64,000 nt of DNA from Mesorhizobium sp. M1E.F.Ca.ET.045.02.1.1. GTDB lineage: Bacteria > Pseudomonadota > Alphaproteobacteria > Rhizobiales > Rhizobiaceae. A model generated the notes under the pieces. The model did not search any database and was not told the DNA's origin. It worked only from the letters and a program-made list of their open reading frames with translations. The translations under genes were made by a program, and so were the position numbers. Below, piece by piece: positions 1-64,000 of the stretch. Position 1 is the first letter of the stretch, and the number at the start of each line of letters is the position of its first letter. The stretch is from positions 3,920,501 through 3,984,500 of the forward strand of contig NZ_CP034447.1 in the NCBI RefSeq assembly GCF_003952485.1, written 5' to 3'.

Positions 1-548
1 TCGAAGGCATCGAGCGTCTGCTGCTCGTGGCCGGCGGCAGGGAAGGGGATGGTGTCGACCTGAAACAACAGCGGTTCGTAAGCAGCGTTGAAGACGCCGC
101 GCGCGCCGACGCTCATCGTGCCGATGGTGTCGCCGTGATAGCTGTGTTCCATGACGACGATACGCGAGCGCGGCGCGCCATTGTTGCGCTGAAACCCGAG
201 CGCCATCTTCAGCGCCACCTCGACGCTGGTCGAGCCGCTGTCGGAAAAGAAGACCCAGTCGAGGCCCGCCGGCGTCATGTCCACCAGCGCCGAAGCCAAT
301 CGCTCGGCCGGCTCATGGCTGAGGCCGGCAAAGATCACCTGGTCGAGCGTCTCAGTTGCCTCGCGGATCGCCTCCACGATCTTCGGGTGGCGATGGCCGT
401 GGGTGATGACCCACCAGGAGGAGATCGCGTCGAGTATGCGCTTGCCCTCGCGCGTCTCGACATAGGCGCCTTCGGTGCGCACGATCGTCGTCGGCACCGG
501 CTCGGTGGCATGTTGGGTGAAGGGATGCCAGACAGCGGAGCGGTTCAT
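1..548 (-). CDS. bioA: Adenosylmethionine-8-amino-7-oxononanoate aminotransferase, N-terminal part (runs off window)
   Basis: PLP enzyme that transfers the amino group of S-adenosylmethionine to 8-amino-7-oxononanoate (KAPA) to give 7,8-diaminopelargonate (DAPA) in biotin synthesis. About 182 N-terminal residues are visible; the rest, with the PLP lysine, lies beyond base 1. The reading frame starts MNRSAVWHPFTQHA, then shows WWVITHGHRHP, FFSDSGSTSVEVALKMALGF and HSYHGDT, all typical of BioA-type class III aminotransferases. The start ATG overlaps the bioD stop (ATGA at 545-548), so it is translationally coupled to bioD and is the fourth gene of bioBFDA. Family assignment is firm; completeness cannot be judged. 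Confidence 0.93.
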   Translation of the reverse strand, partial: MNRSAVWHPFTQHATEPVPTTIVRTEGAYVETREGKRILDAISSWWVITHGHRHPKIVEAIREATETLDQVIFAGLSHEPAERLASALVDMTPAGLDWVFFSDSGSTSVEVALKMALGFQRNNGAPRSRIVVMEHSYHGDTIGTMSVGARGVFNAAYEPLLFQVDTIPFPAAGHEQQTLDAF

Positions 549-1183
549 GCCCGGATCTCCGCGAAGTCGGCGGCATTAAACGAAGCCGTCATGGCCGCGG
601 AAAGTGTTCCAGGTGTCAGCGACTGGAGAAAGGGGAGGCGACCCAACACGCGCACCTTGCCCATCTGGACGATCGTTTTTTGCGTATCGACCATCCTGTC
701 GCCGATGAACACCACGCCGAGCAGCGGGATTGAGCGGGCGCGCAGCGCCTCGATCGAGAGCAGCGTGTGGTTGATGGTGCCGAGCGCGGTGCGGGCGCAA
801 AGCACCACCGGCGCGTTCCACTGTGCGAAGACGTCGATGTAGAATGTGCGCCTGTTCAACGGCACCATCAGTCCGCCGGCGCCCTCCACGACGAGCGGAC
901 GGTCCGTCCTAGGCAGTGCGAGTTGACCTGCATCAATCTCCACCCCGTCCAACTCCGCGGCGCGGTGTGGGGACAGCGGCTCTCTCAGGCGCCAGGCTTC
1001 CGGCAACACCCGGTCGGGAGAGAGTCCTGCCAGAAGAGAGACAACCTCGCTGTCGGTCTCTTCGCGGTTGCCCGCCTGCACCGGTTTCCAGTAGATGCCA
1101 TCGAGAAGCGCGGTCAGGCCCGATGCGAACACCGTCTTGCCGATGCCTGTGTCGGTGCCGGTAATGACAATCTGCACCGTCAT
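545..1183 (-). CDS. bioD: Dethiobiotin synthetase
   Basis: ATP-dependent carboxylase that closes the ureido ring of DAPA to form dethiobiotin in the cytoplasm. The 212-residue protein has the P-loop GTDTGIGKT at residues 9-17 and the conserved VEGAGGLMVPL segment, both typical of BioD. A start five codons further upstream (1198) is possible, but the ATG at 1181-1183 overlaps the bioF stop as ATGA, the same coupling seen elsewhere in this operon, so it is preferred. Length matches the usual 210-230 residues. It sits between bioF and bioA in the bio operon. Confidence 0.94.
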   Translation of the reverse strand: MTVQIVITGTDTGIGKTVFASGLTALLDGIYWKPVQAGNREETDSEVVSLLAGLSPDRVLPEAWRLREPLSPHRAAELDGVEIDAGQLALPRTDRPLVVEGAGGLMVPLNRRTFYIDVFAQWNAPVVLCARTALGTINHTLLSIEALRARSIPLLGVVFIGDRMVDTQKTIVQMGKVRVLGRLPFLQSLTPGTLSAAMTASFNAADFAEIRA

Positions 1184-2337
1184 CGGGCGCGCTCCCATTC
1201 TGCAGCCAAAGCATCAAACAGTGCCGAGACATCGGCTTCGCCGACATTCAGCGTCAGTGAGATCCGCAGCCGCGCCGTGCGCTCGGGCACGGTTGGCGGG
1301 CGAATGCCGCGCACATCGAAGCCGCGCGACTGCTGCAAGGCCTGCGCCAGCGACATGGCACGGGCATTGTCGCCGACGATGATCGGCAGGATCTGAGAAC
1401 CGCTCGCGGGCAGGCCAAGATCCTCGGCCCTTTTGCCGGCAAGCGCGACCAGCCTCGCTAGACGCTCGCGGCGATCCGGCTCCTGGACGACGATGTCGAG
1501 GGCCGTTGCCGCCGCCACCGCCATCAGCGGCGAGGGCGCGGTGGCATAGATGAAGGGCCGGCAACGGTTAACGAGATAGTCGCAGATCACTGCCGGCGCG
1601 GTGACCAGCGCGCCGGATGCGCCCAGCGCCTTGCCGCAGGTATGCAGCACCACGACATTGTCGCGGCCTTCGAGATCGTGCGCCAGACCGCGCCCGTCCG
1701 GACCATAGACACCGGTGGCGTGCGCCTCGTCGACGAACAGGAATGCATCGTGGCGATCCGCGACCTCGATCAGTTCGCCGAGCGGAGCCCGGTCGCCGTC
1801 CATGCTGTAGAGGCTCTCGGCTACGATCCAGGCGCGGCCGACGCCGCCTCTGGCGCGCCAGGTCGCGATTGCATCGTCGACGGCGTTCGCATCGTTGTGC
1901 GCGGCTTGCGTGAATTCGGCGCGGCCGGCTCTCGCGCCCTCATGCGCGCTGGCATGGATGAGTTCGTCAAGCACGACCAGATCGCCCTTCTGGGGCAAGG
2001 TGGTGAGCACCGCGAAATTGGCGACATAGCCGCCGCCGAAGAACAGCGCGCGCTCGGCGCCGAAGAAACCAGCCGCCTTGGCTTCGAGTGCCTCGTGTTC
2101 GGGGTCGTTGCCGCGCAGCAGCCGAGAACCCGTCGCCCCAATAGGCGTACCGGCGGCGAGTGCGGCCGCGACCGCGTCGGCCATGCGCTTCGAGCGCGCG
2201 AGGCCGAGATAGTCGTTGGAGGCGAAGTCGGCGCCACAGCGGGCGCTGAGGCTCCGCAGCCGGTCCTTGCGGGCCAGCCCTCGCAGGCTGGCCTCGTAGC
2301 GGTCGAGCAAAGCCCGGCCGTTCGCGCGCCCGTTCAC
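1180..2337 (-). CDS. bioF: 8-amino-7-oxononanoate synthase
   Basis: PLP enzyme that condenses L-alanine with pimeloyl-CoA or pimeloyl-ACP to make KAPA, the first dedicated step of biotin ring assembly. The 385-residue protein carries [10 protein letters not shown] near the N-terminus, [10 protein letters not shown], and [12 protein letters not shown] with the PLP-binding lysine, as expected for alpha-oxoamine synthases. A longer ATG frame from 2466 exists but lies inside bioB. The GTG at 2335-2337 overlaps the bioB stop as GTGA and gives the usual family length, so it is the chosen start. Coupled to bioB upstream and bioD downstream. Confidence 0.93.
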
Positions 2338-3332
2338 TGGGCTTCGCGCGCAAAAGGCTTGATGCCCAGCCGGCGAAACAGCGCGCTGTCCTTGTCCTCG
2401 CCGGGGTTTTCGGCGGTCAGCAAGGTGTCGCCGACGAAGATAGAGTTGGCGCCGGCGAAGAAGCACAGCGCCTGCATCTCGTCGCTCATCGCCGTGCGGC
2501 CGGCCGAGAGCCGCACATGCGATTTTGGCATCATGATGCGGGCAAGCGCGATGGTGCGCACGAATTCGATCGGCTCGATCGGTTCGGCCTCGCCGAGCGG
2601 TGTGCCCTCGATCGGGATCAGCATGTTGATCGGTACGCTGTCGGGCGGCTCCGGCAGGTTAGCCAACGTCACCAGCATGTCGATGCGGTCGGCCTTCTCC
2701 TCGCCCATGCCGACGATGCCGCCGCAGCAGACCTTGATGCCGCTGTCGCGGAGATTGGCGAGCGTATCCAGCCGCTCATTGAAGGTTCGTGTCGAGATGA
2801 CCTCGCTATAGTAGCGCTCGGAGGTGTCGATGTTGTGGTTGTAGTAGTCGAGCCCGGCCCGCTTGAGCCTTTGCGCCTGATCGAGGTCGAGCATGCCGAG
2901 CGTCATGCAGGTCTCCATGCCGAGCGCCTTCACGCCCTCCACCATGGCGACCACCGCGTCCATGTCGCGCTCCTTGGGGCTGCGCCAGGCGGCGCCCATG
3001 CAATAGCGGGTGGCACCCGCATCGCGCGCCTTCGTCGCCTCGGCGATGACGCGTTTGATCTCCATCAGCTTCGAGGCCTTGAGCCCGGACTGGTGATGCG
3101 AAGACTGGCTGCAATAGCCGCAGTCCTCGGGGCAACCGCCGGTCTTGATCGAGAGCAGCCGCGACAACTGCACCCGGTTGGGATCGAAATTCTCGCGATG
3201 GATCGTCTGAGCCCGGAAGAGCAGGTCGTTGAACGGCAGATCGTGGATAGCTTGGGCTTCCTCTCGCGTCCAGGGCGGATGGGCCCAACCGAGAGGGTCC
3301 GATGTCAGGTCCGGGCCAAGTTCCGCGTTCAT
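2334..3332 (-). CDS. bioB: Biotin synthase (radical SAM)
   Basis: Radical SAM enzyme that inserts sulfur into dethiobiotin to make biotin. The 332-residue protein has the CxxxCxxC cluster motif (Cys67, Cys71, Cys74 within [16 protein letters not shown]), followed by the [11 protein letters not shown] and [13 protein letters not shown] segments of BioB. A strong Shine-Dalgarno sequence (GGAGGTGG) lies just before the ATG. The gene starts 59 bases downstream of panD on the same strand and overlaps bioF, so it either heads the bioBFDA unit or is read through from nad/pan. Confidence 0.96.
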
Positions 3333-3391
3333 TCCACCTCCATCAGCAAAAAGGTTTGGGTATCAGCCAAGAAAACGGACTTGGGAGCCCG

Positions 3392-3844
3392 TCACGATCT
3401 GCCCACCAGCGCCGGCACGGGCAGGGGAGTGCGAGCTTCGTCGAGGATGGAGAAGCTGTAGCCTCCGCCCGCATCGCGCTCGACCGAATAGGTCAGGCGG
3501 TCAACGATCCGATTATCCTTGTCGAAGGTCAGCACACGCGGTTTGAGCGCGGTGAGCTCCGCCTGGTCCACATAGACCGAGTTGCAGATGATGATCTGGT
3601 CGCCTGGCTGGCAGGTGCGGGCCGCGGCGCCGTTGAGAATGCAGCAGCGCGAGCCGCGTTCGCCGAGGATGACATAGGTCGAAATCCGCGCGCCCGAATT
3701 CTTGTTCCAGATCTCTACGAATTCCATCGGCAGGATGCCTGCCTGATCGCAATGGTCGGGATCGAGCGTGATCGAGCCGTGATAGTCGAGATTGGCCTCG
3801 GTGACATGGATGCCGTGCAGCTTGCCGGCAACGATTTTGCGCAT
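3392..3844 (-). CDS. panD: Aspartate 1-decarboxylase
   Basis: Pyruvoyl enzyme that decarboxylates aspartate to beta-alanine, the precursor of pantothenate and coenzyme A. The 150-residue protein begins [20 protein letters not shown] and has the self-cleavage site Gly23-Ser24 in YHGSIT, where the pyruvoyl group forms. The start at 3844 is set by a GGAGG ribosome site about eight bases upstream and by homology; the longer open frame upstream is not PanD-like. It is slightly longer than the usual 120-130 residues because of a C-terminal tail after RVLTFD. It lies in the nad-pan-bio run. Confidence 0.93.
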
Positions 3845-3908
3845 CCCGTCCTCCAAAATGACTCTCGATCCTCCCACCGCCCCCTGGGGGCCCGTGTGGT
3901 GTCGGACG

Positions 3909-4241
3909 CTATTCCGTGGTTTCTTGGCCGTGAGCGGATAAACGCTCCCTTCTGATCGCGTCGCATGACTCATTGAAAGCGACGTCCAGCAGATAACCGA
4001 TAAGTTCAAGCCCCTGCGAGGCCGCCAGCTGGCGCAGCTCATCGAGCCGGCAGACGATTACGCCAAGTGCTTCGACGCGGTCTTTTGCTTGTCCCTTTTC
4101 CGTCAACTCTCCCTCCCCACCCATGGAACCGTATTGCCGGTCATTGCGCAGCCTTTCGTCGGCAATCGGTGGAGGTGCAACTGGAGCGGACCTGTCGCAG
4201 GTCATCCTGCGGCCAAAGGAGTTCCTGCGATTGCGGTTCAT
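3909..4241 (-). CDS. Small conserved-looking protein between nadC and panD
   Basis: 110-residue protein of unknown function. The ATG at 4239-4241 has a good ribosome site (GGAGAGG) directly upstream, ten bases after the nadC stop, so it is likely translated from the nad mRNA. The N-terminal half is basic and proline-rich and looks disordered. The C-terminal half, from about residue 55, is a helical, leucine-rich stretch containing [14 protein letters not shown] and [15 protein letters not shown]. No catalytic motif is visible. Its position inside a cofactor operon suggests a link to NAD or pantothenate metabolism, but that is inference. Confidence 0.75.
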
Positions 4242-4251
4242 ATCCTCTCCG

Positions 4252-5133
4252 TCAGTTCAGATGCCTGCGGCAATTCCGGTCAGCCGGCATATCCAGGCCG
4301 ATGTCGAGGATGGGGGCACTGTGGGTGAGCCAGCCGACCGAGATAAGGTCGACCCCGGTCGCAGCAATTGCCGGAGCCGTTCTCGGGGTCACCCGACCCG
4401 AGGCCTCGGTGATCGCGCGTCCGGCGACCATAGCCACAGCCTGGGCCAGGTCCTCGGGCGACATGTTGTCGAGGAGTACGGCGTCGACGCTCGCCTGCAG
4501 CGCCATCTCCAACTGGTCCAGCGTGTCGACCTCGACCTCGATCTTGACCATGTGACCTATGGCGCCACGCGCCCTCTCGATCGCGGTGCGGATGTCACCG
4601 GCAATAGCGATGTGATTGTCCTTGATGAGCACGGCATCGTCGAGCGCGAAGCGGTGGTTGGCGCCGCCGCCGGCGCGCACGGCATATTTTTCCAGGACAC
4701 GCAGGCCAGGCGTCGTCTTTCTTGTGCAAACGATCTTTGCGTTATAGCCGCGCACCGCGTTGACCAGCGAGGCTGTCGCCGTTGCGATGCCGCTCAGCTT
4801 GCATAGAAAATTGAGCGCCGTCCGTTCCGCAGTCAGCAAGCTGCGCGCTGACCCATTTACGATCGCGATGGTTTCGCCGGCCGAAACCTTGCCGCCCTCG
4901 GGGCAGCGCAACTGCATGCTGATCCCAGGATCGACCAGCAGGAAGGCAAACATGACCAGATCGAGCCCGGCCACAACACCAGCCTGCCGCGCAGTCAATG
5001 CAAACGTCGCCTTGCAATCGGCGGGGATGATCGCATCGCTGGTGATGTCGCCGGCCCTGCCAAAATCTTCCAGAAGGGCACTGCGCACGATGGGTTCCAT
5101 TATCATCTGGGGAAGCGGTGCAAGGGATGTCAT
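4252..5133 (-). CDS. nadC: Nicotinate-nucleotide pyrophosphorylase (carboxylating)
   Basis: Quinolinate phosphoribosyltransferase, which converts quinolinate and PRPP to nicotinate mononucleotide in the de novo NAD pathway. The 293-residue protein contains the hallmark CTRKTTPGLRVLEKYAV followed by GGGANHRFAL, and EVEVDTLDQ plus LLDNMSPEDL in the C-terminal barrel. A start at 5184 would lie inside nadB; the ATG at 5131-5133, one base after the nadB stop, gives the family length and is chosen. Third gene of nadABC. Confidence 0.95.
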   Translation of the reverse strand: MTSLAPLPQMIMEPIVRSALLEDFGRAGDITSDAIIPADCKATFALTARQAGVVAGLDLVMFAFLLVDPGISMQLRCPEGGKVSAGETIAIVNGSARSLLTAERTALNFLCKLSGIATATASLVNAVRGYNAKIVCTRKTTPGLRVLEKYAVRAGGGANHRFALDDAVLIKDNHIAIAGDIRTAIERARGAIGHMVKIEVEVDTLDQLEMALQASVDAVLLDNMSPEDLAQAVAMVAGRAITEASGRVTPRTAPAIAATGVDLISVGWLTHSAPILDIGLDMPADRNCRRHLN

Positions 5134-5134
5134 A

Positions 5135-6672
5135 TCAACGGCTCCGTTCGGATCTCTGCCAGCTGAGCGCGACGGCACTCTCAAAGGCTGTGCAGAGCGT
5201 CAGTCGCGAGGGGAGGGCGGCAGCTTCGCGCCCAGGAAAATCGGACCGGTAGTGCGAACCGCGGCTCTCCTCGCGGCGCAATGCCGCAATCGCGATCAAC
5301 AGCGCAACCAGGGCCGGGTCGGCCGTTGCTGTCTCGCCAACGGCGATCGGCAGAAGGGTCGAGATCGCCTCGCGCAGCGCTTTGCCATTTCGAAAGATGC
5401 CAAGCGCATTAGAGACAAGTTGGCGTAAAGGTGAAGGGTCGGGTCGCAATGGAAAGACTGCCGGCAGCCTGGGCCATTGCCGGCCGGTTGAGGTCCCGGC
5501 CACACTTGCCGCGACCCAGGCGGCTGTCGCAATGGCTTCGGTCAGCGAGTTGCTGGCGAGACGATTGGCGCCATGCAGCCCTGTGCATGCGACCTCGCCG
5601 CAGGCCCACAAGCCGCCAACGGAACTGCGCCCTTCAGCGTCTACCGCCACGCCGCCCATGTGATAGTGAGCTGCCGGACGCACGGGAATGGGCTCCATGG
5701 CCGGATCAATGCCGGCCTGCTTGCAAGCGGCGTCGATCGCCGGGAAGCGTTTTGCGAATTTTTGCCCGAGGCATCGCCGGGCGTCGAGATAGACACGATG
5801 CCCGGCGGCGAGCTGATTGGCGATTGCGCGGGCAACCACGTCGCGCGATGCGAATTCAGCGCCAGGTATAGCGGCAAGGAAGCGGTGACCGTATTCGTCC
5901 ACCAGCACCGCGCCTTCGCCCCGTACCGCTTCGCTTATAAGCGGCATTGGCCGGCGCGGCGTGTCGAGCGCGGTCGGGTGGAACTGCACGAATTCAAGAT
6001 CTGCGAGCTCCGCGCCGGCACAGGCGGCGAGCGCAAGGCCATGCCCGTATGAGGAAAGCGGGTTCGTGGTATCGCCAAAGAGGCCGCCGATACCGCCGGT
6101 CGCAAGCACCACACGGCGGGTGGGCAAAGCAAACACGCCACTGTGCAGGACGGCCAACATGCCCACAATGCCGCCCTCTGCAACGACCAGGCGAAGGGCT
6201 GTCGCACCTTCCATGATTGTGATCGAACGGGTTCGCCGCGCCACGGCGAGCAGCGCGCGGAACAACTCGCGGCCGGTGCCATCACCTGCGGCATGGACAA
6301 TGCGGCGCCGCGAATGAGCCGCCTCCAGGCCGAGCCGCAGTTTTCCGTCTAACGCGCGGTCGAAAGGAGCGCCCAGACGAATGAGGTGGTCGACGGCTGC
6401 GGGGACTGACTCGACGACTCGCCTGGCGATCGCTTCATTGCAAAGGCCGTCGCCGGCAGCAAGCGTGTCGGTCAGATGGAGTTCGGGACTGTCGTCGTCC
6501 CCCAGGCTCGCGGCAAGGCCGCCCTGGGCCAACGTGCTTGAGGTTTCGGTTCCGAGCGGAGCGCGGGAAAGAATAACGACCGGCTGTGGCGCCAGGTGAA
6601 GCGCGGTCATCAGGCCGGCGATGCCAGCGCCGACAATGACCGGCGCCCCGCCAATGTCATGGACGTCTGGGG

Positions 6673-6676
<4 letters not shown>
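5135..6676 (-). CDS. nadB: L-aspartate oxidase
   Basis: FAD enzyme that oxidises L-aspartate to iminoaspartate, the substrate of NadA. The 513-residue protein has the dinucleotide-binding GAGIAGL at residues 16-22, the [12 protein letters not shown] loop, [12 protein letters not shown] and the C-terminal [15 protein letters not shown] signature of the succinate dehydrogenase/aspartate oxidase flavoproteins. The ATG overlaps the nadA stop (ATGA at 6673-6676). Length is normal for NadB. Confidence 0.95.
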
Positions 6677-7647
<971 letters not shown>

Positions 7648-7683
7648 CCGCGCCTCCGCTTATGTTCCGGGTGACAACAAGCG

Positions 7684-7715
7684 GCATATATCTACGCCGA
7701 CTATAAAGGTGTCAA
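7684..7715 (-). promoter_or_regulatory. Candidate nadABC promoter and NrtR operator region
   Basis: On the minus strand a TTGACA (7710-7715) lies 17 bases from GATATA, a plausible sigma-70 promoter upstream of nadA. The segment between is AT-rich with a partial inverted symmetry (CTTTATAGTCG against CGTAGATATAT in reverse complement, about half the positions paired), where an NrtR repressor could bind. The promoter call rests on box similarity only; the operator is a guess from gene context. Confidence 0.4.
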
Positions 7716-8674
7716 GCCCGCGAAAGCGGCAATTTTGTTCCGGCAACTGCCCGGTCATCGAGGACCTCGCGTCGGAAGCGAAAGAGCTTTGCCGGCCGCC
7801 CGCCCGTATCGAGGGCGGTTTCGCCTGTTTCTTCGACCAACTCCTGCTGTTCGACGAGCCTGCGGAAGTTCGGCTTGTTGATGAGCCGGCCGGCCAGCGC
7901 TTCCACGGTTCGCTGCAGTTGCAGCAGCGTGAAGGTCGGTCGCATGAGCTCGAAGACGACCGGCCGGTATTTGATCTTGGAGCGCAGCCGCGCGATGCCA
8001 GTCGCAAGGATCCGGCGATGATCGCAGACCATCGCCTTGCCTGACACTGTTGCCGGGAGCGTCATGCTCGCGTTGCCGCCAGCCTCTTCGACTAGGCCCG
8101 CCTCGAAAAGCAACTCATAGCGCTGCAGCGTAAGGTCCTCGTTCCAGGGGCGATCGTCGAAGGCAAACGCGATCGCCGCGCGCTGACCGCGTTCGCGCCG
8201 CGCTGCCATACTGCTGGCACCCTTCGCCCAGGCCATCAGACGCCGGTGCAGGATGCTCAGCGCTTCCGGCGCGCCGGACCGGTGGTCTTCCCATGGAAAA
8301 TACGCGTACCAGCTTTTCCAGTCGCTCTTGCGTGACACGGCAATAGCTTCTTGCCGGGTCAGCGCAAGATAGCTGATCGAGATGTTGCGCTGTTGGCGCC
8401 CAGCCTCGATGCGGTCTCGGTCAGCGAAGGTATAGAGCTGCTCGATATAGCCCAGCGGATGGCCTGTCTGTTGTTCGACCCAGTCCCTCAGGCCAGACTG
8501 CAGCGATCGGTGGCTGAGCTCGAACGGCCCTGAGGGCAATGCATCCTGCTCTCCGATGGTGAGGACGCAAGGCTCGCGGTCTGTCACGGCAGCGACAACC
8601 GCGATCAAGTCCAAATTGATATCGCGGCTTTCCCGAGCGTTGCCATTTTTGTTTCGTGTTGCTTGGTGGTGCAT
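7712..8674 (-). CDS. nrtR: NrtR-type Nudix-related transcriptional regulator of NAD synthesis
   Basis: 320-residue protein with the layout of NrtR: an N-terminal Nudix-like ADP-ribose sensing domain (about residues 20-190, starting LDLIAVVAAVTDREPCVLTI) and a C-terminal winged-helix domain (FTLLQLQRTVEALAGR, then NKPNFRRLVEQQ and GGRPAKLFRFR). NrtR proteins are repressors of NAD genes, and the placement directly before nadABC supports that role. The Nudix box GX5EX7REUXEEXGU is not visible, so the domain probably binds rather than cleaves ligand, as in regulatory NrtR proteins. The ATG at 8674 has no strong ribosome site. Confidence 0.85.
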   Translation of the reverse strand: MHHQATRNKNGNARESRDINLDLIAVVAAVTDREPCVLTIGEQDALPSGPFELSHRSLQSGLRDWVEQQTGHPLGYIEQLYTFADRDRIEAGRQQRNISISYLALTRQEAIAVSRKSDWKSWYAYFPWEDHRSGAPEALSILHRRLMAWAKGASSMAARRERGQRAAIAFAFDDRPWNEDLTLQRYELLFEAGLVEEAGGNASMTLPATVSGKAMVCDHRRILATGIARLRSKIKYRPVVFELMRPTFTLLQLQRTVEALAGRLINKPNFRRLVEQQELVEETGETALDTGGRPAKLFRFRREVLDDRAVAGTKLPLSRA

Positions 8675-9592
8675 GTTGCAGAACGTGGCCGTGCTCTGTG
8701 AGGTGACGCGGCTAAACCGATTTAATCAAACGTGTACCATGCCGGGCCGCTCGTCAACGGCGTACCTGTACGGTGTTTTGGTGCTCGCACTTGCATAAAA
8801 CTGGTCCAAACGCGACACCCGCGGTAGGTAACGCAACGGAAGGGCGCGCCTTTTTGCCGACCGTGAAGACGCGGCGAGCGTTCGATCTCAGCCAAGTTAG
8901 GGACGGTCATCAGGTGGGACAATCTCATTAGGCGTATGGCAGAATAGCGAACACAATAGCCACTAAGCGGGAGAGGAACTGAGCTCGCAAAGCTTCGGTT
9001 TTCGGATCATGTCTCCTGATTTAACTGAGAGCGTGGGCCGATTCCCTACGACCACTAGTCTGGCAGACCGGCGCCTCCGGGTTCGCGACGAGCGCATCAT
9101 CCTCCCAACTGTCCCAGAGCTTTGTCCCCACGTCTACGCATTCGCCCGAGCCCCAGTTAACGGTCGGCGTGGGTTGGGGTGTCCACCGGGCGGAGCTTTG
9201 GCTTCGCCCAATCTTTCTCGGTCGGCATAGTGTTCGATAGGGTAAACCGGCCTCAGCAACCGTGCGAGCGGCGCCAACTTGGAAGCCGCAGCTTCTCCGA
9301 CACTTGCGGGCTACCTTCCTTGCCTTCTGCCCCGACAGGCTGCGCTATCGGCAGGGCGCTGCGCAGGAAGGGAGCAATACCCAAATCTTGAGTTCTTCGC
9401 GCGTCGGTTCTTCCTGCACAGGGAAGATTTAATTCTTCCGGGCTCCGGGGCGAGGCGCGCGCGGCGGATTCACTGGGCTGAACTGGGAGGGAAGGTGCTC
9501 GCGCGCCGCAGTGACGCCCAAGATTGCACGGCAGGGTTGCAAATTGGGTGATCTGTGATAAGGAAATGTGAAATCAGAAGAGGCCTATTGAA
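8675..9592. other. Intergenic stretch, no supported gene
   Basis: About 920 bases between nrtR and the next plus-strand gene. Short open frames exist on both strands but none has a credible ribosome site or recognisable sequence. The part next to nrtR must hold its promoter; an AT-richer patch near 8710-8735 is the most likely place. No nod box, nif upstream site or sigma-54 promoter was seen. Confidence 0.5.
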
Positions 9593-10135
9593 ATGAAGCG
9601 CATGCAAGAAAAGGACATTCCCGCATTCGTGCAGGACGTGGTCGCAACGGGCTGCGATATCTGCGCCGTCGGTCCGAGTTGTTACTCCCTGGGCGATACC
9701 GATGTTCCGCGCGGCAAGCGTAGGGGATTGTACAAGAAGCTCGGCGAAATCGATGCGCGCTACGGCAGCCGCGATCACTTGCGTTATCAGATTGCGGAGC
9801 ACCTGGCCTCGATTGGCCGCTACATCGACGCGCCCCCAAAGGAGGAGGAGGAGGCCTGGATCGATAATGAAACACCCGAGTTGGCCGAGGTCACGCCTTA
9901 CGACGTGGCGCACTTTCAGACTTACTCCGTCCTGCTGATGTCGGAGGAGATGGGCCTCGACTGGCGCAAGATGTCACGAGCCATCTTGAACATTGACCCA
10001 GAGCGCCAGCCGGAACGGGCCCGTCGGGCTTGGACATCCCATCTGGCGCGGGCGCGGTGGCTAGCGACGAGCGGGTGCGGGCAGCTTCAGAGCGATCGGT
10101 TTGGAATAGCCGCCCCGGTTAGGAAGCTCGCATGA
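9593..10135 (+). CDS. Conserved-type hypothetical protein
   Basis: 180-residue protein of unknown function. It starts MKRMQEKDIPAFVQDVVATGCDICAVG, has a run of four glutamates (residues 82-87 region, PPKEEEEAWID), and a compact helical part LLMSEEMGLDWRKMSRAIL. Codon use and acidic/basic balance look like a real gene in contrast to the flanking DNA. The family is reminiscent of hypothetical proteins scattered in rhizobial symbiotic regions, but no function is known to me. It stands alone; nothing on the same strand is close. Confidence 0.7.
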   Translation: MKRMQEKDIPAFVQDVVATGCDICAVGPSCYSLGDTDVPRGKRRGLYKKLGEIDARYGSRDHLRYQIAEHLASIGRYIDAPPKEEEEAWIDNETPELAEVTPYDVAHFQTYSVLLMSEEMGLDWRKMSRAILNIDPERQPERARRAWTSHLARARWLATSGCGQLQSDRFGIAAPVRKLA

Positions 10136-10672
10136 CCAGCCAGCCGTTGCCAAAGGCGAACATGGGACTTTTTGAGCGGCGGCGTGTCGAAAAAACTGCA
10201 AGCTTTTTTCGTTATTACGCTAAATCGGGTACTAGATCGCCACGTCCAGGACGCCTTGGCATCATCAGGATGTAGGATTCGTTACGCTGCTCAACGCCAT
10301 CCTTGTGATTGCGTTGAGCAGAAGGCGAGCTCCGGACCTTAGGCGTTAGCCTAGCGTTTCGCGGCTGGCTTCTTGATTGGAATTGTTTTTTCTTCCCATG
10401 CCAAGTTGCCGCCGATTAACTCGGGGCAGCCGTCCTTTGCCCAACGGCATAGCCGACAGTTCTTGCGCGTTCGGAAGGTTGGTCGTCCGATTGATCGTTT
10501 CCGTTCCTCAGAAGTCGCGAGGAGATTGGGAGGGCAACGGTATTCATCTGGAAGCTAGGATGCGCTGCTTTGCCCCTGCCCGGAAACTTTTTCAGGCGTC
10601 CACAATCATTGCATATATGGGTGCTACGGAGCGTCCGAACTGGGAACAAAACAAATCGGGCGAGGCTTGATC
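10136..10672. other. Intergenic stretch with two hairpins, no supported gene
   Basis: No coding sequence is supported. Two inverted repeats are visible: an AT-rich one at 10188-10211 (CGAAAAAA / TTTTTTCG) and a perfect 11-base one at 10287-10321. The end of the stretch carries the ribosome site of the ProQ/FinO gene. Confidence 0.5.
10287..10321. repeat. Perfect 11-base inverted repeat
   Basis: CTGCTCAACGC at 10287-10297 pairs exactly with GCGTTGAGCAG at 10311-10321 across a 13-base loop. There is no T-run on either side, so it is not a classical intrinsic terminator. It could be a processed RNA hairpin, an operator, or the end of a lost mobile element. Confidence 0.6.
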
Positions 10673-11137
10673 ATGACGACCCCCAACCGAGGGAAATCGC
10701 CCGCACAGCTTTTCCGGCACCTATCGGCAAAGTGGCCTGCGGCGTTCAATCCGAAAGCGCCCATGCCGCTTAGGATCGGCATCCATCATGACATTCGCGT
10801 GCTGGACGGCGAACTGTCAGATGATGAATTGAGGAGAGCCCTGCGCGCCTATACCAGCATGCCCAGGTACTTGGCGGGACTGAATGCTGGCGCTGTGCGG
10901 GTCGATCTTGATGGCGAGCCGGCCGGCGAGGTATCGGATGCGGAGGCCGCGAGCGCCAAGGCTTTGCTTTGCGCCCGCAAGAACAAGGAAGAGACCAAGA
11001 AGACGCCGGAGCCAAGGGTGCCTGATGCCCCGCCCCAACCGAAGCCGAAGCAAACGGCCGCTTTCAACGCGAAAAATACGGCTGGAATAGTCGTTGAGAC
11101 GAAGCGTCGCCGGTCTTTCCGAAAGCCGATGGCTTGA
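10673..11137 (+). CDS. ProQ/FinO-family RNA chaperone
   Basis: 154-residue protein matching the ProQ/FinO domain: FRHLSAKWPAAFNP, then PLRIGIHHDIRVLDG, LRRALRAYTSMPRYLAGL and GAVRVDLDGEPAG, which cover the family's conserved W-P, PL-IGI and YL--L---R-DL-G positions (about residues 13-95). The C-terminal tail is lysine-rich and probably disordered. The ATG at 10673 follows a TTG two codons upstream; ATG is preferred. Members bind structured sRNAs and mRNAs; FinO itself controls conjugation. A role in controlling this element's transfer or leader RNAs is plausible but inferred. Confidence 0.82.
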   Translation: MTTPNRGKSPAQLFRHLSAKWPAAFNPKAPMPLRIGIHHDIRVLDGELSDDELRRALRAYTSMPRYLAGLNAGAVRVDLDGEPAGEVSDAEAASAKALLCARKNKEETKKTPEPRVPDAPPQPKPKQTAAFNAKNTAGIVVETKRRRSFRKPMA

Positions 11138-11539
11138 GCGCCACAGATCTCCCAAGACTCATGGGCTTCCGAGTAATAGCCATGATGAAGAGGTCGATGC
11201 CCCAGAGGAACATCTCCGAGTCAAACGACGCCTCTTCAACCGGGATTGCCTCGCTATGGTAGTTGTGTCCTGCAGGATGGCGCACGGGGTGCAGCTGCCT
11301 ACCTGTGGAAGATACGCGTGGGAGGGAAAGCCCTTTTCCGGAAGGCGTTTGCCCCTCGTCCGCACCAACCAACCCCTTGCGTTTGTCTCCAGGCAGACTC
11401 ATCCTGCCGCCTGCGCGTCTGCCGCCCAGCGCTGCTTGAAGAGATGCTCTCGACCGGCGTCAAACCACCAGCTTTGTGATCATAGCATCGGAGGCACAGT
11501 TCGGCCGGAGCGCGGCAATTTCGAGAGCGGCGAGATCCG
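11138..11539. other. Intergenic stretch, nothing recognised
   Basis: About 400 bases with no supported gene on either strand. Open frames present here have unusual composition and no ribosome sites. It may be decayed accessory DNA, as the next stretch contains clear pseudogenes. Confidence 0.45.
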
Positions 11540-11752
11540 CTAAGCCCCACATTTTTCCGCTATTCCGGCGATGCATTCCTCGAGCCGCTCGAGGCGGAAT
11601 TTCGCAATGCGAAGTTCATTCCCGGCTTCAAAACGTCGATGGCGCCCCTGTGGCGTGGTCGCCATGAGGTTGCGCTCCAGTTCCGCGATGCGCACACGCA
11701 TCTGCCGCGCCTCATCCTGACGCAAGGCCTTGATCCATCCCCGTCCGCGCAT
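11540..11752 (-). CDS. Small basic coiled-coil protein
   Basis: 70-residue protein, unknown function. The ATG at 11752 has a ribosome site AGGAAG five bases upstream. The sequence is highly charged and helical, with MRVRIAELERNLM and RIAKFRLERLEECI forming likely coiled-coil segments. The next gene on this strand is far away, so context gives no hint. It may be a small nucleic-acid binding or structural protein; it may also be a chance frame. Confidence 0.45.
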   Translation of the reverse strand: MRGRGWIKALRQDEARQMRVRIAELERNLMATTPQGRHRRFEAGNELRIAKFRLERLEECIAGIAEKCGA

Positions 11753-11907
11753 CAGTCTTCCTGCCCGCCCCAAAAGTCATGCAAACATGCCATCGAGACC
11801 CTAATTTGCGGCAAGCTGAAACGCTCGAAATTTAACTTCCGCTAACGCGAGGAGACGAAACAGCGCGGCGAGACAGTCAACGAAGCGGACCGACCACCGC
11901 CCATTCC

Positions 11908-12290
11908 TTGTCTGTCGAACCCGAGGTGATGGTGGTCAGCATCAACCTGAACTCGTCAACGTGGGCAGCCATCAACCAGCATCGGCATTTCTGCGTCAAC
12001 GTGCTTCGAGCCGACCAGATGGCGATCGCCCAGCGGTTCGCCGGACGCGGTGGCCTGAAGGGTTCGGCTCGTTACGAAGGAGCCAGTTGGTCTGCTCTGG
12101 CGACCGGCGCACTGGCACTTGAAGACTCGCTCGCCGCGGTCGATTGCACGTCGAGGACACGATTGTGCGCCACAGCCACGCGCTCGTCCTCGGGCGCGCC
12201 CGGCATGTGGTCAGCGGAGTGCGGGGCAGGCTCTGATCGATCATCATTGGCGCTTACGGATCGTCTTGAGCGAGCGGTATGCCAGTGAGG
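11908..12290 (+). pseudogene. Decayed flavin reductase-like domain gene
   Basis: The first frame reads VVSINLNSSTWAAINQHRHF, CVNVLRADQMAIAQRFAGRG and a following GLKGSARYEG, the pattern of the NADH:FMN oxidoreductase (flavin reductase/HpaC-type) domain. After the DC at about 12146 the match jumps frame: reading CHVEDTIVRHSHALVLGRA needs one extra base, and near 12226 a second shift restores ALIDHHWR. At least two frameshifts and a missing N-terminus mean it is not functional. The exact 5' limit is uncertain. Confidence 0.6.
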
Positions 12291-12394
12291 GGGCCGCAGG
12301 CACGCTTTTATTCTCCTTCTGGCCCGTTGAACAGTCGACCTACCGCTCAGCCCGGCTCTGGCGCAGCGCCCACGGCAGGCGCCGCTTCCATCGT

Positions 12395-12764
12395 TCACCT
12401 CGCGGCAGAGGAACATCTTTCTGCCACCGCTTCTTGCGGAGTTCGTCGGTCTCCAGTGGGTGACTGAGATGCATCCGGAACCGGCGCTTTCTCGATCGTT
12501 GGTGGCTCCGGAGGCGATGCATCGGGCACGGTCATCTCCTTGGCCTGGGACACTTCTTCAGAGGTGGTGAACACGGGCTGGGAAAGATTTTCGCCAGGAC
12601 CAATCGGCTTGCCGCGTCGCCTCAGCGACCGCACCTTTCGTGTTTGCTTTCGCGACATCGTTCGTGATGGCGGCCAGGTCGATGCCAGCCCAGATCGACT
12701 CTGGCCGCTTTACGAGGCCACGCTTCTGTCTGATCTCGACGACAAAGGATCGCTGTTGCTTCAT
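12395..12764 (-). pseudogene. Small hypothetical gene with a frameshift
   Basis: The ATG at 12762-12764 opens a frame beginning MKQQRSFVVEIRQKRG, then KRPESIWAGIDLAAIT. Around 12625-12650 protein-like sequence passes to another frame (LRRRGKPIGPGENLSQPVF, then a proline/glutamate-rich tail ending at 12395). A single-base shift would join them into one protein of about 120 residues. It resembles small basic proteins of rhizobial accessory regions. Alternatively both are chance frames, but the join of two protein-like halves argues for a broken gene. Confidence 0.5.
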
Positions 12765-13078
12765 AGTGCTCTCGGCGCTTGAGGGATTGCGAAGTTCGTC
12801 TAAGCCCATCGTGTCCGTCGTCCACGCATTTTCCACATCAACCCAGCACGCGATTGGTATCCGCATCCGGGAGGCTGTTAGGAGCCACGTCCTGACCGGA
12901 TGAAATTGGTCTTTGGCTTCTGTCGCGGAACAGGACATTGCGTACCCACTCGCGCGAGACAGCCTGTTGTACATCTGCGCCGCTGACCATCGAATCCCGG
13001 TGGTTGTTCCGCGTTCGCCACGACCATTAGCAGTACCAACATTAGCAATCGCTGGTGCCTAGACGTGACGGTCAGGCT
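12765..13078. other. Intergenic stretch, nothing recognised
   Basis: Roughly 310 bases between the frameshifted small gene and the 3' end of the MFS gene. No supported gene, terminator or repeat seen. Confidence 0.4.
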
Positions 13079-14728
13079 TCAATGACGGGGAAGTGGGAGG
13101 ATTGCGCGTTTACGAGGCGTGCTGGTCGGCCGCTCAATCGAAAGCGTCATTTGAGGCGCTGCCTCTCCCGCCTGCAACCGGGAGACACGCTCGTCCAATT
13201 CCTTGTCTACTTCCGTGAGACGATGGTTGAGGCGAAGGTAGTCCGTCCAGGTCGGCGTGCGGAATGTCTCTGTCCATTGCATGGGCTTCTGCAGGTTGCG
13301 CTGAAGCGTCCAGTTCCGAGCACCGACGCGGCTGTGGATATGCCTGCGCTGCCGCATGAACTCGAGGAAGGCCTCGACATTTTTCTCGGCTATCCGATAT
13401 TCGACCTTGACCACGATAGGACCGCTTCTCGGCTTCAAATTGAGAGCGACAGCTGGGGCGTCGAATTCCTCCAAGGGATCGGGCTCGGACTCGCGGCGCT
13501 CGCGTAGAGGAAACAGAATGCCAGCTGCAGCGACGAGAAGTAGCGCTCCAGCGGAACCCTCCAGCGCCCACGTCAGGGAATGGCTTTGGGAGACCGTGCC
13601 CCATACCCAGCTGCCGGCCGCGATGCCGCCATCTATCAATGCATAGTAGATCGAAATCGTGCGTCCCACGACCCAGCGCGGGCTCGCCAGCTGCACACTC
13701 ACGCCAACCCCGGACCAGGCGGTGACCCAGCCGGCGCCGCCCAAGGCGAGCGCAAGTGCGGCCACCGGAATCGAAGAGGTCAGTGCAAGGGAGAGGGAGC
13801 AGGCCGCGCAGGCGACGCACGCGAGCTTCATCAGACGTTCTTGCGACAAGCTCCGTCTGAATGTGCCGTTGGAGATGCCGGCGAAGACGGCGCCCGTCCC
13901 GAAGCCTGCCATGAGCGTGCCATAGGCGAGCGGTCCGCCTCCCAGATGATCGCGGACTACCAGCGGCAGCAGTGCGAGAATGGCGATGCTTGCCAGGCCA
14001 AACAGGGTTCCGCGTGCGATCGCCGCCTTGATTTCCGAAGACATCGCCGTGAAGCGCAGCCCGTCATAGATCGCCGTCCTCATCGACTCGCGCGGGAGAG
14101 GCGAAGAGCGAACCTTCCACCTGCAGCGCCATATCGTGCCCAAAGGAACCAGATAGGTGAGTGTGGTCACGGTAAAAGCTGCCAAAAGCCCAAACGAGGC
14201 AACCACGATGCCGCCGAGCGCCGGGCCCACGGTCCGGACCGTGTTGAAGCCGACGGAGAGCAGGGTCACGGCAGCCGGGACATCGCGGCGGTCGACGATA
14301 TCGCCAACCGAGGCCTGCCAGGCGGGATCGTGAAGAGCACCCCCGCATGCGATCAGGAAGCTGAAGCCGAGGATCATCCACGGACTGACAAAGCCGAGCG
14401 CCACAACAGCGGTCAGCATCGCAGATCCTATCACCATCAGGCAGCGGCCGGCGAACATGACCCTGCGACGGCTGAAATTATCGGCGAGGGCTCCGGCGAA
14501 GACGGACAAGATGAAAGCGGGCAGGTTCGATGAAGCCTGGACCAGCGCAACCATCAGATCGGAAGTCGAGATCGTCGCCATCAGCCAGCTGATGGCGACA
14601 GTCTGCATCAACCAGCCGAGAGAAGAGACCTGGGTAGCGAGCCAGATCGAACGAAAGGTCGGCTGCATGAGGGGCGCAAACGTCGTCGGCGCAGCCAAAT
14701 CTTCAACTGATCCAGCCACTCTACTCAT
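13079..14728 (-). CDS. MFS transporter, EntS/MFS_3-like, with C-terminal soluble domain
   Basis: 549-residue inner-membrane protein. Residues about 1-400 form some 10-12 transmembrane helices of the major facilitator type (for example SLGWLMQTVAISWLMA, LPAFILSVFAGALADNFSRR with the loop 2-3 motif, and LALALGGAGWVTAWSGVGVS). This branch (enterobactin exporter-like, transmembrane secretion effector) exports small molecules. After residue about 410 there is a roughly 110-residue soluble tail (VVKVEYRIAEKNVEAFLEFM, then NWTLQRNLQKPMQWTETF) resembling a dimeric monooxygenase-like barrel. The ATG at 14728 is preferred to the one at 14800 from homolog-like start MSRVAGS; neither has a strong ribosome site. 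Substrate unknown. Confidence 0.82.
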   Translation of the reverse strand: MSRVAGSVEDLAAPTTFAPLMQPTFRSIWLATQVSSLGWLMQTVAISWLMATISTSDLMVALVQASSNLPAFILSVFAGALADNFSRRRVMFAGRCLMVIGSAMLTAVVALGFVSPWMILGFSFLIACGGALHDPAWQASVGDIVDRRDVPAAVTLLSVGFNTVRTVGPALGGIVVASFGLLAAFTVTTLTYLVPLGTIWRCRWKVRSSPLPRESMRTAIYDGLRFTAMSSEIKAAIARGTLFGLASIAILALLPLVVRDHLGGGPLAYGTLMAGFGTGAVFAGISNGTFRRSLSQERLMKLACVACAACSLSLALTSSIPVAALALALGGAGWVTAWSGVGVSVQLASPRWVVGRTISIYYALIDGGIAAGSWVWGTVSQSHSLTWALEGSAGALLLVAAAGILFPLRERRESEPDPLEEFDAPAVALNLKPRSGPIVVKVEYRIAEKNVEAFLEFMRQRRHIHSRVGARNWTLQRNLQKPMQWTETFRTPTWTDYLRLNHRLTEVDKELDERVSRLQAGEAAPQMTLSIERPTSTPRKRAILPLPRH

Positions 14729-15023
14729 TTTTTGCGAGCCTTTGCTTTCCGTTATCGGCCGTCTCGCATGTAATCTCGACTGAACCGTGGCGGCTGGCAA
14801 AATTGAGAGAAACTCTTTTGCCTCCGACGAATGCGGCCACAGGTGGCAACCGGCAATGCGGTCGCGCCGAACAGCCCACCAAGAATGATTGAGGCGGCGA
14901 CGAGCGGCACATCCCAGAATCTACGGCCAAAACTTGAATAAAGCGCTTAAGCGGAAAATGCGCTTCGAGCTGGCGCTTGCGGTCGACGATGTCGTCGGCC
15001 GAGATCGAGATCCAGCGCAAGGG

Positions 15024-15265
15024 TTAATCGCTGCGCATAATCATTGCTTCAAGCGCGGCTGCATCGAAAGCTTTTCGAGCAGCTGGTGGATGGGCCTCAC
15101 CACGCAATACCCTGCAGACAGGCGTCCATCGCTGCCTTTCCGTTTTCTCGGTCTGACGATGAAGATCATGCGGCAGGATAGCGGCAGCATCACTAACATT
15201 GAACACGATGCGCTCTGAGCTATGGCGGCTAACCCGAACACGACCCGCTTCTCAAATCTGCTAAA
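15024..15265 (-). pseudogene. Frameshifted DUF982 gene
   Basis: On the minus strand this DNA aligns over its whole length with the intact DUF982 gene at 19452-19691, with roughly three quarters of bases identical by eye. It differs by a one-base deletion near the start (TTCGGGTTAGC against GTCCAGGTAAGC) and a compensating deletion/insertion pair around the RQRWTPVCRVLRGE segment. The last 58 codons read FNVSDAAAILPHDL through AARKAFDAAALEAMIM. The first part is in another frame, so no full protein can be made. Confidence 0.65.
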
Positions 15266-15508
15266 TCTCGACGCAATGCCGTCTCGACGTACCCCGCGCC
15301 TGGCCACTGCCTCAAACGTCGCCGCGAACACCCGCGCCTTCTCCTCCCGAAACCAGCGCCGGCGCCGCTCGACCGACGTGATGCTTCGTCACAGGGCTAC
15401 TGCCAGTGCTTGCACAAGGATTTGCGGCCTTCAGCCTACCTGAGCAAGGCGGCCGTCCCCGTCGAGATTCGAGACAACCAGACCATCGCCGCCAAGGTGC
15501 CGGTCTTG

Positions 15509-17470
15509 CTATTCGAGTACCTGCTTCTGACCAAACGGCTTCGCAGCAATGCCAGGAATGTCGTCAATCCGGACAGGTTTCCCGATTAAATAGCCCTGAG
15601 CTTCATCACATCCGACGCGGCGCAGACAGTCGAGCTGGTCGGGAGTTTCGACGCCTTCGGCCGTTACCTCAATTCGAAGCTCATGCGCCAACTCAACCAA
15701 TGATCTCACAATCGCGGCGCAGTCCGCATCGGTGAGCATATCCTGAACAAAAGATCGGTCGATCTTGAGCCGCGAAAGAGGCAATTTACGAAGATAAGTC
15801 AGCGATGAATAGCCGGTACCAAAATCGTCAAGAGCAACTGTTACGGATAACGAACTTAACGATTGTAATAACGAAATTGTTTCTTCAAAATTCGAAATCA
15901 GAACATTTTCTGTAATCTCGACCTCCAGTCTCCGGGGCTCCAAACCGGCTTCAGCCAAGGTCTCTAAAATTCCATCTAGCAAGGCCTTGTTCTTAAGCTG
16001 CACTGCCGACAAGTTGACGGAGACCCGCAAGTCGCGCGGCCAGCGCGCAGCCGCCGAACAAGCCGTTTTGACAGCCCAGTGTCCGATGGAGTGAATCAAA
16101 CCCGTTTCTTCGGCGATAGGTATGAACTCCGAGGGAGGGATTGCGCCAAGGGTCGGATGCTGCCACCGCAGAAGCGCTTCAAAACCTCGGATGCGATCGC
16201 TCCCGAGATCGAGAAAGGGTTGAAATGCAAGCCAAAGCTGGTCACTGGCGAGCGCAGATGCCAGATCGCGTTCAAGGGCATGGCGCCTTGTGGCAGCTTC
16301 ATCGTCGTTTGCGCTGAAAAACTGGATGGAGCCCGTCCCCAGCGTCTTGGCCCTTTGTAGCGCGGTGTCGACGCAGCGCAGGAGTTGGTTGGCATCCAAA
16401 CCGTCAGTGGGCGTCAAAGCGATACCGATAGAGGCCCTGCAATATATTTCGCGTGCTTCAATCATGAAAGGGGTGCGCATGCCATCGATGATCTGTTTGG
16501 CTAAGGACCTGATTTGATCTGGCCTAATATCGCACGTGACGATTATAGCAAATTCGTCGCCCTCCAATCTCGCGATGCCATCGCTCTCCCGCGTCGATTT
16601 CCGAAGTCTCGCAGCCACTTCGACCAAAAGGGCATCCGCTGTTGCGCGGCCAAAGCGATCGTTCACCTCGTCGAAATTGTTAAGATCGAACAAGAGTAAC
16701 GCAAAGTGCTGGTCAAACTGCTTTGCGTCCACCAACGCGTTTTCCAGCCGCTCGTTGAAGCTGAACCGGTTTGGCAAACTCGTTAGAACATCCCTGCGAA
16801 TGGCATTTTCGCTTTCCGCTTGCAGAATGAAGCGTCGGGTAAATTCGGACGCGTGAGCAAGCACGGCACGAAACAGCGTGACGGCGTAGCTCACCATCAG
16901 GATTGCGACGGGCACATTGACGGCTCCATCCAGCCACACAATCGCAACCGCCGAACCGACGAAGATCGGCAGCGTATACGCGACGGCCGCAATAGGAATC
17001 GTGGAAAAAGAAGCGGCACCGCCTGCGATCATGCCAGCGCTCAGGCAGGTAATGACAACCTGGGCGGCACTCGTTGCTCCTCCGAAGAACAGAACGGGAA
17101 GTGCACCCCACCAAGTGCCGAACAGGAAGGCGTTTCGCACCAGGTTTTGCGTTGTCCGGCGAGACACTGACCTTGGTTTGACTGACTGAAACGATGATCT
17201 CGCTCTTAGGCCTACGAACCCAGCGGCGGCGATGATCACACTCGCCCAGAGGATGGCTTTCGTCTGGTCGGGCGAGCCCCAGACCGCGATAACAAAAGTG
17301 GCCGCATTGAGTATGTTCGCAGCCATGCCAAGAAGCGTGCTGCGAAGCACGATACTGACCTGCTCCGCCCTGATGCGGCCGGCAAGCGGTTCGATCGTTG
17401 AGGGCCCGCCAAAAGCACGCAGGTCTCCCGCCAGGAGGTCGCCGAGCCTTGCGGCAGACAGACGCTGCAT
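15509..17470 (-). CDS. Membrane GGDEF-EAL protein (cyclic-di-GMP metabolism)
   Basis: 653-residue protein. Residues about 25-215 hold around six transmembrane helices (such as FVIAVWG, ILWASVIIAAAGFVGL, GTWWGALPVLFFGG), likely a sensor. A GGDEF domain follows (FNERLENALVDAKQ, DLNNFDEVNDRFG) whose signature reads EGDEF at 303-307 instead of GGDEF. The EAL domain begins around residue 410 with EAL at 431-433 and keeps VNLSAVQL, EITENVL, DDFGTGYSSLTYL and KIDRSF, so phosphodiesterase activity is likely; cyclase activity is uncertain. The start at 17470 has a GGGGGAG ribosome site; an upstream ATG at 17590 is less likely. No operon partner. Confidence 0.9.
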   Translation of the reverse strand: MQRLSAARLGDLLAGDLRAFGGPSTIEPLAGRIRAEQVSIVLRSTLLGMAANILNAATFVIAVWGSPDQTKAILWASVIIAAAGFVGLRARSSFQSVKPRSVSRRTTQNLVRNAFLFGTWWGALPVLFFGGATSAAQVVITCLSAGMIAGGAASFSTIPIAAVAYTLPIFVGSAVAIVWLDGAVNVPVAILMVSYAVTLFRAVLAHASEFTRRFILQAESENAIRRDVLTSLPNRFSFNERLENALVDAKQFDQHFALLLFDLNNFDEVNDRFGRATADALLVEVAARLRKSTRESDGIARLEGDEFAIIVTCDIRPDQIRSLAKQIIDGMRTPFMIEAREIYCRASIGIALTPTDGLDANQLLRCVDTALQRAKTLGTGSIQFFSANDDEAATRRHALERDLASALASDQLWLAFQPFLDLGSDRIRGFEALLRWQHPTLGAIPPSEFIPIAEETGLIHSIGHWAVKTACSAAARWPRDLRVSVNLSAVQLKNKALLDGILETLAEAGLEPRRLEVEITENVLISNFEETISLLQSLSSLSVTVALDDFGTGYSSLTYLRKLPLSRLKIDRSFVQDMLTDADCAAIVRSLVELAHELRIEVTAEGVETPDQLDCLRRVGCDEAQGYLIGKPVRIDDIPGIAAKPFGQKQVLE

Positions 17471-18033
17471 CACTCTTACACTCCCCCGCGCTAGAGTAGT
17501 CAGCTGCGTATTGGTCGGTCCCCTAACACCGAACAATTCTGAAAAAGTAAATTTCAACCGCAAATTTGGACAGCCCAGTTGGGAAGCCAAGGGTTTTGGA
17601 AATTCGAAGATAGTGAAAACGCGATCTTCCCTTAGGTCATCGCCGAGCTAACCTGATCCAGGTTTTCGCAATTATGCCCCGTTGGCCCTCCGCCTTGTAT
17701 TCGGTTAACCAAAAGAACCGCAGGCTTTGCTGCCAAACCACGCTGGCACAGAAAATCTACACTATGCGCCTTGAGGACCTTCGGCTTCCCCTGTCGGATC
17801 AGCCGGGCAGCATCGTTATTGTCCGGTAGCCCCCTGCAGCCATGCTGAGCTCTCACCCTTTGAAGGCTGGCAACTCGACGAGCCGTCCCGAGGTCCGGCA
17901 GACACAAGGAGGCCTTCTCCACGATCATGTCAGCGCTGCGGGACGTAGGCGAGTTCGCTGTGGATCGCAGAGATGCCGAAGCCGGGAGATCCCGCCTTTC
18001 AAACGGCACCTGGCCAACAAGCAAGCGGGACGA
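17471..18033. other. Intergenic stretch, no confident gene
   Basis: About 560 bases between the c-di-GMP gene and the 3' end of the MucR-like gene. One 130-codon minus frame (17632-18024) ends LLVNRIQGGGPTGHNCENL but lacks a ribosome site and matches nothing I know, so it is not called. The right-hand part should hold the promoter of the GGDEF-EAL gene. Confidence 0.4.
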
Positions 18034-18495
18034 TCAGGCGGCCGCCTTTTTGCGGCTCCTCTTTACCGGTGCGGCCTGTTGGGTCTCATTGGGTTTTCTG
18101 CCGAGGCCCATGGTCTTCGCCAAAGCTGAGCGCGCGGCGGCATAGTTCGGGGCAACCATCGGATAGTCTGCCGATAGTCTCCATTTCGCCCGGTATTCTT
18201 CGGGCGTCAGACCATAGTGGGTCGCAAGATGCCGCTTCAGCGACTTGAACTTCTTTCCGTCCTCCAGGCTGATGATATAGTCCGGCGTGACCGACTTCCT
18301 GATCGGGACTGCAGGCTTGAGCTCCTCGGGCTTGGCGGCCGGACCGCCCATCGTGCCCTGCAACGCGGCATGCACGTGGTCGATCAGGGCCGGAAGCTCA
18401 CCTACCGGGAGTGGATTGTTCGACACATAGGCCGACACGACTTCGGCGGTAAGCTCGATGAGGGCGTCAGTATTGTTTTCGGCTTCTTCTGTCAC
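18034..18495 (-). CDS. MucR/Ros-family transcriptional regulator lacking zinc cysteines
   Basis: 153-residue DNA-binding regulator. The Ros/MucR domain reads [20 protein letters not shown] then [15 protein letters not shown] (about residues 78-115). In classical Ros and MucR the segment carries a CxxC zinc pair; here these positions are Ser and Asp (ISLEDG), while the two histidines remain. Such zinc-independent members are known in Mesorhizobium loti. The start is a GTG at 18493-18495 with AGGAG six bases upstream; longer ATG frames are not supported. MucR proteins act as H-NS-like silencers of exopolysaccharide, motility and symbiosis genes. It diverges from the DUF982 gene at 18920. Confidence 0.9.
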
Positions 18496-18919
18496 GCAAT
18501 GCTCCTGCTTTGATAAACGGCGGCGGATCGGTTTTATTAATGAAGGCAGCCACAGAATGCAATCAAAGTCAGGGCTCCCGTAGCACTGGGTCCCAAATTG
18601 CGGGCCGAGGCACACGATGGTTCTACCCTGATGCCGACAGCTTCCGGCAAAAAAATCGGTCGGACCCGCCGAGGGGTTTTGCGGTTCATGAAACTGCTTT
18701 CGAGCAGAATGGGTTTCGTTTCGCCGCCTTTGACGGCCTCGAAAATCAACCTGCGCCGCGCATCTTAATGCCCTGATCCCGCAACCTCCCCTAGGCACCT
18801 GCGCCAAGGAGAAATATTCGATCCAGCCCCTTGAACCGTCTCGGTCCGGACAGCACATTGCGATGGTTGCCGAGCGGAATGCTCGTGCAAAGCAGGGGTT
18901 CGCCAAGTGGGAGGAGCGC
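18496..18919. other. Divergent intergenic region between mucR-like and DUF982 genes
   Basis: About 420 bases that must carry the promoters for both neighbours. No gene is supported. The T/A-rich patch near 18530-18545 (GGTTTTATTAATG) is the kind of AT-rich DNA MucR/Ros proteins bind, so autoregulation here is possible but unproven. Confidence 0.4.
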
Positions 18920-19210
18920 ATGGATGCAGAGGAGTTCGGGAGCCCTATTTTCGTGAAGCGTGCGACCTACATCGTCCAAGAGATTGCGAGCCTCGAGGAC
19001 GCCATCGATTTCCTCAACGACTGGCCTGAGGATCAAAAAGATCTGACCCACCAGACCGCTCTTCGGGCTTGCTATGACGCAGAGGATGGGCACAAGCCCG
19101 TGACCGCCGCGCAGCATGCTTTTATCGATTTCGCCAGGCAGGTCGCCATCCTCGAAGATCCAATCTCTGCCATGCAGTGGATCGCCGCCTGCAAGAAGCG
19201 GCGCGCGTAG
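18920..19210 (+). CDS. DUF982 domain protein
   Basis: 96-residue protein of the DUF982 family, common in Mesorhizobium and of unknown function. The ATG at 18920 follows GGGAGGAG at a good distance; an upstream ATG (18863) is not needed. Family features are [20 protein letters not shown] near the start, a central [17 protein letters not shown] and [16 protein letters not shown] near the end. Likely cytoplasmic. It points away from the mucR-like gene, and another DUF982 gene lies 240 bases downstream. Confidence 0.75.
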
Positions 19211-19451
19211 GGACGGGTGGATTGTAGCCAAGCTTGGGGGTATTCCGTTCAGATTTTCACCGAGCGCGGACAAGGGCGGAAGAATCTCCATCATCGCTGG
19301 TAATTCCGGAAAGCCGGGATGACAGTGCTTATGGCGATCGGATAGCCGCCGAGCGATCGAGTTGGGCTTTCGGGTTCGCCTCTGTCACCTCGGGTGAGGC
19401 ATAAAGCTGGGCCGAGCGGACCTTGCCGCACGACTTTGGGGGAACGGTGAG

Positions 19452-19691
19452 TTGAGCAGATTTGAGCGGCCGGTCGTGGTCCAGGTAAGCCGCCACGCCG
19501 CGGAGCGCGTCGTGTTCGATGTCAATGACGCGGCCACGATCTTGCTGCGGGATCTCACGCGTGAAACGAAAAAGCGCAAGGCAGCGATGGACGCGTGTCT
19601 GCGCGTGTTGCGCGGTGAGAGCCATCCACCGGCCGCCCGCCGAGCTTTCGTCGCAGCGGCGCTTGAAGCAAAAATCCTGCGCGGCGATTGA
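19452..19691 (+). CDS. DUF982 domain protein, second copy
   Basis: 79-residue DUF982 protein: FERPVVVQVSRHAAERVVFD, NDAATILLRDL, then AAMDACLRVLRGE and PAARRAFVAAALEAKIL. The probable start is a TTG at 19452 preceded by GGGGGAA; no ATG fits. It is more diverged from the 18920 copy than from the broken copy at 15024-15265, with which it shares most of its nucleotides, so those two are recent duplicates in opposite orientation. The function of DUF982 is unknown. Confidence 0.65.
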   Translation: MSRFERPVVVQVSRHAAERVVFDVNDAATILLRDLTRETKKRKAAMDACLRVLRGESHPPAARRAFVAAALEAKILRGD

Positions 19692-20353
19692 GAATTTACG
19701 ACGCGCATTGCGTCGCTTCTTCTCTCCATTGCGATCCGCCAGCGCCATGATCGCGCCTGGCGTAAGCCGAGCGATTGCGCGCTAGCTCCGTCGGGCCAGC
19801 AGCGAGCGCGGTTCTGCTTTCAAGGCGTCGCAATTCGGGTGCGCGGCTGAGCAGGCGCCGTTGGCTTGGCGTCTTCGGGCCGTGTCGTGGTTGCGACCTC
19901 TGAGGATCGCATGGGTTCGCGGGTTCGCGGCAACAAGCTCACCTGAACAACCAGCCAGCTGCGGCACAGAGCCTCGGCGTTCATCCAGTTCGCAAGATCG
20001 GCATGCACCGGCGCTGTCCATGAGGAGCAACCCAACCCCGCTCTTCTGCGATGGCTTTCCTGGTCCTGTTCCGGATCTTCCACGATCAACCCTCAGGGGG
20101 GGTCCGCTCACATGGGACCTTTGTTGTCAATGCTGCATGCTAACCTCCGGAAATTTTAGAATCCAGGTCTGAGCCAATTCCAAGACACGGCTCACAGCTG
20201 AGCCCATCAACCTCACATCCGGTCGCCCTTAAAATTCGGCTGCACCAATATCCCGCATACGGCGGCCAGGCTCAGGACGACGAGACCATTCTAGCAAAAC
20301 GGCGGTTAGCCATGCGCACCCCCGGTTCGTCGACCTGGATCTGCCAGAACTGA
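19692..20353. other. Intergenic stretch next to an IS remnant
   Basis: About 660 bases without a supported gene. The part from about 20229 adjoins the 3' end of the IS110 remnant and could be its flank. No terminal repeat or target duplication could be identified. Confidence 0.4.
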
Positions 20354-20850
20354 TCAGGATTTGTTTGTGATGACGCCTTCCATCACCACACCTGATGTCA
20401 CGTACTTCCAAAGTGCCACGAGCAATTTTCGCGCCAGCGCCACGATCGTTGATTTCTTCCGACGACCTCGCGAAACCACTTGGAGAGCGCTGAATTCGGC
20501 TGATGCCTCAACCAGAGCCAAGCCGTCTGTACAAGCGTGACCCGGAGGCGGGGATTGCCGGCCTTCGACTTGTTCCCGATCGATTGAACCGCTTTGCCAC
20601 GGCGTAGGGGCAATACCCGCGTAGGAGGCGATCCGCCGGGGATTATCGAAATGGCAATATTGTGCCTCCGTCCACAAATCGTGGCGACCTCAACGCCAAT
20701 TCCCTTTATGCCCAGAGCATTTCGTGAGGCTGGTTGCTTTCTTGACCTGAGACCGAAGGAGCGCATTGCGTTCGGCTCTACAGATTTGAATCTGTTCAAG
20801 CAGCAGCTCCAGGCGAACCAGCTCTCAGCTGACCTGTCTTTTCAGGTGGA
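20354..20850 (-). mobile_element. IS110-family transposase remnant, frameshifted
   Basis: The C-terminal half of an IS110-type (DEDD) transposase is spread over several frames. One gives LELLLEQIQICRAERNALLR, another SRNALGIKGIG then KAGNPRLRVTLVQTAWLWLR, a third RRIASYAGIAPTPWQSGSID and IVALARKLLVALWKYVTSGV before the stop at 20354. The order matches the transposase_20 domain and C-terminus of IS110/IS116/IS902. The N-terminal RuvC-like part is absent and at least two frameshifts are present, so it is dead. IS110 elements lack terminal inverted repeats, so the true edges cannot be placed. Confidence 0.8.
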
Positions 20851-20930
20851 CAGGTAGGCCGGGCCCGTCTCCAGTCTTCAACTCGTCGAGGCGCTTGCGG
20901 CGGCCCTGTCGCGGCCGCTTAAGGCGGCCG

Positions 20931-22124
20931 CTACAGTTGTAGTGACGGCATCTCGCCGTCACTCACGCGCCAGATCCACGAACCGATTTGCGGGCGCGCC
21001 TCGATCATGTCGTTCAGCATCAGCTCAAATTTGTTGTCGACTCCAGCCGGCACGATGTAGAGCGCAATCGACTGACCGAGGCGCTGTATCATCGCGTTGG
21101 CGATCGGCTGCTCCGCCGGCAGGTTATATCGCAATCCCTTGATGCTCTTGTCCCTCATCCTTGCGAGGACGTCGACCAGCTTCCGTTCGTGAACGGAGTC
21201 GTACGGTATCCAGTTCTCATTCACGACCATCACTGCGATCTCCTCGATCACCGCAAGCCCCGCCGCATTGACCCCAAACGTGGCAATAGCGATAAGATGG
21301 GAGCGGTCGTCCGCCTCCCACAACGAAAATTCCCGTTCGAAGCGCGTCCGCAGGCGACGATGCAGGTCATCCTCGACCATGAACGGAAAGCCCGGCACGT
21401 GGCGAATGACCAGCTTTTGACCAACGCGAGCCGGCTCGAACTCCTTCACCTCGCCGACAAGGATCATCAGCTTGCGTGGACCCGATCCCGAAGTCGCCAG
21501 CGGCGCCAGCGCTTCAGCGCGACGCCTTTCGATCACGTCTTTTTTCTCGGCTCGGAATGCCTCCGGCACATACAGCGTCTCGGCCAGCGGGCGACCCTTA
21601 ACGACCATCTGCTTTGCAGCCTCACGCAGGTGCCACTGCACATTCCACCAATGACGTTTTCCCGCCCAAAGCGATGTCCAGACCGTCAGCTCCGCCTCGT
21701 GCCACAGATAATGCAGCAGCCCGCGCAACGACAGTTTTTTCGCCTCACTCGAAACGCTGTCTGAGCCCGGACCAGCCTGCGGCGAGGCCGCGCGACTGCC
21801 GATCTTCGACAGGCTGAAATCCAGCTTCAGCGCCGCCATCCCGGTCTGCGGGTCGAGTTGTATGGCGCTGCCCATCAGGGCGCCAAGACCCGAAAGGTCG
21901 TATGGCGACTCGTAAGACGCACATGAGGGATCGTGCTCGTCGCCGCTGAGCGGCATGCGCTTGATCACGTAAAGGCCGCCCATGCGCGCGATGTACATGG
22001 GCAGACCGTCGCCCCGGCACATGCACAACGGCCGCTCGTGCCGTTGATAAGCGATCGTCAGAGCTTCCTGAAGCTCAGGTGCATCCTCCCTATAGAGCGA
22101 ACCACAAATCCTGAACCGCCGCAT
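20931..22124 (-). CDS. DUF1173 family protein
   Basis: 397-residue protein matching the DUF1173 family of rhizobial and other proteobacterial mobile elements. The N-terminal third has RPLCMCRGDGLPMYI, and HDPSCASYESPYDLSGLG, where the cysteines suggest metal binding. The centre carries LRGLLHYLWHEAELTVW and WWNVQWHLREAA, and the C-terminal half NENWIPYDSVHERKLVD. The start at 22124 has GGAGG just upstream; a start at 22154 is less likely. Function unknown. It diverges from the DUF932/ParB block and typically accompanies it. Confidence 0.78.
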   Translation of the reverse strand: MRRFRICGSLYREDAPELQEALTIAYQRHERPLCMCRGDGLPMYIARMGGLYVIKRMPLSGDEHDPSCASYESPYDLSGLGALMGSAIQLDPQTGMAALKLDFSLSKIGSRAASPQAGPGSDSVSSEAKKLSLRGLLHYLWHEAELTVWTSLWAGKRHWWNVQWHLREAAKQMVVKGRPLAETLYVPEAFRAEKKDVIERRRAEALAPLATSGSGPRKLMILVGEVKEFEPARVGQKLVIRHVPGFPFMVEDDLHRRLRTRFEREFSLWEADDRSHLIAIATFGVNAAGLAVIEEIAVMVVNENWIPYDSVHERKLVDVLARMRDKSIKGLRYNLPAEQPIANAMIQRLGQSIALYIVPAGVDNKFELMLNDMIEARPQIGSWIWRVSDGEMPSLQL

Positions 22125-22355
22125 CACCTCCAAAGCTCCAGGTCGCCGCCGCATCCCTGTGAGCCCATTGAGTCACGCCTTTGCAACAAGCGCAACCCGC
22201 TCGCTTGGATAATCGTGCGACCCAGAGCAGGGCAGTCGCCGAGTTTGCCTTTTGCAACGAATGACTGACGCAGCCGAGGCCTTGGTGCAGATAATTGATG
22301 TTCCTATGGCATGAGCGATCGCGGCGTTGGTGCCCTTCCGGCATTGGCCGGCGCT

Positions 22356-22437
22356 GGAGAGGCAGAGGGGAGGCCGGGATGCGATGGCGGGTCGAGGCCA
22401 GGAGAGAGGCTCCCGGCACCCGTCGCGGAGAAAGATC
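22356..22437 (+). promoter_or_regulatory. Structured purine-rich leader A, upstream of DUF932 gene
   Basis: The 80 bases before the DUF932 start contain GGAGAGGCAGAGGGG (22356-22370) and then a nested hairpin: CGGGT (22388-22392) with ACCCG (22418-22422), enclosing GCC/GGC and GGAG/CTCC around an AGAGG loop. The start codon follows 14-16 bases later. The same arrangement recurs before the ParB and methyltransferase-helicase genes. It may be an mRNA leader or protein-binding site; no match to a named riboswitch is recognised. Confidence 0.5.
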
Positions 22438-23634
22438 ATGACCCATATGGAGATTCTGGCGCCGTCACGCACGACGCCCAATGGTTACAAGGTCGATGTC
22501 AGCCGCGGCCAGCGTATCGGGCGCGTGTCATCGGAATGGTTCAACCGGCCTGACGACGACCGTTACCTGTCGCTCACCGACCTCAACAGTGCTGTGAAGC
22601 GGCGGTCCGAACGCAGCAAGACGCGCATCGTGGAAAGCGAGGCGATCCGCGTCGAAGCATCCCGCGACAATCCCGAGCGGCTCACCCTCATGCTCCCGGA
22701 TGGCAATATGCCGGTTACGCCGACACACTGGAGCTTTGGCCAACTCGCCAGCCTGGTCGGTGCGCCTACGACTTATCTGCGCCAGCTGCCAGCCGCGCTT
22801 GCCGGGATCAATCTGCAGTATGGCCTATCCACGCACCGCGCCGAGCAAGTAAAAACGCTCGAGATCGAGAACGGCCGTCTGGAGCTTCGAGCCATTACAG
22901 GTCCAGATTACGGCAGAATATTCGACTCAGAACTGATCGACGCCGTTCAAAAGATCGCCGGCAACGGCACCGGCGACACGCGCTGGAAGGTACCGGGCGT
23001 ACTCGACTGGTCAACAGGCTTCTACAACCCCAACGTCGATATCTCGAAGGACACGACAACGCTCTATGCCTCGGACCGCGACATCTTTGTGTTCCTGGTC
23101 GACGACCTCAATCCCATCGAAGCCGGCCGGTTGCCCAACGGCGAACCGGATCTCTACTTCCGCGGATTCTACGCCTGGAACAGCGAGGTCGGCTCGAAAA
23201 CCCTAGGAATCGCAAGCTTTTACCTGCGAGCCGTATGCCAAAATCGCAATCTGTGGGGCGTCGAGGATTTCCAGGAAATCACCATCCGTCACTCCAAATA
23301 CGCCGCCTCGCGCTTTGCGCTGGAAGCCGAACCGGCGCTGATCCAGTTCGCGGAATCCTCGCCCATGCCCTTCGTCAACGGCATCAAGGCAGCGCGCGAG
23401 CGCGTTGTTGCCCGCAACGACGATGATCGGACGACATTCCTGCGCAAGCGCGGCTTCTCGAAAGGCGAAACCACGAAGATTATCGATGCTGTGCTCACCG
23501 ACGAAGGCCATCCGCCGGCATCGGTGTTCGACTTCGTCCAAGGCATCACGCGCGTTGCGCGCGACAAGCAGCATCAGGATGTGCGGCTCGAAATGGAAGG
23601 CAAAGCCAAGAAGCTCCTCGACCTCGTCCACTGA
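22438..23634 (+). CDS. DUF932 domain protein (phage/plasmid-like)
   Basis: 398-residue protein of the DUF932 family found on plasmids, phages and ICEs. Typical segments are TPTHWSFGQLASLVGAPTTY, ELRAITGPDYGRIFDSELID, TTLYASDRDIFVFLVDD, GFYAWNSEVGSKTLGIASFY and HSKYAASRF. The ATG at 22438 has GGAGAAAG upstream; a long open extension 5' of it overlaps the leader and is not used. The function is unknown, though the family travels with conjugative elements. First gene of the plus-strand block and separated from the next by a hairpin. Confidence 0.85.
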   Translation: MTHMEILAPSRTTPNGYKVDVSRGQRIGRVSSEWFNRPDDDRYLSLTDLNSAVKRRSERSKTRIVESEAIRVEASRDNPERLTLMLPDGNMPVTPTHWSFGQLASLVGAPTTYLRQLPAALAGINLQYGLSTHRAEQVKTLEIENGRLELRAITGPDYGRIFDSELIDAVQKIAGNGTGDTRWKVPGVLDWSTGFYNPNVDISKDTTTLYASDRDIFVFLVDDLNPIEAGRLPNGEPDLYFRGFYAWNSEVGSKTLGIASFYLRAVCQNRNLWGVEDFQEITIRHSKYAASRFALEAEPALIQFAESSPMPFVNGIKAARERVVARNDDDRTTFLRKRGFSKGETTKIIDAVLTDEGHPPASVFDFVQGITRVARDKQHQDVRLEMEGKAKKLLDLVH

Positions 23635-23693
23635 TCCCCGCCCAGGCCGGCGATCTACATACCGCATGCCGGCGTCCCTCTCATCGCCACTTC

Positions 23694-23730
23694 AAGGCGC
23701 CGTCCCCACAACCACGAGGGCGGCGCCTTT
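23694..23730 (+). terminator. GC-rich hairpin after DUF932 gene
   Basis: AAGGCGCCG (23694-23702) pairs perfectly with CGGCGCCTT (23721-23729), followed by a short T-run. A second small hairpin (GGACC/GGTCC) lies at 23740-23753. Weak intrinsic terminator or RNA-processing hairpin. Confidence 0.5.
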
Positions 23731-23792
23731 CGTCGTGACGGACCACGAGGTCCGAAGGCGGGCTTTCGATCGTCCGTCATGGAGCGCCACCC

Positions 23793-24014
23793 ATGCACGA
23801 TACTGCCAAGATCCAAATGCCGCTGCTGACAGCTGACCAGCGCGGACAGTTCCTCGCCAACGGCCGCCAGAGCGATCGCGATCATGTCCCGGTGGTCAAG
23901 TTCTTCAATCCGGTTGGGATCCGCACCTGGCTTGCAACCGAGCTTGATGCTGACGGCGACATCCCAGGCGTCGGAGCCATGTCCGCACCGGCCGAACCGA
24001 GGACCGCGCCATGA
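23793..24014 (+). CDS. DUF2958 domain fragment
   Basis: 73-residue protein whose first 50 residues match the start of DUF2958: MPLLTADQRGQFLANGRQSD, then PVVKFFNPVGIRTWLATELD. The family is normally about 110-120 residues and continues with a glycine-rich second half, which is missing; the frame ends with an unrelated APAEPRTAP. The stop overlaps the next start as ATGA (24011-24014), so the truncated gene may still be translated. It is either a deletion derivative or a short family member. Function unknown. Confidence 0.6.
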   Translation: MHDTAKIQMPLLTADQRGQFLANGRQSDRDHVPVVKFFNPVGIRTWLATELDADGDIPGVGAMSAPAEPRTAP

Positions 24015-24211
24015 GCGGTCGCCCCATTCTCCAGCTCTACACCACTCTTGCCGAGTTCGAGACCCTGCACGAGCGGCACGATCGTACGCGCAGCACCAGC
24101 AAGACGGTCACCGTCGATCGCCAGGCGCTCATCCACATCCTCATGGACCATGCCCGCATGCTCGACGCGCTGTGCAAGGCTGGACGAGTCGATGTCGCCG
24201 AACCGCATTGA
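24011..24211 (+). CDS. Small hypothetical protein
   Basis: 66-residue protein with the start overlapping the previous stop (ATGA). It reads MSGRPILQLYTTLAEFETLH and TVTVDRQALIHILMDHARML, a small, probably helical fold without recognisable motif. The translational coupling and lack of gaps suggest it belongs to the same mRNA as the DUF2958 fragment. Unknown function. Confidence 0.6.
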   Translation: MSGRPILQLYTTLAEFETLHERHDRTRSTSKTVTVDRQALIHILMDHARMLDALCKAGRVDVAEPH

Positions 24212-24242
24212 GGCCACCGGCTTGCGCCGGCGCGGCGGCGGC

Positions 24243-24329
24243 GAGAGGCAGAGGGCGGAGGAGAGGGTTCCTGACGGGTTTGGAGGTTCGGGGAGAGTTC
24301 CCGGGCCGCCCGTCATGGAGACCCTGACC
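24243..24329 (+). promoter_or_regulatory. Structured purine-rich leader B, upstream of parB-like gene
   Basis: GAGAGGCAGAGGG (24243-24255) is identical to the same block in leader A. It is followed by GACGGG (24273-24278) pairing with CCCGTC (24309-24314) and an inner CGGG/CCCG hairpin (24289-24303) with a GAGAG-containing loop. The ribosome site and ATG follow directly. Similar to the leaders at 22356 and 29954. Confidence 0.5.
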
Positions 24330-26462
24330 ATGGCAAAAAGCGCCATTCAGAAGATCGCAATGAACCCCTCGGAGAACATCGCCTACGACAAGCTGGTCCT
24401 GTCGCAGCAGAATGTCCGCCGGGTGAAGGACGGCGTCACCATCGAGCAACTCGCCGAGGACATCGGTCGGCGCAAGCTCTTGCAGAGCCTGAACGTCCGT
24501 CCCGTTCTCGCTGGAGACGGCGAGGAGACCGGCACCTATGAAGTGCCCGCCGGCGGCCGCCGCTATCTCGCGCTCGGCATTCTCGTCAAGCAGAAGCGCT
24601 TGGCGAAGAACGAGCCGATCCCCTGCATCGTCAATCGCAGCGGAACGACGTCGGCCGAGGAGGACTCGCTTGCCGAGAACGTGCATCGCGAGAACCTGCA
24701 TCCACTCGACCAGTTCCGCGCGTTCAAGGCACTGAAGGAGCAGAGTCTCGACATCCAAGAGATCGCCGCCCGCTTCTTCGTATCGGCAGCCACCGTCAAG
24801 CAGCGCCTGAGGCTTGCCTCGGTATCGCCAAAGCTGCTTGAGCTTTACGAGAAGGACGAAATCCGCCTCGACCAGATCATGGCGTTCTCGATCTCCAACG
24901 ACCATGCCCGCCAGGAGCAGGTCTGGGAACGCATCTCCGGCAATCCGCACATGCAGGAGCCCTATTACATCCGGCGCCTGCTGACGGAGACCACGGTTCG
25001 CGCCGATGATCGCCGTGCGGTCTATGTCGGCGCCGAGGCATACGAAGCTGCTGGCGGCGTCATCCTGCGCGACCTGTTCGAGCAGGATTCCGGCGGCTGG
25101 TTCCAGGATGCGGCACTGCTCGAGCAACTGGTCTTCGACAGGCTGAAGATCGACGCCGAGACCATCCGCGCCGACGGATGGAAGTGGGTCGAGGCGGCGA
25201 TCAGCTTCCCCTATGGCCACACCTCCGGCATGCGGCGGGTCTATGCTGAACCCGCGGAAATGAGCGCAGAGGAGATTGCCCGCCACGACGCGGTGAAGGC
25301 GGAGTACGATGCGCTCGACGCCAAATATGCCGAGATGGAAGACGCCGACCAGGAGATCGAGGACAGGCTCGATCAGCTCGGCGCCGAGCTCGACGGTTTT
25401 GGCGATCGTCCCCAGGTCTACGATCCGGCGCAGAAGGCCATTGCCGGGGCGTTCGTCACGCTCGGCGCCAACGGCCAGTTGCAGGTAGAAGCCGGCTTCG
25501 TTCGTCCCGAGGATGAACCCCGCGTCGAGGTGGACGATGACGAGGAGGCCGACGGCAGGGCTCGCGACGCGTCGCAGTTCGACGAGAACGGCGCCAATGG
25601 CGTCGTCGTGAACGGCCGGTCCACGAACGGCGGATCCGAAGCGACCGAGGAGCCCGAGGAAGAAGGCATCAAGCCTCTGCCGGAACGGCTTGTCTTCGAC
25701 CTCACCGCGCAGAAGACGCTGGCGCTGCGCAACGCGCTGGCGAGCGACGTCGACGTCGCCTTCGTCGCCGTTCTCCATGCCCTCGTGCTGCAGGTGTTCT
25801 ACCGCTTCGCCAAGGACAGCTGCCTCGAGGTCACTTTTGCGAGCAACAGTTTTGGCCAGGTCCAGGGCCTTGCTGAGACTGCTTGGGCCAAGGAGATCGC
25901 GGAGCGTCACGAGGCATGGGATAGGGATATGCCAGACAGCGACAAGCTCTGGGACTTCCTGCTCGGCCTCGACGAAGCGAGCCGCAAGGCGCTGTTCGCG
26001 CACTGCGCGTCCCTCTCGCTCAACGCCGTGGTCGAGCCCTGGAACAAGCGTCCGGGTGCGCTGGCCCATGCCGATGCGCTCGCCGCGACGCTCGGCTTCG
26101 ACATGGTCACCGCCGGCTGGGAACCGACCGTCGACAACTATCTCGGCCGCGTCACCAAGGCCAGGATCGTCCAGGCGGTGCGCGAGGCCCGCGGCGAGGA
26201 CTCCGCGCAACTGATCGACCACATGAAGAAGGACTTGATGGCCCGTGAGGCCGCTCGCCTTCTCGAAGGGTCGAACTGGCTGCCCGAGCCGCTGCGCCTC
26301 GCTGGTGACGACTCGTCAGTCGACGCCGGCGAGACCGTCACCGCGGACGAGACGGCTCTTGACGGCGATGCCGCCGAGCTGCCGGCCTTCCTCGCCGACG
26401 CAGCGTCCGAGGAACCGACCGTCGCCGACGAGGAAACAGACCAGCTAGAGGCCGCCGAGTAA
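24330..26462 (+). CDS. Large ParB/Spo0J-like nuclease-domain protein
   Basis: 710-residue protein. Residues about 10-120 form a ParB N-terminal domain (LVLSQQNVRRVKDGVTIEQL, GGRRYLALGIL, SLAENVHRENLHPLDQFRAF), followed by an HTH (EIAARFFVSAATVKQRLRLA) near residues 150-190. The rest is long, with an acidic, coiled-coil-like stretch (EEIARHDAVKAEYDALDAKY) and an acidic tail. It is twice the size of chromosomal ParB and typical of plasmid/ICE ParB-like proteins. The start at 24330 has GGAG in the preceding CATGGAG, as in neighbouring genes; upstream in-frame starts lie in the leader. Probably binds element DNA for partition or gene control. Confidence 0.85.
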   Translation: MAKSAIQKIAMNPSENIAYDKLVLSQQNVRRVKDGVTIEQLAEDIGRRKLLQSLNVRPVLAGDGEETGTYEVPAGGRRYLALGILVKQKRLAKNEPIPCIVNRSGTTSAEEDSLAENVHRENLHPLDQFRAFKALKEQSLDIQEIAARFFVSAATVKQRLRLASVSPKLLELYEKDEIRLDQIMAFSISNDHARQEQVWERISGNPHMQEPYYIRRLLTETTVRADDRRAVYVGAEAYEAAGGVILRDLFEQDSGGWFQDAALLEQLVFDRLKIDAETIRADGWKWVEAAISFPYGHTSGMRRVYAEPAEMSAEEIARHDAVKAEYDALDAKYAEMEDADQEIEDRLDQLGAELDGFGDRPQVYDPAQKAIAGAFVTLGANGQLQVEAGFVRPEDEPRVEVDDDEEADGRARDASQFDENGANGVVVNGRSTNGGSEATEEPEEEGIKPLPERLVFDLTAQKTLALRNALASDVDVAFVAVLHALVLQVFYRFAKDSCLEVTFASNSFGQVQGLAETAWAKEIAERHEAWDRDMPDSDKLWDFLLGLDEASRKALFAHCASLSLNAVVEPWNKRPGALAHADALAATLGFDMVTAGWEPTVDNYLGRVTKARIVQAVREARGEDSAQLIDHMKKDLMAREAARLLEGSNWLPEPLRLAGDDSSVDAGETVTADETALDGDAAELPAFLADAASEEPTVADEETDQLEAAE

Positions 26463-26482
26463 ACGGCCTCCTGCTTCGCACC

Positions 26483-26509
26483 GGGCCCGGCATCCCCGCC
26501 GGGCCCTTT
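26483..26509 (+). terminator. GC-rich hairpin after parB-like gene
   Basis: GGGCCCGG (26483-26490) pairs with CCGGGCCC (26499-26506), followed by TTTA. Twenty bases downstream comes the next ribosome site, so it sits between two genes of the same block. Confidence 0.55.
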
Positions 26510-26533
26510 ATGTATTCCGACATGGAGATCCGC

Positions 26534-27002
26534 ATGTCAGCCCACATCGTTTACGATTCCGCCCCGTTGGGGAGCGTCATCCGATACTTTGATTCAACAC
26601 CAAAGCCGCTGGCCCGTTTCAGAAAGAAGCTCTCCGCCTGGGAGAGCCGCAATGGCACCGGCCGCCTGGTGAAGAAGGAGCCGCCGCGAACGCGCGCGAC
26701 CTACAGCTCGCCAGCATATTTTACCCTGCATGAGGGCGATTTCGGAGAGGGCGGCGTTGTCGTCATCTCAGTCCGTCGCACCTACTCCGTAGAGAGCAAC
26801 CTGCGTCGTCGAACGTCCGGCGATCGGCATGGTCCGCGTACTGCAGGATCTCGGCGACAGCCCGGAGCTGGTGCATCTCGCCCGGGACCGCGAGGCGGCC
26901 GAACGCTGGCTCGCGAACAACCGGTATAGCCGAGCCTATCTCGAAGAGGTCTCAGCCGACGAAGTCGGCGCCGACATCATCGAGGGCCGCGCGGCAGCCT
27001 GA
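26534..27002 (+). pseudogene. Conserved small gene split by a frameshift
   Basis: The frame from ATG 26534 (ribosome site GGAG) reads MSAHIVYDSAPLGSVIRYFD and continues normally to VVVISVRRTYSVESNL near 26800. There it turns into arginine/glycine junk, while another frame picks up protein-like sequence: VVERPAIGMVRVLQDLGDSP, then ERWLANNRYSRAYLEEVSAD to a stop at 27000-27002. One single-base change would give a protein of about 155 residues. Either a true mutation or a sequencing slip; the second half has its own ATG at 26829 and could be made alone (57 residues). Function unknown. Confidence 0.65.
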
Positions 27003-27030
27003 CTTCTACACCGAATAAACCAACCACCGA

Positions 27031-27065
27031 CAGGCCCGGGATCGCGCGAGTGATCGCCGGGCCTG
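27031..27065 (+). terminator. GC-rich hairpin between small genes
   Basis: CAGGCCCGG (27031-27039) pairs with CCGGGCCTG (27057-27065), with an inner ATC/GAT pair. A weak T-rich tail (TTCCGTTTC) follows, then the next ribosome site. Confidence 0.55.
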
Positions 27066-27086
27066 TTCCGTTTCATGGAGATCGAC

Positions 27087-27479
27087 ATGTTCGACTGGAC
27101 CAGAAGTTGCTCCTATGACGAGCAGCAGAAAAGACGCTTTCACACGACCGCCCGCTCGCGGCTGAAGAAACTCGCTGCAGAACTGGCGCTGCCGCCTGGC
27201 AGCTTTGACCTGCGTTCGAACAAGGCGGGTATCGCCGTTTCCGGCGAAATTACCCTGCACCATGACCGGGTATACATCCAGGTTGGTCAGTTCGCCATGT
27301 CCTCCGGCCACGGCATCCTGATCCGCACCTGCAAGGGCCGCAAGGATTATACCGGCGGAGCCAATCACTTCGTAGCGCTCGCCATGCTCGACGACGTTCC
27401 GGCGCTCGCGGCCGCCGTCCGCGCCATCACCGGTATCGGGCGCGAAGCAGCACAGCCCGCCGATCGCCGCGCCGCCTGA
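27087..27479 (+). CDS. Hypothetical protein of the mobile-element block
   Basis: 130-residue protein starting MFDWTRSCSYDEQQKRRFHT with a GGAG ribosome site nine bases upstream (the in-frame ATG at 27075 contains that site). It has LPPGSFDLRSNKAGIAVSGE, then VYIQVGQFAMSSGHGILIRT and CKGRKDYTGGANHFV, a compact beta-rich core, and an alanine-rich helical C-terminus. No known domain is recognised. It follows the frameshifted gene after a hairpin. Confidence 0.7.
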   Translation: MFDWTRSCSYDEQQKRRFHTTARSRLKKLAAELALPPGSFDLRSNKAGIAVSGEITLHHDRVYIQVGQFAMSSGHGILIRTCKGRKDYTGGANHFVALAMLDDVPALAAAVRAITGIGREAAQPADRRAA

Positions 27480-27565
27480 AGCAGCCCCACGATTCCCCAC
27501 CGCCGACCCTCTCTCGCCGTAGCACCCCCGCGCGGCGGGAGGCCCGGCTATTCCGGAGACATGTC

Positions 27566-28195
27566 ATGTCCACCCATCCCCCGTTCCGAAAGGTGTTCGA
27601 GGGCGTTGCGACCCGGTCGCAGATGTTTGCCCTATTCGATCGTCACAGCGATACGCCGGGTGTCGATCCCCTGTCCGGCGTGCCGTATGCGTCGGAGTGG
27701 TTCGAGATTTCGGCCAGCGAATACCACTTCATGCTCGGACTTCTGCCGCCGCTCTTCCAGCGAACCGGCATGTTCGGCATGTCCGAATACAAGGCCGGCA
27801 ATGTCACCAGCGTCTTCTTCGCGATCAGGATCCGCGGCCGCGAACGGTGGTTCCACGGCTTCTGCGATCTCTCCGACAAACGCAGCCCCGATGCCATGCG
27901 GGCAGCGATCATCGCGCATGAGACGGGTGCGGTCGACAGCATGACGCGCGAGGAAAAGCTCGAGGCGATCTGGTCCGCCACACATGCGGACTTCAGGGGC
28001 ATCGCTGGCGAGACTAACCCCAATGCCTGGCCACTGGAGCATCATGGCAAGCGGACCATCCTTGTTTACACCGTCGGGCAGGGCACGACCCTCAAGCTTC
28101 TGGAGGATCTGACCGACGAAGAGATCGACAGCCTCATGCCGGCAGTCCACGCACGATCGAAGAAGAGAGGGGGCAACGATGCGAAACCATCGTAA
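27566..28195 (+). CDS. DUF1419 family protein
   Basis: 209-residue protein resembling the DUF1419 family of Rhizobiales plasmids and islands. Features: FRKVFEGVATRSQMFALFDR, EWFEISASEYHFMLGLLPPL, RGRERWFHGFCDLSDKRSP and LEDLTDEEIDSLMPAVHARS. The ATG at 27566 has GGAG eight bases upstream. It overlaps the next gene by 17 bases, so both are likely co-translated. Function unknown; members occur near ParB-like and methyltransferase-helicase genes as here. Confidence 0.75.
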   Translation: MSTHPPFRKVFEGVATRSQMFALFDRHSDTPGVDPLSGVPYASEWFEISASEYHFMLGLLPPLFQRTGMFGMSEYKAGNVTSVFFAIRIRGRERWFHGFCDLSDKRSPDAMRAAIIAHETGAVDSMTREEKLEAIWSATHADFRGIAGETNPNAWPLEHHGKRTILVYTVGQGTTLKLLEDLTDEEIDSLMPAVHARSKKRGGNDAKPS

Positions 28196-28616
28196 GCCGC
28201 CGCGACAGGCGGACGAGCCGACCTGGGAGGCGCACTCCGCTTACACTGCCGACCTTGGAGCTCCGGACAGGTGCCGATACCGGCGCACACCGCCCGGCTC
28301 CCCGACCGTCGCCGATCTGGTTTGGCCCGGCGATACGGTCTCGACCTCCTACGGCACCGGGGGTGTCGTGATCGAGGTGAAGGAATACTTCTATGCGGCA
28401 CCGACGGGCGAGACGCTGTCGCATTTTACCATCGTCTACGTGCCGCCCGATCGCGCTGAAAAATACCGCGATACCGACCGTCACTGGATCAATGAATTCG
28501 TCGCGGTCGGCGATCGCATCCTGATGCTTTTCGAAGCTAATGCGGATGAGGTCTTCGTCGTCGACCGTGCCCGACCGGCCGAAATCCCTCCTTTCCGCAC
28601 CGTCCTGATCACCTAG
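28179..28616 (+). CDS. Hypothetical protein
   Basis: 145-residue protein overlapping the end of the DUF1419 gene. The first 45 residues are basic and proline-rich; the rest is a beta-rich fold with VADLVWPGDTVSTSYGTGGV, VIEVKEYFYAAPTGETLSHF and INEFVAVGDRILMLFEANAD. The GTGGVV segment recalls SH3-like barrels that bind nucleic acid, but this is only an impression. Unknown function. Confidence 0.65.
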   Translation: MRNHRKPPRQADEPTWEAHSAYTADLGAPDRCRYRRTPPGSPTVADLVWPGDTVSTSYGTGGVVIEVKEYFYAAPTGETLSHFTIVYVPPDRAEKYRDTDRHWINEFVAVGDRILMLFEANADEVFVVDRARPAEIPPFRTVLIT

Positions 28617-28706
28617 CTAGAAACTAAATCGATCAGGACGACATCACCGATCGCCGGTTTCGGCGCGCCGACTGGAACCGGACCGAGTCCCCGACTTCCC
28701 TTCCCT

Positions 28707-28730
28707 GCCCGGCGCTTGCGTCGGGCATCG
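28707..28730 (+). terminator. Hairpin before small hypothetical gene
   Basis: GCCCGGCG (28707-28714) pairs with CGTCGGGC (28719-28726) with one G-T pair and a 4-base loop; a T-run follows within nine bases. Same layout as other hairpins in this block. Confidence 0.5.
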
Positions 28731-28754
28731 CTTTTCCATGACTGGAGCAAGACC

Positions 28755-29162
28755 ATGTCAAGGTTCACGATCGAAACCACCTACCGCATGCCGTACTACC
28801 GACATCGAGTCTACGACGCCGCCACGCCCGAAGAAGCATGTCGCCTCGCCATCGAGGATGACGACTGGTCGAGTGAACTGCCCGACTATGAGTGCGCCGG
28901 CCCCACCTATGTCACGGGCATCTGGAAAGGCGGCGGCGCCGCCTATGAGGGCAAGGAGATCCCAGTACCGTCGCATTTCGACGAGACCATCCAACGCAAG
29001 GCCGATCATTTCTCTGAGCTGCTCGACCAGCTCGCTTTCGTCGCACGACCCATGGGCGTTTCGCAGGTGGAGTTCGAACGCTGGTTGCCAAAGGCGATGG
29101 CAGCGGTCGAAAAAGCCAGGGCGATCATCGAGGAACGCCGAGACTCCAACGAGCAAAAATAG
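28755..29162 (+). CDS. Hypothetical protein
   Basis: 135-residue protein: MSRFTIETTYRMPYYRHRVY, then EEACRLAIEDDDWSSELPDY, suggesting a small alpha/beta domain that handles a repeated 'AxTPEEACR-A' pattern also seen in other small element proteins, and a C-terminal helix pair (FSELLDQLAFVARPMGVSQV). The ATG at 28755 has GGAGC about nine bases upstream. Unknown function. Confidence 0.65.
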   Translation: MSRFTIETTYRMPYYRHRVYDAATPEEACRLAIEDDDWSSELPDYECAGPTYVTGIWKGGGAAYEGKEIPVPSHFDETIQRKADHFSELLDQLAFVARPMGVSQVEFERWLPKAMAAVEKARAIIEERRDSNEQK

Positions 29163-29194
29163 CGATCGCTCCGCCCAACCCTCAGGAGGTTCAC

Positions 29195-29488
29195 ATGCCG
29201 ACATATCGACTCGGATCGAGCCCGCTCGTTCATGCTCCAGGCCTGATCAAATGGGCAATCAACGCATATGCCTTCCCGCGCGATCGCGCCGTCATCCTGC
29301 GTGTCGTCACAGAAACTTGGCCCGGGTTGCCGGAAGAGCACGCCATCCTTCTTCTCTCCCGTGCGCTTGCGTACAAACTCGATGACGACGCCGTCGTACT
29401 GGAAATCTTGGAAAACACCGCCACGGCTGCGCCAGCTGAGCCCTGCGTTCGCGCGACTTCACGCGGCACAGGGGAGATCGGGCAATGA
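29195..29488 (+). CDS. Hypothetical protein
   Basis: 97-residue protein with an excellent ribosome site (AGGAGG) before the ATG. It reads MPTYRLGSSPLVHAPGLIKW, AFPRDRAVILRVVTETWPGL and AILLLSRALAYKLDDDAVVL: likely a small helical bundle. It overlaps the next gene (ATGA at 29485-29488). Unknown function. Confidence 0.65.
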   Translation: MPTYRLGSSPLVHAPGLIKWAINAYAFPRDRAVILRVVTETWPGLPEEHAILLLSRALAYKLDDDAVVLEILENTATAAPAEPCVRATSRGTGEIGQ

Positions 29489-29907
29489 CCGAATATGTCG
29501 TCAAGCTCCGCTTCTGGCTTCGCTGCTGGGACAGTATGACAATCGATGCCGGCAACGACGCTGACGCGATTGCCGCGGCCCCGCAGCTTGCCAGTGAGAT
29601 GATGCTCTCGGCGAGCTATCCGGAATCCATCGAAGCCGATGAGCGCCGTGAAGGGCTCATTTCCTATATCGATCGCGTCGATATGGAGGGCCGTGATGAA
29701 ATCGCCGAGGCGATCGAATTCGACGGCGCGCGCCCCCTGTTTCCAAAGACAGCGGCGCTAATTTTACGTCTGGCGCAACTTAAGATCGATGACATCCAGA
29801 GCGAGACCGACCTGCGCGCGCTTCTAGCAGGCTTCGCGCTTGAAGCACGCGACATCTCGCCGGACGTTCCGCCGTGGCCCGGATCGCCGCACAGCAGCGA
29901 CACCTAG
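29485..29907 (+). CDS. Hypothetical protein
   Basis: 140-residue protein coupled to the preceding one by ATGA. The N-terminal part (MTEYVVKLRFWLRCWDSMTI, DADAIAAAPQLASEMM) looks like an alpha/beta domain of the same general design as the 28755 protein, followed by an acidic helical half (EEIAEAIEFDG-like and LRALLAGFALEARDIS). Stops before leader C. Unknown function. Confidence 0.65.
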   Translation: MTEYVVKLRFWLRCWDSMTIDAGNDADAIAAAPQLASEMMLSASYPESIEADERREGLISYIDRVDMEGRDEIAEAIEFDGARPLFPKTAALILRLAQLKIDDIQSETDLRALLAGFALEARDISPDVPPWPGSPHSSDT

Positions 29908-29953
29908 CCGTCAGTCCAAGAGTCGTTCGCCGGTTCTTTCGGCCCACATCGCT

Positions 29954-30044
29954 GGAGGGAGAGAGGGGCCGGGAGGAGTGCGGCCTTGCCGGAGCGCAGA
30001 GAGCGCGCCGGCAGGGCGGACACTCTCGCTCGAAGGACATCTCC
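29954..30044 (+). promoter_or_regulatory. Structured purine-rich leader C, upstream of methyltransferase-helicase
   Basis: A GGAGGGAGAGAGGGG block (29954-29968) is followed by a long hairpin: CCTTGCCGG (29984-29992) pairs with CCGGCAGGG (30008-30016), with an inner GCGC/GCGC stem and an AGAGA loop (29998-30002). It has the same order of elements as leaders A and B before two other large genes. Confidence 0.5.
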
Positions 30045-33000
30045 ATGAACATCGTCACCACCACATCGACCGTCGCCCGGACGGTCGCTCCCCCTGCCGC
30101 GCCGGCGATCCGCACCATCGACACCGCCCAGGCGATTCATCAGGCGGCCACCCGGCTTCTTCCCGTCCTGGAACAGGGCAAGCCCGTCACCACCGCAGCG
30201 CTGCGCGCGACCATGACCGACAGCTTCGGCGGCACCGATGCGCAAGGCTTCTGGGTCTGGAAGGACGCCTATGAGGCGCTGGAAGCCGCTCAGGTCCTGT
30301 TTCTGCGCCGCTTCGGCTCGGCGATCCTGTCGCGATCGGCCTCGCCGCAGGCGGCGCTGGCGATGATGAAACGCATCGCCGAACTCCTCCCCACTCACAC
30401 GCGGCGCTCCGACGAGAGCCAGGCCATGCAGCAGTTATCCACGCCACTGCCGCTCGCCTTCGTCACCGCTCATGCTGCCGCGATTTCCTCTTCGGACCTC
30501 GTTCTCGAACCTTCAGCCGGCACCGGCCTTCTTGCCGTCCATGCCGAGATTGCCCGGGCGCCGCTCGCGCTCAACGAGATCGCCGCGACACGCGCCGATC
30601 TGCTCGGCCTGTTGTTCCCGCGCGTTCCGGTTTCTCGGCATGACGCCGCCCATATCGACGATCATCTCGACGTCGCCGTCGAGCCATCCGTGGTGTTGAT
30701 GAACCCGCCCTTCACCGTGGGCGCCTATGTCGACGGACATGTCGCCGATGCAGCATGGCGGCATGTCTCTTCAGCGTTTGCCCGTCTGCGCGCTGGCGGT
30801 CGCCTGGTTGCCATAACCGGCACCGGGCTCTCGCCCGAAAACCCCAAATGGCGGCCGGCCTTCGAGCGGCTCCAGCAGCAGGGCAGGGTGGTTTTCACCG
30901 CAGCGATCGATGGTCGCGTCTACGCCCGCCACGGCACGACGGCGGAAACCCGCCTGACCATCATCGACAAGAGGCCAGCGTCCGATCCGTCCGCATTCGC
31001 GGCCTCGCCGGGCAAGGCTACCGATGTCGAGACACTGCTCTCCTGGATTTCCGACCTGCCGCCACGCACACCGGGCGGCTTTCCGGATTCGATCGGCGCC
31101 CTGTCGAACGGAATCCTGCGGAATGCCGCCACGCACATGGCCGCGCGCTCTGCTGCCAGAGCTGCGCCGATCGCAGCATCGGCTGCTGTCGCGAAGAGCA
31201 CGCGGCCAGTTCTTCCTGTCGCCCGGGCGAAGCCAGTCCGTCCGACCACCTCGGCCAGCACATCAGCTGTTCCTCTTTCCTATGAACTGCGCGACTGGAT
31301 ACCCGAGGCGGGCGGTCGCCTCACTGACACGATCTACGAGCGCTATGCGCTGCAGTCGATTCACATCCCGCGTGCGAAACCCCATCCGAGCCCGCTCGTC
31401 CAGTCGGCGGCGATGGCCGCTGTCGCGCCGCCGAAACCGTCGTACCGGCCTCTCCTTCCTGATGCGATCATTGATGAAGGGCTGCTATCCGATGCCCAGA
31501 TCGAGAGCGTCATCTATGCCGGCGAAGCCCATTCCGACCATCTCGCCGGCGCCTGGACGGTGGATGAAACCTGCGACGTCGTCGCGGCCGCTCCCGACGG
31601 CGCAGAGAATGCTGTTCGCTTTCGCCGTGGCTGGTTTCTGGGAGACGGCACCGGCTGCGGCAAGGGGCGACAAGTCGCCGGCATCATCCTCGACAACTGG
31701 CTGCAGGGCCGTCGGCGCGCAATCTGGATCTCGAAGTCCGACAAGCTGCTGGAAGACGCACAGCGCGATTGGGCTGCCCTCGGGCAGGAACGGCTTCTCG
31801 TCCAGCCGCTCTCGCGCTATCGGCAGGGCACGCCGATCCGCCTTGCCGAAGGCATCCTGTTCACGACCTATGCGACGCTGCGCTCGCAGGAGCGCGACGG
31901 CAAGAAGTCTCGCATTGCGCAGATCATTGATTGGGTGAGCCAAGAGGCGGGGAGCGCCGGAGGCGCGATAGGAACAAGTAAGTCTTTTGATGGCGTCATA
32001 GTATTCGACGAAGCCCACGCCATGGCCAACGCCGCCGGAGGCAAAAGCGAACATGGCGATGTGGCACCCTCACAGCAGGGCAAGGCGGGCCTCAGGCTTC
32101 AGCATGCGCTACCCGACGCCCGTGTCGTCTATGTCTCCGCGACCGGCGCAACCGCCGTCGAGAATCTGGCCTATGCCCAGCGGCTCGGGATTTGGGGCAG
32201 CGAGGATTTTCCCTTCGCCAACCGCGCCGAGTTCGTCGCGGCAATCGAGGATGGCGGCGTCGCCGCCATGGAGGTGCTCGCCCGCGATCTCAAATCGCTC
32301 GGCCTCTACACGTCGCGATCGCTCTCCTATGACGGCGTCGAATACGACCTGCTCGAGCACGAACTGACGGAAGAGCAGATCCGCATCTACAACGCCTATG
32401 CGGACGCCTTTCAGGTCATCCACAACAATTTGACCGCCGCGCTCGAGGCCGCCAATATCACCAGCGAGACCGGCACGCTGAACCGCAATGCCAAAGCCGC
32501 AGCACGCTCGGCTTTCGAAAGCACCAAGCAGCGTTTCTTTAGTCATCTCATCACCTCGATGATGACGCCGACCCTGATCGGCGCGATCGAGCAGGACCGC
32601 GCCGACGGTCATTCGGCGGTCGTGCAGATCGTCTCGACCGGCGAGGCGCTGATGGAACGGCGGCTGGCCGAGATCCCGGCAGAGGAATGGTCCGACCTCC
32701 ACGTCGACGTGACCCCGCGCGAATTTGTGCTCGGGTATCTGATGCATTCCTTCCCGACCCAGCTCTTCGAGGAATATTCCGATGCCGATGGCAACGTCTA
32801 TTCACGCCCTGTGCATGACGCAGAAGGCAATGCCGTGCAGTGCCGCGAGGCTGTGCGCCGCCGCGACGAGATGATCGAGAAGCTGGCCTCGCTGCCGCCC
32901 GTCGGCAGCGCACTCGACCAGATCCTCCACCATTTCGGCACCGACACCGTCGCCGAGGTTACCGGTCGCTCGCGCCGCATCGTCAAAAAGACCGGTCGCG

Positions 33001-34541
33001 ACGGCATCGACCGGCTCGCCGTCGAGAACCGGCCCGGCTCGGCCAATCTCGCAGAGACTCAAAGTTTTATGGATGACGTCAAGACTGTACTGGTCTTTTC
33101 CGATGCCGGCGGCACCGGCCGCTCCTACCACGCCGATCTCGGCGCGAAAAACCAGAGACTGCGCAAGCACTATCTGCTCGAAGCCGGCTGGCGCGCCGAC
33201 AACGCCATCCAGGGACTCGGCCGGACGCACCGGACCAACCAGGCGCAGCCGCCACTGTTCCGACCGATGGCCGCCAATGTGAAGGCCGGCAAACGTTTCC
33301 TGTCGACCATTGCCCGACGGCTTGACACGCTTGGTGCGATCACCCGCGGCCAGCGTCAGACCGGCGGGGCAGGGCTGTTCCGGTCCGAGGACAATCTCGA
33401 AAGCCCCTACGCCCGTGCGGCGCTACGTCAGTTCTACCATCTGCTGCACCAGGGCAAGATCGAGGGCTGCTCGCTGACGACCTTCGAGGCGGTCACCGGG
33501 CTGTCTCTCACCACGGAAGAAGGCGGTCTGCGCGACGAGCTGCCGCCGATCACGACCTGGCTCAACCGGCTGCTGGCGCTGCGCATCGAAACCCAGAACC
33601 TGCTGTTCGAAGTGTTCGAGCAGCTGATGACGGCAAGAATAGAAGGCGCCATCGCCGCGGGCAATTATGACAAGGGGCTGGAGACGATCACGGCGGAAAG
33701 CATCATCGTAACCGATCGCCGCACAGTCTACACGCATCCGGTCTCCGGCGCGCAGTCTCATGTGCTGACCGTGGCACGCAAGGATCGCATCCGCCCGCTC
33801 GGCCTGTCCGAAGCACTGGCGATCGCACGCGCGGAACCGCAGTCGGTTCTCCTGGTCAACGCGCGGTCAAGCCGCGCGGCGATCCAGCTGCCGACGGCAA
33901 GTCTGATGCTCGACGACGGGACGATAGAGCACCGGGTGCGCCTGCTGCGGCCGACCGACGAGCTGCGCTTCGGTCTCGATGCCCTTGCCGAAACTCATTG
34001 GCAGCCCGCCGACCGAAGGCTGTTCTGCGAGCTGTGGCAGGCAGAAGTCACCGCCGTTCCGGAATTCACGACCAGCACCTTCCACATCGTCACCGGCCTG
34101 TTGCTGCCGATCTGGCGGCGGCTGCCGGACCATGATTGCCAGGTCTACCGGATCCAGACCGATGCCGGAGAACGCATCATCGGCCGTCACATCGCGCCGA
34201 CGCTGGTCGCCACCATGTTGCGCAATCTCGGCATCGACAATGTCCCGACACTGGCGCCGGAGGAGGCCTGGACCGGACTTGTGGAGGGACGGATCGGCCT
34301 GCAGCTTGCCGATGGCCTGGTCCTGCGCCGCAGCCGCGTCATGAACGACTACCGCGTCGAGCTGATCGGCTTCACCGACGCCATGGTGCCGCGCCTGAAG
34401 GCATTGGGCCTGATCGCGGAGATCATCTCCTGGAAGCTCAGGCTGTTCATCCCGACGGCTGAGCAAGGCTCCGCGATGCTCGCATCGCTTCTCGATCGCC
34501 ACCGGCTCACCGGCGTCACCGACCGCACGGCGGCGGCTTGA
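30045..34541 (+). CDS. DNA methyltransferase-helicase fusion, Strawberry-notch type
   Basis: 1498-residue protein. Residues about 120-320 form an N6-adenine methyltransferase fold: SSDLVLEPSAGTGLLAVHAE (SAM site) and NPPF at 220-223. After a linker comes a superfamily 2 helicase: GDGTGCGKGR at 533-542 (Walker A variant), DEAH at 655-658, SATGAT, and motif VI GLGRTHRTNQ at 1057-1066, matching the Strawberry-notch NTPase/helicase C domains. Such fusions are carried by plasmids and ICEs of Rhizobiales. It probably methylates and remodels element DNA; protection from host restriction is a guess. No nuclease domain is seen. The start at 30045 follows leader C. Confidence 0.88.
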   Translation: MNIVTTTSTVARTVAPPAAPAIRTIDTAQAIHQAATRLLPVLEQGKPVTTAALRATMTDSFGGTDAQGFWVWKDAYEALEAAQVLFLRRFGSAILSRSASPQAALAMMKRIAELLPTHTRRSDESQAMQQLSTPLPLAFVTAHAAAISSSDLVLEPSAGTGLLAVHAEIARAPLALNEIAATRADLLGLLFPRVPVSRHDAAHIDDHLDVAVEPSVVLMNPPFTVGAYVDGHVADAAWRHVSSAFARLRAGGRLVAITGTGLSPENPKWRPAFERLQQQGRVVFTAAIDGRVYARHGTTAETRLTIIDKRPASDPSAFAASPGKATDVETLLSWISDLPPRTPGGFPDSIGALSNGILRNAATHMAARSAARAAPIAASAAVAKSTRPVLPVARAKPVRPTTSASTSAVPLSYELRDWIPEAGGRLTDTIYERYALQSIHIPRAKPHPSPLVQSAAMAAVAPPKPSYRPLLPDAIIDEGLLSDAQIESVIYAGEAHSDHLAGAWTVDETCDVVAAAPDGAENAVRFRRGWFLGDGTGCGKGRQVAGIILDNWLQGRRRAIWISKSDKLLEDAQRDWAALGQERLLVQPLSRYRQGTPIRLAEGILFTTYATLRSQERDGKKSRIAQIIDWVSQEAGSAGGAIGTSKSFDGVIVFDEAHAMANAAGGKSEHGDVAPSQQGKAGLRLQHALPDARVVYVSATGATAVENLAYAQRLGIWGSEDFPFANRAEFVAAIEDGGVAAMEVLARDLKSLGLYTSRSLSYDGVEYDLLEHELTEEQIRIYNAYADAFQVIHNNLTAALEAANITSETGTLNRNAKAAARSAFESTKQRFFSHLITSMMTPTLIGAIEQDRADGHSAVVQIVSTGEALMERRLAEIPAEEWSDLHVDVTPREFVLGYLMHSFPTQLFEEYSDADGNVYSRPVHDAEGNAVQCREAVRRRDEMIEKLASLPPVGSALDQILHHFGTDTVAEVTGRSRRIVKKTGRDGIDRLAVENRPGSANLAETQSFMDDVKTVLVFSDAGGTGRSYHADLGAKNQRLRKHYLLEAGWRADNAIQGLGRTHRTNQAQPPLFRPMAANVKAGKRFLSTIARRLDTLGAITRGQRQTGGAGLFRSEDNLESPYARAALRQFYHLLHQGKIEGCSLTTFEAVTGLSLTTEEGGLRDELPPITTWLNRLLALRIETQNLLFEVFEQLMTARIEGAIAAGNYDKGLETITAESIIVTDRRTVYTHPVSGAQSHVLTVARKDRIRPLGLSEALAIARAEPQSVLLVNARSSRAAIQLPTASLMLDDGTIEHRVRLLRPTDELRFGLDALAETHWQPADRRLFCELWQAEVTAVPEFTTSTFHIVTGLLLPIWRRLPDHDCQVYRIQTDAGERIIGRHIAPTLVATMLRNLGIDNVPTLAPEEAWTGLVEGRIGLQLADGLVLRRSRVMNDYRVELIGFTDAMVPRLKALGLIAEIISWKLRLFIPTAEQGSAMLASLLDRHRLTGVTDRTAAA

Positions 34542-34553
34542 TAGGAGGCGATC

Positions 34554-35597
34554 ATGACCGGCTCGGCCTCCGAGCTGGCGCGCCGTCTTGGCGATCATGC
34601 CGAGGCGGTGTGCCGCGAATATCTCTCTAACGGCCATCGTTCGGGCAATCACTGGATCGTCGGTGACGTGCGCAACACGCGCGGCCGCTCCATGCATGTG
34701 CGGTTGAGAAGCAACGCTAAAGGCCCGGCGGGCAAGTGGGTGGACGAGGCGACGTCCGAGTTCGGCGATCTCCTCGATGTCATTCGCGAAAGCTGCGGGC
34801 TTATCGAGTTCCGCGATGTCGCGGACGAGGCGCGCCGCTTCCTCGCCATGCCGCGACCGCCGGCGCAAGACTCCGGCGCGGAGCGCCAGCCAGCCGCGGC
34901 ACGCGGCTCACCCGACGCCGCGCGTCGCCTGTTCGCCATGTCGCAGCCGATCGCCGGCACGCTGGCCGAACGCTATCTTGCTTGCCGCGGCATCCTGCTC
35001 GCCGCGCGTGAACGCGCCTTGCGCTTCCACCCCGGCTGCTACTACCGCGATCTTGTCACCGGCGAGACGCAGACCCTCCCCGCGTTGATCGCGGCCGTCA
35101 CTTCCCTCGACGGACGCGTCACCGGCCTGCAACGCACCTGGTTGGATTCGAACGGCAACGGAAAGGCGCCGGTTGCCGATCCGCGCCGCTCGCTCGGCAA
35201 TCTTCTAGGCAACGCCATCTGGCTCGGCATAGAGCCTGGCGCATCAATTTCGGTCATGGTCGCCGGCGAGGGTTTGGAGACGATGGCCTCGCTCCGCGTC
35301 GTGATGCCGGCACTGCCGGTGGCCGCCGCGACCTCGGCCAATCATCTTGCCGGCCTGTCCTTCCCGCCCGACTGCCGCCGCCTCTACATCGCGGCCGATG
35401 CCGACGCTGCCGGCCGACATGGCATTGAGCGGCTCAGCCGGCGCGCAGGCGAGGCCGGCATTCTCGCTATAGTGCTTCGCCCGCAGCTCGGCGACTTCAA
35501 CGACGATCTGCGCCATCGCGGTGCGACCCATCTCGCGGCATGGCTCAGCGATCAGCTCGCCCCGGAAGATGCCCGTCAGTTCCTGACGTCGGGATGA
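34554..35597 (+). CDS. Toprim domain protein (primase/topoisomerase-like)
   Basis: 347-residue protein starting 12 bases after the helicase stop with AGGAGGCGATC as ribosome site, so co-translated with it. The N-terminal half has WVDEATSEFGDLLDVIRESC, similar to the DUF7146-type zinc-less primase-associated region, and AERYLACRGILL. The Toprim domain near the C-terminus shows VMVAGEGLETMASLRVV (catalytic Glu) and YIAADADAAGRHGIERLSRR (DxD). This combination is typical of element-encoded primase-like proteins that help replicate or transfer DNA. No separate zinc finger is visible. Confidence 0.85.
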   Translation: MTGSASELARRLGDHAEAVCREYLSNGHRSGNHWIVGDVRNTRGRSMHVRLRSNAKGPAGKWVDEATSEFGDLLDVIRESCGLIEFRDVADEARRFLAMPRPPAQDSGAERQPAAARGSPDAARRLFAMSQPIAGTLAERYLACRGILLAARERALRFHPGCYYRDLVTGETQTLPALIAAVTSLDGRVTGLQRTWLDSNGNGKAPVADPRRSLGNLLGNAIWLGIEPGASISVMVAGEGLETMASLRVVMPALPVAAATSANHLAGLSFPPDCRRLYIAADADAAGRHGIERLSRRAGEAGILAIVLRPQLGDFNDDLRHRGATHLAAWLSDQLAPEDARQFLTSG

Positions 35598-35844
35598 GCG
35601 GTCAAGGGGCTACAGGCGGGTAGGGCGGCATCACCGGAAGTCTCGCAACCATGGGCGCGCAGTCCGCCGGAAAGGCCGCGCCCGCGGCCTGCCTGAGAGG
35701 CGATCCCTGCCACCCCCCGGTCACGGCCGCAACGGCTGCGCCGTCCTCCGCTTCGCTCCGGCCTTCGGTGCGGCCGCGCCCGGAGCGCGGCCGGGATGCG
35801 CTGTCAGGCCGCTATAGCGCGGCCACAACCGACGGAGACACGCC

Positions 35845-36786
35845 ATGACCTACGAGCTTCCCTTCGACGACGCCTACGAGCCCTACCACGCCTCCTCGCC
35901 GACCGACCGCGTCATCCTCGAACTGCAGATGTACGGCCATCGTCCACATCAGGACGAGCCCGATCCCCGTCCGCTCCCCGACGAGAGCGTGATCCGGGCC
36001 GGCCTGGCCGGGATCGTCGAGACCTTCGCCGGCATGCTCGGCGACACCAGGCTCGAACCCGACCTCGACGACCTGCTCTGGTCCTTCACCAACGTCTTCC
36101 ATCGCGCGGCCGAACGCGTCGGCCGCAGCCTCGACCGCAACGAGGAGGCGCAGCGGTCGAGCCAACGCGAGCAGGATGGCTCGGAGGTGAAGTCCGTCGA
36201 GCTGGAACGGCTCACGGCCGAAGGCATCACCTATATCGAGCGCCGCAACGTCCTCGAAATCATGCGCGACGAGGCCGCCGACCTCTACGAAGCACAGACC
36301 GGCTCGGCGTGGCGGCCGCGCACCGGCTCCAAGGTCTCCCATCAGGCGATGACGGCGGCGGTGATCGACAGCCGCGACTTCCTCGCCGCGCGCCGTCGCG
36401 CCGAGACCGAGGTGCTGGTGCCAGCCGGCACCAGGATCGCCTTCGCCGGCGGCCTCGACTGCAACGATCACGACCGGATCTGGGACGCGCTGGATAAAGC
36501 CCGCGAGAAGCACCCGGACATGGTGCTGCTGCATGGCGGCAGCCCACGCGGCGCCGAGCGGATCGCCGCCTGCTGGGCCGAGAACCGCAAGGTCACGCAG
36601 ATCGCTTTCAAGCCGGACTGGAACCGGCATGCGAAGGCCGCCCCGTTCCGGCGAAACGATCAGCTGCTCTCGGTCATGCCCTACGGACTGATCGTCTTCC
36701 CCGGCTCCGGCATCACCGAGAACCTGGCCGACAAGGCTCAACGACTCGGCATCCCCGTCTGGCGGTTCACGGAAGGTGGCGCGTGA
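35845..36786 (+). CDS. DUF2493 (SLOG superfamily, YspA-like) protein
   Basis: 313-residue protein. The C-terminal third is a DUF2493 Rossmann-like domain: RIAFAGGLDCNDHDRIWDAL, MVLLHGGSPRGAERIAACWA, FKPDWNRHAKAAPFRRNDQL and GLIVFPGSGITENLADKAQR, which together form the nucleotide-binding pocket of SLOG proteins. The N-terminal part is acidic and helical. SLOG members are thought to sense or process nucleotide-derived ligands. A perfect 8-base hairpin (GGCCGCGC/GCGCGGCC, 35772-35792) lies in the 250-base spacer upstream. Confidence 0.85.
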   Translation: MTYELPFDDAYEPYHASSPTDRVILELQMYGHRPHQDEPDPRPLPDESVIRAGLAGIVETFAGMLGDTRLEPDLDDLLWSFTNVFHRAAERVGRSLDRNEEAQRSSQREQDGSEVKSVELERLTAEGITYIERRNVLEIMRDEAADLYEAQTGSAWRPRTGSKVSHQAMTAAVIDSRDFLAARRRAETEVLVPAGTRIAFAGGLDCNDHDRIWDALDKAREKHPDMVLLHGGSPRGAERIAACWAENRKVTQIAFKPDWNRHAKAAPFRRNDQLLSVMPYGLIVFPGSGITENLADKAQRLGIPVWRFTEGGA

Positions 36787-36808
36787 GCGCCGCTTTCATT
36801 CCCCGCGT

Positions 36809-36843
36809 CGAAGAATCCGACCCGCTCACGGTCGGGTTCTTCG
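36809..36843 (+). terminator. Long hairpin after DUF2493 gene
   Basis: CGAAGAATCCGACC (36809-36822) pairs along its full length with GGTCGGGTTCTTCG (36830-36843), one pair being G-T, with a 7-base loop. No T-run follows, so it may be a bidirectional or processed terminator. Confidence 0.55.
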
Positions 36844-36961
36844 CGTGTGCACACCCGTTCCGGTCAGCAATCCGGCGGGAGCGCGGTGCGAAAGAGCGCA
36901 GGATGGAGAGTGGCCAAAAGTCCTCCGACACGGGTTGGGCGGGCCGGCCTCCGGCCGGCCG

Positions 36962-37035
36962 GGCTCTACTCGCGGCGTGCCGCCGCTCCCCGAGCCGGCT
37001 TCGCCGTCTCGGACTTCGGGTGACGATCCCTCGCG
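36962..37035. repeat. Dispersed non-coding repeat, copy 1
   Basis: The spacer before the next gene shares GGCTCTACTCGCG, CGCTCCC, GAGCC, GTCTC and GTGACGATCC plus TCGCG, in order and with nearly equal spacing, with 40473-40549. Both copies are in non-coding DNA. Reading direction is the same in both. Confidence 0.5.
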
Positions 37036-37100
37036 CGGGGCCAGAGGGAGAGGGCGGCCGGGCCGGGGGGCGGTTGATCTGAGAGAAAGGAAAGCGACCA

Positions 37101-37634
37101 ATGACGATAATATTCCTTGGCGGTTCGCGTGACATCTTCGAGCTGCCGGTCCCCGCGATCGAACGCATCGGCGCGATCGTTGCGGCCGAGCACGGCGTGC
37201 TGATCGGTGACGCGCCGGGAGCAGATGCCGAAATGCAGGGCCTGCTTGCGGGCTACAAGTACGAGCATGTCGGGGTCTTCCATGCCGGCAAGGAACCCCG
37301 CAACAATCTGGGCGACTGGGCCGCCTACCATGTTCCTTCTCCTGAGGATGCCAGAGGGTGCTGGGTCCACGCCGCCAAAGACCGGGAGATGGCGCGGCGG
37401 GCCGACTTTGGCATGATGGTCTGGGACGGCTCATCAGCCGGCACGGCCGTCAACGTGCTTCGGCTCGCCATCTCGAACAAGCCGTGCGTTATTTACGATC
37501 TGGCCAGGGGCAGCATGGCGACCACGTACAATGTGGAAGATTGGTGCGCCATGCTCCGCCATGCCGATCCCGACATTCGCCGCCAAGCCGAAGCCCGCAT
37601 GACGCCGGACGAGCGTCTGGCGTTGCCAGGATGA
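37101..37634 (+). CDS. SLOG/Rossmann-like nucleotide-binding protein
   Basis: 177-residue protein with a nucleotide-binding Rossmann-like pattern: MTIIFLGGSRDIFELP, VLIGDAPGADAEMQGLLAGY, VGVFHAGKEPRNNLGDW, then ADFGMMVWDGSSAGTAVNVL and KPCVIYDLARG. GGS-R-I, GDAPGAD and WDG-S-GT correspond to ligand-binding loops in SLOG/LOG-type folds, close in idea to DUF2493. The ATG is preceded by GAGAGAAAGGAAA. It is the second SLOG-like gene within 1.3 kb; possibly both respond to the same nucleotide ligand. Confidence 0.65.
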   Translation: MTIIFLGGSRDIFELPVPAIERIGAIVAAEHGVLIGDAPGADAEMQGLLAGYKYEHVGVFHAGKEPRNNLGDWAAYHVPSPEDARGCWVHAAKDREMARRADFGMMVWDGSSAGTAVNVLRLAISNKPCVIYDLARGSMATTYNVEDWCAMLRHADPDIRRQAEARMTPDERLALPG

Positions 37635-38162
37635 TGTAGGTGCGGTCCCGCCGACAGCCAGGCGGGTGCGATCCGATGCTTGATCCGGCCCGAGCCCCCA
37701 ACTCCATTTGTATGAGTGGCCGGAGCCGGCCCCTTTCGAAACCGGCCCACGCGCAGAGCCGCAGGGCGTTGTGCAGGACAATCATCTTGCCCGCCTCGCC
37801 ACCCGGGGGAGGCAGCGAGATTGCCGAACATCCTGGCCTGCGCGGTCATCCGTCATGGCAGCGAGGCATCACCAGCGATGGCTTGAATTTCGTGGCCAGT
37901 CGGCTCCGATCTCAAAACCGCTGTGCCGCCATACCGAACGCACAGGGCAGTTCACGCGCCAGGCTGCTGTTCGAGATGTGACAACGCAGACGACATGACC
38001 CGAGAGGTGCGCGACAAACATGTTCCGGCGATCCGGCAGCGTGTGCGGCCAAGCGATGGCGGCCTGAGTTCTTGTCCATCTGCTGCATCCGGGGCCATTC
38101 CCGTTTCATGTCGCCTTTGTAGACGACCGCCTGCTTTGTGCGGTCAACCCCCGTTGGGGGTA
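37635..38162. other. Intergenic stretch, no supported gene
   Basis: About 530 bases without a credible gene before the fold-back element at 38163. GC-rich and repetitive in feel; the frames it contains have no ribosome sites. May be spacer or the site of a lost gene. Confidence 0.4.
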
Positions 38163-38298
38163 CACTCGGCGAATATTCAGGAAAATTCGATTTCGGTTTT
38201 TGTTGCGGGCCAGGCACTTTCCTTCCCGCAAGCGGGGCCCTTGAAAGTGCGGCCCGCTGTCTGCGGCAAATAGAATTTTCCAGAATTTGTGCCGAGTG
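38163..38298. repeat. 136-base imperfect fold-back (nested inverted repeat)
   Basis: The two halves pair in register over most of their length. CACTCGGC (38163-38170) pairs with GCCGAGTG (38291-38298); CAGGAAAATTC (38178-38188) with GAATTTTCCAG (38273-38283, one mismatch); GCGGGCC (38205-38211) with GGCCCGC (38251-38257); GCACTTTC (38214-38221) with GAAAGTGC (38243-38250); CCCGC with GCGGG at the tip (38225-38236). It ends 70 bases before the DUF736 gene. It could be a structured RNA leader or a miniature transposable element; no target duplication is clear. Confidence 0.75.
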
Positions 38299-38368
38299 AC
38301 CGCAGCAGGACGGCCCCCTCCTTTGGCGCCATCGGGAATGATCCCGATGCAACCGAAGGAGAAGTACC

Positions 38369-38692
38369 ATGGCCACCACGATCGCAAACCTCACCGCCAA
38401 GGCCGACGGCTCGATGGAAGGCGTGTTTGCCACGCTGCGGGTCAACGCCCCGATCACCTTGATCCCGAACGCCAACAAGACCCGCGAGGATGCTCCCGAC
38501 TACCGCATCGTCAACAAGCGCACCGGCTTCGAGATCGGAGCCGGCTGGCACCGCATCTCCCAGCGTTCGGGCGAGGAATACCTCTCGGTCAAGCTGGAAG
38601 CCCCCGAGATCGGCGTGATCTTCGGCAACCTCGCTCCCGCCCCCGGCGGGGACGAGAACAAAAAGGTGATCCTGTGGAACAACCCGCAGTGA
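38369..38692 (+). CDS. DUF736 family protein
   Basis: 107-residue protein with the full DUF736 pattern: MATTIANLTAKADGSMEGVF, KTREDAPDYRIVNKRTGFEI, GAGWHRISQRSGEEYLSVKL and EIGVIFGNLAP. The ribosome site AAGGAGAAG precedes the ATG. DUF736 genes are abundant on alphaproteobacterial plasmids and ICEs near replication or transfer genes and have no known function. The 136-base fold-back lies in its 5' region. Confidence 0.9.
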   Translation: MATTIANLTAKADGSMEGVFATLRVNAPITLIPNANKTREDAPDYRIVNKRTGFEIGAGWHRISQRSGEEYLSVKLEAPEIGVIFGNLAPAPGGDENKKVILWNNPQ

Positions 38693-38700
38693 ACCGCAGC

Positions 38701-38730
38701 GAGCCGGCTCCGCAAGGGGCCGGCTCTCTT
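38701..38730 (+). terminator. Hairpin between DUF736 and next gene
   Basis: GAGCCGGC (38701-38708) pairs with GCCGGCTC (38719-38726), followed by TCTTTT. The next ribosome site (GGAGG) comes about 20 bases later. Confidence 0.6.
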
Positions 38731-38757
38731 TTCGCTCCACCCGATCAGGAGGCTTCA

Positions 38758-39084
38758 ATGAGCCGCTACACCATCACCGTCACCAGCGACCACCGCTCCG
38801 ATCCCAACGCCGTCATCGGCTATGATCCGCCGCTTCGCACCTTGTTCCTGCAGGCGTTCCCCGAAGAGAGCGGCGACGATCTCGCTTTGTGGCTCGGCAC
38901 CAGCGACTGCGAGTACGAAACGCTCGACGCGCTGCACGCGGCAGCGCGATCACGCGGGTTCGACTTCATGCCGCTTCCCGACGATGTCGCACTGCTGCTT
39001 GTAGAACATCTCGCCAAGGGCGCTGACGGACAGCCGCATGACGGCCCGCTCGCAGCATTCTTGCGGCATCTGCGATCGAAGTAG
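38758..39084 (+). CDS. Hypothetical protein
   Basis: 108-residue acidic protein after an AGGAGG ribosome site: MSRYTITVTSDHRSDPNAVI, GYDPPLRTLFLQAFPEESGD, then CEYETLDALHAAARSRGFDF and VALLLVEHLAKGADG. Small alpha/beta domain by appearance. Follows DUF736 and ends at a strong terminator, which closes this plus-strand unit. Unknown function. Confidence 0.7.
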   Translation: MSRYTITVTSDHRSDPNAVIGYDPPLRTLFLQAFPEESGDDLALWLGTSDCEYETLDALHAAARSRGFDFMPLPDDVALLLVEHLAKGADGQPHDGPLAAFLRHLRSK

Positions 39085-39092
39085 CCACGAAA

Positions 39093-39135
39093 GAGGCCCG
39101 TGCCGGGCAAGCGTCCGGCACGGGCCTCTTTTTTT
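39093..39135 (+). terminator. Strong rho-independent terminator
   Basis: A perfect 14-base stem, GAGGCCCGTGCCGG (39093-39106) with CCGGCACGGGCCTC (39115-39128), an 8-base loop and seven Ts. Clear end of the transcription unit containing DUF736 and its neighbour. Confidence 0.92.
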
Positions 39136-39447
39136 GCCAACCCGGGCCGCCTCCGTCGAACGTCATCACAACGCTGACCTGTCACGGTGGTCACGTTGGC
39201 GCCTCACACGGGACGGTGCCGCGCGTGCTTCTCGGTTTCCGGTCGCATATCCGGGCACGGGGTGTCTGCTCAGGTCGTCCCATGGTGCCATGGCGCTCCG
39301 AAGGCCTCAAGGACGAGCGGTCCCCCAAAATGCTTGCGCATTTCGGCTCCCCCACTCGCCGCCTCCGGCGGTCGCTGCGCGATCCTTGACCCCTCCGGCC
39401 CGCCATCGCCGCCGGCGTCGTCCTTCACAAACATCAAGGAGATGACG
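39136..39447. other. Intergenic stretch, no gene
   Basis: About 310 GC-rich bases with a CCATGGTGCCATGG palindrome near 39278. No credible frame until the ribosome site of the following small gene. Confidence 0.45.
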
Positions 39448-39612
39448 ATGTCGATCGATCAACACATTGAGGAGCTTCGGGCCGAGCTGCGGAACGCCGT
39501 CGACGCCGACGAGCGGCGCTGGATCAAGGAGGAGCTGGCGATGGCGCTGGCCGAGCGCGAGGCGATCTGGGCCGAGCAGGAAAGCCTCTTCAGCAGCGAT
39601 CCGCCCTTCTAG
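39448..39612 (+). CDS. Very small helical protein
   Basis: 54-residue protein: MSIDQHIEELRAELRNAVDA, DERRWIKEELAMALAEREAI. The ribosome site AAGGAG is six bases before the chosen ATG (an in-frame ATG two codons earlier touches it). Strongly acidic, two amphipathic helices, likely a dimer. Similar tiny proteins accompany HU and DUF736 genes on rhizobial elements; function unknown. Converges with the HU gene. Confidence 0.65.
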   Translation: MSIDQHIEELRAELRNAVDADERRWIKEELAMALAEREAIWAEQESLFSSDPPF

Positions 39613-39643
39613 GGGTGTCGCGCATTGGACGCGCTTGTCGGCC

Positions 39644-39922
39644 TCAGCCGTTGAGCGCGTCCTTCACGGCCTTCGCCGGCACGAAGGCCAACTTCTTCGA
39701 GGCCGCGATCTTGATCGTTCCGCCGGTAGCCGGATTGCGGCCTTCACGGGCCGGCGTCGCCTTCACCTTGAATTTTCCGAAGCCGGGGATGTTCGTCTCG
39801 GCCCCGCTCGCCGCCGCGGACGCAATCTCCTTAAAGACGCCGTCAACAATGGCCTTGGCCTGCGCCATGGTCAGGTTCTGAGTTGCGGCAATCTTGTCGG
39901 CAATCTCGGTCGCTGTAGTCAT
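39644..39922 (-). CDS. HU-family DNA-binding protein
   Basis: 92-residue HU/IHF-type protein. It has the N-terminal helical half (TEIADKIAATQNLTMAQAKA), the beta hinge FGKFKVKATPAREGRNPATG with the arm's conserved GRNP, and KKLAFVPAKAVKDALNG at the end. The start at 39922 gives the normal 90-residue size; an upstream ATG at 39952 would add ten odd residues. Bends DNA; on an element it may help oriT or promoter architecture. Confidence 0.93.
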   Translation of the reverse strand: MTTATEIADKIAATQNLTMAQAKAIVDGVFKEIASAAASGAETNIPGFGKFKVKATPAREGRNPATGGTIKIAASKKLAFVPAKAVKDALNG

Positions 39923-40063
39923 GTCGGGCGGGTCCCCTTTCAGCTGGATCAATCCTTTTCCTATGGCGACGAATTCGCCGCGGCGGTAGAGGCCACGCTT
40001 AGGTTGCAGCCCGCATCCACTGAAAAGCGCGGGATTCCTGGTATTTCGTTACTTCGAGTGGGG

Positions 40064-40318
40064 TCAGGCAAGTCCGCTGTCGCGATATCCCTTGCGGCGC
40101 TTCGTGCGCTCGAGCCGGCTGAAGGCGTTGGTCGCGGCGTCGTCGCTGTCGAACGTCTCCATCATCGACTGGCCGTTTGTGCCGATCCTGCCCCAGTTAC
40201 GGATGACGGAAACGCCGCCGAACAAGGTTGGCTGGATCACGAGCGTATAGAAACGCCGCATGTTCCGTGACGGGTCGATGCGGTGAAGATGAACCGGGGT
40301 TGTTTCGTCGTGATCCAT
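40064..40318 (-). CDS. WGR domain protein
   Basis: 84-residue protein built almost entirely of a WGR domain: LHRIDPSRNMRRFYTLVIQP, then SVIRNWGRIGTNGQSMMETF, where WGR is the family signature. Small WGR proteins are common on rhizobial plasmids; in eukaryotic PARPs the domain binds DNA ends, which hints at DNA binding here. The ATG at 40318 was chosen by homology; in-frame ATGs at 40360 and further upstream are possible and none has a strong ribosome site. Confidence 0.8.
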   Translation of the reverse strand: MDHDETTPVHLHRIDPSRNMRRFYTLVIQPTLFGGVSVIRNWGRIGTNGQSMMETFDSDDAATNAFSRLERTKRRKGYRDSGLA

Positions 40319-40472
40319 GGCTGGAGTCTCGCTTCCTGCGGAAGCGGCGTCCAACGACATTGCTGAATCGATCCCGCTCGATCGATTCGTGGCGATGATG
40401 GATCGCAGCGTCGGCCGACGCATGGTTGGCTTGTCTTCGGTAAGAAAGCGTTGGGCGAGGCCCTTCGGGCAC

Positions 40473-40549
40473 GGCTCTACTCGCGCCCCATATGGCGCTC
40501 CCAGAGCCCGCAAGCGGTCTCCGCGCATCCGCGTGACGATCCTCTCGCG
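40473..40549. repeat. Dispersed non-coding repeat, copy 2
   Basis: Partner of the sequence at 36962-37035; see that entry for the shared blocks. It lies upstream of the WGR gene, reading the other way relative to that gene. Confidence 0.5.
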
Positions 40550-40661
40550 AAGGTCGGCCCGCCGGCGCGCATCCCCGACGACTCCAGCGCGAAGCGGGCG
40601 GGTGACCGGCAGGTCGCGGGCGGGCGGGCACTGCGCACGCCGGGATTTGCCTCCTTTTCCT

Positions 40662-41198
40662 TTATGACTGACCTGAGTGGTCGCGTTCGCCCACCAATCC
40701 TTCGATCATGCCGAGCAGGCTGGATGCCGTCGATGGGGGCATGTCCAAGATTCGCAACATCAGCTTCAATTTGTCGTCGGCTTCCTTCCGGGTTTCCCCG
40801 AACAGGTGAGGGGCTGCTGCGTGAATCATCTCCACCGGCGAACAGTCGAGAATCTCGCAAAGATGGATCAGCCGCGTCGCCTGGAGCTTGGAGAAGGCCC
40901 GCTCGTAGCGTGCGAAGATGGTCTCGTGCAGGCCGACCATTGTACCCATCTGCGCGCGGTTCAGCCGCTTGGCGTCGCGGTGCTCGCGGATGAACTGGCT
41001 GAATATTTGCTCCATTTCGCCAAAGCTTCGAATACCCTCAAAGCCGGGCTTCCTGTAGATCGGCTTTTCCGATTCTTCATCGGTCGTTTCGACGAGCCCC
41101 TGCTCCTCGATATATTTTTGCACATCCTTGATCGCCATGGCGGCGGCTTCTGCCCGTTCCCTGTTGCCCAAAAATGCGCGTCGGTCTGACCTGCGCAT
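40662..41198 (-). CDS. HTH (Xre-like) transcriptional regulator
   Basis: 178-residue protein. The central region FIREHRDAKRLNRAQMGTMV, then GLHETIFARYERAFSKLQAT and LIHLCEILDCSPVEMIHAAA, is a helix-turn-helix of the Xre/Cro type (about residues 68-125). Upstream is a helical IKDVQKYIEEQGLVET part; downstream is a helical tail. The ATG at 41198 has AAGGGC close by; the ATG at 41138 (MAIKDVQKY) is an alternative. On an element next to parA and a relaxase, it may control transfer or partition genes. Confidence 0.75.
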   Translation of the reverse strand: MRRSDRRAFLGNRERAEAAAMAIKDVQKYIEEQGLVETTDEESEKPIYRKPGFEGIRSFGEMEQIFSQFIREHRDAKRLNRAQMGTMVGLHETIFARYERAFSKLQATRLIHLCEILDCSPVEMIHAAAPHLFGETRKEADDKLKLMLRILDMPPSTASSLLGMIEGLVGERDHSGQS

Positions 41199-41287
41199 TC
41201 GCCCTTATCGGCTCAATTCATTCGAAAGCAGAGCCAATTTGACATTAGTAGCAGAAAAATTAGCCGCGGATCAAATCACCGTCTTCC

Positions 41288-41629
41288 TCAAGCGCCGATC
41301 TCATCGAGGTATCTGACGATCGCCGCTTCGATAATCGCCTGCATCGACGTTTCCGTGTTGAACGATGCCAGCTTCAACCGGCGTTTTGTCTGCCGGTCGA
41401 GACTTACATTGACGAAGAAGTTTTCTCCCTTCACCCGTTCGCGCTTCACCCGCCGCAGTGCCTTTCTTGCCTCCTGCCGCATGTCGACTTCGACCTCCGG
41501 CTTGCTGCTTGGCGGTTCCGGCGATCTGGTCGCTATGTCTTGTTGGCGCACGTTGACGGGGCCAGCGGCGATCTGCTTTCGAGGCGCTGTCGCGAACTCA
41601 GCAAGCGACAGGTTTTCCCGGCGGCTCAT
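41288..41629 (-). CDS. Ribbon-helix-helix-like partition accessory protein
   Basis: 113-residue basic protein whose start overlaps the ParA stop (ATGA at 41626-41629), so it is the second gene of the par pair. The C-terminal half reads GENFFVNVSLDRQTKRRLKL, then SFNTETSMQAIIEAAIVRYL, typical of a ribbon-helix-helix DNA-binding domain (strand then two helices). The N-terminal half is disordered. It likely takes the ParB/centromere-binding role for this ParA and may repress the operon. Confidence 0.8.
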   Translation of the reverse strand: MSRRENLSLAEFATAPRKQIAAGPVNVRQQDIATRSPEPPSSKPEVEVDMRQEARKALRRVKRERVKGENFFVNVSLDRQTKRRLKLASFNTETSMQAIIEAAIVRYLDEIGA

Positions 41630-42327
41630 TCCACTTCCCCATTTTCGCCGCCAAGCTTGAGAAGCGTATCGATCTCTTCGACGACGCTCCGCGTCTCGCG
41701 GCGCGCCTTGGCGACTGCCTCGGTCAAATCCTGCATCTGCAGCGTGCCGATGCCGTTCTGGATGTCCTTGTAGACGTTGCGCTCCATCACCTCGGTCCGA
41801 AACAGATAGGTGCCGACCTTGTCCTCGATGATCGGACGAATCTTGCGATAAAGCTCGGTATGACGAACGGTCAGCGAGACGCGCGTCCGCAGCACGCCAT
41901 GCCGGCAATCGCGACCGAGCGCGTCGTTGACGCGCAGGACGGACTCGAAACAATCGATCGCCCCGAGCACCTCCCGCTTCGATGCCTGGATCGGCGAGAT
42001 CACCAGGTCGGACCATCCGATCACCGGATCGATGATCGCGGTGTCCTCTCCCGGCGTGTCGATCAGAACGTAGTCAAAACTGTCGGCTGCACGATCCAGA
42101 AAGGCGCTAACTGCTTTGGCGGTCTTATGGCCAAGGACATCGATCCCCTCTGCCTGCGCTTCCTTTTCCCGGCAGTCGCTCCACCACTTGGTCAAATTGC
42201 TGCGGGCATCCATGTCGATCATCGCGACGGTCAGGCCCCGCAAGGCATATTCGCCGGCAATATTCATGAGCGCGGTGGTCTTGCCGGCGCCACCCTTGCC
42301 GTTGATGGCGGAGATCACGGTCGACAT
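41626..42327 (-). CDS. parA: ParA-family partition ATPase
   Basis: 233-residue Walker-type ATPase with the deviant P-loop KGGAGKTT at residues 11-18, the IDMDARSNLTKWW switch region and YVLIDTPGEDTAI as Walker B. Size fits the small ParA/VirC1-like group of plasmids and ICEs. It is coupled to an RHH-like partner and diverges from mobC and the relaxase. It could serve stable inheritance of the excised circle or, as with VirC1, bring relaxosome and coupling protein together. Confidence 0.9.
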   Translation of the reverse strand: MSTVISAINGKGGAGKTTALMNIAGEYALRGLTVAMIDMDARSNLTKWWSDCREKEAQAEGIDVLGHKTAKAVSAFLDRAADSFDYVLIDTPGEDTAIIDPVIGWSDLVISPIQASKREVLGAIDCFESVLRVNDALGRDCRHGVLRTRVSLTVRHTELYRKIRPIIEDKVGTYLFRTEVMERNVYKDIQNGIGTLQMQDLTEAVAKARRETRSVVEEIDTLLKLGGENGEVE

Positions 42328-42593
42328 CCTGCGTTCTCCTACAAATATGTGTTTCTACTCACACACGAACCCATGTCCGTGGAGATGTGGATTCGTATGA
42401 CTCCACGCTTGCACGAGTATAGAAATGTAGAGTCATAATGACCATAGAAAAATGGAATTTCGGCAGTTTAAGGATAAATTCAATGTCGGTTTGGGTTGGC
42501 AGGATACGGAAAAATGTGATACATTTTTCCTGACAATCGAGGGACGAGCCCTCGATCCGCGGCCTGCGGCCGCAAAGGCAGGAAAGATCGCCG
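42328..42593. promoter_or_regulatory. Divergent parA/mobC spacer, candidate oriT
   Basis: 266 AT-richer bases between parA and the mobC-relaxase genes, the usual site of oriT. It contains a perfect 23-base palindrome GGAAAAATGT-GAT-ACATTTTTCC (42508-42530), a TCGAGGG/CCCTCGA hairpin (42537-42555), a GCGGCC/GGCCGC hairpin (42559-42573), and TATGACTC (42396-42403) with GAGTCATA (42430-42437) plus GTCATAATGAC (42432-42442). The first is likely a relaxosome site, the last ones operators for parA. No nick site can be assigned. Confidence 0.55.
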
Positions 42594-42998
42594 ATGAAAG
42601 CGCCGGACGCATTGCGTTCACGACGGGCCGCTAGGCGGGAGAAGGTCGCCCACATCCGCTTTGCGGAGGATGAGATATCTGCCGTGGAAACCGCTGCAGA
42701 ACGAGCGGGGCTTTCCGTTTCGGCCTTTATCCGATCGCTCTCGCTCGAGGGCGCCGGTGTCAGGCCGTTCATGAACAGGGAAGATCGGGCGGTCCTCGAG
42801 ATGCTCATCCAGGACATGCGCGCCGTTGGCGGCAACCTCAATCAGATTGCCCGCGCCCTTAATGGAAGTCGGTCTGTGGCTGGCTCGGATCTCAAAGGAG
42901 CAATCGACGATGCCCGCGCGATCGCAACCACGGTCGCGGCCGAGCTCGCTGCGATGACGAAGCGTGCCGGCGCATCCCGGCGCGGTGAGGCGACGTGA
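42594..42998 (+). CDS. mobC: MobC-like relaxosome accessory protein
   Basis: 134-residue protein with a ribbon-helix-helix region AHIRFAEDEISAVETAAERA, GLSVSAFIRSLSLEG, and the MobC-type VGGNLNQIARALN segment (about residues 80-95). Such proteins bind oriT and help the relaxase melt and nick it. It starts right after the palindrome-rich spacer and its stop overlaps the relaxase start (TGATG), so the two are co-translated. Confidence 0.85.
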   Translation: MKAPDALRSRRAARREKVAHIRFAEDEISAVETAAERAGLSVSAFIRSLSLEGAGVRPFMNREDRAVLEMLIQDMRAVGGNLNQIARALNGSRSVAGSDLKGAIDDARAIATTVAAELAAMTKRAGASRRGEAT

Positions 42999-45814
42999 TG
43001 GAGTTCTTCCTGGGCGCCTTCGAGCGGGATTGGGAGCGCCGGCGCGCGGCGCTGCTGCACGAATTGCAGATGGGCGGGCACGAGGAGCTCGACTGGGACC
43101 GGCCGCGAAGGGGAGGGGTTGCCCATCTGCCGGCGGGTGTTGGTGGTTGGGGCGGCGCGCGGCGGCAGGGCCGCGCCGTTGCTTTCCGCGGAACCGGTGG
43201 TGGCCGGCCAATGCATGCTCGGTTTGCGGCGCTGGCGCGGGGAAGCCAGCCGGCGGTGGTCAAGCTTGCCTCCTATGGCGGCGGCATCCGGGCGGCAGCC
43301 ATGATGAGCTATGCATCGCGTTCGGGTGAACTGCCGGTGGAGAACGAAAAAGGCGAGCGCATCGTCGGCAAGCAAGCGCTCGCCGAATTGCGCGAGGATT
43401 GGGAGCGTCTATTCGACAACCGCACCGCCAGTCGCGATGTCGGCATGTTTCAAGCTTCTATTATCGCGGCATCGGTCGCGGGCATAGACGATCGGGAGGA
43501 ATTTGCTCGTGAGGCCTTGAGAGCAGGCTTTGGCGAGCGGCGCTTTGTCTATGCCGTCGAGGAGAAGAACGTCGGCGAGTTCGAGGTTCGGGGCGTCGTC
43601 GTGCTGCGCGACCCAAGCGGCGAGCGCCTGACCGCTGACGCCAAGGCAACGGCGATTGTCCAGGAGAGGGTAGACAATTCCGACGTCAGCCGCGAAGCGG
43701 AAGTCCGTTTACGGTTCCGCGGTTACGGCAATGGCGTGGAATTCGCCACGGCGCGGGTACGAGATCTGGTCGAGCGCATGCAACAGGGTGGCGTGCGTGA
43801 TGAGACGGCCCGCATCGTCAGAGACTTCGAAAAAGCCGGCGACCTGGTCCAGAAGGAATGGCGGCGGGAGCTGCACAGCCGCAAGGGCAGGGACGTCATG
43901 CATCTCATCGTCTCGGCACGCGCCGGCACAGGTGTAACGGCATTCCAGGCCGCGGTGCGCGATTTTCTTGGTGAGCAGTTTGGCGGTCACCGATACGTGT
44001 TCGCACTGCATGATCCGGCCGACGATCCGAAGGAAATGGGGCAGGGCGGACAGCGTCCGCATGTCCATGCCCATGCCATCGTCACCATGCGCTCTGAGAC
44101 GGGTGATCGGATCGTGACCAGCCCGCAAATATTCCGGCAATGGCGTGCGCTGATGGCCGAGAAGGCGAGAGAGTATGGCATCGACATGGAGATGACCGAC
44201 CGCCGCGAATTTGGCAATCCACCGGCATATGCGCGCAATCAGGTGCGGCCGGTGAGTTACGCCGGGCGGACCGAGCACGAAGGCACAAGCAGGGCCGCAC
44301 AGGTCCGCTATGATCGCAAACGTACCAACCAGCAGTCTGCGGCCCGATCGGCGCGCAGCGCCGACTACGCTGTCGAAGCGGTCCAAGCCTGGGACGAGGT
44401 CATGCGCGGAAGGCCCGAAAAAGCCGTCGCCGACTTTGCGACCAAGCAGATAGATCGCCTTCAGACGGCATTAGGAGAAAGTCAAATCGACATCGGGAAA
44501 TTTGAAAATTCGCATAATGCTACAAATTTGAAAGCCAATATGATAGAGTTAGAGAAATTGGTCGCAGTTGGAGGCCTGCCCATGCGTTCGATGACACGAA
44601 CGGAATTCGAAGCCTATGAAAAGCGCGTCGAAGCAGTGCTCGCAACCGTCGAGGCCGCGATCGAGCCGGTCGAGAAAAAGGATTTCGACGAGATCGCCGC
44701 GACGGCACGCGAGGTGGTGGAAATCCGTCGCGAGTATCTGGAGCTTTCGGAGCGACAGGCTCAGGCCGAGCGTCTCGAGGCTGCTCCACAGGGTCAGGGC
44801 GAACGGGACGCGCCGCAGCTTCCGCAGGATGCGGTCAAGTTCCAGATGGCGGAGCGGGCCGGTGCCGACGGCACAGCAGATGGAAAGGTGAAAGATAATC
44901 CGGATCAGAGACGCTTCGATAGCGAGGCACTCCTCTCGCGGGATGATCTCTTCGACAGTGCAATCGCTCGCCATGGCGAAATGGCTGTGCGTGAAGGAGA
45001 TGAGATCTTGGCCGGGTATGATGCTGCCGCCCAATCACTTGAGCGCGCCACGACCAGGTTCTCGAATGAGTATTCCCGCAGTGACCTATCCGATGACGAG
45101 CGTGCAACCATTCGCGCTGACTATCTTGCGGCGTCAAGTCGATATGACGCCGTGCTTCAACGCTACGCCCGGCAAGCACTCGACGGGAACACCTATCTCT
45201 ACGAACAATCGAAGGGAGAGGAAAACCTGCAGGAGGCGCTGAAGGAGGAGGCTCAGCACCGTGCTTCCCAGCGGGCGATCGACATGTACGATCCTACAAG
45301 GAATCTCCCTGCACGACAGCATGACGAGCAGATGGTGCGAGCCGGTGACGAGTTGTTCGCCCGCATCGACGCCGCAAGGATCGCCGTTCATCGCCTTTAC
45401 GAGCCGGAAAATCGCGACAGCCGATCACCCGCTTCGAGCCTTGCCGAAACAGAAACCGAGCGTGACGCCCGGATCGCAAAATTGAGCGAGGCGGAGATCC
45501 GATACGCCGATCTGTTGCGGGAGGCTGCCCGAGCCGCGATCGACGGCAACGGCTACATACGCGATATGGCAACGATCAGACACGATCTGAACAACGAAAT
45601 CCACATGGAGAGCCGGCGCCGCGCAGAAGCAGAACAGAGACGTGACGACAACGTACGGGTTACATCTGGACCATCTGAACCGGGAAGCCGTGCGGCGAAG
45701 TTGAATGAGGAGTATCGGGCGGATCCGCCACAGCAGCAGGTTCCGCGCTTGCGCGAGTTGGAGCGTGAAGTCGAGCAGCGGCACGACCGCGAGCGTAGCG
45801 AGCAGGAACGCTAG
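42998..45814 (+). CDS. Conjugative relaxase
   Basis: 938-residue DNA-nicking relaxase. The catalytic domain spans about residues 80-420: ASYGGGIRAAAMMSYASRSG with the candidate nucleophile tyrosine, SRKGRDVMHLIVSARAGTGV, FGGHRYVFALHDPADDP, and the metal-binding HVHAH at residues 355-359. The rest is long, charged and helical, possibly for coupling-protein docking; no helicase motifs are seen. The metal motif and tyrosine context point to the MOB-P/Q-like class, resembling relaxases of Mesorhizobium symbiosis islands. ATG at 42998 is used (a GTG lies one codon before). Works with MobC and VirD4. Confidence 0.88.
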   Translation: MEFFLGAFERDWERRRAALLHELQMGGHEELDWDRPRRGGVAHLPAGVGGWGGARRQGRAVAFRGTGGGRPMHARFAALARGSQPAVVKLASYGGGIRAAAMMSYASRSGELPVENEKGERIVGKQALAELREDWERLFDNRTASRDVGMFQASIIAASVAGIDDREEFAREALRAGFGERRFVYAVEEKNVGEFEVRGVVVLRDPSGERLTADAKATAIVQERVDNSDVSREAEVRLRFRGYGNGVEFATARVRDLVERMQQGGVRDETARIVRDFEKAGDLVQKEWRRELHSRKGRDVMHLIVSARAGTGVTAFQAAVRDFLGEQFGGHRYVFALHDPADDPKEMGQGGQRPHVHAHAIVTMRSETGDRIVTSPQIFRQWRALMAEKAREYGIDMEMTDRREFGNPPAYARNQVRPVSYAGRTEHEGTSRAAQVRYDRKRTNQQSAARSARSADYAVEAVQAWDEVMRGRPEKAVADFATKQIDRLQTALGESQIDIGKFENSHNATNLKANMIELEKLVAVGGLPMRSMTRTEFEAYEKRVEAVLATVEAAIEPVEKKDFDEIAATAREVVEIRREYLELSERQAQAERLEAAPQGQGERDAPQLPQDAVKFQMAERAGADGTADGKVKDNPDQRRFDSEALLSRDDLFDSAIARHGEMAVREGDEILAGYDAAAQSLERATTRFSNEYSRSDLSDDERATIRADYLAASSRYDAVLQRYARQALDGNTYLYEQSKGEENLQEALKEEAQHRASQRAIDMYDPTRNLPARQHDEQMVRAGDELFARIDAARIAVHRLYEPENRDSRSPASSLAETETERDARIAKLSEAEIRYADLLREAARAAIDGNGYIRDMATIRHDLNNEIHMESRRRAEAEQRRDDNVRVTSGPSEPGSRAAKLNEEYRADPPQQQVPRLRELEREVEQRHDRERSEQER

Positions 45815-45823
45815 GTCAGGACA

Positions 45824-46039
45824 ATGAGGCAGCATTGGCACATCAAACCGCTTCCGCCGCCCGACGACAGTGCTGATCGTCCGGATGGCTTTGTGGGATT
45901 GGCACTGTTGGCTCTGATTGTCATCGGCCCATTGATTTTGTTCGGGCATCAGCTGGGTGCTATGGAGACGTGGCTGGTCGAGGTCTATAAAGCGGTCGAA
46001 AGCTGGCTTTCACCCGTTCGGGATTGGTTTTTGGGCTAG
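45824..46039 (+). CDS. Small single-pass membrane protein
   Basis: 71-residue protein starting ten bases after the relaxase. The middle is a clear transmembrane helix (VGLALLALIVIGPLILFG, residues about 25-42), flanked by a proline/aspartate-rich N-terminus and an aromatic amphipathic tail (WLVEVYKAVESWLSPVRDWF). Position suggests a role in transfer or entry exclusion, but no family is recognised. Confidence 0.6.
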   Translation: MRQHWHIKPLPPPDDSADRPDGFVGLALLALIVIGPLILFGHQLGAMETWLVEVYKAVESWLSPVRDWFLG

Positions 46040-46072
46040 TGGCGTGCATCAGCACTCCGACCATTGTAATTT

Positions 46073-46109
46073 CCGGCAATATGCCCTAAATTTGTAGGCA
46101 CATTGCCGG
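46073..46109. promoter_or_regulatory. Operator of the Xre-RES toxin-antitoxin operon
   Basis: CCGGCAATATGCC (46073-46085) is repeated inverted at 46097-46109 with one mismatch and an 11-base AT-rich spacer, ending nine bases before the antitoxin ATG and overlapping its ribosome site. This is where the antitoxin complex would autorepress. Confidence 0.7.
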
Positions 46110-46118
46110 AGTTGAACT

Positions 46119-46562
46119 ATGGCCACTGCCATTGCTGTCATTGAAGAGGTTTCACGCAAGCTCGGCGGACCGAGCGTGCTGGGAACAGATGTTCGTTCTC
46201 AGGCTGATCTCGCCATGATCGTCCGTCGCAGATTGCCCTTGGCCACATTGAAGGGATTGTCGCTTGCCGGCCTCAGTGAGCAGGAGATCGAGCGCTTCGT
46301 CATCCCGCAGCGCACCCGTCGCCATCGGGCCGAGAAGAACCAGCCGCTGACTGTGGAAGAGTCCGACCGCGCCGTGAGACTGGTTCGCATCCAGGCGCTG
46401 GCGGAAGAGACCTTTGGGGATACAGCAAAGGCCAATCGGTGGCTGCGTAAGGAGCTCGGCGAATTGGGTGGCGAGACGCCTTTGAGCGTCGCCCAGACCG
46501 AGGCCGGCGCCCGCGTCGTGGAAACCATCCTCGGGAAGATCGCCTGGGGCGCCGCCGCCTGA
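46119..46562 (+). CDS. MbcA/ParS/Xre-type antitoxin
   Basis: 147-residue DUF2384 antitoxin. The N-terminal part is an Xre-like HTH (RLPLATLKGLSLAGLSEQEI, then FVIPQRTRRHRAEKNQPLTV). The C-terminal part is the toxin-neutralising domain (AEETFGDTAKANRWLRKELG, ELGGETPLSVAQTEAGARVV) with the typical W...L-G--P...G---V pattern. The stop overlaps the toxin start (TGATG). Binds the inverted-repeat operator upstream and silences the RES enzyme. Confidence 0.92.
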   Translation: MATAIAVIEEVSRKLGGPSVLGTDVRSQADLAMIVRRRLPLATLKGLSLAGLSEQEIERFVIPQRTRRHRAEKNQPLTVEESDRAVRLVRIQALAEETFGDTAKANRWLRKELGELGGETPLSVAQTEAGARVVETILGKIAWGAAA

Positions 46563-47029
46563 TGCGGTTGTGGCGGCTTTCGAGCCTCCAGTATGCGAGT
46601 GCGATGGACGGCGGCTACGGCCTGCTGTTCGATGGCCGCTGGAATACGGTCGGGCATCCAGTCACCTACGCCGCTACGTCGCCCTCGCTCTGCATCCTGG
46701 AGAAGCTCGTCCACGTTGAAGACCCCGCGCTACTGCCGGCGCTCGGCATGGTAATGTACGATGTCGCGGATGAGATCCCTGCCTCGCATCGAACCACCGA
46801 TGACCTTCCTGCTGATTGGCGCCGGCAGGAAGCAATGACGCAGCGCCTTGGCGACGAATGGCTAACCGCAAATGATACCGCGCTGCTCTTTGTTCCGTCG
46901 GCAATCGTACCGATTGCGGATAGCCCTGATCGCAATGTCCTTATCAATCCACGCCACTCTGCGGCCGCAGCAGTTCAGATCGCGCGCGTCGAGCGATTCG
47001 AGCTGGACATCCGGCTGTTAAGGGAATGA
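46562..47029 (+). CDS. RES-domain toxin (NAD+-degrading)
   Basis: 155-residue RES protein. It carries the family's conserved elements MRLWRLSS (Arg), FDGRWNTVGHPVTYAATSPS (GRWN-G-P--Y) and CILEKLVH (Glu), and near the C-terminus NPRHSAAAAVQI. RES toxins such as MbcT and Res cleave or phosphorolyse NAD+, stopping growth. With the antitoxin it forms a complete type II pair, likely to stabilise the element. The NAD operon in this window would be the opposing metabolic supply, though any link is only by coincidence of location. Confidence 0.93.
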   Translation: MRLWRLSSLQYASAMDGGYGLLFDGRWNTVGHPVTYAATSPSLCILEKLVHVEDPALLPALGMVMYDVADEIPASHRTTDDLPADWRRQEAMTQRLGDEWLTANDTALLFVPSAIVPIADSPDRNVLINPRHSAAAAVQIARVERFELDIRLLRE

Positions 47030-47164
47030 GATGGGAAATGACCTTTTTATTTCAATGCGTTAGGTTGTTCCATAAGATAGATTATGCAACTTTAAATTGC
47101 AATCCAGCATCAAGCAATCTCAAGTTACAAGGCCGGTCAAGCATTTGACGAAACTACCCTAGCC

Positions 47165-47196
47165 TCTATATTCTGGCCATGTGGCCATATATTGGA
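47165..47196. promoter_or_regulatory. Possible operator/promoter of the Phd-VapC pair
   Basis: TGGCCA occurs twice, two bases apart, flanked by TATATT on one side and ATATAT on the other, giving a symmetric AT-GC-AT site 10-40 bases before the antitoxin ATG. Symmetry alone suggests autoregulation. Confidence 0.4.
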
Positions 47197-47205
47197 CTTG
47201 CGCCG

Positions 47206-47442
47206 ATGAAGAGTATCTCCGTCGTTGAGGCAAAAGCGAATTTTTCCGGGCTCCTCGCCGAAGTCGAGGCGGGCGAGGAAATTGCTGTCACCCGACATGG
47301 CAAGGTCATCGCGCGCATGGTGCCTGACCATCGCCGTGTTGCCGCCGACGCCTTTCGTGATTTTTGGGTGGATGCCGACGAGTTCGATCTGGTTGCACCA
47401 GAGGACAAGCCTGCGGAGGATGTGGCCTCGCTGGACGACTAG
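47206..47442 (+). CDS. Phd/YefM-type antitoxin
   Basis: 78-residue antitoxin: MKSISVVEAKANFSGLLAEV, EAGEEIAVTRHGKVIARMVP, then an acidic C-terminus that would wrap around the toxin. Classical Phd/YefM length and pattern. The ATG at 47206 fits the family; an in-frame ATG at 47179 lies within the operator-like sequence. The VapC gene starts three bases after its stop. Confidence 0.9.
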   Translation: MKSISVVEAKANFSGLLAEVEAGEEIAVTRHGKVIARMVPDHRRVAADAFRDFWVDADEFDLVAPEDKPAEDVASLDD

Positions 47443-47445
47443 ATC

Positions 47446-47856
47446 GTGGCGTCGCTCTATCTTTTGGACACGAATATTCTCATTGCAGCCATGAAAGGCC
47501 GCCCGGAGGTGCGAAAACGGCTGGAGGCCCAGCAAATAAGCGCTATCCGGCTCTCTGCGATCGTAATGGGCGAATTGGAGTTCGGCGCGGAGAAAAGTGC
47601 CTATGGTGACCGCAATCGCGCCCGTCTGGCCACCTTGACGCAGCGCCTACCGCTGGTCGGCATCGACCAGGACACAATACGGCATTATGCAAAAATCCGT
47701 GCCCTCCTTGAGCGTCACGGTACACCCATTGGTGCAAACGACACCTGGATCGCAGCACAAGCTCTCGCCATCAACGCTGTCTTGGTCACAGACAATGAGC
47801 GCGAATTCTCCCGTGTGCCTGGGCTGGTGGTCGAAAACTGGTTCACCGAATCCTGA
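47446..47856 (+). CDS. vapC: VapC-type PIN-domain ribonuclease toxin
   Basis: 136-residue PIN protein with the acidic active-site residues in LLDTNILI, MGELEFG, GANDTWIAA and TDNEREF. VapC enzymes cleave tRNA or rRNA. The start is a GTG at 47446. The gene converges with virD4, whose end lies 28 bases away; no terminator is visible between. Second toxin-antitoxin pair in 1.8 kb, consistent with stabilisation of the element. Confidence 0.92.
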   Translation: MASLYLLDTNILIAAMKGRPEVRKRLEAQQISAIRLSAIVMGELEFGAEKSAYGDRNRARLATLTQRLPLVGIDQDTIRHYAKIRALLERHGTPIGANDTWIAAQALAINAVLVTDNEREFSRVPGLVVENWFTES

Positions 47857-47884
47857 GTGCAGGTATCCATCCGATATGGTTGGC

Positions 47885-49879
47885 TCACGCCGTTTCCAGC
47901 CCGCGTTCCAAGTCAGCGTCTGGAACGGTCTCATCAAATACCATCGACCAATCTCTCGGGCCTCCTGTCGATTTCGCCATCACCAGTTTCTTCAATTTCG
48001 CCGTAGCTGAATCGAAACGCGATTCCAGCGCCTCGAAAGGCGGTTCCCGACGCCGAGAGCTGTGAGAGGCGACAGCCGTGTTGCCTTTCACAATGGACTT
48101 TTTGCTGTCATTTTCCTTCGATGGGTCAAATGATCCAACCGTAGGCGGCAAATGGGAGAGAATTTCATGCTCCTCACCCGAACTGGCGTAGCTCCCAGTG
48201 GTCGCTGGCACGGCCATCGGCGGGAAGAATTCCATCGCTGGCACCGAGGGGACGTGGTTGCGTGAGAAAGCCTCCCGCTCGAGAAATGGCTTCGTGGCGA
48301 AGAAGCGCAGCTTGTCGGCGAGGATTGGGCTCTGTCCTTCGACCAGTACGAGCATTTTTTCAGGCGGGAGCTGGCGGATTTCCTGCGGCATCATCAGATC
48401 GCGTTCCCTCAGTTGCTCCACCTTGGTGCGGCGATGCAACCCCATCAGTTCGATCGTCCGAGATTCTGTCTTATATCGGACGGTACGACGGCCAAGGCTT
48501 TTTGAGACCGACTCGGCGGTCGCCTGGTCGTTGGCGCCGAGGACGAGCTGATAGCCACAGTTTCCCATCAAGGATTGCCGTGCGGTTTCGCCATAGATCT
48601 CATCGAGGTTTTTCAGATCCTGGACGATGAAGGCCATCTTGATGTTGTAGCCAGCGACATAGGGCAGCTTGCTGGTGATCTCGCTGAGTTTCTTCAGCTG
48701 CCGGAACTCATCCAGAAGAAAATAAACCGATATCGACCGGCGATCATGCTCGAGCAGGAGCGTGTCGAGCGTCTGCTGGACGAACAGCGCCAGCAGCGGC
48801 TTCAGCAGCGTGATGTCGGTAATGTTCGGCGCCAGATAAATCGAGATCGGCCTGTATTTCAGGGAACGCAGATCCATGTCGGTGGCCGACGTCGCCGCGA
48901 CCACGCGCTCGTTGCGGAAAGGCCGCAGTGCCTTCTGGATGTCCAGCAGCGCGGAGGCCGCGGCGCGCTCGGAAAGCGCGATGTAGGCGTTGAAGCTCTC
49001 GACGGTGAAGCGCGACAGGCCAGGCTCCTTCTCCTTGATGAATTCCATCAGCGCCTGCAGGTTGACGCCGCTGTTGAAGAAGGCTGTGACCTCGCCGAGA
49101 TTGCGGCGACCGCGATAAAAGACGCTCTCGTTAATGTAGCTGATCGCGCCGGCCATCACCTGCTGTGCCGTCGCCTGCCAGATCGAGTTTTCGGAATCGA
49201 TGCTTTCGGGAACGAGGATGCTGGCGATGTTCTGGATGTCGGTCGTGCGGTCCCCGCGGTCGGTGCGAATGAAGTCCAGTGGGTTGTAGCGGTGGGTCCG
49301 GTCCGATCCGGGCGCGAAGAGGAAAACCTGGCTGCCCTTCGATTTGCGATAGCCAGCGGTCGACCGGAAGATCTCGCCCTTGAGATCGGTAACGATCATT
49401 GAGCCTTCATGCGCGAGCGCGTTCGGAATGACGTAGCAAGCCCCCTTCCCTGAGCGTGTCGGTCCGATGACCAGATGATGACGCTCGTCATCGACGCGCA
49501 GGATCTGGCGGCCGAAACGCCCGAGAATGTGCCCCTTGCGTCGAAACCATTTACCGCGGCGAAGTGACATGGCGTTCTGGAAGTGTGCGTCGCCAAGCGG
49601 ATTGGATACGGGCCGCAGACCGACATAGGCGACTATGCCGGCGACGAGGAGCGCGGGGATCGCGGCGCCGAGACCGATTCTTCGCAGTACAGGATTGTCA
49701 GCATAAAGAGCGAGCTGCTGGAGAGGCGCCCACGGGTTTGTGGTGATCGTTGCCTGAATGATGCGGCCGTCACCGTAGAGAAGCTTCAGCGCCAGGCCAT
49801 AGCCAAGCAGCCAGGTGGCGAAGGCAATCGCCAGACAGAACGCGATGTAGACGAGTCGTAGGGAGCCAATCATGGTCAT
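47885..49879 (-). CDS. virD4: Type IV secretion coupling protein VirD4/TraG
   Basis: 664-residue inner-membrane ATPase. Two N-terminal transmembrane helices (LVYIAFCLAIAFATWLLG and IGLGAAIPALLVAGIVAYVG, residues about 8-95) are followed by the NTPase domain with Walker A GPTRSGKG at 139-146, IVTDLKGEIF, and Walker B VYFLLDEFRQL. It docks the relaxase-DNA complex to the channel. The ATG overlaps the virB11 stop (ATGA), so it is the last gene of the vir operon. Confidence 0.95.
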   Translation of the reverse strand: MTMIGSLRLVYIAFCLAIAFATWLLGYGLALKLLYGDGRIIQATITTNPWAPLQQLALYADNPVLRRIGLGAAIPALLVAGIVAYVGLRPVSNPLGDAHFQNAMSLRRGKWFRRKGHILGRFGRQILRVDDERHHLVIGPTRSGKGACYVIPNALAHEGSMIVTDLKGEIFRSTAGYRKSKGSQVFLFAPGSDRTHRYNPLDFIRTDRGDRTTDIQNIASILVPESIDSENSIWQATAQQVMAGAISYINESVFYRGRRNLGEVTAFFNSGVNLQALMEFIKEKEPGLSRFTVESFNAYIALSERAAASALLDIQKALRPFRNERVVAATSATDMDLRSLKYRPISIYLAPNITDITLLKPLLALFVQQTLDTLLLEHDRRSISVYFLLDEFRQLKKLSEITSKLPYVAGYNIKMAFIVQDLKNLDEIYGETARQSLMGNCGYQLVLGANDQATAESVSKSLGRRTVRYKTESRTIELMGLHRRTKVEQLRERDLMMPQEIRQLPPEKMLVLVEGQSPILADKLRFFATKPFLEREAFSRNHVPSVPAMEFFPPMAVPATTGSYASSGEEHEILSHLPPTVGSFDPSKENDSKKSIVKGNTAVASHSSRRREPPFEALESRFDSATAKLKKLVMAKSTGGPRDWSMVFDETVPDADLERGLETA

Positions 49880-50895
49880 TTCCCACGCGCAAAGAAGATC
49901 TCGGAAACGCCGCGACGGCCGCCGTCGCGGCGAAGCTGAATGACGATCGGGATGACGCTGCGGATGTAGGAGATCAGGTCTGCCTTCGGGTAAGCGGCGG
50001 AGAGACCTGATTGCATGACCATCATTGCCAACTGCTCGTAAGCGCCGAGCGGTGTGTCGGCATGTACCGTCGTCATCGAGCCGGGGTGCCCGGTGTTAAT
50101 GGCGCGCAGGAACGAGAAAGCCTCCGATCCCCTCACCTCGCCGACAAACAGCCGATCAGGCCGCATGCGAAGCGAGGCCTCGAGCAGACTCTGAATTGTC
50201 ACGCTGGCGGTGCCCTGGTCGCCTTTGGAAGCCAGGAGATGGACCGCATTCGGCTGCGGCGGAAACAGCTCCCGCGTGTCCTCGAGCGTAATGATGCGTT
50301 CACGCTCGTCGACCGATTTGAGGCAGGCGTTGAGGAAGGTCGTCTTGCCACTCGAGGTGCCGCCACTGACGAGGATCGAAACACGATTGACAATCGCCGA
50401 CCGAATGAAGCCATAGATATCCTCCTTGCGCAGGAGCTCGATCAGTCCGCGGTCGACATCATTCACACCACCGACGGCGACAGATACCCGTTCGAATGCG
50501 CCCCTGTCGCGATAGTCGTCGAGGCTGAAGTCGCTGACGACCTGCTTGCGCAGCGAGACGGCGCCGCCCTCGGGCGCCGCAGGCGGCAAAACGACCTGGA
50601 TGCGCTCGCCCGTCGGCAAGGCGGCACTCAGGACCGGGCTCGCTGGACTGATGAATTGGTTCGTCGAGGCCGCCACACGCTCGCCGATGTTGACGATCTC
50701 TGCCGTCGTCAGCTCCGGCACGGAAAAGGACGCCATATGCTCGTCACCAAGCCGCTCGACATAGACATGACCCGGGCGGTTGATCGAGATCTCGACGACA
50801 CGGGGATCTTCGAGAAATGGCTTGAGCGGCTCCAGCGCGCGATAGAGAAAATAGTGACGATCGTTGCGGCCAAACTCAGTTGAGACCACGTTCAT
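49876..50895 (-). CDS. virB11: Type IV secretion ATPase VirB11
   Basis: 339-residue hexameric traffic ATPase. Walker A GGTSSGKT at 178-185, Asp box LEDTRELFPPQ, Walker B RLFVGEVRG and the His box GHPGSMTTVHAD are all present. The N-terminal domain (RALEPLKPFLEDPRVVEISI) is typical. The start at 50895 has AAGGAAA upstream and overlaps the virB10 end by 20 bases; a longer ATG frame to 51093 would run through virB10 and is not used. Energises pilus assembly and substrate transfer. Confidence 0.95.
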   Translation of the reverse strand: MNVVSTEFGRNDRHYFLYRALEPLKPFLEDPRVVEISINRPGHVYVERLGDEHMASFSVPELTTAEIVNIGERVAASTNQFISPASPVLSAALPTGERIQVVLPPAAPEGGAVSLRKQVVSDFSLDDYRDRGAFERVSVAVGGVNDVDRGLIELLRKEDIYGFIRSAIVNRVSILVSGGTSSGKTTFLNACLKSVDERERIITLEDTRELFPPQPNAVHLLASKGDQGTASVTIQSLLEASLRMRPDRLFVGEVRGSEAFSFLRAINTGHPGSMTTVHADTPLGAYEQLAMMVMQSGLSAAYPKADLISYIRSVIPIVIQLRRDGGRRGVSEIFFARGK

Positions 50896-52102
50896 GACGG
50901 ATTTCCTTGAGTGCCTCGGATACCGGATCATCGTAGAGCGCGGAAAAGTCGAGGTCCTGCCGCACGAAGACGAAGATTCGTTCGCCCTGCGCCACGTTGA
51001 TGGTCGGCGGGATCTTGAGGCTGTCGCCGAGGGCCTGGTTGGCCATGTCGGAGAAGGTCTGCGCGAGCGTGGTGCGAGCAATATCCTCTGCACGCTGACC
51101 GTCGTCGCTGGTGCTGGTCGCGGACTGGCTGCCGTAGCCGGTCAGGTAGCTGGCGCCGCCGCCGACGATGGACAGCAGGATCGCGGCGCCAAAGCGTTCC
51201 CGGAACTTGTTGTCGACCTGCCCGGTCAGGCCGGACCGGCCGAGACTGTCGGCGCCGATGGAATCGAGACGGACGCTGACGCCATCGTCGCGCAGCATCC
51301 GTGTCCAGATTACGAAAATGCGCTTTTGGCCGCGCACGATGTCGGACTGATATTCGCCAATCAGCCGCGTGCCGGTCGGAATGAGGACGCGCCGGCCATC
51401 GAAGGAATAGACGTCCTGTGAAACGATGGCGCGGATTTGGCCAGGCAGGTCGCTCACGATCGCCGTTTCCAGAATGCCGGGAATAAGCGTTCCTTCCGGC
51501 ACCAGCGCATCGATACGGTCGATCGTTCTGGCCTTCGCTGTGCGGTCGCCCAGACTGATCGCCGACGCCAGGAATTTGCTGTTGCGGTCCTCGCCAGCGA
51601 CGGTAGCGCGCTCCCCTTCTCCGGCGGCCGAACCGAGTTGCTCACCGCTTGAGCCTTTGTTGTCGAAGACCACCATGCTGGAGCGGTAGCGCTTCGGGAA
51701 TTCGTCCGCCGGTGGCGCTGCCGATATGGCGGGTTCGGGCCCTGCCGCAGGCGGTGGTGGAGGAGGCACGTTGAACTCCGTTGTGTCGGGCTTTGCTTCC
51801 TCCTTCGCCGGCGGCGGCGGCGGGATTTGCAGGACTTCCGGCTCCGCCGGTTTCGGCTGCGGCTCGCCGCCGTCACGAACGAAGGACGGCGGACGAAACG
51901 TCGTGGTCGAAAACTCTTCGTGGCCGGATAGCATATCGCGCTGCTGCGGCCGTCCGCCCGCGACGACGAAATAACCCGCGACCATGCCGGCCAAGATAAG
52001 CGCGCCGCCGCCGATGAGCTGCTTGCGCCGAACATTTCTGTCGGCGATCGCCGGCTCATCGCCGCTTGCCAGAACCTCAAGCTCGGGGCTGCGCTGGATC
52101 AA
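50876..52102 (-). CDS. virB10: Type IV secretion core protein VirB10
   Basis: 408-residue bitopic protein: cytoplasmic N-terminus, transmembrane helix LIGGGALILAGMVAGYFVVA (about residues 29-48), a proline-rich periplasmic stretch with PPPPP runs, then the TrbI/VirB10 beta-barrel domain (VPEGTLIPGILETAIVSDLP, LIPTGTRLIGEYQSDIVRGQ, and the C-terminal NVAQGERIFVFVRQDLDFS). Spans both membranes and senses ATP use by VirD4/VirB11. Coupled to virB9 by ATGA (52099-52102). Confidence 0.95.
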   Translation of the reverse strand: MIQRSPELEVLASGDEPAIADRNVRRKQLIGGGALILAGMVAGYFVVAGGRPQQRDMLSGHEEFSTTTFRPPSFVRDGGEPQPKPAEPEVLQIPPPPPAKEEAKPDTTEFNVPPPPPPAAGPEPAISAAPPADEFPKRYRSSMVVFDNKGSSGEQLGSAAGEGERATVAGEDRNSKFLASAISLGDRTAKARTIDRIDALVPEGTLIPGILETAIVSDLPGQIRAIVSQDVYSFDGRRVLIPTGTRLIGEYQSDIVRGQKRIFVIWTRMLRDDGVSVRLDSIGADSLGRSGLTGQVDNKFRERFGAAILLSIVGGGASYLTGYGSQSATSTSDDGQRAEDIARTTLAQTFSDMANQALGDSLKIPPTINVAQGERIFVFVRQDLDFSALYDDPVSEALKEIRHERGLN

Positions 52103-52911
52103 TTGCCACTCCTCCTGCGCTTTGTCGCATGAGGATCCTCGACAGGTCCAAGGACACCGGGGTCAGGCGCGCCGAAATCGGGTTTTCTGAGATTGAAGAT
52201 GCAGACCCATTCGTCGCCGTCGCGCAGCGTGAACTGCGTGGCTGTCCCGTCGACGACGATGTATTCACCCTCCTTGCGGAAGTTCTCCAGCGTTTCGGAG
52301 AAATCGGAGTTGACGGCGAACATCGCCGGCACGCGCCGGTCGAATTTGAAGAACGTCTTGGCGCCGTCGTCAAAGACCATCAGCGGCTTCAGCCGTGCGT
52401 CGCCCGAGAAGGAATAGTCTATGTTGACGTTGGCCTTGTCTATGGCGGAAATATTCGGCCAGGCAGCGCGCTGCTCCGCCTCTTTGCGCAAGGCGACGTT
52501 GAGGTTCTTTTCCGGGTAGATGAAGCGGATGCCGAAGATCTCCCTGCCCGCTTCCGGCGCGTTGTCGCGCAGCTCCAGATAGTAGATGCGCTTGTCGGTC
52601 ACGACGTTCATGTTGGTGGTCACATTCTTGGCGATTGGCTTGACAAAGAGAATATTTCCTTTGTCGGCCGGGACGACCTGCCAGCTGTCGGTGTCGCCGA
52701 GCGAGATCGTCTGGAATTTCTCTTCCTCGTCAAAAATGATCATGGTCGAGATGCCGTAGGTCGCCGAGACCTGGACGACATTGTTCTCCTGGTAGACTAC
52801 GCTGGTGATGCGTCGATCGAGAGACCCGCCTTTTGGCGTCTGCGCGGCGAGGGCGGCGGAGCCGAAGGCGACAAGGCATAGTGCCGTTGCGAGGACCATT
52901 GTCGTCCTCAT
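52099..52911 (-). CDS. virB9: Type IV secretion outer-membrane core protein VirB9
   Basis: 270-residue secreted protein with a signal peptide (MRTTMVLATALCLVAFGSAA, cleavage after ALA). VirB9/CagX features: SLDRRITSVVYQENNVVQVS, ATYGISTMIIFDEEEKFQTI, IYYLELRD, GIRFIYPE and the C-terminal NFRKEGEYIVVDGTATQFTL. Forms the outer ring of the core complex with VirB7 and VirB10. The ATG shares its A with the virB8 stop (TGATG). A longer frame upstream is out of virB8 register and rejected. Confidence 0.95.
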   Translation of the reverse strand: MRTTMVLATALCLVAFGSAALAAQTPKGGSLDRRITSVVYQENNVVQVSATYGISTMIIFDEEEKFQTISLGDTDSWQVVPADKGNILFVKPIAKNVTTNMNVVTDKRIYYLELRDNAPEAGREIFGIRFIYPEKNLNVALRKEAEQRAAWPNISAIDKANVNIDYSFSGDARLKPLMVFDDGAKTFFKFDRRVPAMFAVNSDFSETLENFRKEGEYIVVDGTATQFTLRDGDEWVCIFNLRKPDFGAPDPGVLGPVEDPHATKRRRSGN

Positions 52912-53630
52912 CACGGGCTTCCCGGCGTCACGGTTTCCTGGTCGCGGCGATAGTCGTAAACCTGAAAGCCGAGGGGATTTTCGAAGCGCCATTCGTTCTT
53001 GATGGGCGTGTCGGTGTAGCGGAAGCGCACGACCGAGATCCAATGCCGGTCGATCGCTTCGGTCTCGCTTTTTTCCGTGGTAGAGAAGCGCACGATCGCC
53101 GTCGAATTGTTCGGGAAGCTGACCGACTTGATGTCGACCAGGACCCGTTTCAGCTTGCCATAGACCTTGGCGGGGTTCTGAGGGCTGGCGGCGCTGTAGA
53201 GCGCCTGCAATTCGCGCGCCGCGTCGCCCGTCGAAAGAAGGGCGGCGATCCCGAAATTTTCCTCGATCGCGTAAGGATCGTAGCCCTCGCGGCTGCGGAC
53301 ATAGCGCACCACATTGGCCTGCGTCACTGCTTCCTGCTCGGTGAGATTGGCCGGCCGGGTCAGACCCGACTTCACCTCGATGTAGCCGGTGTTCCTGTCG
53401 ACCTCGACCAGGTATGGCTCGAAGCTCTTGAGCGGCAGCATCAGAACGACTGCCAGAACGCTGAGTGCGGCAATGCCGGCAAACACCAGAGCGAAGAACC
53501 AGGCGATGCGGCTCGAGCGTTTCGCCCGCTTGATGATCTCTACTTCCCAGATATCGCCTTGCTGGAAGTATGATCGCAGTCTGTCGTCGGTGCTGTCTGC
53601 CATGCTTTCCGTCGAGTTTGGTTTGGACAA
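52911..53630 (-). CDS. virB8: Type IV secretion assembly factor VirB8
   Basis: 239-residue inner-membrane protein with a short cytoplasmic part, one transmembrane helix (IAWFFALVFAGIAALSVLAV, about residues 42-62) and the periplasmic VirB8 domain (YLVEVDRNTGYIEV, FGIAALLSTGDAARELQALY, IVRFSTTEKSETEAIDRHWI). Nucleates assembly of the channel. ATG at 53630 or, less likely, nine codons later. Twenty bases after virB6. Confidence 0.94.
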   Translation of the reverse strand: MSKPNSTESMADSTDDRLRSYFQQGDIWEVEIIKRAKRSSRIAWFFALVFAGIAALSVLAVVLMLPLKSFEPYLVEVDRNTGYIEVKSGLTRPANLTEQEAVTQANVVRYVRSREGYDPYAIEENFGIAALLSTGDAARELQALYSAASPQNPAKVYGKLKRVLVDIKSVSFPNNSTAIVRFSTTEKSETEAIDRHWISVVRFRYTDTPIKNEWRFENPLGFQVYDYRRDQETVTPGSP

Positions 53631-53650
53631 TCATCGGTCGGCTGGAGCGA

Positions 53651-54652
53651 CTATCCGGGTGTTCCGTTGGCTGTGATGGCGCGCTGCATTGCCTCACGGG
53701 CCATGTTGCGCGGCGGGTGAAGCTGCGCCTGCACGCGATGGACGGCGGCTTGCATCTGTCGCGACGACGTGCCGATCGCCATGCGCCCGAGCATGATACC
53801 GCGGTCGGTGAGCGAGCGTGATCGATGTCCGATCGGCGTCGCCAGCCCGCCGACGATGCCTTGGGCAAGCGACTGGATCTGGATCAGCACGAAGGAGCCG
53901 GCAAGGCAGAGCATGATGAAGGCGGCGAAGTCGCTGAGCTTCAGCTCCCGGTTGCCGGAGATCTGGTTGATCTTGGTGAGCTCGGGCGCCATGGCCGCAA
54001 TGAGGAAAGCGGCGATGACATAGACGAAGAGCGGGATCACCGCATAAAGCAGCGACTGGTTCAGCCAGCCGATGGCGTAATTGCGGGTCGGATTGAAAAG
54101 CATGCAGGAGATGAAGATCGGCGCGGTGCCGAGCAGCACCCACAGGATCACCTTGGCAAGCACCAGGATGCCGAGCGCGATCGCCACGAAGAGGCCGGCA
54201 AAGACCATGATAACCATGCCGATCAGTGCCGGCAGCACCGAGAAATAGCCGGCCTGTTCGGAAAAAGTCGAGGCCGCGACATTCGCCGTCTTCCAGATCT
54301 GCGATAGGCCATTGGTCGGTTCCGTCACGCCGGTGCCTGAGGCGGCGAGCACGGCGCGACCGGCTGCTTCCGGCACCTTGGTCAGCCAGTCATAGACGAG
54401 CGCGTCGAAATTGGACCATGTGCCGACAAGGATGAATATGACGATGACGCGGGCAAGACGGCCGATGATCTCGGCAACGCTCAGCCGGGATGTTCCGAGA
54501 AACAGCTGCGTTCCGTAAAGGAGCACGACGAGAGCGAAGAGCAACCGAAGCAGCGGCTCGAGATCGGCGCTCAGTGCTTCGTAAGCACGCTGCGAGAAAT
54601 TCTGACCCGACGCGTCGATACGCTGCAGCAGGTCGCCAATGAAGTCCTCCAC
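53651..54652 (-). CDS. virB6: Type IV secretion polytopic protein VirB6
   Basis: 333-residue protein with about six hydrophobic segments (LLRLLFALVVLLYGTQLFLG, LARVIVIFILVGTW, LPALIGMVIMVFAGLFVAIA, AKVILWVLLGTAPIFISCML, VIPLFVYVIAAFLIAAMAPE, FAAFIMLCLAGSFVLIQIQS) and the conserved TrbL/VirB6 region around NPTRNYAIGW. Forms the inner-membrane part of the DNA path. Follows the small lipoprotein gene at nine bases. Confidence 0.93.
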   Translation of the reverse strand: MEDFIGDLLQRIDASGQNFSQRAYEALSADLEPLLRLLFALVVLLYGTQLFLGTSRLSVAEIIGRLARVIVIFILVGTWSNFDALVYDWLTKVPEAAGRAVLAASGTGVTEPTNGLSQIWKTANVAASTFSEQAGYFSVLPALIGMVIMVFAGLFVAIALGILVLAKVILWVLLGTAPIFISCMLFNPTRNYAIGWLNQSLLYAVIPLFVYVIAAFLIAAMAPELTKINQISGNRELKLSDFAAFIMLCLAGSFVLIQIQSLAQGIVGGLATPIGHRSRSLTDRGIMLGRMAIGTSSRQMQAAVHRVQAQLHPPRNMAREAMQRAITANGTPG

Positions 54653-54661
54653 TGCCTTGTC

Positions 54662-54886
54662 CTACTCTGCCTGTCCGGCCAGGCCATCGATCGCGGCCAG
54701 CGCCGCCCCGCGGTCCGGATTGATCGATCGCATTGGTCCACACTCGACACGCGGATCCTCGGCATAGCCAGTGAGATTGGCCGGCCGCTTGCAGGGTGCT
54801 GTCTTCTCCTTCGGCGTGCCGCAGCCGGCAGCGAGGAGCGAGATCGCGACAATGGACATGAGGGTGGTAACCTTCACTGGGCTCAT
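54662..54886 (-). CDS. VirB7-like small lipoprotein
   Basis: 74-residue lipoprotein with a short signal sequence and lipobox LAAGC (Cys22). The mature part has two further cysteines (APCKRPANLTGYAEDPRVEC). Its place between virB5 and virB6, overlapping virB5 by ATGA, and size suggest VirB7, which anchors the VirB9 ring; alternatively an EexN-type entry-exclusion lipoprotein, as these often sit at the same spot. I cannot separate the two from sequence. Confidence 0.75.
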   Translation of the reverse strand: MSPVKVTTLMSIVAISLLAAGCGTPKEKTAPCKRPANLTGYAEDPRVECGPMRSINPDRGAALAAIDGLAGQAE

Positions 54887-55581
54887 TCGTAGGTGAGCGC
54901 TTTTCTGGTGTTGGAGATGTCGGTGAGCTTGCGCTGGTTGTCGGCCTGCAGCGACTGCACCGCGCCGTTCATCGTGCCGATCATCTCGTTCAGCGTAAGG
55001 CCGGTCTGCACCTGAAGCTGCGTGTTCTGGTCGATCGAGCCCTTGATGTCCTTCGAGGTTCCGATCCCCTGCCCCGCGCTCTCGAGCGCTGCCCTTCGGC
55101 TCTCGACGGCTTGCTGCGAGCCGTTGATCAGGGCCGAAACGCCAAGCACAGTCTTGACCAGTTCCTCGTAGGATTTGTCGCTGGCAAGCGAACTATCGTC
55201 TTTGCCGGAGAGCGATTTCACCAGTTGGAGGCCGTTTACGAAAAGCGTCGCCGCCTTCGCGATCTCCGGCCCCATCGAGCCGAAGTTAGGCATGCCGCTC
55301 TGCAGAAGACTGTCGAAGGACGGGACCGAGGTGACGCTGAAGCCGTTGCCGATGGCGAGGTCCTTCAGCGATCCGGCATCGCTGCCTCGATCGCCGGTGA
55401 CCGCCTGGAGGGTCTTTTCGACCGTCGTCAGGATATCCTTATTCGTGTCAAGGATCTTGGAGGTCTTCTCAGCCGTATCCTTGGCGACGGCGTAGTTGGT
55501 CTTGTCGATGACCGGTATATCGGCACGCGCTACCGTCGAAGTGATGGCCGTGGCGGCAGCAAGGAAGAGAATGCGTCTCAT
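54883..55581 (-). CDS. virB5: Type IV secretion minor pilin VirB5
   Basis: 232-residue exported protein: signal peptide MRRILFLAAATAITSTVARA, then the helical VirB5/TrbJ pattern (DKTNYAVAKDTAEKTSKILD, KDILTTVEKTLQAVTGDRGS, LTLNEMIGTMNGAVQSLQAD). Minor pilus subunit and adhesin. The ATG at 55581 has GGAG upstream and restores a normal signal peptide; the longer frame from 55725 starts inside virB1. Confidence 0.9.
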   Translation of the reverse strand: MRRILFLAAATAITSTVARADIPVIDKTNYAVAKDTAEKTSKILDTNKDILTTVEKTLQAVTGDRGSDAGSLKDLAIGNGFSVTSVPSFDSLLQSGMPNFGSMGPEIAKAATLFVNGLQLVKSLSGKDDSSLASDKSYEELVKTVLGVSALINGSQQAVESRRAALESAGQGIGTSKDIKGSIDQNTQLQVQTGLTLNEMIGTMNGAVQSLQADNQRKLTDISNTRKALTYE

Positions 55582-55594
55582 GAGGAATCTCCAG

Positions 55595-56662
55595 TCATTG
55601 AGGAACGAGGAGCAGTTCGGCGTTCTGGTTGAGTTGTTGGACGCAAGCTTTGATCTCGGGATTCCAGACCAGGCCGGTGCGATCGTCGCAGAAGCCGGTA
55701 ATGGCTCGATTGTCACCGCCGTCACCGTCCTGGTAGCGGCCGGAGCGGCTGGCGCCGGAAATGTCGCTCAGGGTGACCGCATTCCTGGAGTTGACGAGAT
55801 CGGCCAGGCTGGCGCCGAGACCGATCATACGATTGAGCATATCGATGTTGGCGTTGCGGGCACCGGAATTCTGGTCCCAACTGTCCTGCTCCGTGCCGGT
55901 CGCGGCAGAACCGAACTGCTCGAACCAGGATGCAACATCGCCTGAGCCGTCGCCTGTGGCGCTCGTCAGCGCAAAAGCGTTCACGGTGCTGGAGCGCATG
56001 CCTTCATAGGCTGTGCTCGTGCTCCCATAGTTCAGCGGAATGCCCGACTTGTCCGACCCGCCGAAGGCAGGCAGCCATTTCTGCGTTATAACGCGGACAT
56101 AATCCTGTGTTTCGCGATACGGCGGAATTCCGCCATAGCTTTCGACATTGCCCGAACCGGAATTGTAGGCGGCGAGCGCCAGCGAGACGTTTCCGTCGAA
56201 GTGCTTGAGCTGCTGCTTGAAATAGCGGGCGCCACCCCGCAGGTTCTGCTCGATGCTGTAAGGATTGACGCCGAGGTCCGAAGCCGTGCCTGGCATGAGC
56301 TGGGACAGTCCGATCGCGCCGGCGCTGGACTTGGCGCAAGGATTGAACCGGCTCTCCTGATAGACGAGCGCCAGAAACTGGTTCTCGTCGATCCCCTCTT
56401 CGCGCGCGACACGCCGCACCATGCCTGCGATCGATGGATTTGCGTTGGCCGCGGCGACCGGATCATCCTTGCGGCCCGGCCGATACACCGCGCAGGTGAC
56501 GCTTTCATTGGTCGTGTAGCGATCGCGGTCCACATGATCGATTTCGGTGGTCTTGTCGTTCCGGTCCTGGCGCTCATCCAGTGTAGTTCCATCGATGGTC
56601 GGAATATCGGCCGCGGCCGGCGTCGCGAGAAGAACGAGCAACAGGGGAATTCGTCGGATCAT
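55595..56662 (-). CDS. virB1: VirB1-type lytic transglycosylase
   Basis: 355-residue secreted murein hydrolase. Signal peptide MIRRIPLLLVLLATPAAA is followed by an SLT domain with the catalytic glutamate Glu103 in LVYQESRFNPCAKSSAGAIG, then LSQLMPGTASDLGVN and LALAAYNSGSGNV. The C-terminal third is serine/glycine-rich. Opens the peptidoglycan for the channel. The ATG overlaps the virB4 stop (ATGA). Its place between virB4 and virB5 is unusual: virB1 is normally first. Confidence 0.93.
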   Translation of the reverse strand: MIRRIPLLLVLLATPAAADIPTIDGTTLDERQDRNDKTTEIDHVDRDRYTTNESVTCAVYRPGRKDDPVAAANANPSIAGMVRRVAREEGIDENQFLALVYQESRFNPCAKSSAGAIGLSQLMPGTASDLGVNPYSIEQNLRGGARYFKQQLKHFDGNVSLALAAYNSGSGNVESYGGIPPYRETQDYVRVITQKWLPAFGGSDKSGIPLNYGSTSTAYEGMRSSTVNAFALTSATGDGSGDVASWFEQFGSAATGTEQDSWDQNSGARNANIDMLNRMIGLGASLADLVNSRNAVTLSDISGASRSGRYQDGDGGDNRAITGFCDDRTGLVWNPEIKACVQQLNQNAELLLVPQ

Positions 56663-59079
56663 GCCGCCCTCCCCCATCCGCAGAAATCGGACAGCCACGC
56701 CGCCGGATCCTCGCCAAGGCGGGCACGCAGCGCCGCGCAGGCTTCGATCGTGTCCTTGCGGCCGGACAGCACCTTGACGATGTCCGGCATCGCGGAAAGG
56801 TCCAGCCGGGCAATGACGGAATCGTTGCCATGCTTGATGAGGAAGGTCCGCCGCTCCGGCGGCGTGTTGCGGATGAAGGCAAATTCCTTGGCCGTCAGAC
56901 CGAAGCGTCGGATGTAACTTTCCTCATCCGCGCGCGGGTTCGGGAAATGCAGGTTTGTCGCCGACTGCTCGATCAAAGTGTGCGATTGCGGCGCCCGGGC
57001 TATATCCGCGGCTGACTGGGTGCCGAAGCCAACGATCCCGTTCAGTTTGCGGATCGTCTTCATCTTGTCGACGATATAGCTGGAAAACGCTGGGTCCTGC
57101 AGCAGCTTCCAGCCCTCGTCCATGAAGATCAGGACGGGATCGCCTGTGAGCAGTTCTTCGATGCGGTGGAACAGATACATCAGTGCCGGCGTGCGCACGT
57201 CTTCATTATCGAGGATATGCGTCATGTCGAACCCGAAGATGCGCCTGCCGGAAAAAGAGAGTGCGTCGTGCGGCGCGTTGAAGAGCCATGCCTTTTCGCC
57301 TTCGAACCATGGCCTCAACCGCGACTGGAGATCATTGGCGGCCGAGCGTGAGCGCCCCATGAGAAGCCCGGACAGATTGGCGAGCGTCCGCTGCTCGACT
57401 GGCTCCTCGCAAATGCGCCTGATGGCGCGCTCGAGCGTGTCTTCCTCTTCCTGGGAGAAGCCGTGACCGCCTGCGGGCGACAGCATGGCCTTCAGAAGAC
57501 GAACCAGGAATTCGCGGTTCGCGGGGGTATTTTCCAGTTGCAGCGGATTGAAACCGGTCGGCGTGCCGGGCTGCAGGACCTCATAGTTGCCGTTGACGGC
57601 GCGAATGAAGATCGAGGCGCCCTCGTCCTTGTCAAAGAACACTGCCCGAGGCTCGGGCGAGATGCGAAACGCTTGCGCAAGCAGGAAAGTAAGCGCGACG
57701 GTTTTGCCGGAGCCCGTCGGGCCCGTGACCAGAAAATGCCCGACGTCACGCTGGTGAAAATTGAACCAGTAGGGGGTCTGCGACGTGGTCTCGAGGATCG
57801 AGATCGGCAGGCCCCAATGGATGCCGGACGCCTGACCCGTCGCGAAATTGTGCATGGAGGAGAAGCCGGAGAAGTTAGCGCTGGACAGCATGCAGGAGCG
57901 CGCGATGTACGCATGGTTGCCCGGCAGTTGCGCCCAGAAGGACGCCTCCATGTTCAGGTCCTCGCGCAGCCAGTTGACGTTCATGTCGGTGAGGCAGGCG
58001 CCAAGCTCCGAGACTGCCTTGTCGAGCCCGGCCAACTCGCGCGACAGGCAGAGCAGGCTGAAATGGTGATAGCCGAACACTGCTTCCTGATTGACCAGGC
58101 TGTTGAGCGCAAAGTCGATGTCCGTCTCGACCGTACTGCCGGCCTCGTCGGAAGCGCGTATCTGCCGCTGCAGGCGTGAAATCCGTTCCTGCGCGACCGG
58201 CTTGTCAGCAAGCGTGAAGGACTGGGTAAGGACGAACTCGTGATTGACCTGGAGCAGGCCGTCGAGCATGCCCGGGCCCGAAAACGGCGGATACTCCTTG
58301 ATCGACAGCATCGCGCCAAAGCGATTGTCGGCGTCCGTGGCACCCTGCGCCTGCAACGTTCGTCGTGAGAAATGCAGCCGCGAGGTCCCGACATAGCTGC
58401 GGATTCCCATGCGGGGCAGCCGCATGTCCCGCGACAGGCCGCAAGTCAGTATGGCGTTGAAGAACGCGCACGGCTCGGAATAGGGCTCGCCGTCGCGATA
58501 GGTGACGCCGAGAGCACGTGCGCCGTATTTCTGGAGCTCGCGTGTGACGTTGCCGACGACTTCTTCCAGCTCGTTGATGTGTTCGTGGGTTCGCTGCCGG
58601 CGTACTTGCGGCCGCGTGGACCGATCGAACAGCCTTGAGACCGCCTCGGCGGTTCCTAAGGGACCGCGCATGCCGGTCCGTACGATCGTCAAATAGAGTT
58701 CGTTGGCGAACATGCGCTTCTCGCTAAGCACCGCCGAGTAGCGCTGATTGAGAAGGTCGCAGAAGTGATCGGAGAACGAGCCGCCGAGCTCCGGCTTGAC
58801 CTGCCTGCGGATCACCGTCGACCACAGCGAATAGCGGCTTGATCCGAGCGCGCGGATCAAGGTGTTCTGCACGCTGGCGCGCATGTTGAGCTCGGCCTGG
58901 TCCTCGGTTTGGAAGAACAACCCATCGAGCTTGATGACGCTGAGCACGGCACCGCTTGCGAGGCCAATGACGGTGTCGGAAAGGTGGCGCATGTAAGGGA
59001 TGTGCGAGGCGATCGACCGTTCGCGGCGGCGCTCGCGTCCGAAACCCAGTTCGTCGGCAACGACAGTAAGCATGGTCAT
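56659..59079 (-). CDS. virB4: Type IV secretion ATPase VirB4
   Basis: 806-residue ATPase. N-terminal CagE/TrbE domain (about residues 15-220), Walker A GPTGSGKT at 453-460, Walker B VLIFMDEGWKLLQD and the downstream GFGTQSAADIARAPQSHTL. Drives pilus biogenesis and substrate translocation at the inner membrane. The ATG overlaps the virB3 stop (59076-59079); a second ATG two codons later is possible. Size is usual for VirB4. Confidence 0.96.
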   Translation of the reverse strand: MTMLTVVADELGFGRERRRERSIASHIPYMRHLSDTVIGLASGAVLSVIKLDGLFFQTEDQAELNMRASVQNTLIRALGSSRYSLWSTVIRRQVKPELGGSFSDHFCDLLNQRYSAVLSEKRMFANELYLTIVRTGMRGPLGTAEAVSRLFDRSTRPQVRRQRTHEHINELEEVVGNVTRELQKYGARALGVTYRDGEPYSEPCAFFNAILTCGLSRDMRLPRMGIRSYVGTSRLHFSRRTLQAQGATDADNRFGAMLSIKEYPPFSGPGMLDGLLQVNHEFVLTQSFTLADKPVAQERISRLQRQIRASDEAGSTVETDIDFALNSLVNQEAVFGYHHFSLLCLSRELAGLDKAVSELGACLTDMNVNWLREDLNMEASFWAQLPGNHAYIARSCMLSSANFSGFSSMHNFATGQASGIHWGLPISILETTSQTPYWFNFHQRDVGHFLVTGPTGSGKTVALTFLLAQAFRISPEPRAVFFDKDEGASIFIRAVNGNYEVLQPGTPTGFNPLQLENTPANREFLVRLLKAMLSPAGGHGFSQEEEDTLERAIRRICEEPVEQRTLANLSGLLMGRSRSAANDLQSRLRPWFEGEKAWLFNAPHDALSFSGRRIFGFDMTHILDNEDVRTPALMYLFHRIEELLTGDPVLIFMDEGWKLLQDPAFSSYIVDKMKTIRKLNGIVGFGTQSAADIARAPQSHTLIEQSATNLHFPNPRADEESYIRRFGLTAKEFAFIRNTPPERRTFLIKHGNDSVIARLDLSAMPDIVKVLSGRKDTIEACAALRARLGEDPAAWLSDFCGWGRAA

Positions 59080-59375
59080 GGCCCGTAAGAGTTTGTGCCC
59101 CAGAACAGCTTGTTCGGCGTCCGCGGCGTGCGGCGACCAGCGACCTGGGCGAGGTCAAGGATGCGGATATCACGGCTGGTGAGCGCAAAGAGCGCCAGAT
59201 AGGCGACGGGGGCGATCGTCGCGGCCCAGAAGCTCGTCGTCACCAGGAAGGCGATCAGTGTGACGCCGATGATCAGATAGAAGGCAGTGAGCGGTATGCC
59301 CCACATCATCGGCGGCCGCGTCAGGCCGATAACCAGCGGCGTCAGATGCGGCTTGTCGTCAGAGAACTCGCGCAT
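59076..59375 (-). CDS. virB3: Type IV secretion inner-membrane protein VirB3
   Basis: 99-residue protein with two close transmembrane helices (GIPLTAFYLIIGVTLIAFLV and FWAATIAPVAYLALFALT) after LVIGLTRPPMMWG, the VirB3/TrbD signature. Works with VirB4 and the pilin. Ends in overlap with virB4. Confidence 0.93.
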   Translation of the reverse strand: MREFSDDKPHLTPLVIGLTRPPMMWGIPLTAFYLIIGVTLIAFLVTTSFWAATIAPVAYLALFALTSRDIRILDLAQVAGRRTPRTPNKLFWGTNSYGP

Positions 59376-59379
59376 GGGG

Positions 59380-59721
59380 TCACTTCCCGACAGCCGAGAT
59401 CATCTGGTCGACGATCGCCGGGGCGCCGAAGACGAGACCGATGCCGATCACGACAGCGCCGGCCGTGAACCAGGAGAGCCGCCCAGCAAAGGCGAGGAAG
59501 CCGAGGCCGATCACAGCAATGATCGCCAGCAGCCGCCCGAAAGGCCCAGTGATGAAATCGACGATCATCTGGACGGCCGTTTCCAGCGGTGCGAACGCGC
59601 CGGACGTCTGCTGGGCGAGGGCCGGTTCAGCGGCTGTGACCGCCAGTGCCGCGACGATGAGCAGGAGCAACGCGGGTCGAACGGCGGGTGACCCAATATG
59701 CGAGAGGATGTGGTTCTTCAT
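59380..59721 (-). CDS. virB2: Major pilin VirB2
   Basis: 113-residue prepilin. Long signal sequence (about residues 15-36, ending AEPALAQQ) followed by two hydrophobic helices: GRLLAIIAVIGLGFLAFAGR and FTAGAVVIGIGLVFGAPAIV, the TrbC/VirB2 pattern. Processed pilin would be about 75 residues. Four bases separate it from virB3. Confidence 0.92.
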   Translation of the reverse strand: MKNHILSHIGSPAVRPALLLLIVAALAVTAAEPALAQQTSGAFAPLETAVQMIVDFITGPFGRLLAIIAVIGLGFLAFAGRLSWFTAGAVVIGIGLVFGAPAIVDQMISAVGK

Positions 59722-59733
59722 GTCGGTCTCCTT

Positions 59734-60627
59734 CTAGAATTGCATCACGCCGCCAACCCACTGGCGCGGTTTGGCATTGGCAAGCACGCCGGTCGCGGCG
59801 CCGTCGTCAATTCTCTGGCTCAAAGTCCCCTTCGTGCCTTGGTCCGTTGCCCTTGGCAGGGGCATTCCGATCTGGCGATTGATCACCTCGGCGACGAAGC
59901 GGACGGTTTCCGGGAATGGCGGCACGCCCCCGTACTTCTGGACGTTGGTCTCGCCCGCATTGTAGGCAGCCGCGACGATCAGCGGATTCCGGTAGGTCTC
60001 GAACAGCGACTTCAACAACCTGACCCCACCGTCGATGTTCTCAGCGGGATCGCAAACGTCGGAGACCCCGAGAAAATCTGCGGTCGGAGGCATGAGCTGC
60101 ATCGGCCCGCGAGCGCCCTTGGGCGAATTGCGATCGCGATCCAGACGGCTCTCGGCCGTCGAAACAGCGAGCGCGAAAGCGGGATCGACCCGGTACTTTT
60201 GTGCCGCCTCGACCACCAGACGAGCAATTTCCGCTGCCGTTAGAGGTGATGGCCCACATGGCAATGCAGTCTTGATTGTAGAAAGGTCAAATTGACTCTG
60301 CCGGCCAGGGCCATCATTGGCAGACTCGACGGTGCTTGCTCTTTTCGCATCGACGTCGCCAAGTGGACCATCCGCCGTTTGAAGCTTGCCGTCTGCGGAA
60401 ACAACGTATTGCCGGGCACCATCGAGCCAACGATTGCGAAAGACGCTGTCCACTGCGTCGGAATCGGTCTCTGGACCCGCAGTTTGAGTGGAACTGACGG
60501 TGGATTGCGCAGTCTCACGCCTTTGTTCTGCCGAGAGTGCCGAGCCGGCGGAATGCATTCCTGTGGCCGCGAGCAGGACTGGCGCGACGTAGTGCAAAAC
60601 TTGCGAGTGAAAACGTGACAAGGCCAT
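59734..60627 (-). CDS. Second lytic transglycosylase, first gene of the vir operon
   Basis: 297-residue SLT enzyme: catalytic glutamate Glu159 in LAVSTAESRLDRDRNSPKGA, then RGPMQLMPPTADFLGVSDVC, LLKSLFETYRNPLIVAAAYN and AGETNVQKYGGVPPFPETVR. The first 20-30 residues look like a weak signal peptide, followed by a disordered stretch. It holds the position normally occupied by virB1, upstream of virB2, although a second SLT gene (55595-56662) lies inside the operon. Probably both act on the cell wall during mating. Confidence 0.9.
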   Translation of the reverse strand: MALSRFHSQVLHYVAPVLLAATGMHSAGSALSAEQRRETAQSTVSSTQTAGPETDSDAVDSVFRNRWLDGARQYVVSADGKLQTADGPLGDVDAKRASTVESANDGPGRQSQFDLSTIKTALPCGPSPLTAAEIARLVVEAAQKYRVDPAFALAVSTAESRLDRDRNSPKGARGPMQLMPPTADFLGVSDVCDPAENIDGGVRLLKSLFETYRNPLIVAAAYNAGETNVQKYGGVPPFPETVRFVAEVINRQIGMPLPRATDQGTKGTLSQRIDDGAATGVLANAKPRQWVGGVMQF

Positions 60628-60781
60628 TCCAGATCATCCGAGGCGGGAACGTCGAATGCAGGAATCGGTATGTCAGATAAAAAAGAATGTCAATTTGCCT
60701 ATGATTTTTTCTTGCGTCGAAAATGCGAAAAGAGCACATTGCAATTCGCACCACCGCCCGCAACCGAGGAAAACGGCCCCG
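60628..60781. promoter_or_regulatory. Divergent promoter region of vir operon and SNase-like cluster
   Basis: 154 AT-rich bases between the first vir-operon gene and the plus-strand SNase-like gene. It contains A/T runs around 60675-60715 that could supply promoters for both directions. No operator symmetry is evident. Confidence 0.4.
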
Positions 60782-61390
60782 ATGAAACGTTGCCTCAGCA
60801 GCCTTGGTCTGTCCCTTTTGATGGCCATGCCGGCGCTTGCCGCGGGTCCCGTCGACCAAGCCTATATCCGTTCGCTCGCCGCACCCGGGAAAACCGTGCT
60901 GGTCATCGAATATTACGACGGCAAGGGCGGCGTCACGGATCGTAAAGGCTTCGCCTCAGCCACTGGCTTCAAAACGGTTTCGCCGACCGATTTCGCGGTC
61001 GACGACAAGGTCACCGTCCACCTCTTCGGTATCGAGCCCTGCGAGGGCGACATGGTGAACCGTCGCGAGAACTTCGCCGGCAGCTGCGCCGACTATGCCG
61101 AGCAAGGGCTCAAGACACTGTTGAAGTCGCCAAAGGTGATTTATTGCCGCGCCTTCGTCACCGAAGCCAACGCGCCTATCCAGGACGCGACCTGTTACGG
61201 CTACTACAACTACCCCGGCAGTCTCGACACGGTCGACATGTTCGAGGAGCAATTGGTATCGCTCGGCACGCATCGACTTGCCAAGAAGCCGGGCGGAGGC
61301 CTCGCACGGCCAGATCTTGAGCAGGCAGAAAAGATTGGCCGGGGTGGCGGCTACGGCATGTGGGCAGATCCCCGGATCAAGACGAAATGA
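60782..61390 (+). CDS. Secreted SNase-fold protein 1 (degenerate active site)
   Basis: 202-residue protein with signal peptide MKRCLSSLGLSLLMAMPALA. The body has the staphylococcal nuclease-like pattern: VTVHLFGIEPCEGDMVNRRE, then GSCADYAEQGLKTLLKSPKV and ATCYGYYNYPGSLDTVDMFE, EEQLVSLGTHRLAKK. In active SNases the first motif is R-L-x-G-I-D-x-P-E; here the arginine is histidine, the glutamate is kept. The ATG at 60782 fits the signal peptide. It overlaps the next gene by ATGA. Likely periplasmic; enzyme activity doubtful. Confidence 0.7.
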   Translation: MKRCLSSLGLSLLMAMPALAAGPVDQAYIRSLAAPGKTVLVIEYYDGKGGVTDRKGFASATGFKTVSPTDFAVDDKVTVHLFGIEPCEGDMVNRRENFAGSCADYAEQGLKTLLKSPKVIYCRAFVTEANAPIQDATCYGYYNYPGSLDTVDMFEEQLVSLGTHRLAKKPGGGLARPDLEQAEKIGRGGGYGMWADPRIKTK

Positions 61391-61917
61391 GATCGCTCGC
61401 TGTCGTATTGGCCGCCGTGATTTCGGGGCCTGTCGCCGCCGCCCCCGCAGGCTATTTCAATCTCCGGCCCGGCGTGGCGCTCGAGAGCGGCGACAGCTGG
61501 GCAGACGCCGGTGCGAGGTATCACCTCTACGGTGTGCAGTCTTGCCTGCGCGGCACGTACTATGCGGATAGCTCCGGCCGCCGAGAGGATTGCGGCGAAG
61601 CCTCCCTTGCTGTCATGGCGGCATTCATTGCTGACACCAAGCCGGTCTGCTCGCCGATAGCGACGATTGCCAAAGTTACTTATGTCGTTTGCTATGCGAC
61701 AGTCGGCGCCGATCAGTTGGATCTTGGCAATCTGGTGATCACGTCTGGCTACGCCTTCGCCGCTCTGCAGCCGGACGGCCTTCCTTACTCGCCCGCATAT
61801 GCGGTAGCTGAACAGGTTGCGCGTGAAAAGCACGCTGGCCTGTGGCAGTTCAAGGACGTGCAGCATCCGGCGATCCTGCTCGGTCGTGCCGCGGCACGGA
61901 GCCCGACGATCCAATGA
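61387..61917 (+). CDS. Secreted SNase-fold protein 2 (degenerate active site)
   Basis: 176-residue protein with signal peptide MRSLAVVLAAVISGPVAA. It aligns with its neighbours: YHLYGVQSCLRGTYYADSSG, EDCGEASLAVMAAFIADTKP, VTYVVCYATVGADQLDLGNL and VITSGYAFAALQPDG. The motif that is RLxGIDxPE in active SNases reads HLYGVQSCL, so both the arginine and the glutamate are lost. Coupled on both sides by ATGA overlaps. Probably a structural or binding protein of the periplasm. Confidence 0.65.
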   Translation: MRSLAVVLAAVISGPVAAAPAGYFNLRPGVALESGDSWADAGARYHLYGVQSCLRGTYYADSSGRREDCGEASLAVMAAFIADTKPVCSPIATIAKVTYVVCYATVGADQLDLGNLVITSGYAFAALQPDGLPYSPAYAVAEQVAREKHAGLWQFKDVQHPAILLGRAAARSPTIQ

Positions 61918-62594
61918 GAATGCGAGCGACCTGTTTTGCTGCTCTTCTGGCGCTGTCGGTTGCCGCCTCCCCTAGCTGGCCGGCCGACGCCATCGGGCCG
62001 GGAGCGGGGCCGTCTTCGCCGTCCAGCCAAACTATCTCTAAGGCAATCGTCGGCCGGGTAGCGGTCATCGATGGACGGACACTCTGGTTTCCGCGATCGG
62101 CCGAGAAAGTCCGTCTTGCCGGTATAGATGTGTGCGAACTGCCCCAATGGGCCTTCGATCCAACCCGATACGGCAAGAACACTGTGCTGAAACCCGTGCC
62201 GTGCGGCCCCCTTGCCAAGGCCTGGCTCAAGAGGGTGGTCGGCGACGATCACGTGACGTGTCGGGCGACCGCGTTTAATTCAGACGGCGCCTATGTCGGT
62301 GCCTGTTCCACGAGGGGACGCGACCTCGCTGTCGAGATGCTGCGGGTCGGCTGGGCGCTGGTCACCTCCCCTGCCCTTCCAGGGTACGACGCGTGGCAAC
62401 GCCACGCCATGACGGCCCGATCCGGGATGTGGGCCACCTACGTGCTCGACATGGACGAGTGGCGCGGAAGGGCCGTCGATCGAACGCTGCAGAGACAACC
62501 GGTCGCCGACTTCAATCTACTGGCTGAGCGATCGCGAGAGATCTCTCCGCCATTCGCCGACGCGCGCAAACGGCCGCGCCGATCAGACCGCTGA
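61914..62594 (+). CDS. Secreted SNase-fold protein 3 (thermonuclease-like)
   Basis: 226-residue protein with a signal peptide (MRMRATCFAALLALSVAASP). The nuclease-like domain has VAVIDGRTLWFPRSAEKVRL, then AGIDVCELPQWAF: Arg and Glu of RLxGIDxxE are present. The third catalytic arginine, expected in the DRYGR-like turn, is missing (SDGAYVGAC). GRDLAVEMLRVGWALVTSPA closes the fold. Best SNase match of the three, but activity is uncertain. Start overlaps the previous stop as ATGA. Confidence 0.78.
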   Translation: MRMRATCFAALLALSVAASPSWPADAIGPGAGPSSPSSQTISKAIVGRVAVIDGRTLWFPRSAEKVRLAGIDVCELPQWAFDPTRYGKNTVLKPVPCGPLAKAWLKRVVGDDHVTCRATAFNSDGAYVGACSTRGRDLAVEMLRVGWALVTSPALPGYDAWQRHAMTARSGMWATYVLDMDEWRGRAVDRTLQRQPVADFNLLAERSREISPPFADARKRPRRSDR

Positions 62595-62619
62595 ATTTGG
62601 ATGCTCAGGAGAAATGACT

Positions 62620-63099
62620 ATGCGGCTCATCAGGTCCACCATTGTCCTCGCGTCGAGCGCATTGGCTTCGCTAGCAGCCGCGGTTGTTGACACGCAGGCC
62701 AGCGAGTGGGGTTGCGAAGTGCTTTTGTGCGCGTCGTCATCAAACCCATCCTGGCATGGCGTGCCTGCCTGCCACCCGCCCATGGATCGATTGATCTCGG
62801 CCATGAGCAGCTGGGGTTTCTCGTGGCCCACCTGCCCCGAAGCAGGTACCGGCTCGCCCGGCTACGAAAAATACGCCGATTGTCCGGCCGGCTGGAGCGT
62901 CGGATATTCCGAGGTCGGTCACGGCACGCGCAGCGAACCGAGTCTGTGCGTCCAGAAGGGTCGCAATACATGCAGCCGTCGCGAAGGATGCAGTGATACG
63001 ATTTCGATGCCTCGTCCGTCGCGCGGGGATCCGTATTACTTCGATATTTCTGCCAAAGACGGGTCTGTGTCCCGGCACTGGTTCAATCTGCGGCGTTAG
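62620..63099 (+). CDS. Cysteine-rich secreted protein
   Basis: 159-residue protein with signal peptide (MRLIRSTIVLASSALASLAA) and a cysteine-rich mature part: EWGCEVLLCASSSNPSWHGV, PACHPPMDRLISAM, FSWPTCPEAGTGSPGYEKYA, DCPAGWSVGY and CSRREGC. About ten cysteines suggest several disulfides in the periplasm. The ATG at 62620 has AGGAG eight bases upstream (62614 is closer than ideal). Proteins with this EWGCEVLLC pattern accompany T4SS regions; function unknown. Confidence 0.75.
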   Translation: MRLIRSTIVLASSALASLAAAVVDTQASEWGCEVLLCASSSNPSWHGVPACHPPMDRLISAMSSWGFSWPTCPEAGTGSPGYEKYADCPAGWSVGYSEVGHGTRSEPSLCVQKGRNTCSRREGCSDTISMPRPSRGDPYYFDISAKDGSVSRHWFNLRR

Positions 63100-63512
63100 C
63101 GCCTGATCCGCCTGGCGAACCTGGTTGCGGATTTCGGTTTCGGTTGCTTCGAGCAAAACAGTTCCGCGACTTCGTCCCGGAAGCGTGCCGTGGACGCAAG
63201 AAGCCGGGCTTGTTGTTCGTCACCAATGTCGGTGCCAGTGGCGATCATGACGGCTGCGACACCAAGTATCTTATCGCAAGCGTCCGGCGCGTTCGTGGGC
63301 TCAGCTGCAATCAACTTGGCAACCGCCCGTCGCATATCTCGTCTGATAATCCAAGTCAGCGGCAATCTGATCGGTTGCCAGCGCAAGCGCAAGATCCGCT
63401 GAAGTCTCCGATTGGCAGCGCCTATCCGGTCGAGCTCCGCAATCGCCCTCGACGCGGCGAATCCGCGGTCACCTACCATGCGTAGCCAGTGGAAGTTTCT
63501 TGCGCGCGTCAT
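63096..63512 (-). CDS. Hypothetical protein
   Basis: 138-residue basic protein converging with the Cys-rich gene (stops overlap by four bases). It has DRGFAASRAIAELDRIGAAN, RRLQRILRLRWQPIRLPLTW, then KILGVAAVMIATGTDIGDEQ and a lysine/arginine-rich end. Mostly helical, no recognised domain. It would begin in overlap with the frameshifted gene upstream. Moderate confidence that it is real. Confidence 0.45.
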   Translation of the reverse strand: MTRARNFHWLRMVGDRGFAASRAIAELDRIGAANRRLQRILRLRWQPIRLPLTWIIRRDMRRAVAKLIAAEPTNAPDACDKILGVAAVMIATGTDIGDEQQARLLASTARFRDEVAELFCSKQPKPKSATRFARRIRR

Positions 63513-63902
63513 GGCGACGAAATCACATTCCCCGCTGATCTAGTCAGGCTGTATCCCCTTATTCTCAAGGGCCGCCATCCTCTTGCCAGCTTTGTCCGAA
63601 GGAAGATGAGCCGCGCGAAATATGCGGCCTTCATTTTCAGCTCGCCAACATCGGCCACCGGCGCCATCGCTGCCTGCCGTCGAATAACCGTTTCGTTCGC
63701 CAAAAAGCCGTGGCCCGATCAGCTGCGCCTCGGCCTCTTCGGCGTGCATCAAACGTTTCCCGAGACACTCCAGCTCTGAAATGGCGCGGCGGTGCGCCGC
63801 GATCAGATCCACGACTGCGTCCGCCTCTCGTGCCTTGCCCTTGCTGCTGCACACAAGTTGGATCGGCATCGACTGCTCCGAGTGGTTCGGCTCCTCCCGC
63901 AT
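63509..63902 (-). pseudogene. Hypothetical gene with probable frameshift
   Basis: The first half, from an ATG near 63902 (or 63869), reads VVDLIAAHRRAISELECLGK and RLMHAEEAEAQLIGPRLFG. At about 63700-63715 that frame loses protein character while another frame continues with NETVIRRQAAMAPVADVGEL, KMKAAYFARLIFLRTKLARG to a stop at 63509. One base would join them into a protein of about 130 residues. Function unknown; the break could also be a sequencing error. Confidence 0.4.
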
Positions 63903-64000
63903 AGCAACACTGTCCCGGTCCCGCCGGAGAAAAAAGGGATGATGGCATCCCTATTTTTCCGTCGCGAAAGATGAAAACCTGCCTGCCAATCGATCGGTGA

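Follow-up and report, generated by a model that had tools for sequence, protein, structure and literature searches.

The 64-kb stretch of DNA analysed here (the window) carries three large genes, for a DUF932-type protein, a ParB-like protein and a Strawberry-notch (SNO) type methyltransferase-helicase, whose upstream regions look alike. Is this likeness an RNA structure kept by selection, and if so, what does the structure do for genes of such different kinds?

Leaders in the window

A preliminary description of the locus reported a purine box, an outer stem (P1), an inner hairpin (P2), a Shine-Dalgarno (SD) sequence and an ATG before each of the three genes, and all these parts are present at those positions in the three leaders (Table 1). 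The loop of the inner hairpin is of the AGAGG/AGAGA type in each case. The plasmid relatives of the DUF932-type gene bear the DUF932 annotation, and the methyltransferase (MTS) match in the 1498-aa SNO protein is under the cut-off.

Judged one by one, the leaders of the window give mixed evidence. The z-score of the minimum free energy (MFE) is −0.12 for the DUF932 leader, −3.11 for ParB and −4.22 for SNO, and the bare purine box is not rare in the window (9 matches with at most two mismatches versus 8.2 expected).

The preliminary description overlooked a fourth leader, before the DUF2958 gene, which has neither a purine box nor a GAGAG loop, as well as a candidate box at 37043.

Table 1. Coordinates of the leaders and of the genes that follow them (R1 and R2, covariance models)
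Feature	Position	Strand	Details
DUF932 leader	22358..22437	+	box AGAGGCAGAG 22358-22367; P1 22385-22392 with 22418-22425; P2 22398-22404 with 22410-22416 (one A.C mismatch); loop AGAGG 22405-22409; SD GGAG 22427-22430; R2 79.8 bits, E 4e-12
DUF932-type gene, 398 aa	22438..23634	+	ATG 22438; PF06067 E 0.0027, under cut-off
DUF2958 leader	23702..23792	+	P1 23736-23743 with 23772-23779; P2 23753-23758 with 23763-23768; SD GGAG 23781-23784; R1 E 0.2; R2 E 3e-5 (R2 training set included relatives' copies of this leader)
DUF2958 gene, 73 aa	23793..24014	+	PF11171 positions 1-52 of 111 matched, hence short
ParB-like gene leader	24244..24329	+	box 24244-24253; P1 24272-24279 with 24308-24315; P2 24285-24293 with 24299-24307; loop AGAGT; SD GGAG 24317-24320, can pair with GGGTTCC immediately 5' of P1; R2 E 7e-12
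ParB/RepB/Spo0J-like gene, 710 aa	24330..26462	+	ATG 24330
SNO leader, divergent subtype	29954..30044	+	box 29954-29963; MFE outer stem 29966-29969 and 29971-29975 with 30023-30031; inner hairpin 29983-29992/29994-29997 with 30003-30006/30008-30017; loop AGAGA; SD AAGGA 30033-30037
SNO type methyltransferase-helicase gene, 1498 aa	30045..34541	+	ATG 30045; AAA_34 E 3.5e-117, Helicase_C_4 E 2.1e-96
Candidate further leader, before ORF at 37101	37043..37100	+	box AGAGGGAGAGG and GAGAGA, without clear hairpin; R1 E 1.4, not significant

Covariation and relation to known RNA families

The layout recurs in relatives, with 34 DUF932, 44 ParB and 28 SNO leaders (those of the window counted in). R1, a covariance model built from the DUF932 leaders alone, detects ParB leaders, most of them at E-values of 9.5e-5 to 6e-9. 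These relatives settle the reality of the DUF932 and ParB leaders.

A joint MAFFT alignment of the DUF932 and ParB leaders (A5) set the P2 hairpin one base off and was replaced by model-guided alignments (A7 to A9), which are fitted to the model and thus biased in its favour. In A7, none of 500 shuffles and no slid control matches the observed covariation. In A8 (126 matches), 96.3% of the cells are paired versus 85.6% in shuffles, and 189 cells are double-changed versus 49 in shuffles, with double changes at all 15 pairs; none of 500 shuffles is equally high and the slid controls are far below. When covariation is scored without a model in A9 (118 rows), the model pairs take ranks 1–5, 7, 8 and 9 of 3795 column pairs, that is, eight of the nine best, and two model pairs rank just 519 and 732. 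In the ParB rows alone, model pairs occupy ranks 1–5. The covariation of close ParB leaders taken alone is not clearly above shuffles. The earlier proposal that selection acts on the structure is thus supported by the covarying pairs of A7, A8 and A9. That the leader is one RNA element common to genes of mobile elements is likewise supported, by the reach of R1 and by the joint alignments. Among the pair cells, G.U (315) far outnumbers A.C (26), which indicates that the mRNA-sense strand is the one that folds.

Covarying stems therefore lie upstream of the genes for the main leader type, the SNO subtype excepted. Of all the leaders, that of SNO diverges most and is least secure. R1 reaches it only at E-values of 0.4 and above. 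RNAalifold finds no double-changed pair in 28 close SNO leaders, and in an alignment of 20 diverse ones 71.7% of the cells are paired, compared to 67.7% when slid by one column; covariation could not be demonstrated for the subtype in these two sets. A hairpin loop coincides with GAGAG in all 22 diverse SNO leaders and in 22 of the 28 close ones. A pseudoknot between the loop and a 3' CUCUC in SNO leaders is suggestive only.

The preliminary description recognized no known riboswitch, and Rfam 15 agrees: at the gathering threshold there is no match in the window or in 18 relative loci. Below threshold, BTH_s1 scores 17.1 and 16.1 bits at the SNO hairpin (threshold, 74 bits), and 20 loci gave four weak hits, one of which overlaps a leader edge by 9 nt. 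A text search for printed leader sequences returned, among the matches listed, only AGAGTGAGAGG, in papers that seem unrelated by title, and an earlier mention of the leader may exist.

The STAXI motif (RF01728), listed for Enterobacteriales, consists of repeated pseudoknots and lies near SSB, antirestriction and integrase genes; a role in single-stranded DNA (ssDNA) was considered for it (Weinberg 2010, PMC2864571). The likeness is that of a structured element near such genes, with an ssDNA role weighed for both, whereas the leader described here is a nested two-stem structure at the SD in Alphaproteobacteria. The single nested two-stem fold per gene and the absence of an Rfam match argue against identity with STAXI.

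Distribution and upstream region

Mobile elements from many Alphaproteobacteria carry the leader. At class level R2 hits 28 of 385 genomes, at order level 37 of 199 and in the phylum sample 34 of 398; in this last set every leader-positive genome belongs to the class of the window. PF06067 (DUF932) proved useless as a genome probe (the window protein is under the cut-off, and 2 of 78 genomes matched). Leaders are present on three IMG/VR contigs; BLAST gave no match in phages.

The genes downstream of the 126 matches in the fetched regions encode ParB (60), ArdC (27), DUF932 (22) and other proteins (17). These families, about eight gene types, are mutually unrelated; Pfam labels ArdC an anti-restriction factor, and most of the others are uncharacterised. 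The strict box AGAGNNAGAG is found in 83 of 118 leaders but in none of the upstream regions of Toprim (n=31) or SLOG (n=20) genes. GAGAG is present in 106 of the 118 leaders. The parts vary, some leaders being without one or more of them; one ParB leader (L025) has lost the purine box. Nor does each gene of these kinds bear a leader: two on pCHQ1, a ParB and an ArdC-like one, lack an R2 match at E ≤ 1.

The 90 nt 5' of the box show no conserved promoter (112 of 126 rows). The consensus of 118 leaders is GC-rich, with no AT-rich hexamers and no −10, −35 or UP elements by eye. A separate hairpin array lies 5' of some leaders.

The hairpin might instead act as ssDNA in the transferred strand during conjugation, as an Frpo/ssi-like promoter or priming site. 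When single-stranded, Frpo takes on the form of a duplex promoter, its fold holding −10, −35 and UP elements (Samuel 2024, PMC11541004). Such elements share with the leader a secondary structure 5' of leading-region genes; the genes found here are of that kind (ArdC, and an SSB gene adjoining such a module on pCHQ1), and both the lack of a conserved duplex promoter upstream and the hairpin array would suit this explanation. However, the promoter elements given for Frpo are not evident by eye here, and the structure stops at the SD, at a fixed distance. The G.U pairs also indicate an RNA of the mRNA-sense strand, whereas the T-strand template would be the complement. An ssDNA function thus appears improbable.

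Shine-Dalgarno sequence and possible regulation

Of 122 rows, 105 have a GGAG that starts at the second base past the model P1. Among 118 rows it was located in 115, where it ends 7–10 nt before the ATG. Its bases 1–4 lie opposite a pairing partner in 105, 115, 82 and 96 of 122 rows; the structure is thus predicted to overlap the SD, with a paired GGAG at the foot of P1. At most SD positions the observed pairing is no higher than in shuffles, because the SD hardly varies. The predicted median probability that the SD is unpaired is 0.045 for 120 leaders, compared to 0.31 for both Toprim (n=26) and SLOG (n=18) genes of the same elements. This predicted occlusion is not universal: the value is 0.62 for the DUF932 leader of the window, and 8% of the 120 leaders are above 0.5.

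In ribosomal-protein leaders and RNA thermometers, a hairpin hides the SD beside the start codon. The same is predicted here, but one leader is common to many unrelated genes of mobile elements and has no Rfam match.

Since 90 of the 104 rows scored have a P1 that begins with GTG (20 of them with an open frame that matches the gene's), an upstream ORF or N-terminal extension could open the SD by translation through P1. This reading is highly improbable, being largely refuted by a frame to the main ATG that is not kept (31, 50 and 23 rows per frame) and by stops in 48 of the 104 rows.

The comparisons establish, at the sequence level, a common leader, its fold, the strand that folds, its position at the SD and the unrelatedness of the genes that carry it. 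The leader is likely to be regulatory and probably controls the timing of protein production. Our favoured reading, which we hold with fair but not high confidence, is that of a new family of cis-acting translational RNA leaders, shared by conjugative-element genes for establishment and anti-restriction and read by a putative trans factor. The leader begins about 82 nt 5' of the start codon with the purine box, followed by the outer stem GUGACGGG/CCCGUCGC, bulged on its 5' side, and by an inner GC hairpin with a variable stem and a largely constant AGAGAGG-like loop, the SD lying at the base of the outer stem. Directly 5' of this stem, a pyrimidine run may let the stem extend into the SD, so that default translation is expected to be low. 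The factor, a protein or an RNA, would recognize the repeated AGAG sites of box and loop and, by opening or locking the fold, would jointly set the translation of ParB, ArdC, DUF932, DUF2958, SNO and other element genes. We infer both this factor and its timing, for example at entry into a new cell.

Regulation of the TRAP/CsrA type works through repeated sites. The several short purine sites of box and loop are reminiscent of it, but the motif and the spacing are not the same.

No linked regulator gene turned up. Of the 54 leader-positive genomes, 12 are without DUF736, which was rejected as the factor for this reason. The window itself encodes, at 10667, a ProQ/FinO protein that had been suggested as a partner of the leader, but PF04352 is present in just 4 of these 54 genomes and in none of 24 leader-negative ones, which rules ProQ out as a general partner and makes this targeting very hard to credit. 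A tblastn search with the ProQ protein of the window against 71 fetched leader regions (about 4–20 kb) gave no match. A private role of ProQ in this strain alone is conceivable.

As for RNA, no conserved complementary (antisense) RNA was seen near the leaders. The loci L095–L165 hold 81 AGAGNNAGAGG sites, 58 of them inside model hits or at most 15 nt away; by eye, 15 of the remaining 23 are SNO-type or similar leaders and the others look isolated. Antisense RNA was rejected as the factor on these grounds.

The lack of a linked regulator, the fixed SD spacing and the purine box would also be expected of a constitutive leader for translation or stability, in which the hairpin shields the mRNA and the box is a ribosome standby site, with no dedicated regulator. 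We find this unlikely: a loop and box that stay largely constant while the stems vary resemble recognition sites, the SD is predicted to be more occluded than in neighbouring genes, and the leader is missing from the Toprim and SLOG genes in these elements.

Returning to a leader read in trans, a wider and distinctly more tentative possibility is an 'establishment regulon' across the class. Conjugative plasmids and ICEs of Alphaproteobacteria would keep the mRNAs of their entry genes (anti-restriction, ParB-like, helicase and others) translationally silent in a settled host, and release them jointly in a new host via one dedicated AGAG-binding factor. If true, this would amount to translational zygotic induction, encoded by a portable 85-nt RNA module open to acquisition by any of the element's genes. 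Genes that support the settling of a conjugative element in a new cell must be timed. The leader is a defined RNA bait for fishing out the putative regulator and, as one portable module on several gene types, a tag for finding further putative establishment genes.

Leaders of the window and of related elements

A typical leader consists of a purine box, an outer stem (P1), an inner hairpin (P2) with an AGAG-type loop, and a Shine-Dalgarno (SD) sequence GGAG followed by the ATG. Leaders are found where the preliminary description had placed them, before the DUF932, ParB-like and Strawberry-notch (SNO) genes. The single-sequence folds of the ParB-like (z −3.11) and SNO (z −4.22) leaders are more stable than those of shuffled sequences, that of the DUF932 leader (z −0.12) is not. 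The bare purine box, for its part, is no rarity in the GC-rich window. The window by itself would have been insufficient, and the relatives decided. The gene after DUF932 encodes a short DUF2958 protein, which looks truncated: it has only 73 amino acids and covers half of PF11171.

Coordinates of the leaders and associated features
Feature	Sequence	Positions
DUF932 leader	window	22358-22437
DUF2958 leader	window	23702-23792
DUF2958 gene	window	23793-24014
ParB-like leader	window	24244-24329
SNO leader	window	29954-30044
DUF736 gene	window	38381-38683
R2 match before ArdC-type gene	genome of the window	6796477
GC-hairpin element	region L104	8181-8252
GC-hairpin element	region L135	7745-7814
SNO leader with GCUCUC	region L105	4687-4785
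SNO leader with GCUCUC	region L135	12535-12632
pCHQ1 modules	region L169	1-30000

The relatives are 48 loci from genome_contigs, with at most 10 kb per side, found with the ParB-like protein of the window. Alignments were made of 34 DUF932, 44 ParB and 28 SNO leaders; these numbers include the window's own and exclude duplicates and cut-off rows. Upstream of all three genes, conservation reaches back to the purine box, with divergence beyond. The close groups taken singly contain few double changes: five double-changed cells for DUF932, exceeding most shuffles, nine for ParB, not clearly above shuffles, and no double-changed pair in RNAalifold's own fold for SNO.

Conservation and strand of the fold

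R1, a covariance model built solely from DUF932 leaders and run over the window and the 48 loci, detects the ParB leaders, most of them at E-values of 9.5e-5 to 6e-9 (weaker: L012, 3.6e-4, and the box-less L025, 0.0055). The small gene just downstream of DUF932 proves to have a leader of a new type, with E-values from 2.5e-4 upward (the window's copy has 0.2); SNO leaders are detected only from 0.4 upward. In the joint alignment of 89 rows (A7), 134 cells are changed on both sides, compared to 51 in shuffles, and none of 500 shuffles attained any of five measures.

A7 served to build a second model, R2. In 71 fetched regions and the window it has 126 matches at E≤1 (alignment A8), and a second run on the window and 70 of these regions has 118 at E≤2e-4 (A9). 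In A8, which like A7 and A9 was fitted to the model and is thus biased in its favor, pairing is kept in 96.3% of 1861 cells and falls to 42–61% when the alignment is slid by one to three columns. All 15 pairs have double changes, and 189 cells are double-changed against 49 in shuffles (0/500 as high). With a model-free, APC-corrected G score on A9, the model pairs take ranks 1–5, 7, 8 and 9 of 3795; ten of the 15 exceed 99% of the other pairs, and two rank 519 and 732. The ParB rows alone put model pairs at ranks 1–5; the signal is weaker with only the ArdC (27) or DUF932 (22) rows. The proposed selection on structure with pairing kept is supported by A7 and A8 against shuffles and by the covariation in A9, SNO excepted. 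The non-Watson-Crick cells of A8 (315 G.U, 26 A.C, 42 others) indicate, by the excess of G.U over A.C, that the mRNA-sense strand folds.

Genes and genomes that carry the leader

Of the 126 rows, 112 could be anchored; in these, information leaps at the box and is about zero across the 90 nt upstream, which argues against a common promoter. The strict box, AGAGNNAGAG, occurs in 83 of 118 leaders, and GAGAG lies within the loop region in 106. Single-linkage BLAST clustering of the downstream ORFs, some of which are cut short, gives ParB (60), ArdC (27), DUF932 (22), small families of 5, 3 and 2, and 7 singles; both members of the family of 2 and one of the family of 3 are weaker matches. Pfam assignments include ArdC (ArdcN and MPTase-PolyVal) and DUF2958, and the purine box is present at DUF4326 and DUF6878 genes. 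The strict box is absent upstream of the neighboring Toprim (0/31) and SLOG (0/20) genes, where a looser RGAGNNRGAG occurs in 2/31 and 0/20. This distribution over varied families, but not these neighbors, shows that the leader is modular. A common trans factor, which we infer, is more economical than autoregulation gene by gene.

Not every such gene has the leader: on plasmid pCHQ1 of Sphingobium indicum UT26S, R2 matches the leaders of one ParB and one zincin gene, but at E≤1 has none before another ParB gene and an ArdC-like one. This plasmid carries two related modules beside replication genes, SSB-Toprim-SNO-ParB-ArdC and zincin-DUF2958-ParB-...-SNO-Toprim-DUF2493, with clear R2 matches only in the second.

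SNO genes across the Alphaproteobacteria bear a divergent subtype. The box is loosely matched in 22 of 24 parsed upstream regions (one, L128, misplaced into the loop) and strict in 16. The predicted fold has GAGAG at a hairpin loop in 22/22 class-wide leaders (mean z −2.56) and 22/28 of the close set (mean z −2.54). Covariation is not demonstrated for this subtype, since a hand-made structure pairs 71.7% of cells in 20 diverse leaders, against 67.7% after a slide of −1. In many class-wide SNO leaders the SD is directly preceded by GCUCUC, which is complementary to the GAGAGC loop of the same leader or to the box, a possible pseudoknot or switch.

R2 was searched in overlapping samples with one genome per species, and its E-values are rough. 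It has matches in 28 of the 385 class genomes (E≤0.05), in 37 of 199 Rhizobiales (E≤0.001) and in 34 of 398 genomes of a phylum-wide sample (E≤0.05); these last 34 are all assigned to the class of the window or to a closer group, the share of other classes among the 398 not being given. The window's own 7.35-Mb genome has four matches, three of them inside the window. By BLAST, one class-type leader matches 61 of 72,556 plasmid records, including pCHQ1 and Methylocystis parvus pMpar-1, and no phage record.

A second conserved element, absent from the window, consists of GC hairpins over about 75 nt (GGGGAARGCCTTCCCC ... CCCCTTCTGCGGGG ... CCCCGCAACGCCCC). It lies directly or closely 5' of the leader at 7/27 ArdC, 7/22 DUF932 and 1/60 ParB genes. 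A 16-mer from it was located at 16 places, in 15 of 38 selected genomes and in none of the 11 leader-negative ones among them; all 15 places whose surroundings were fetched adjoin a leader (the sixteenth is in G425:C33). Its sense-strand fold has more A.C (9) than G.U (3), so the element may act on the other strand, for example as single-stranded DNA.

Shine-Dalgarno site, candidate factors and novelty

In 105 of 122 rows the GGAG begins at the second base past the end of P1 in the model. It was detected in 115 of 118 rows, in each ending 7–10 nt 5' of the ATG. A pyrimidine run on the 5' side of P1 lies opposite the GGAG, whose four bases have a partner in 105, 115, 82 and 96 of 122 rows, respectively; only the third base pairs above all 500 shuffles. 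The predicted unpaired probability of the SD has a median of 0.045 in 120 leaders (below 0.2 in 64%; six leaders with no GGAG in range were left out), compared to 0.31 for both Toprim and SLOG on the same elements. The DUF932 leader of the window is an exception (0.62). The mean fold z is −2.81 for the 120 leaders, −1.43 for Toprim and −0.40 for SLOG.

The suggestion that the leader is a target of ProQ/FinO is not supported, as this protein is present in 4 of 54 leader-positive genomes (all but G064 of the 55 known at that stage) and 0 of 24 leader-negative ones. The DUF736 family, found in 42/54 and 7/24 of these genomes, travels with the elements, yet 12 of the leader-positive genomes do not have it. 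There is no support for an upstream ORF.

A search of Rfam 15 gave no match at gathering thresholds, in agreement with the initial view that no known riboswitch is recognised, and sub-threshold matches are few and inconsistent. No description of the leader was found in the part of the open literature covered, including passages on STAXI (PMC2864571) and Frpo (PMC11541004); PMC11963761 lacks the terms sought.

This is most likely a translational leader, in which the SD would be hidden in the fold and the repeated AGAG sites would serve a putative trans factor. It belongs to the cis-acting structured leaders; what makes it unusual is its attachment to many unrelated genes of mobile elements.
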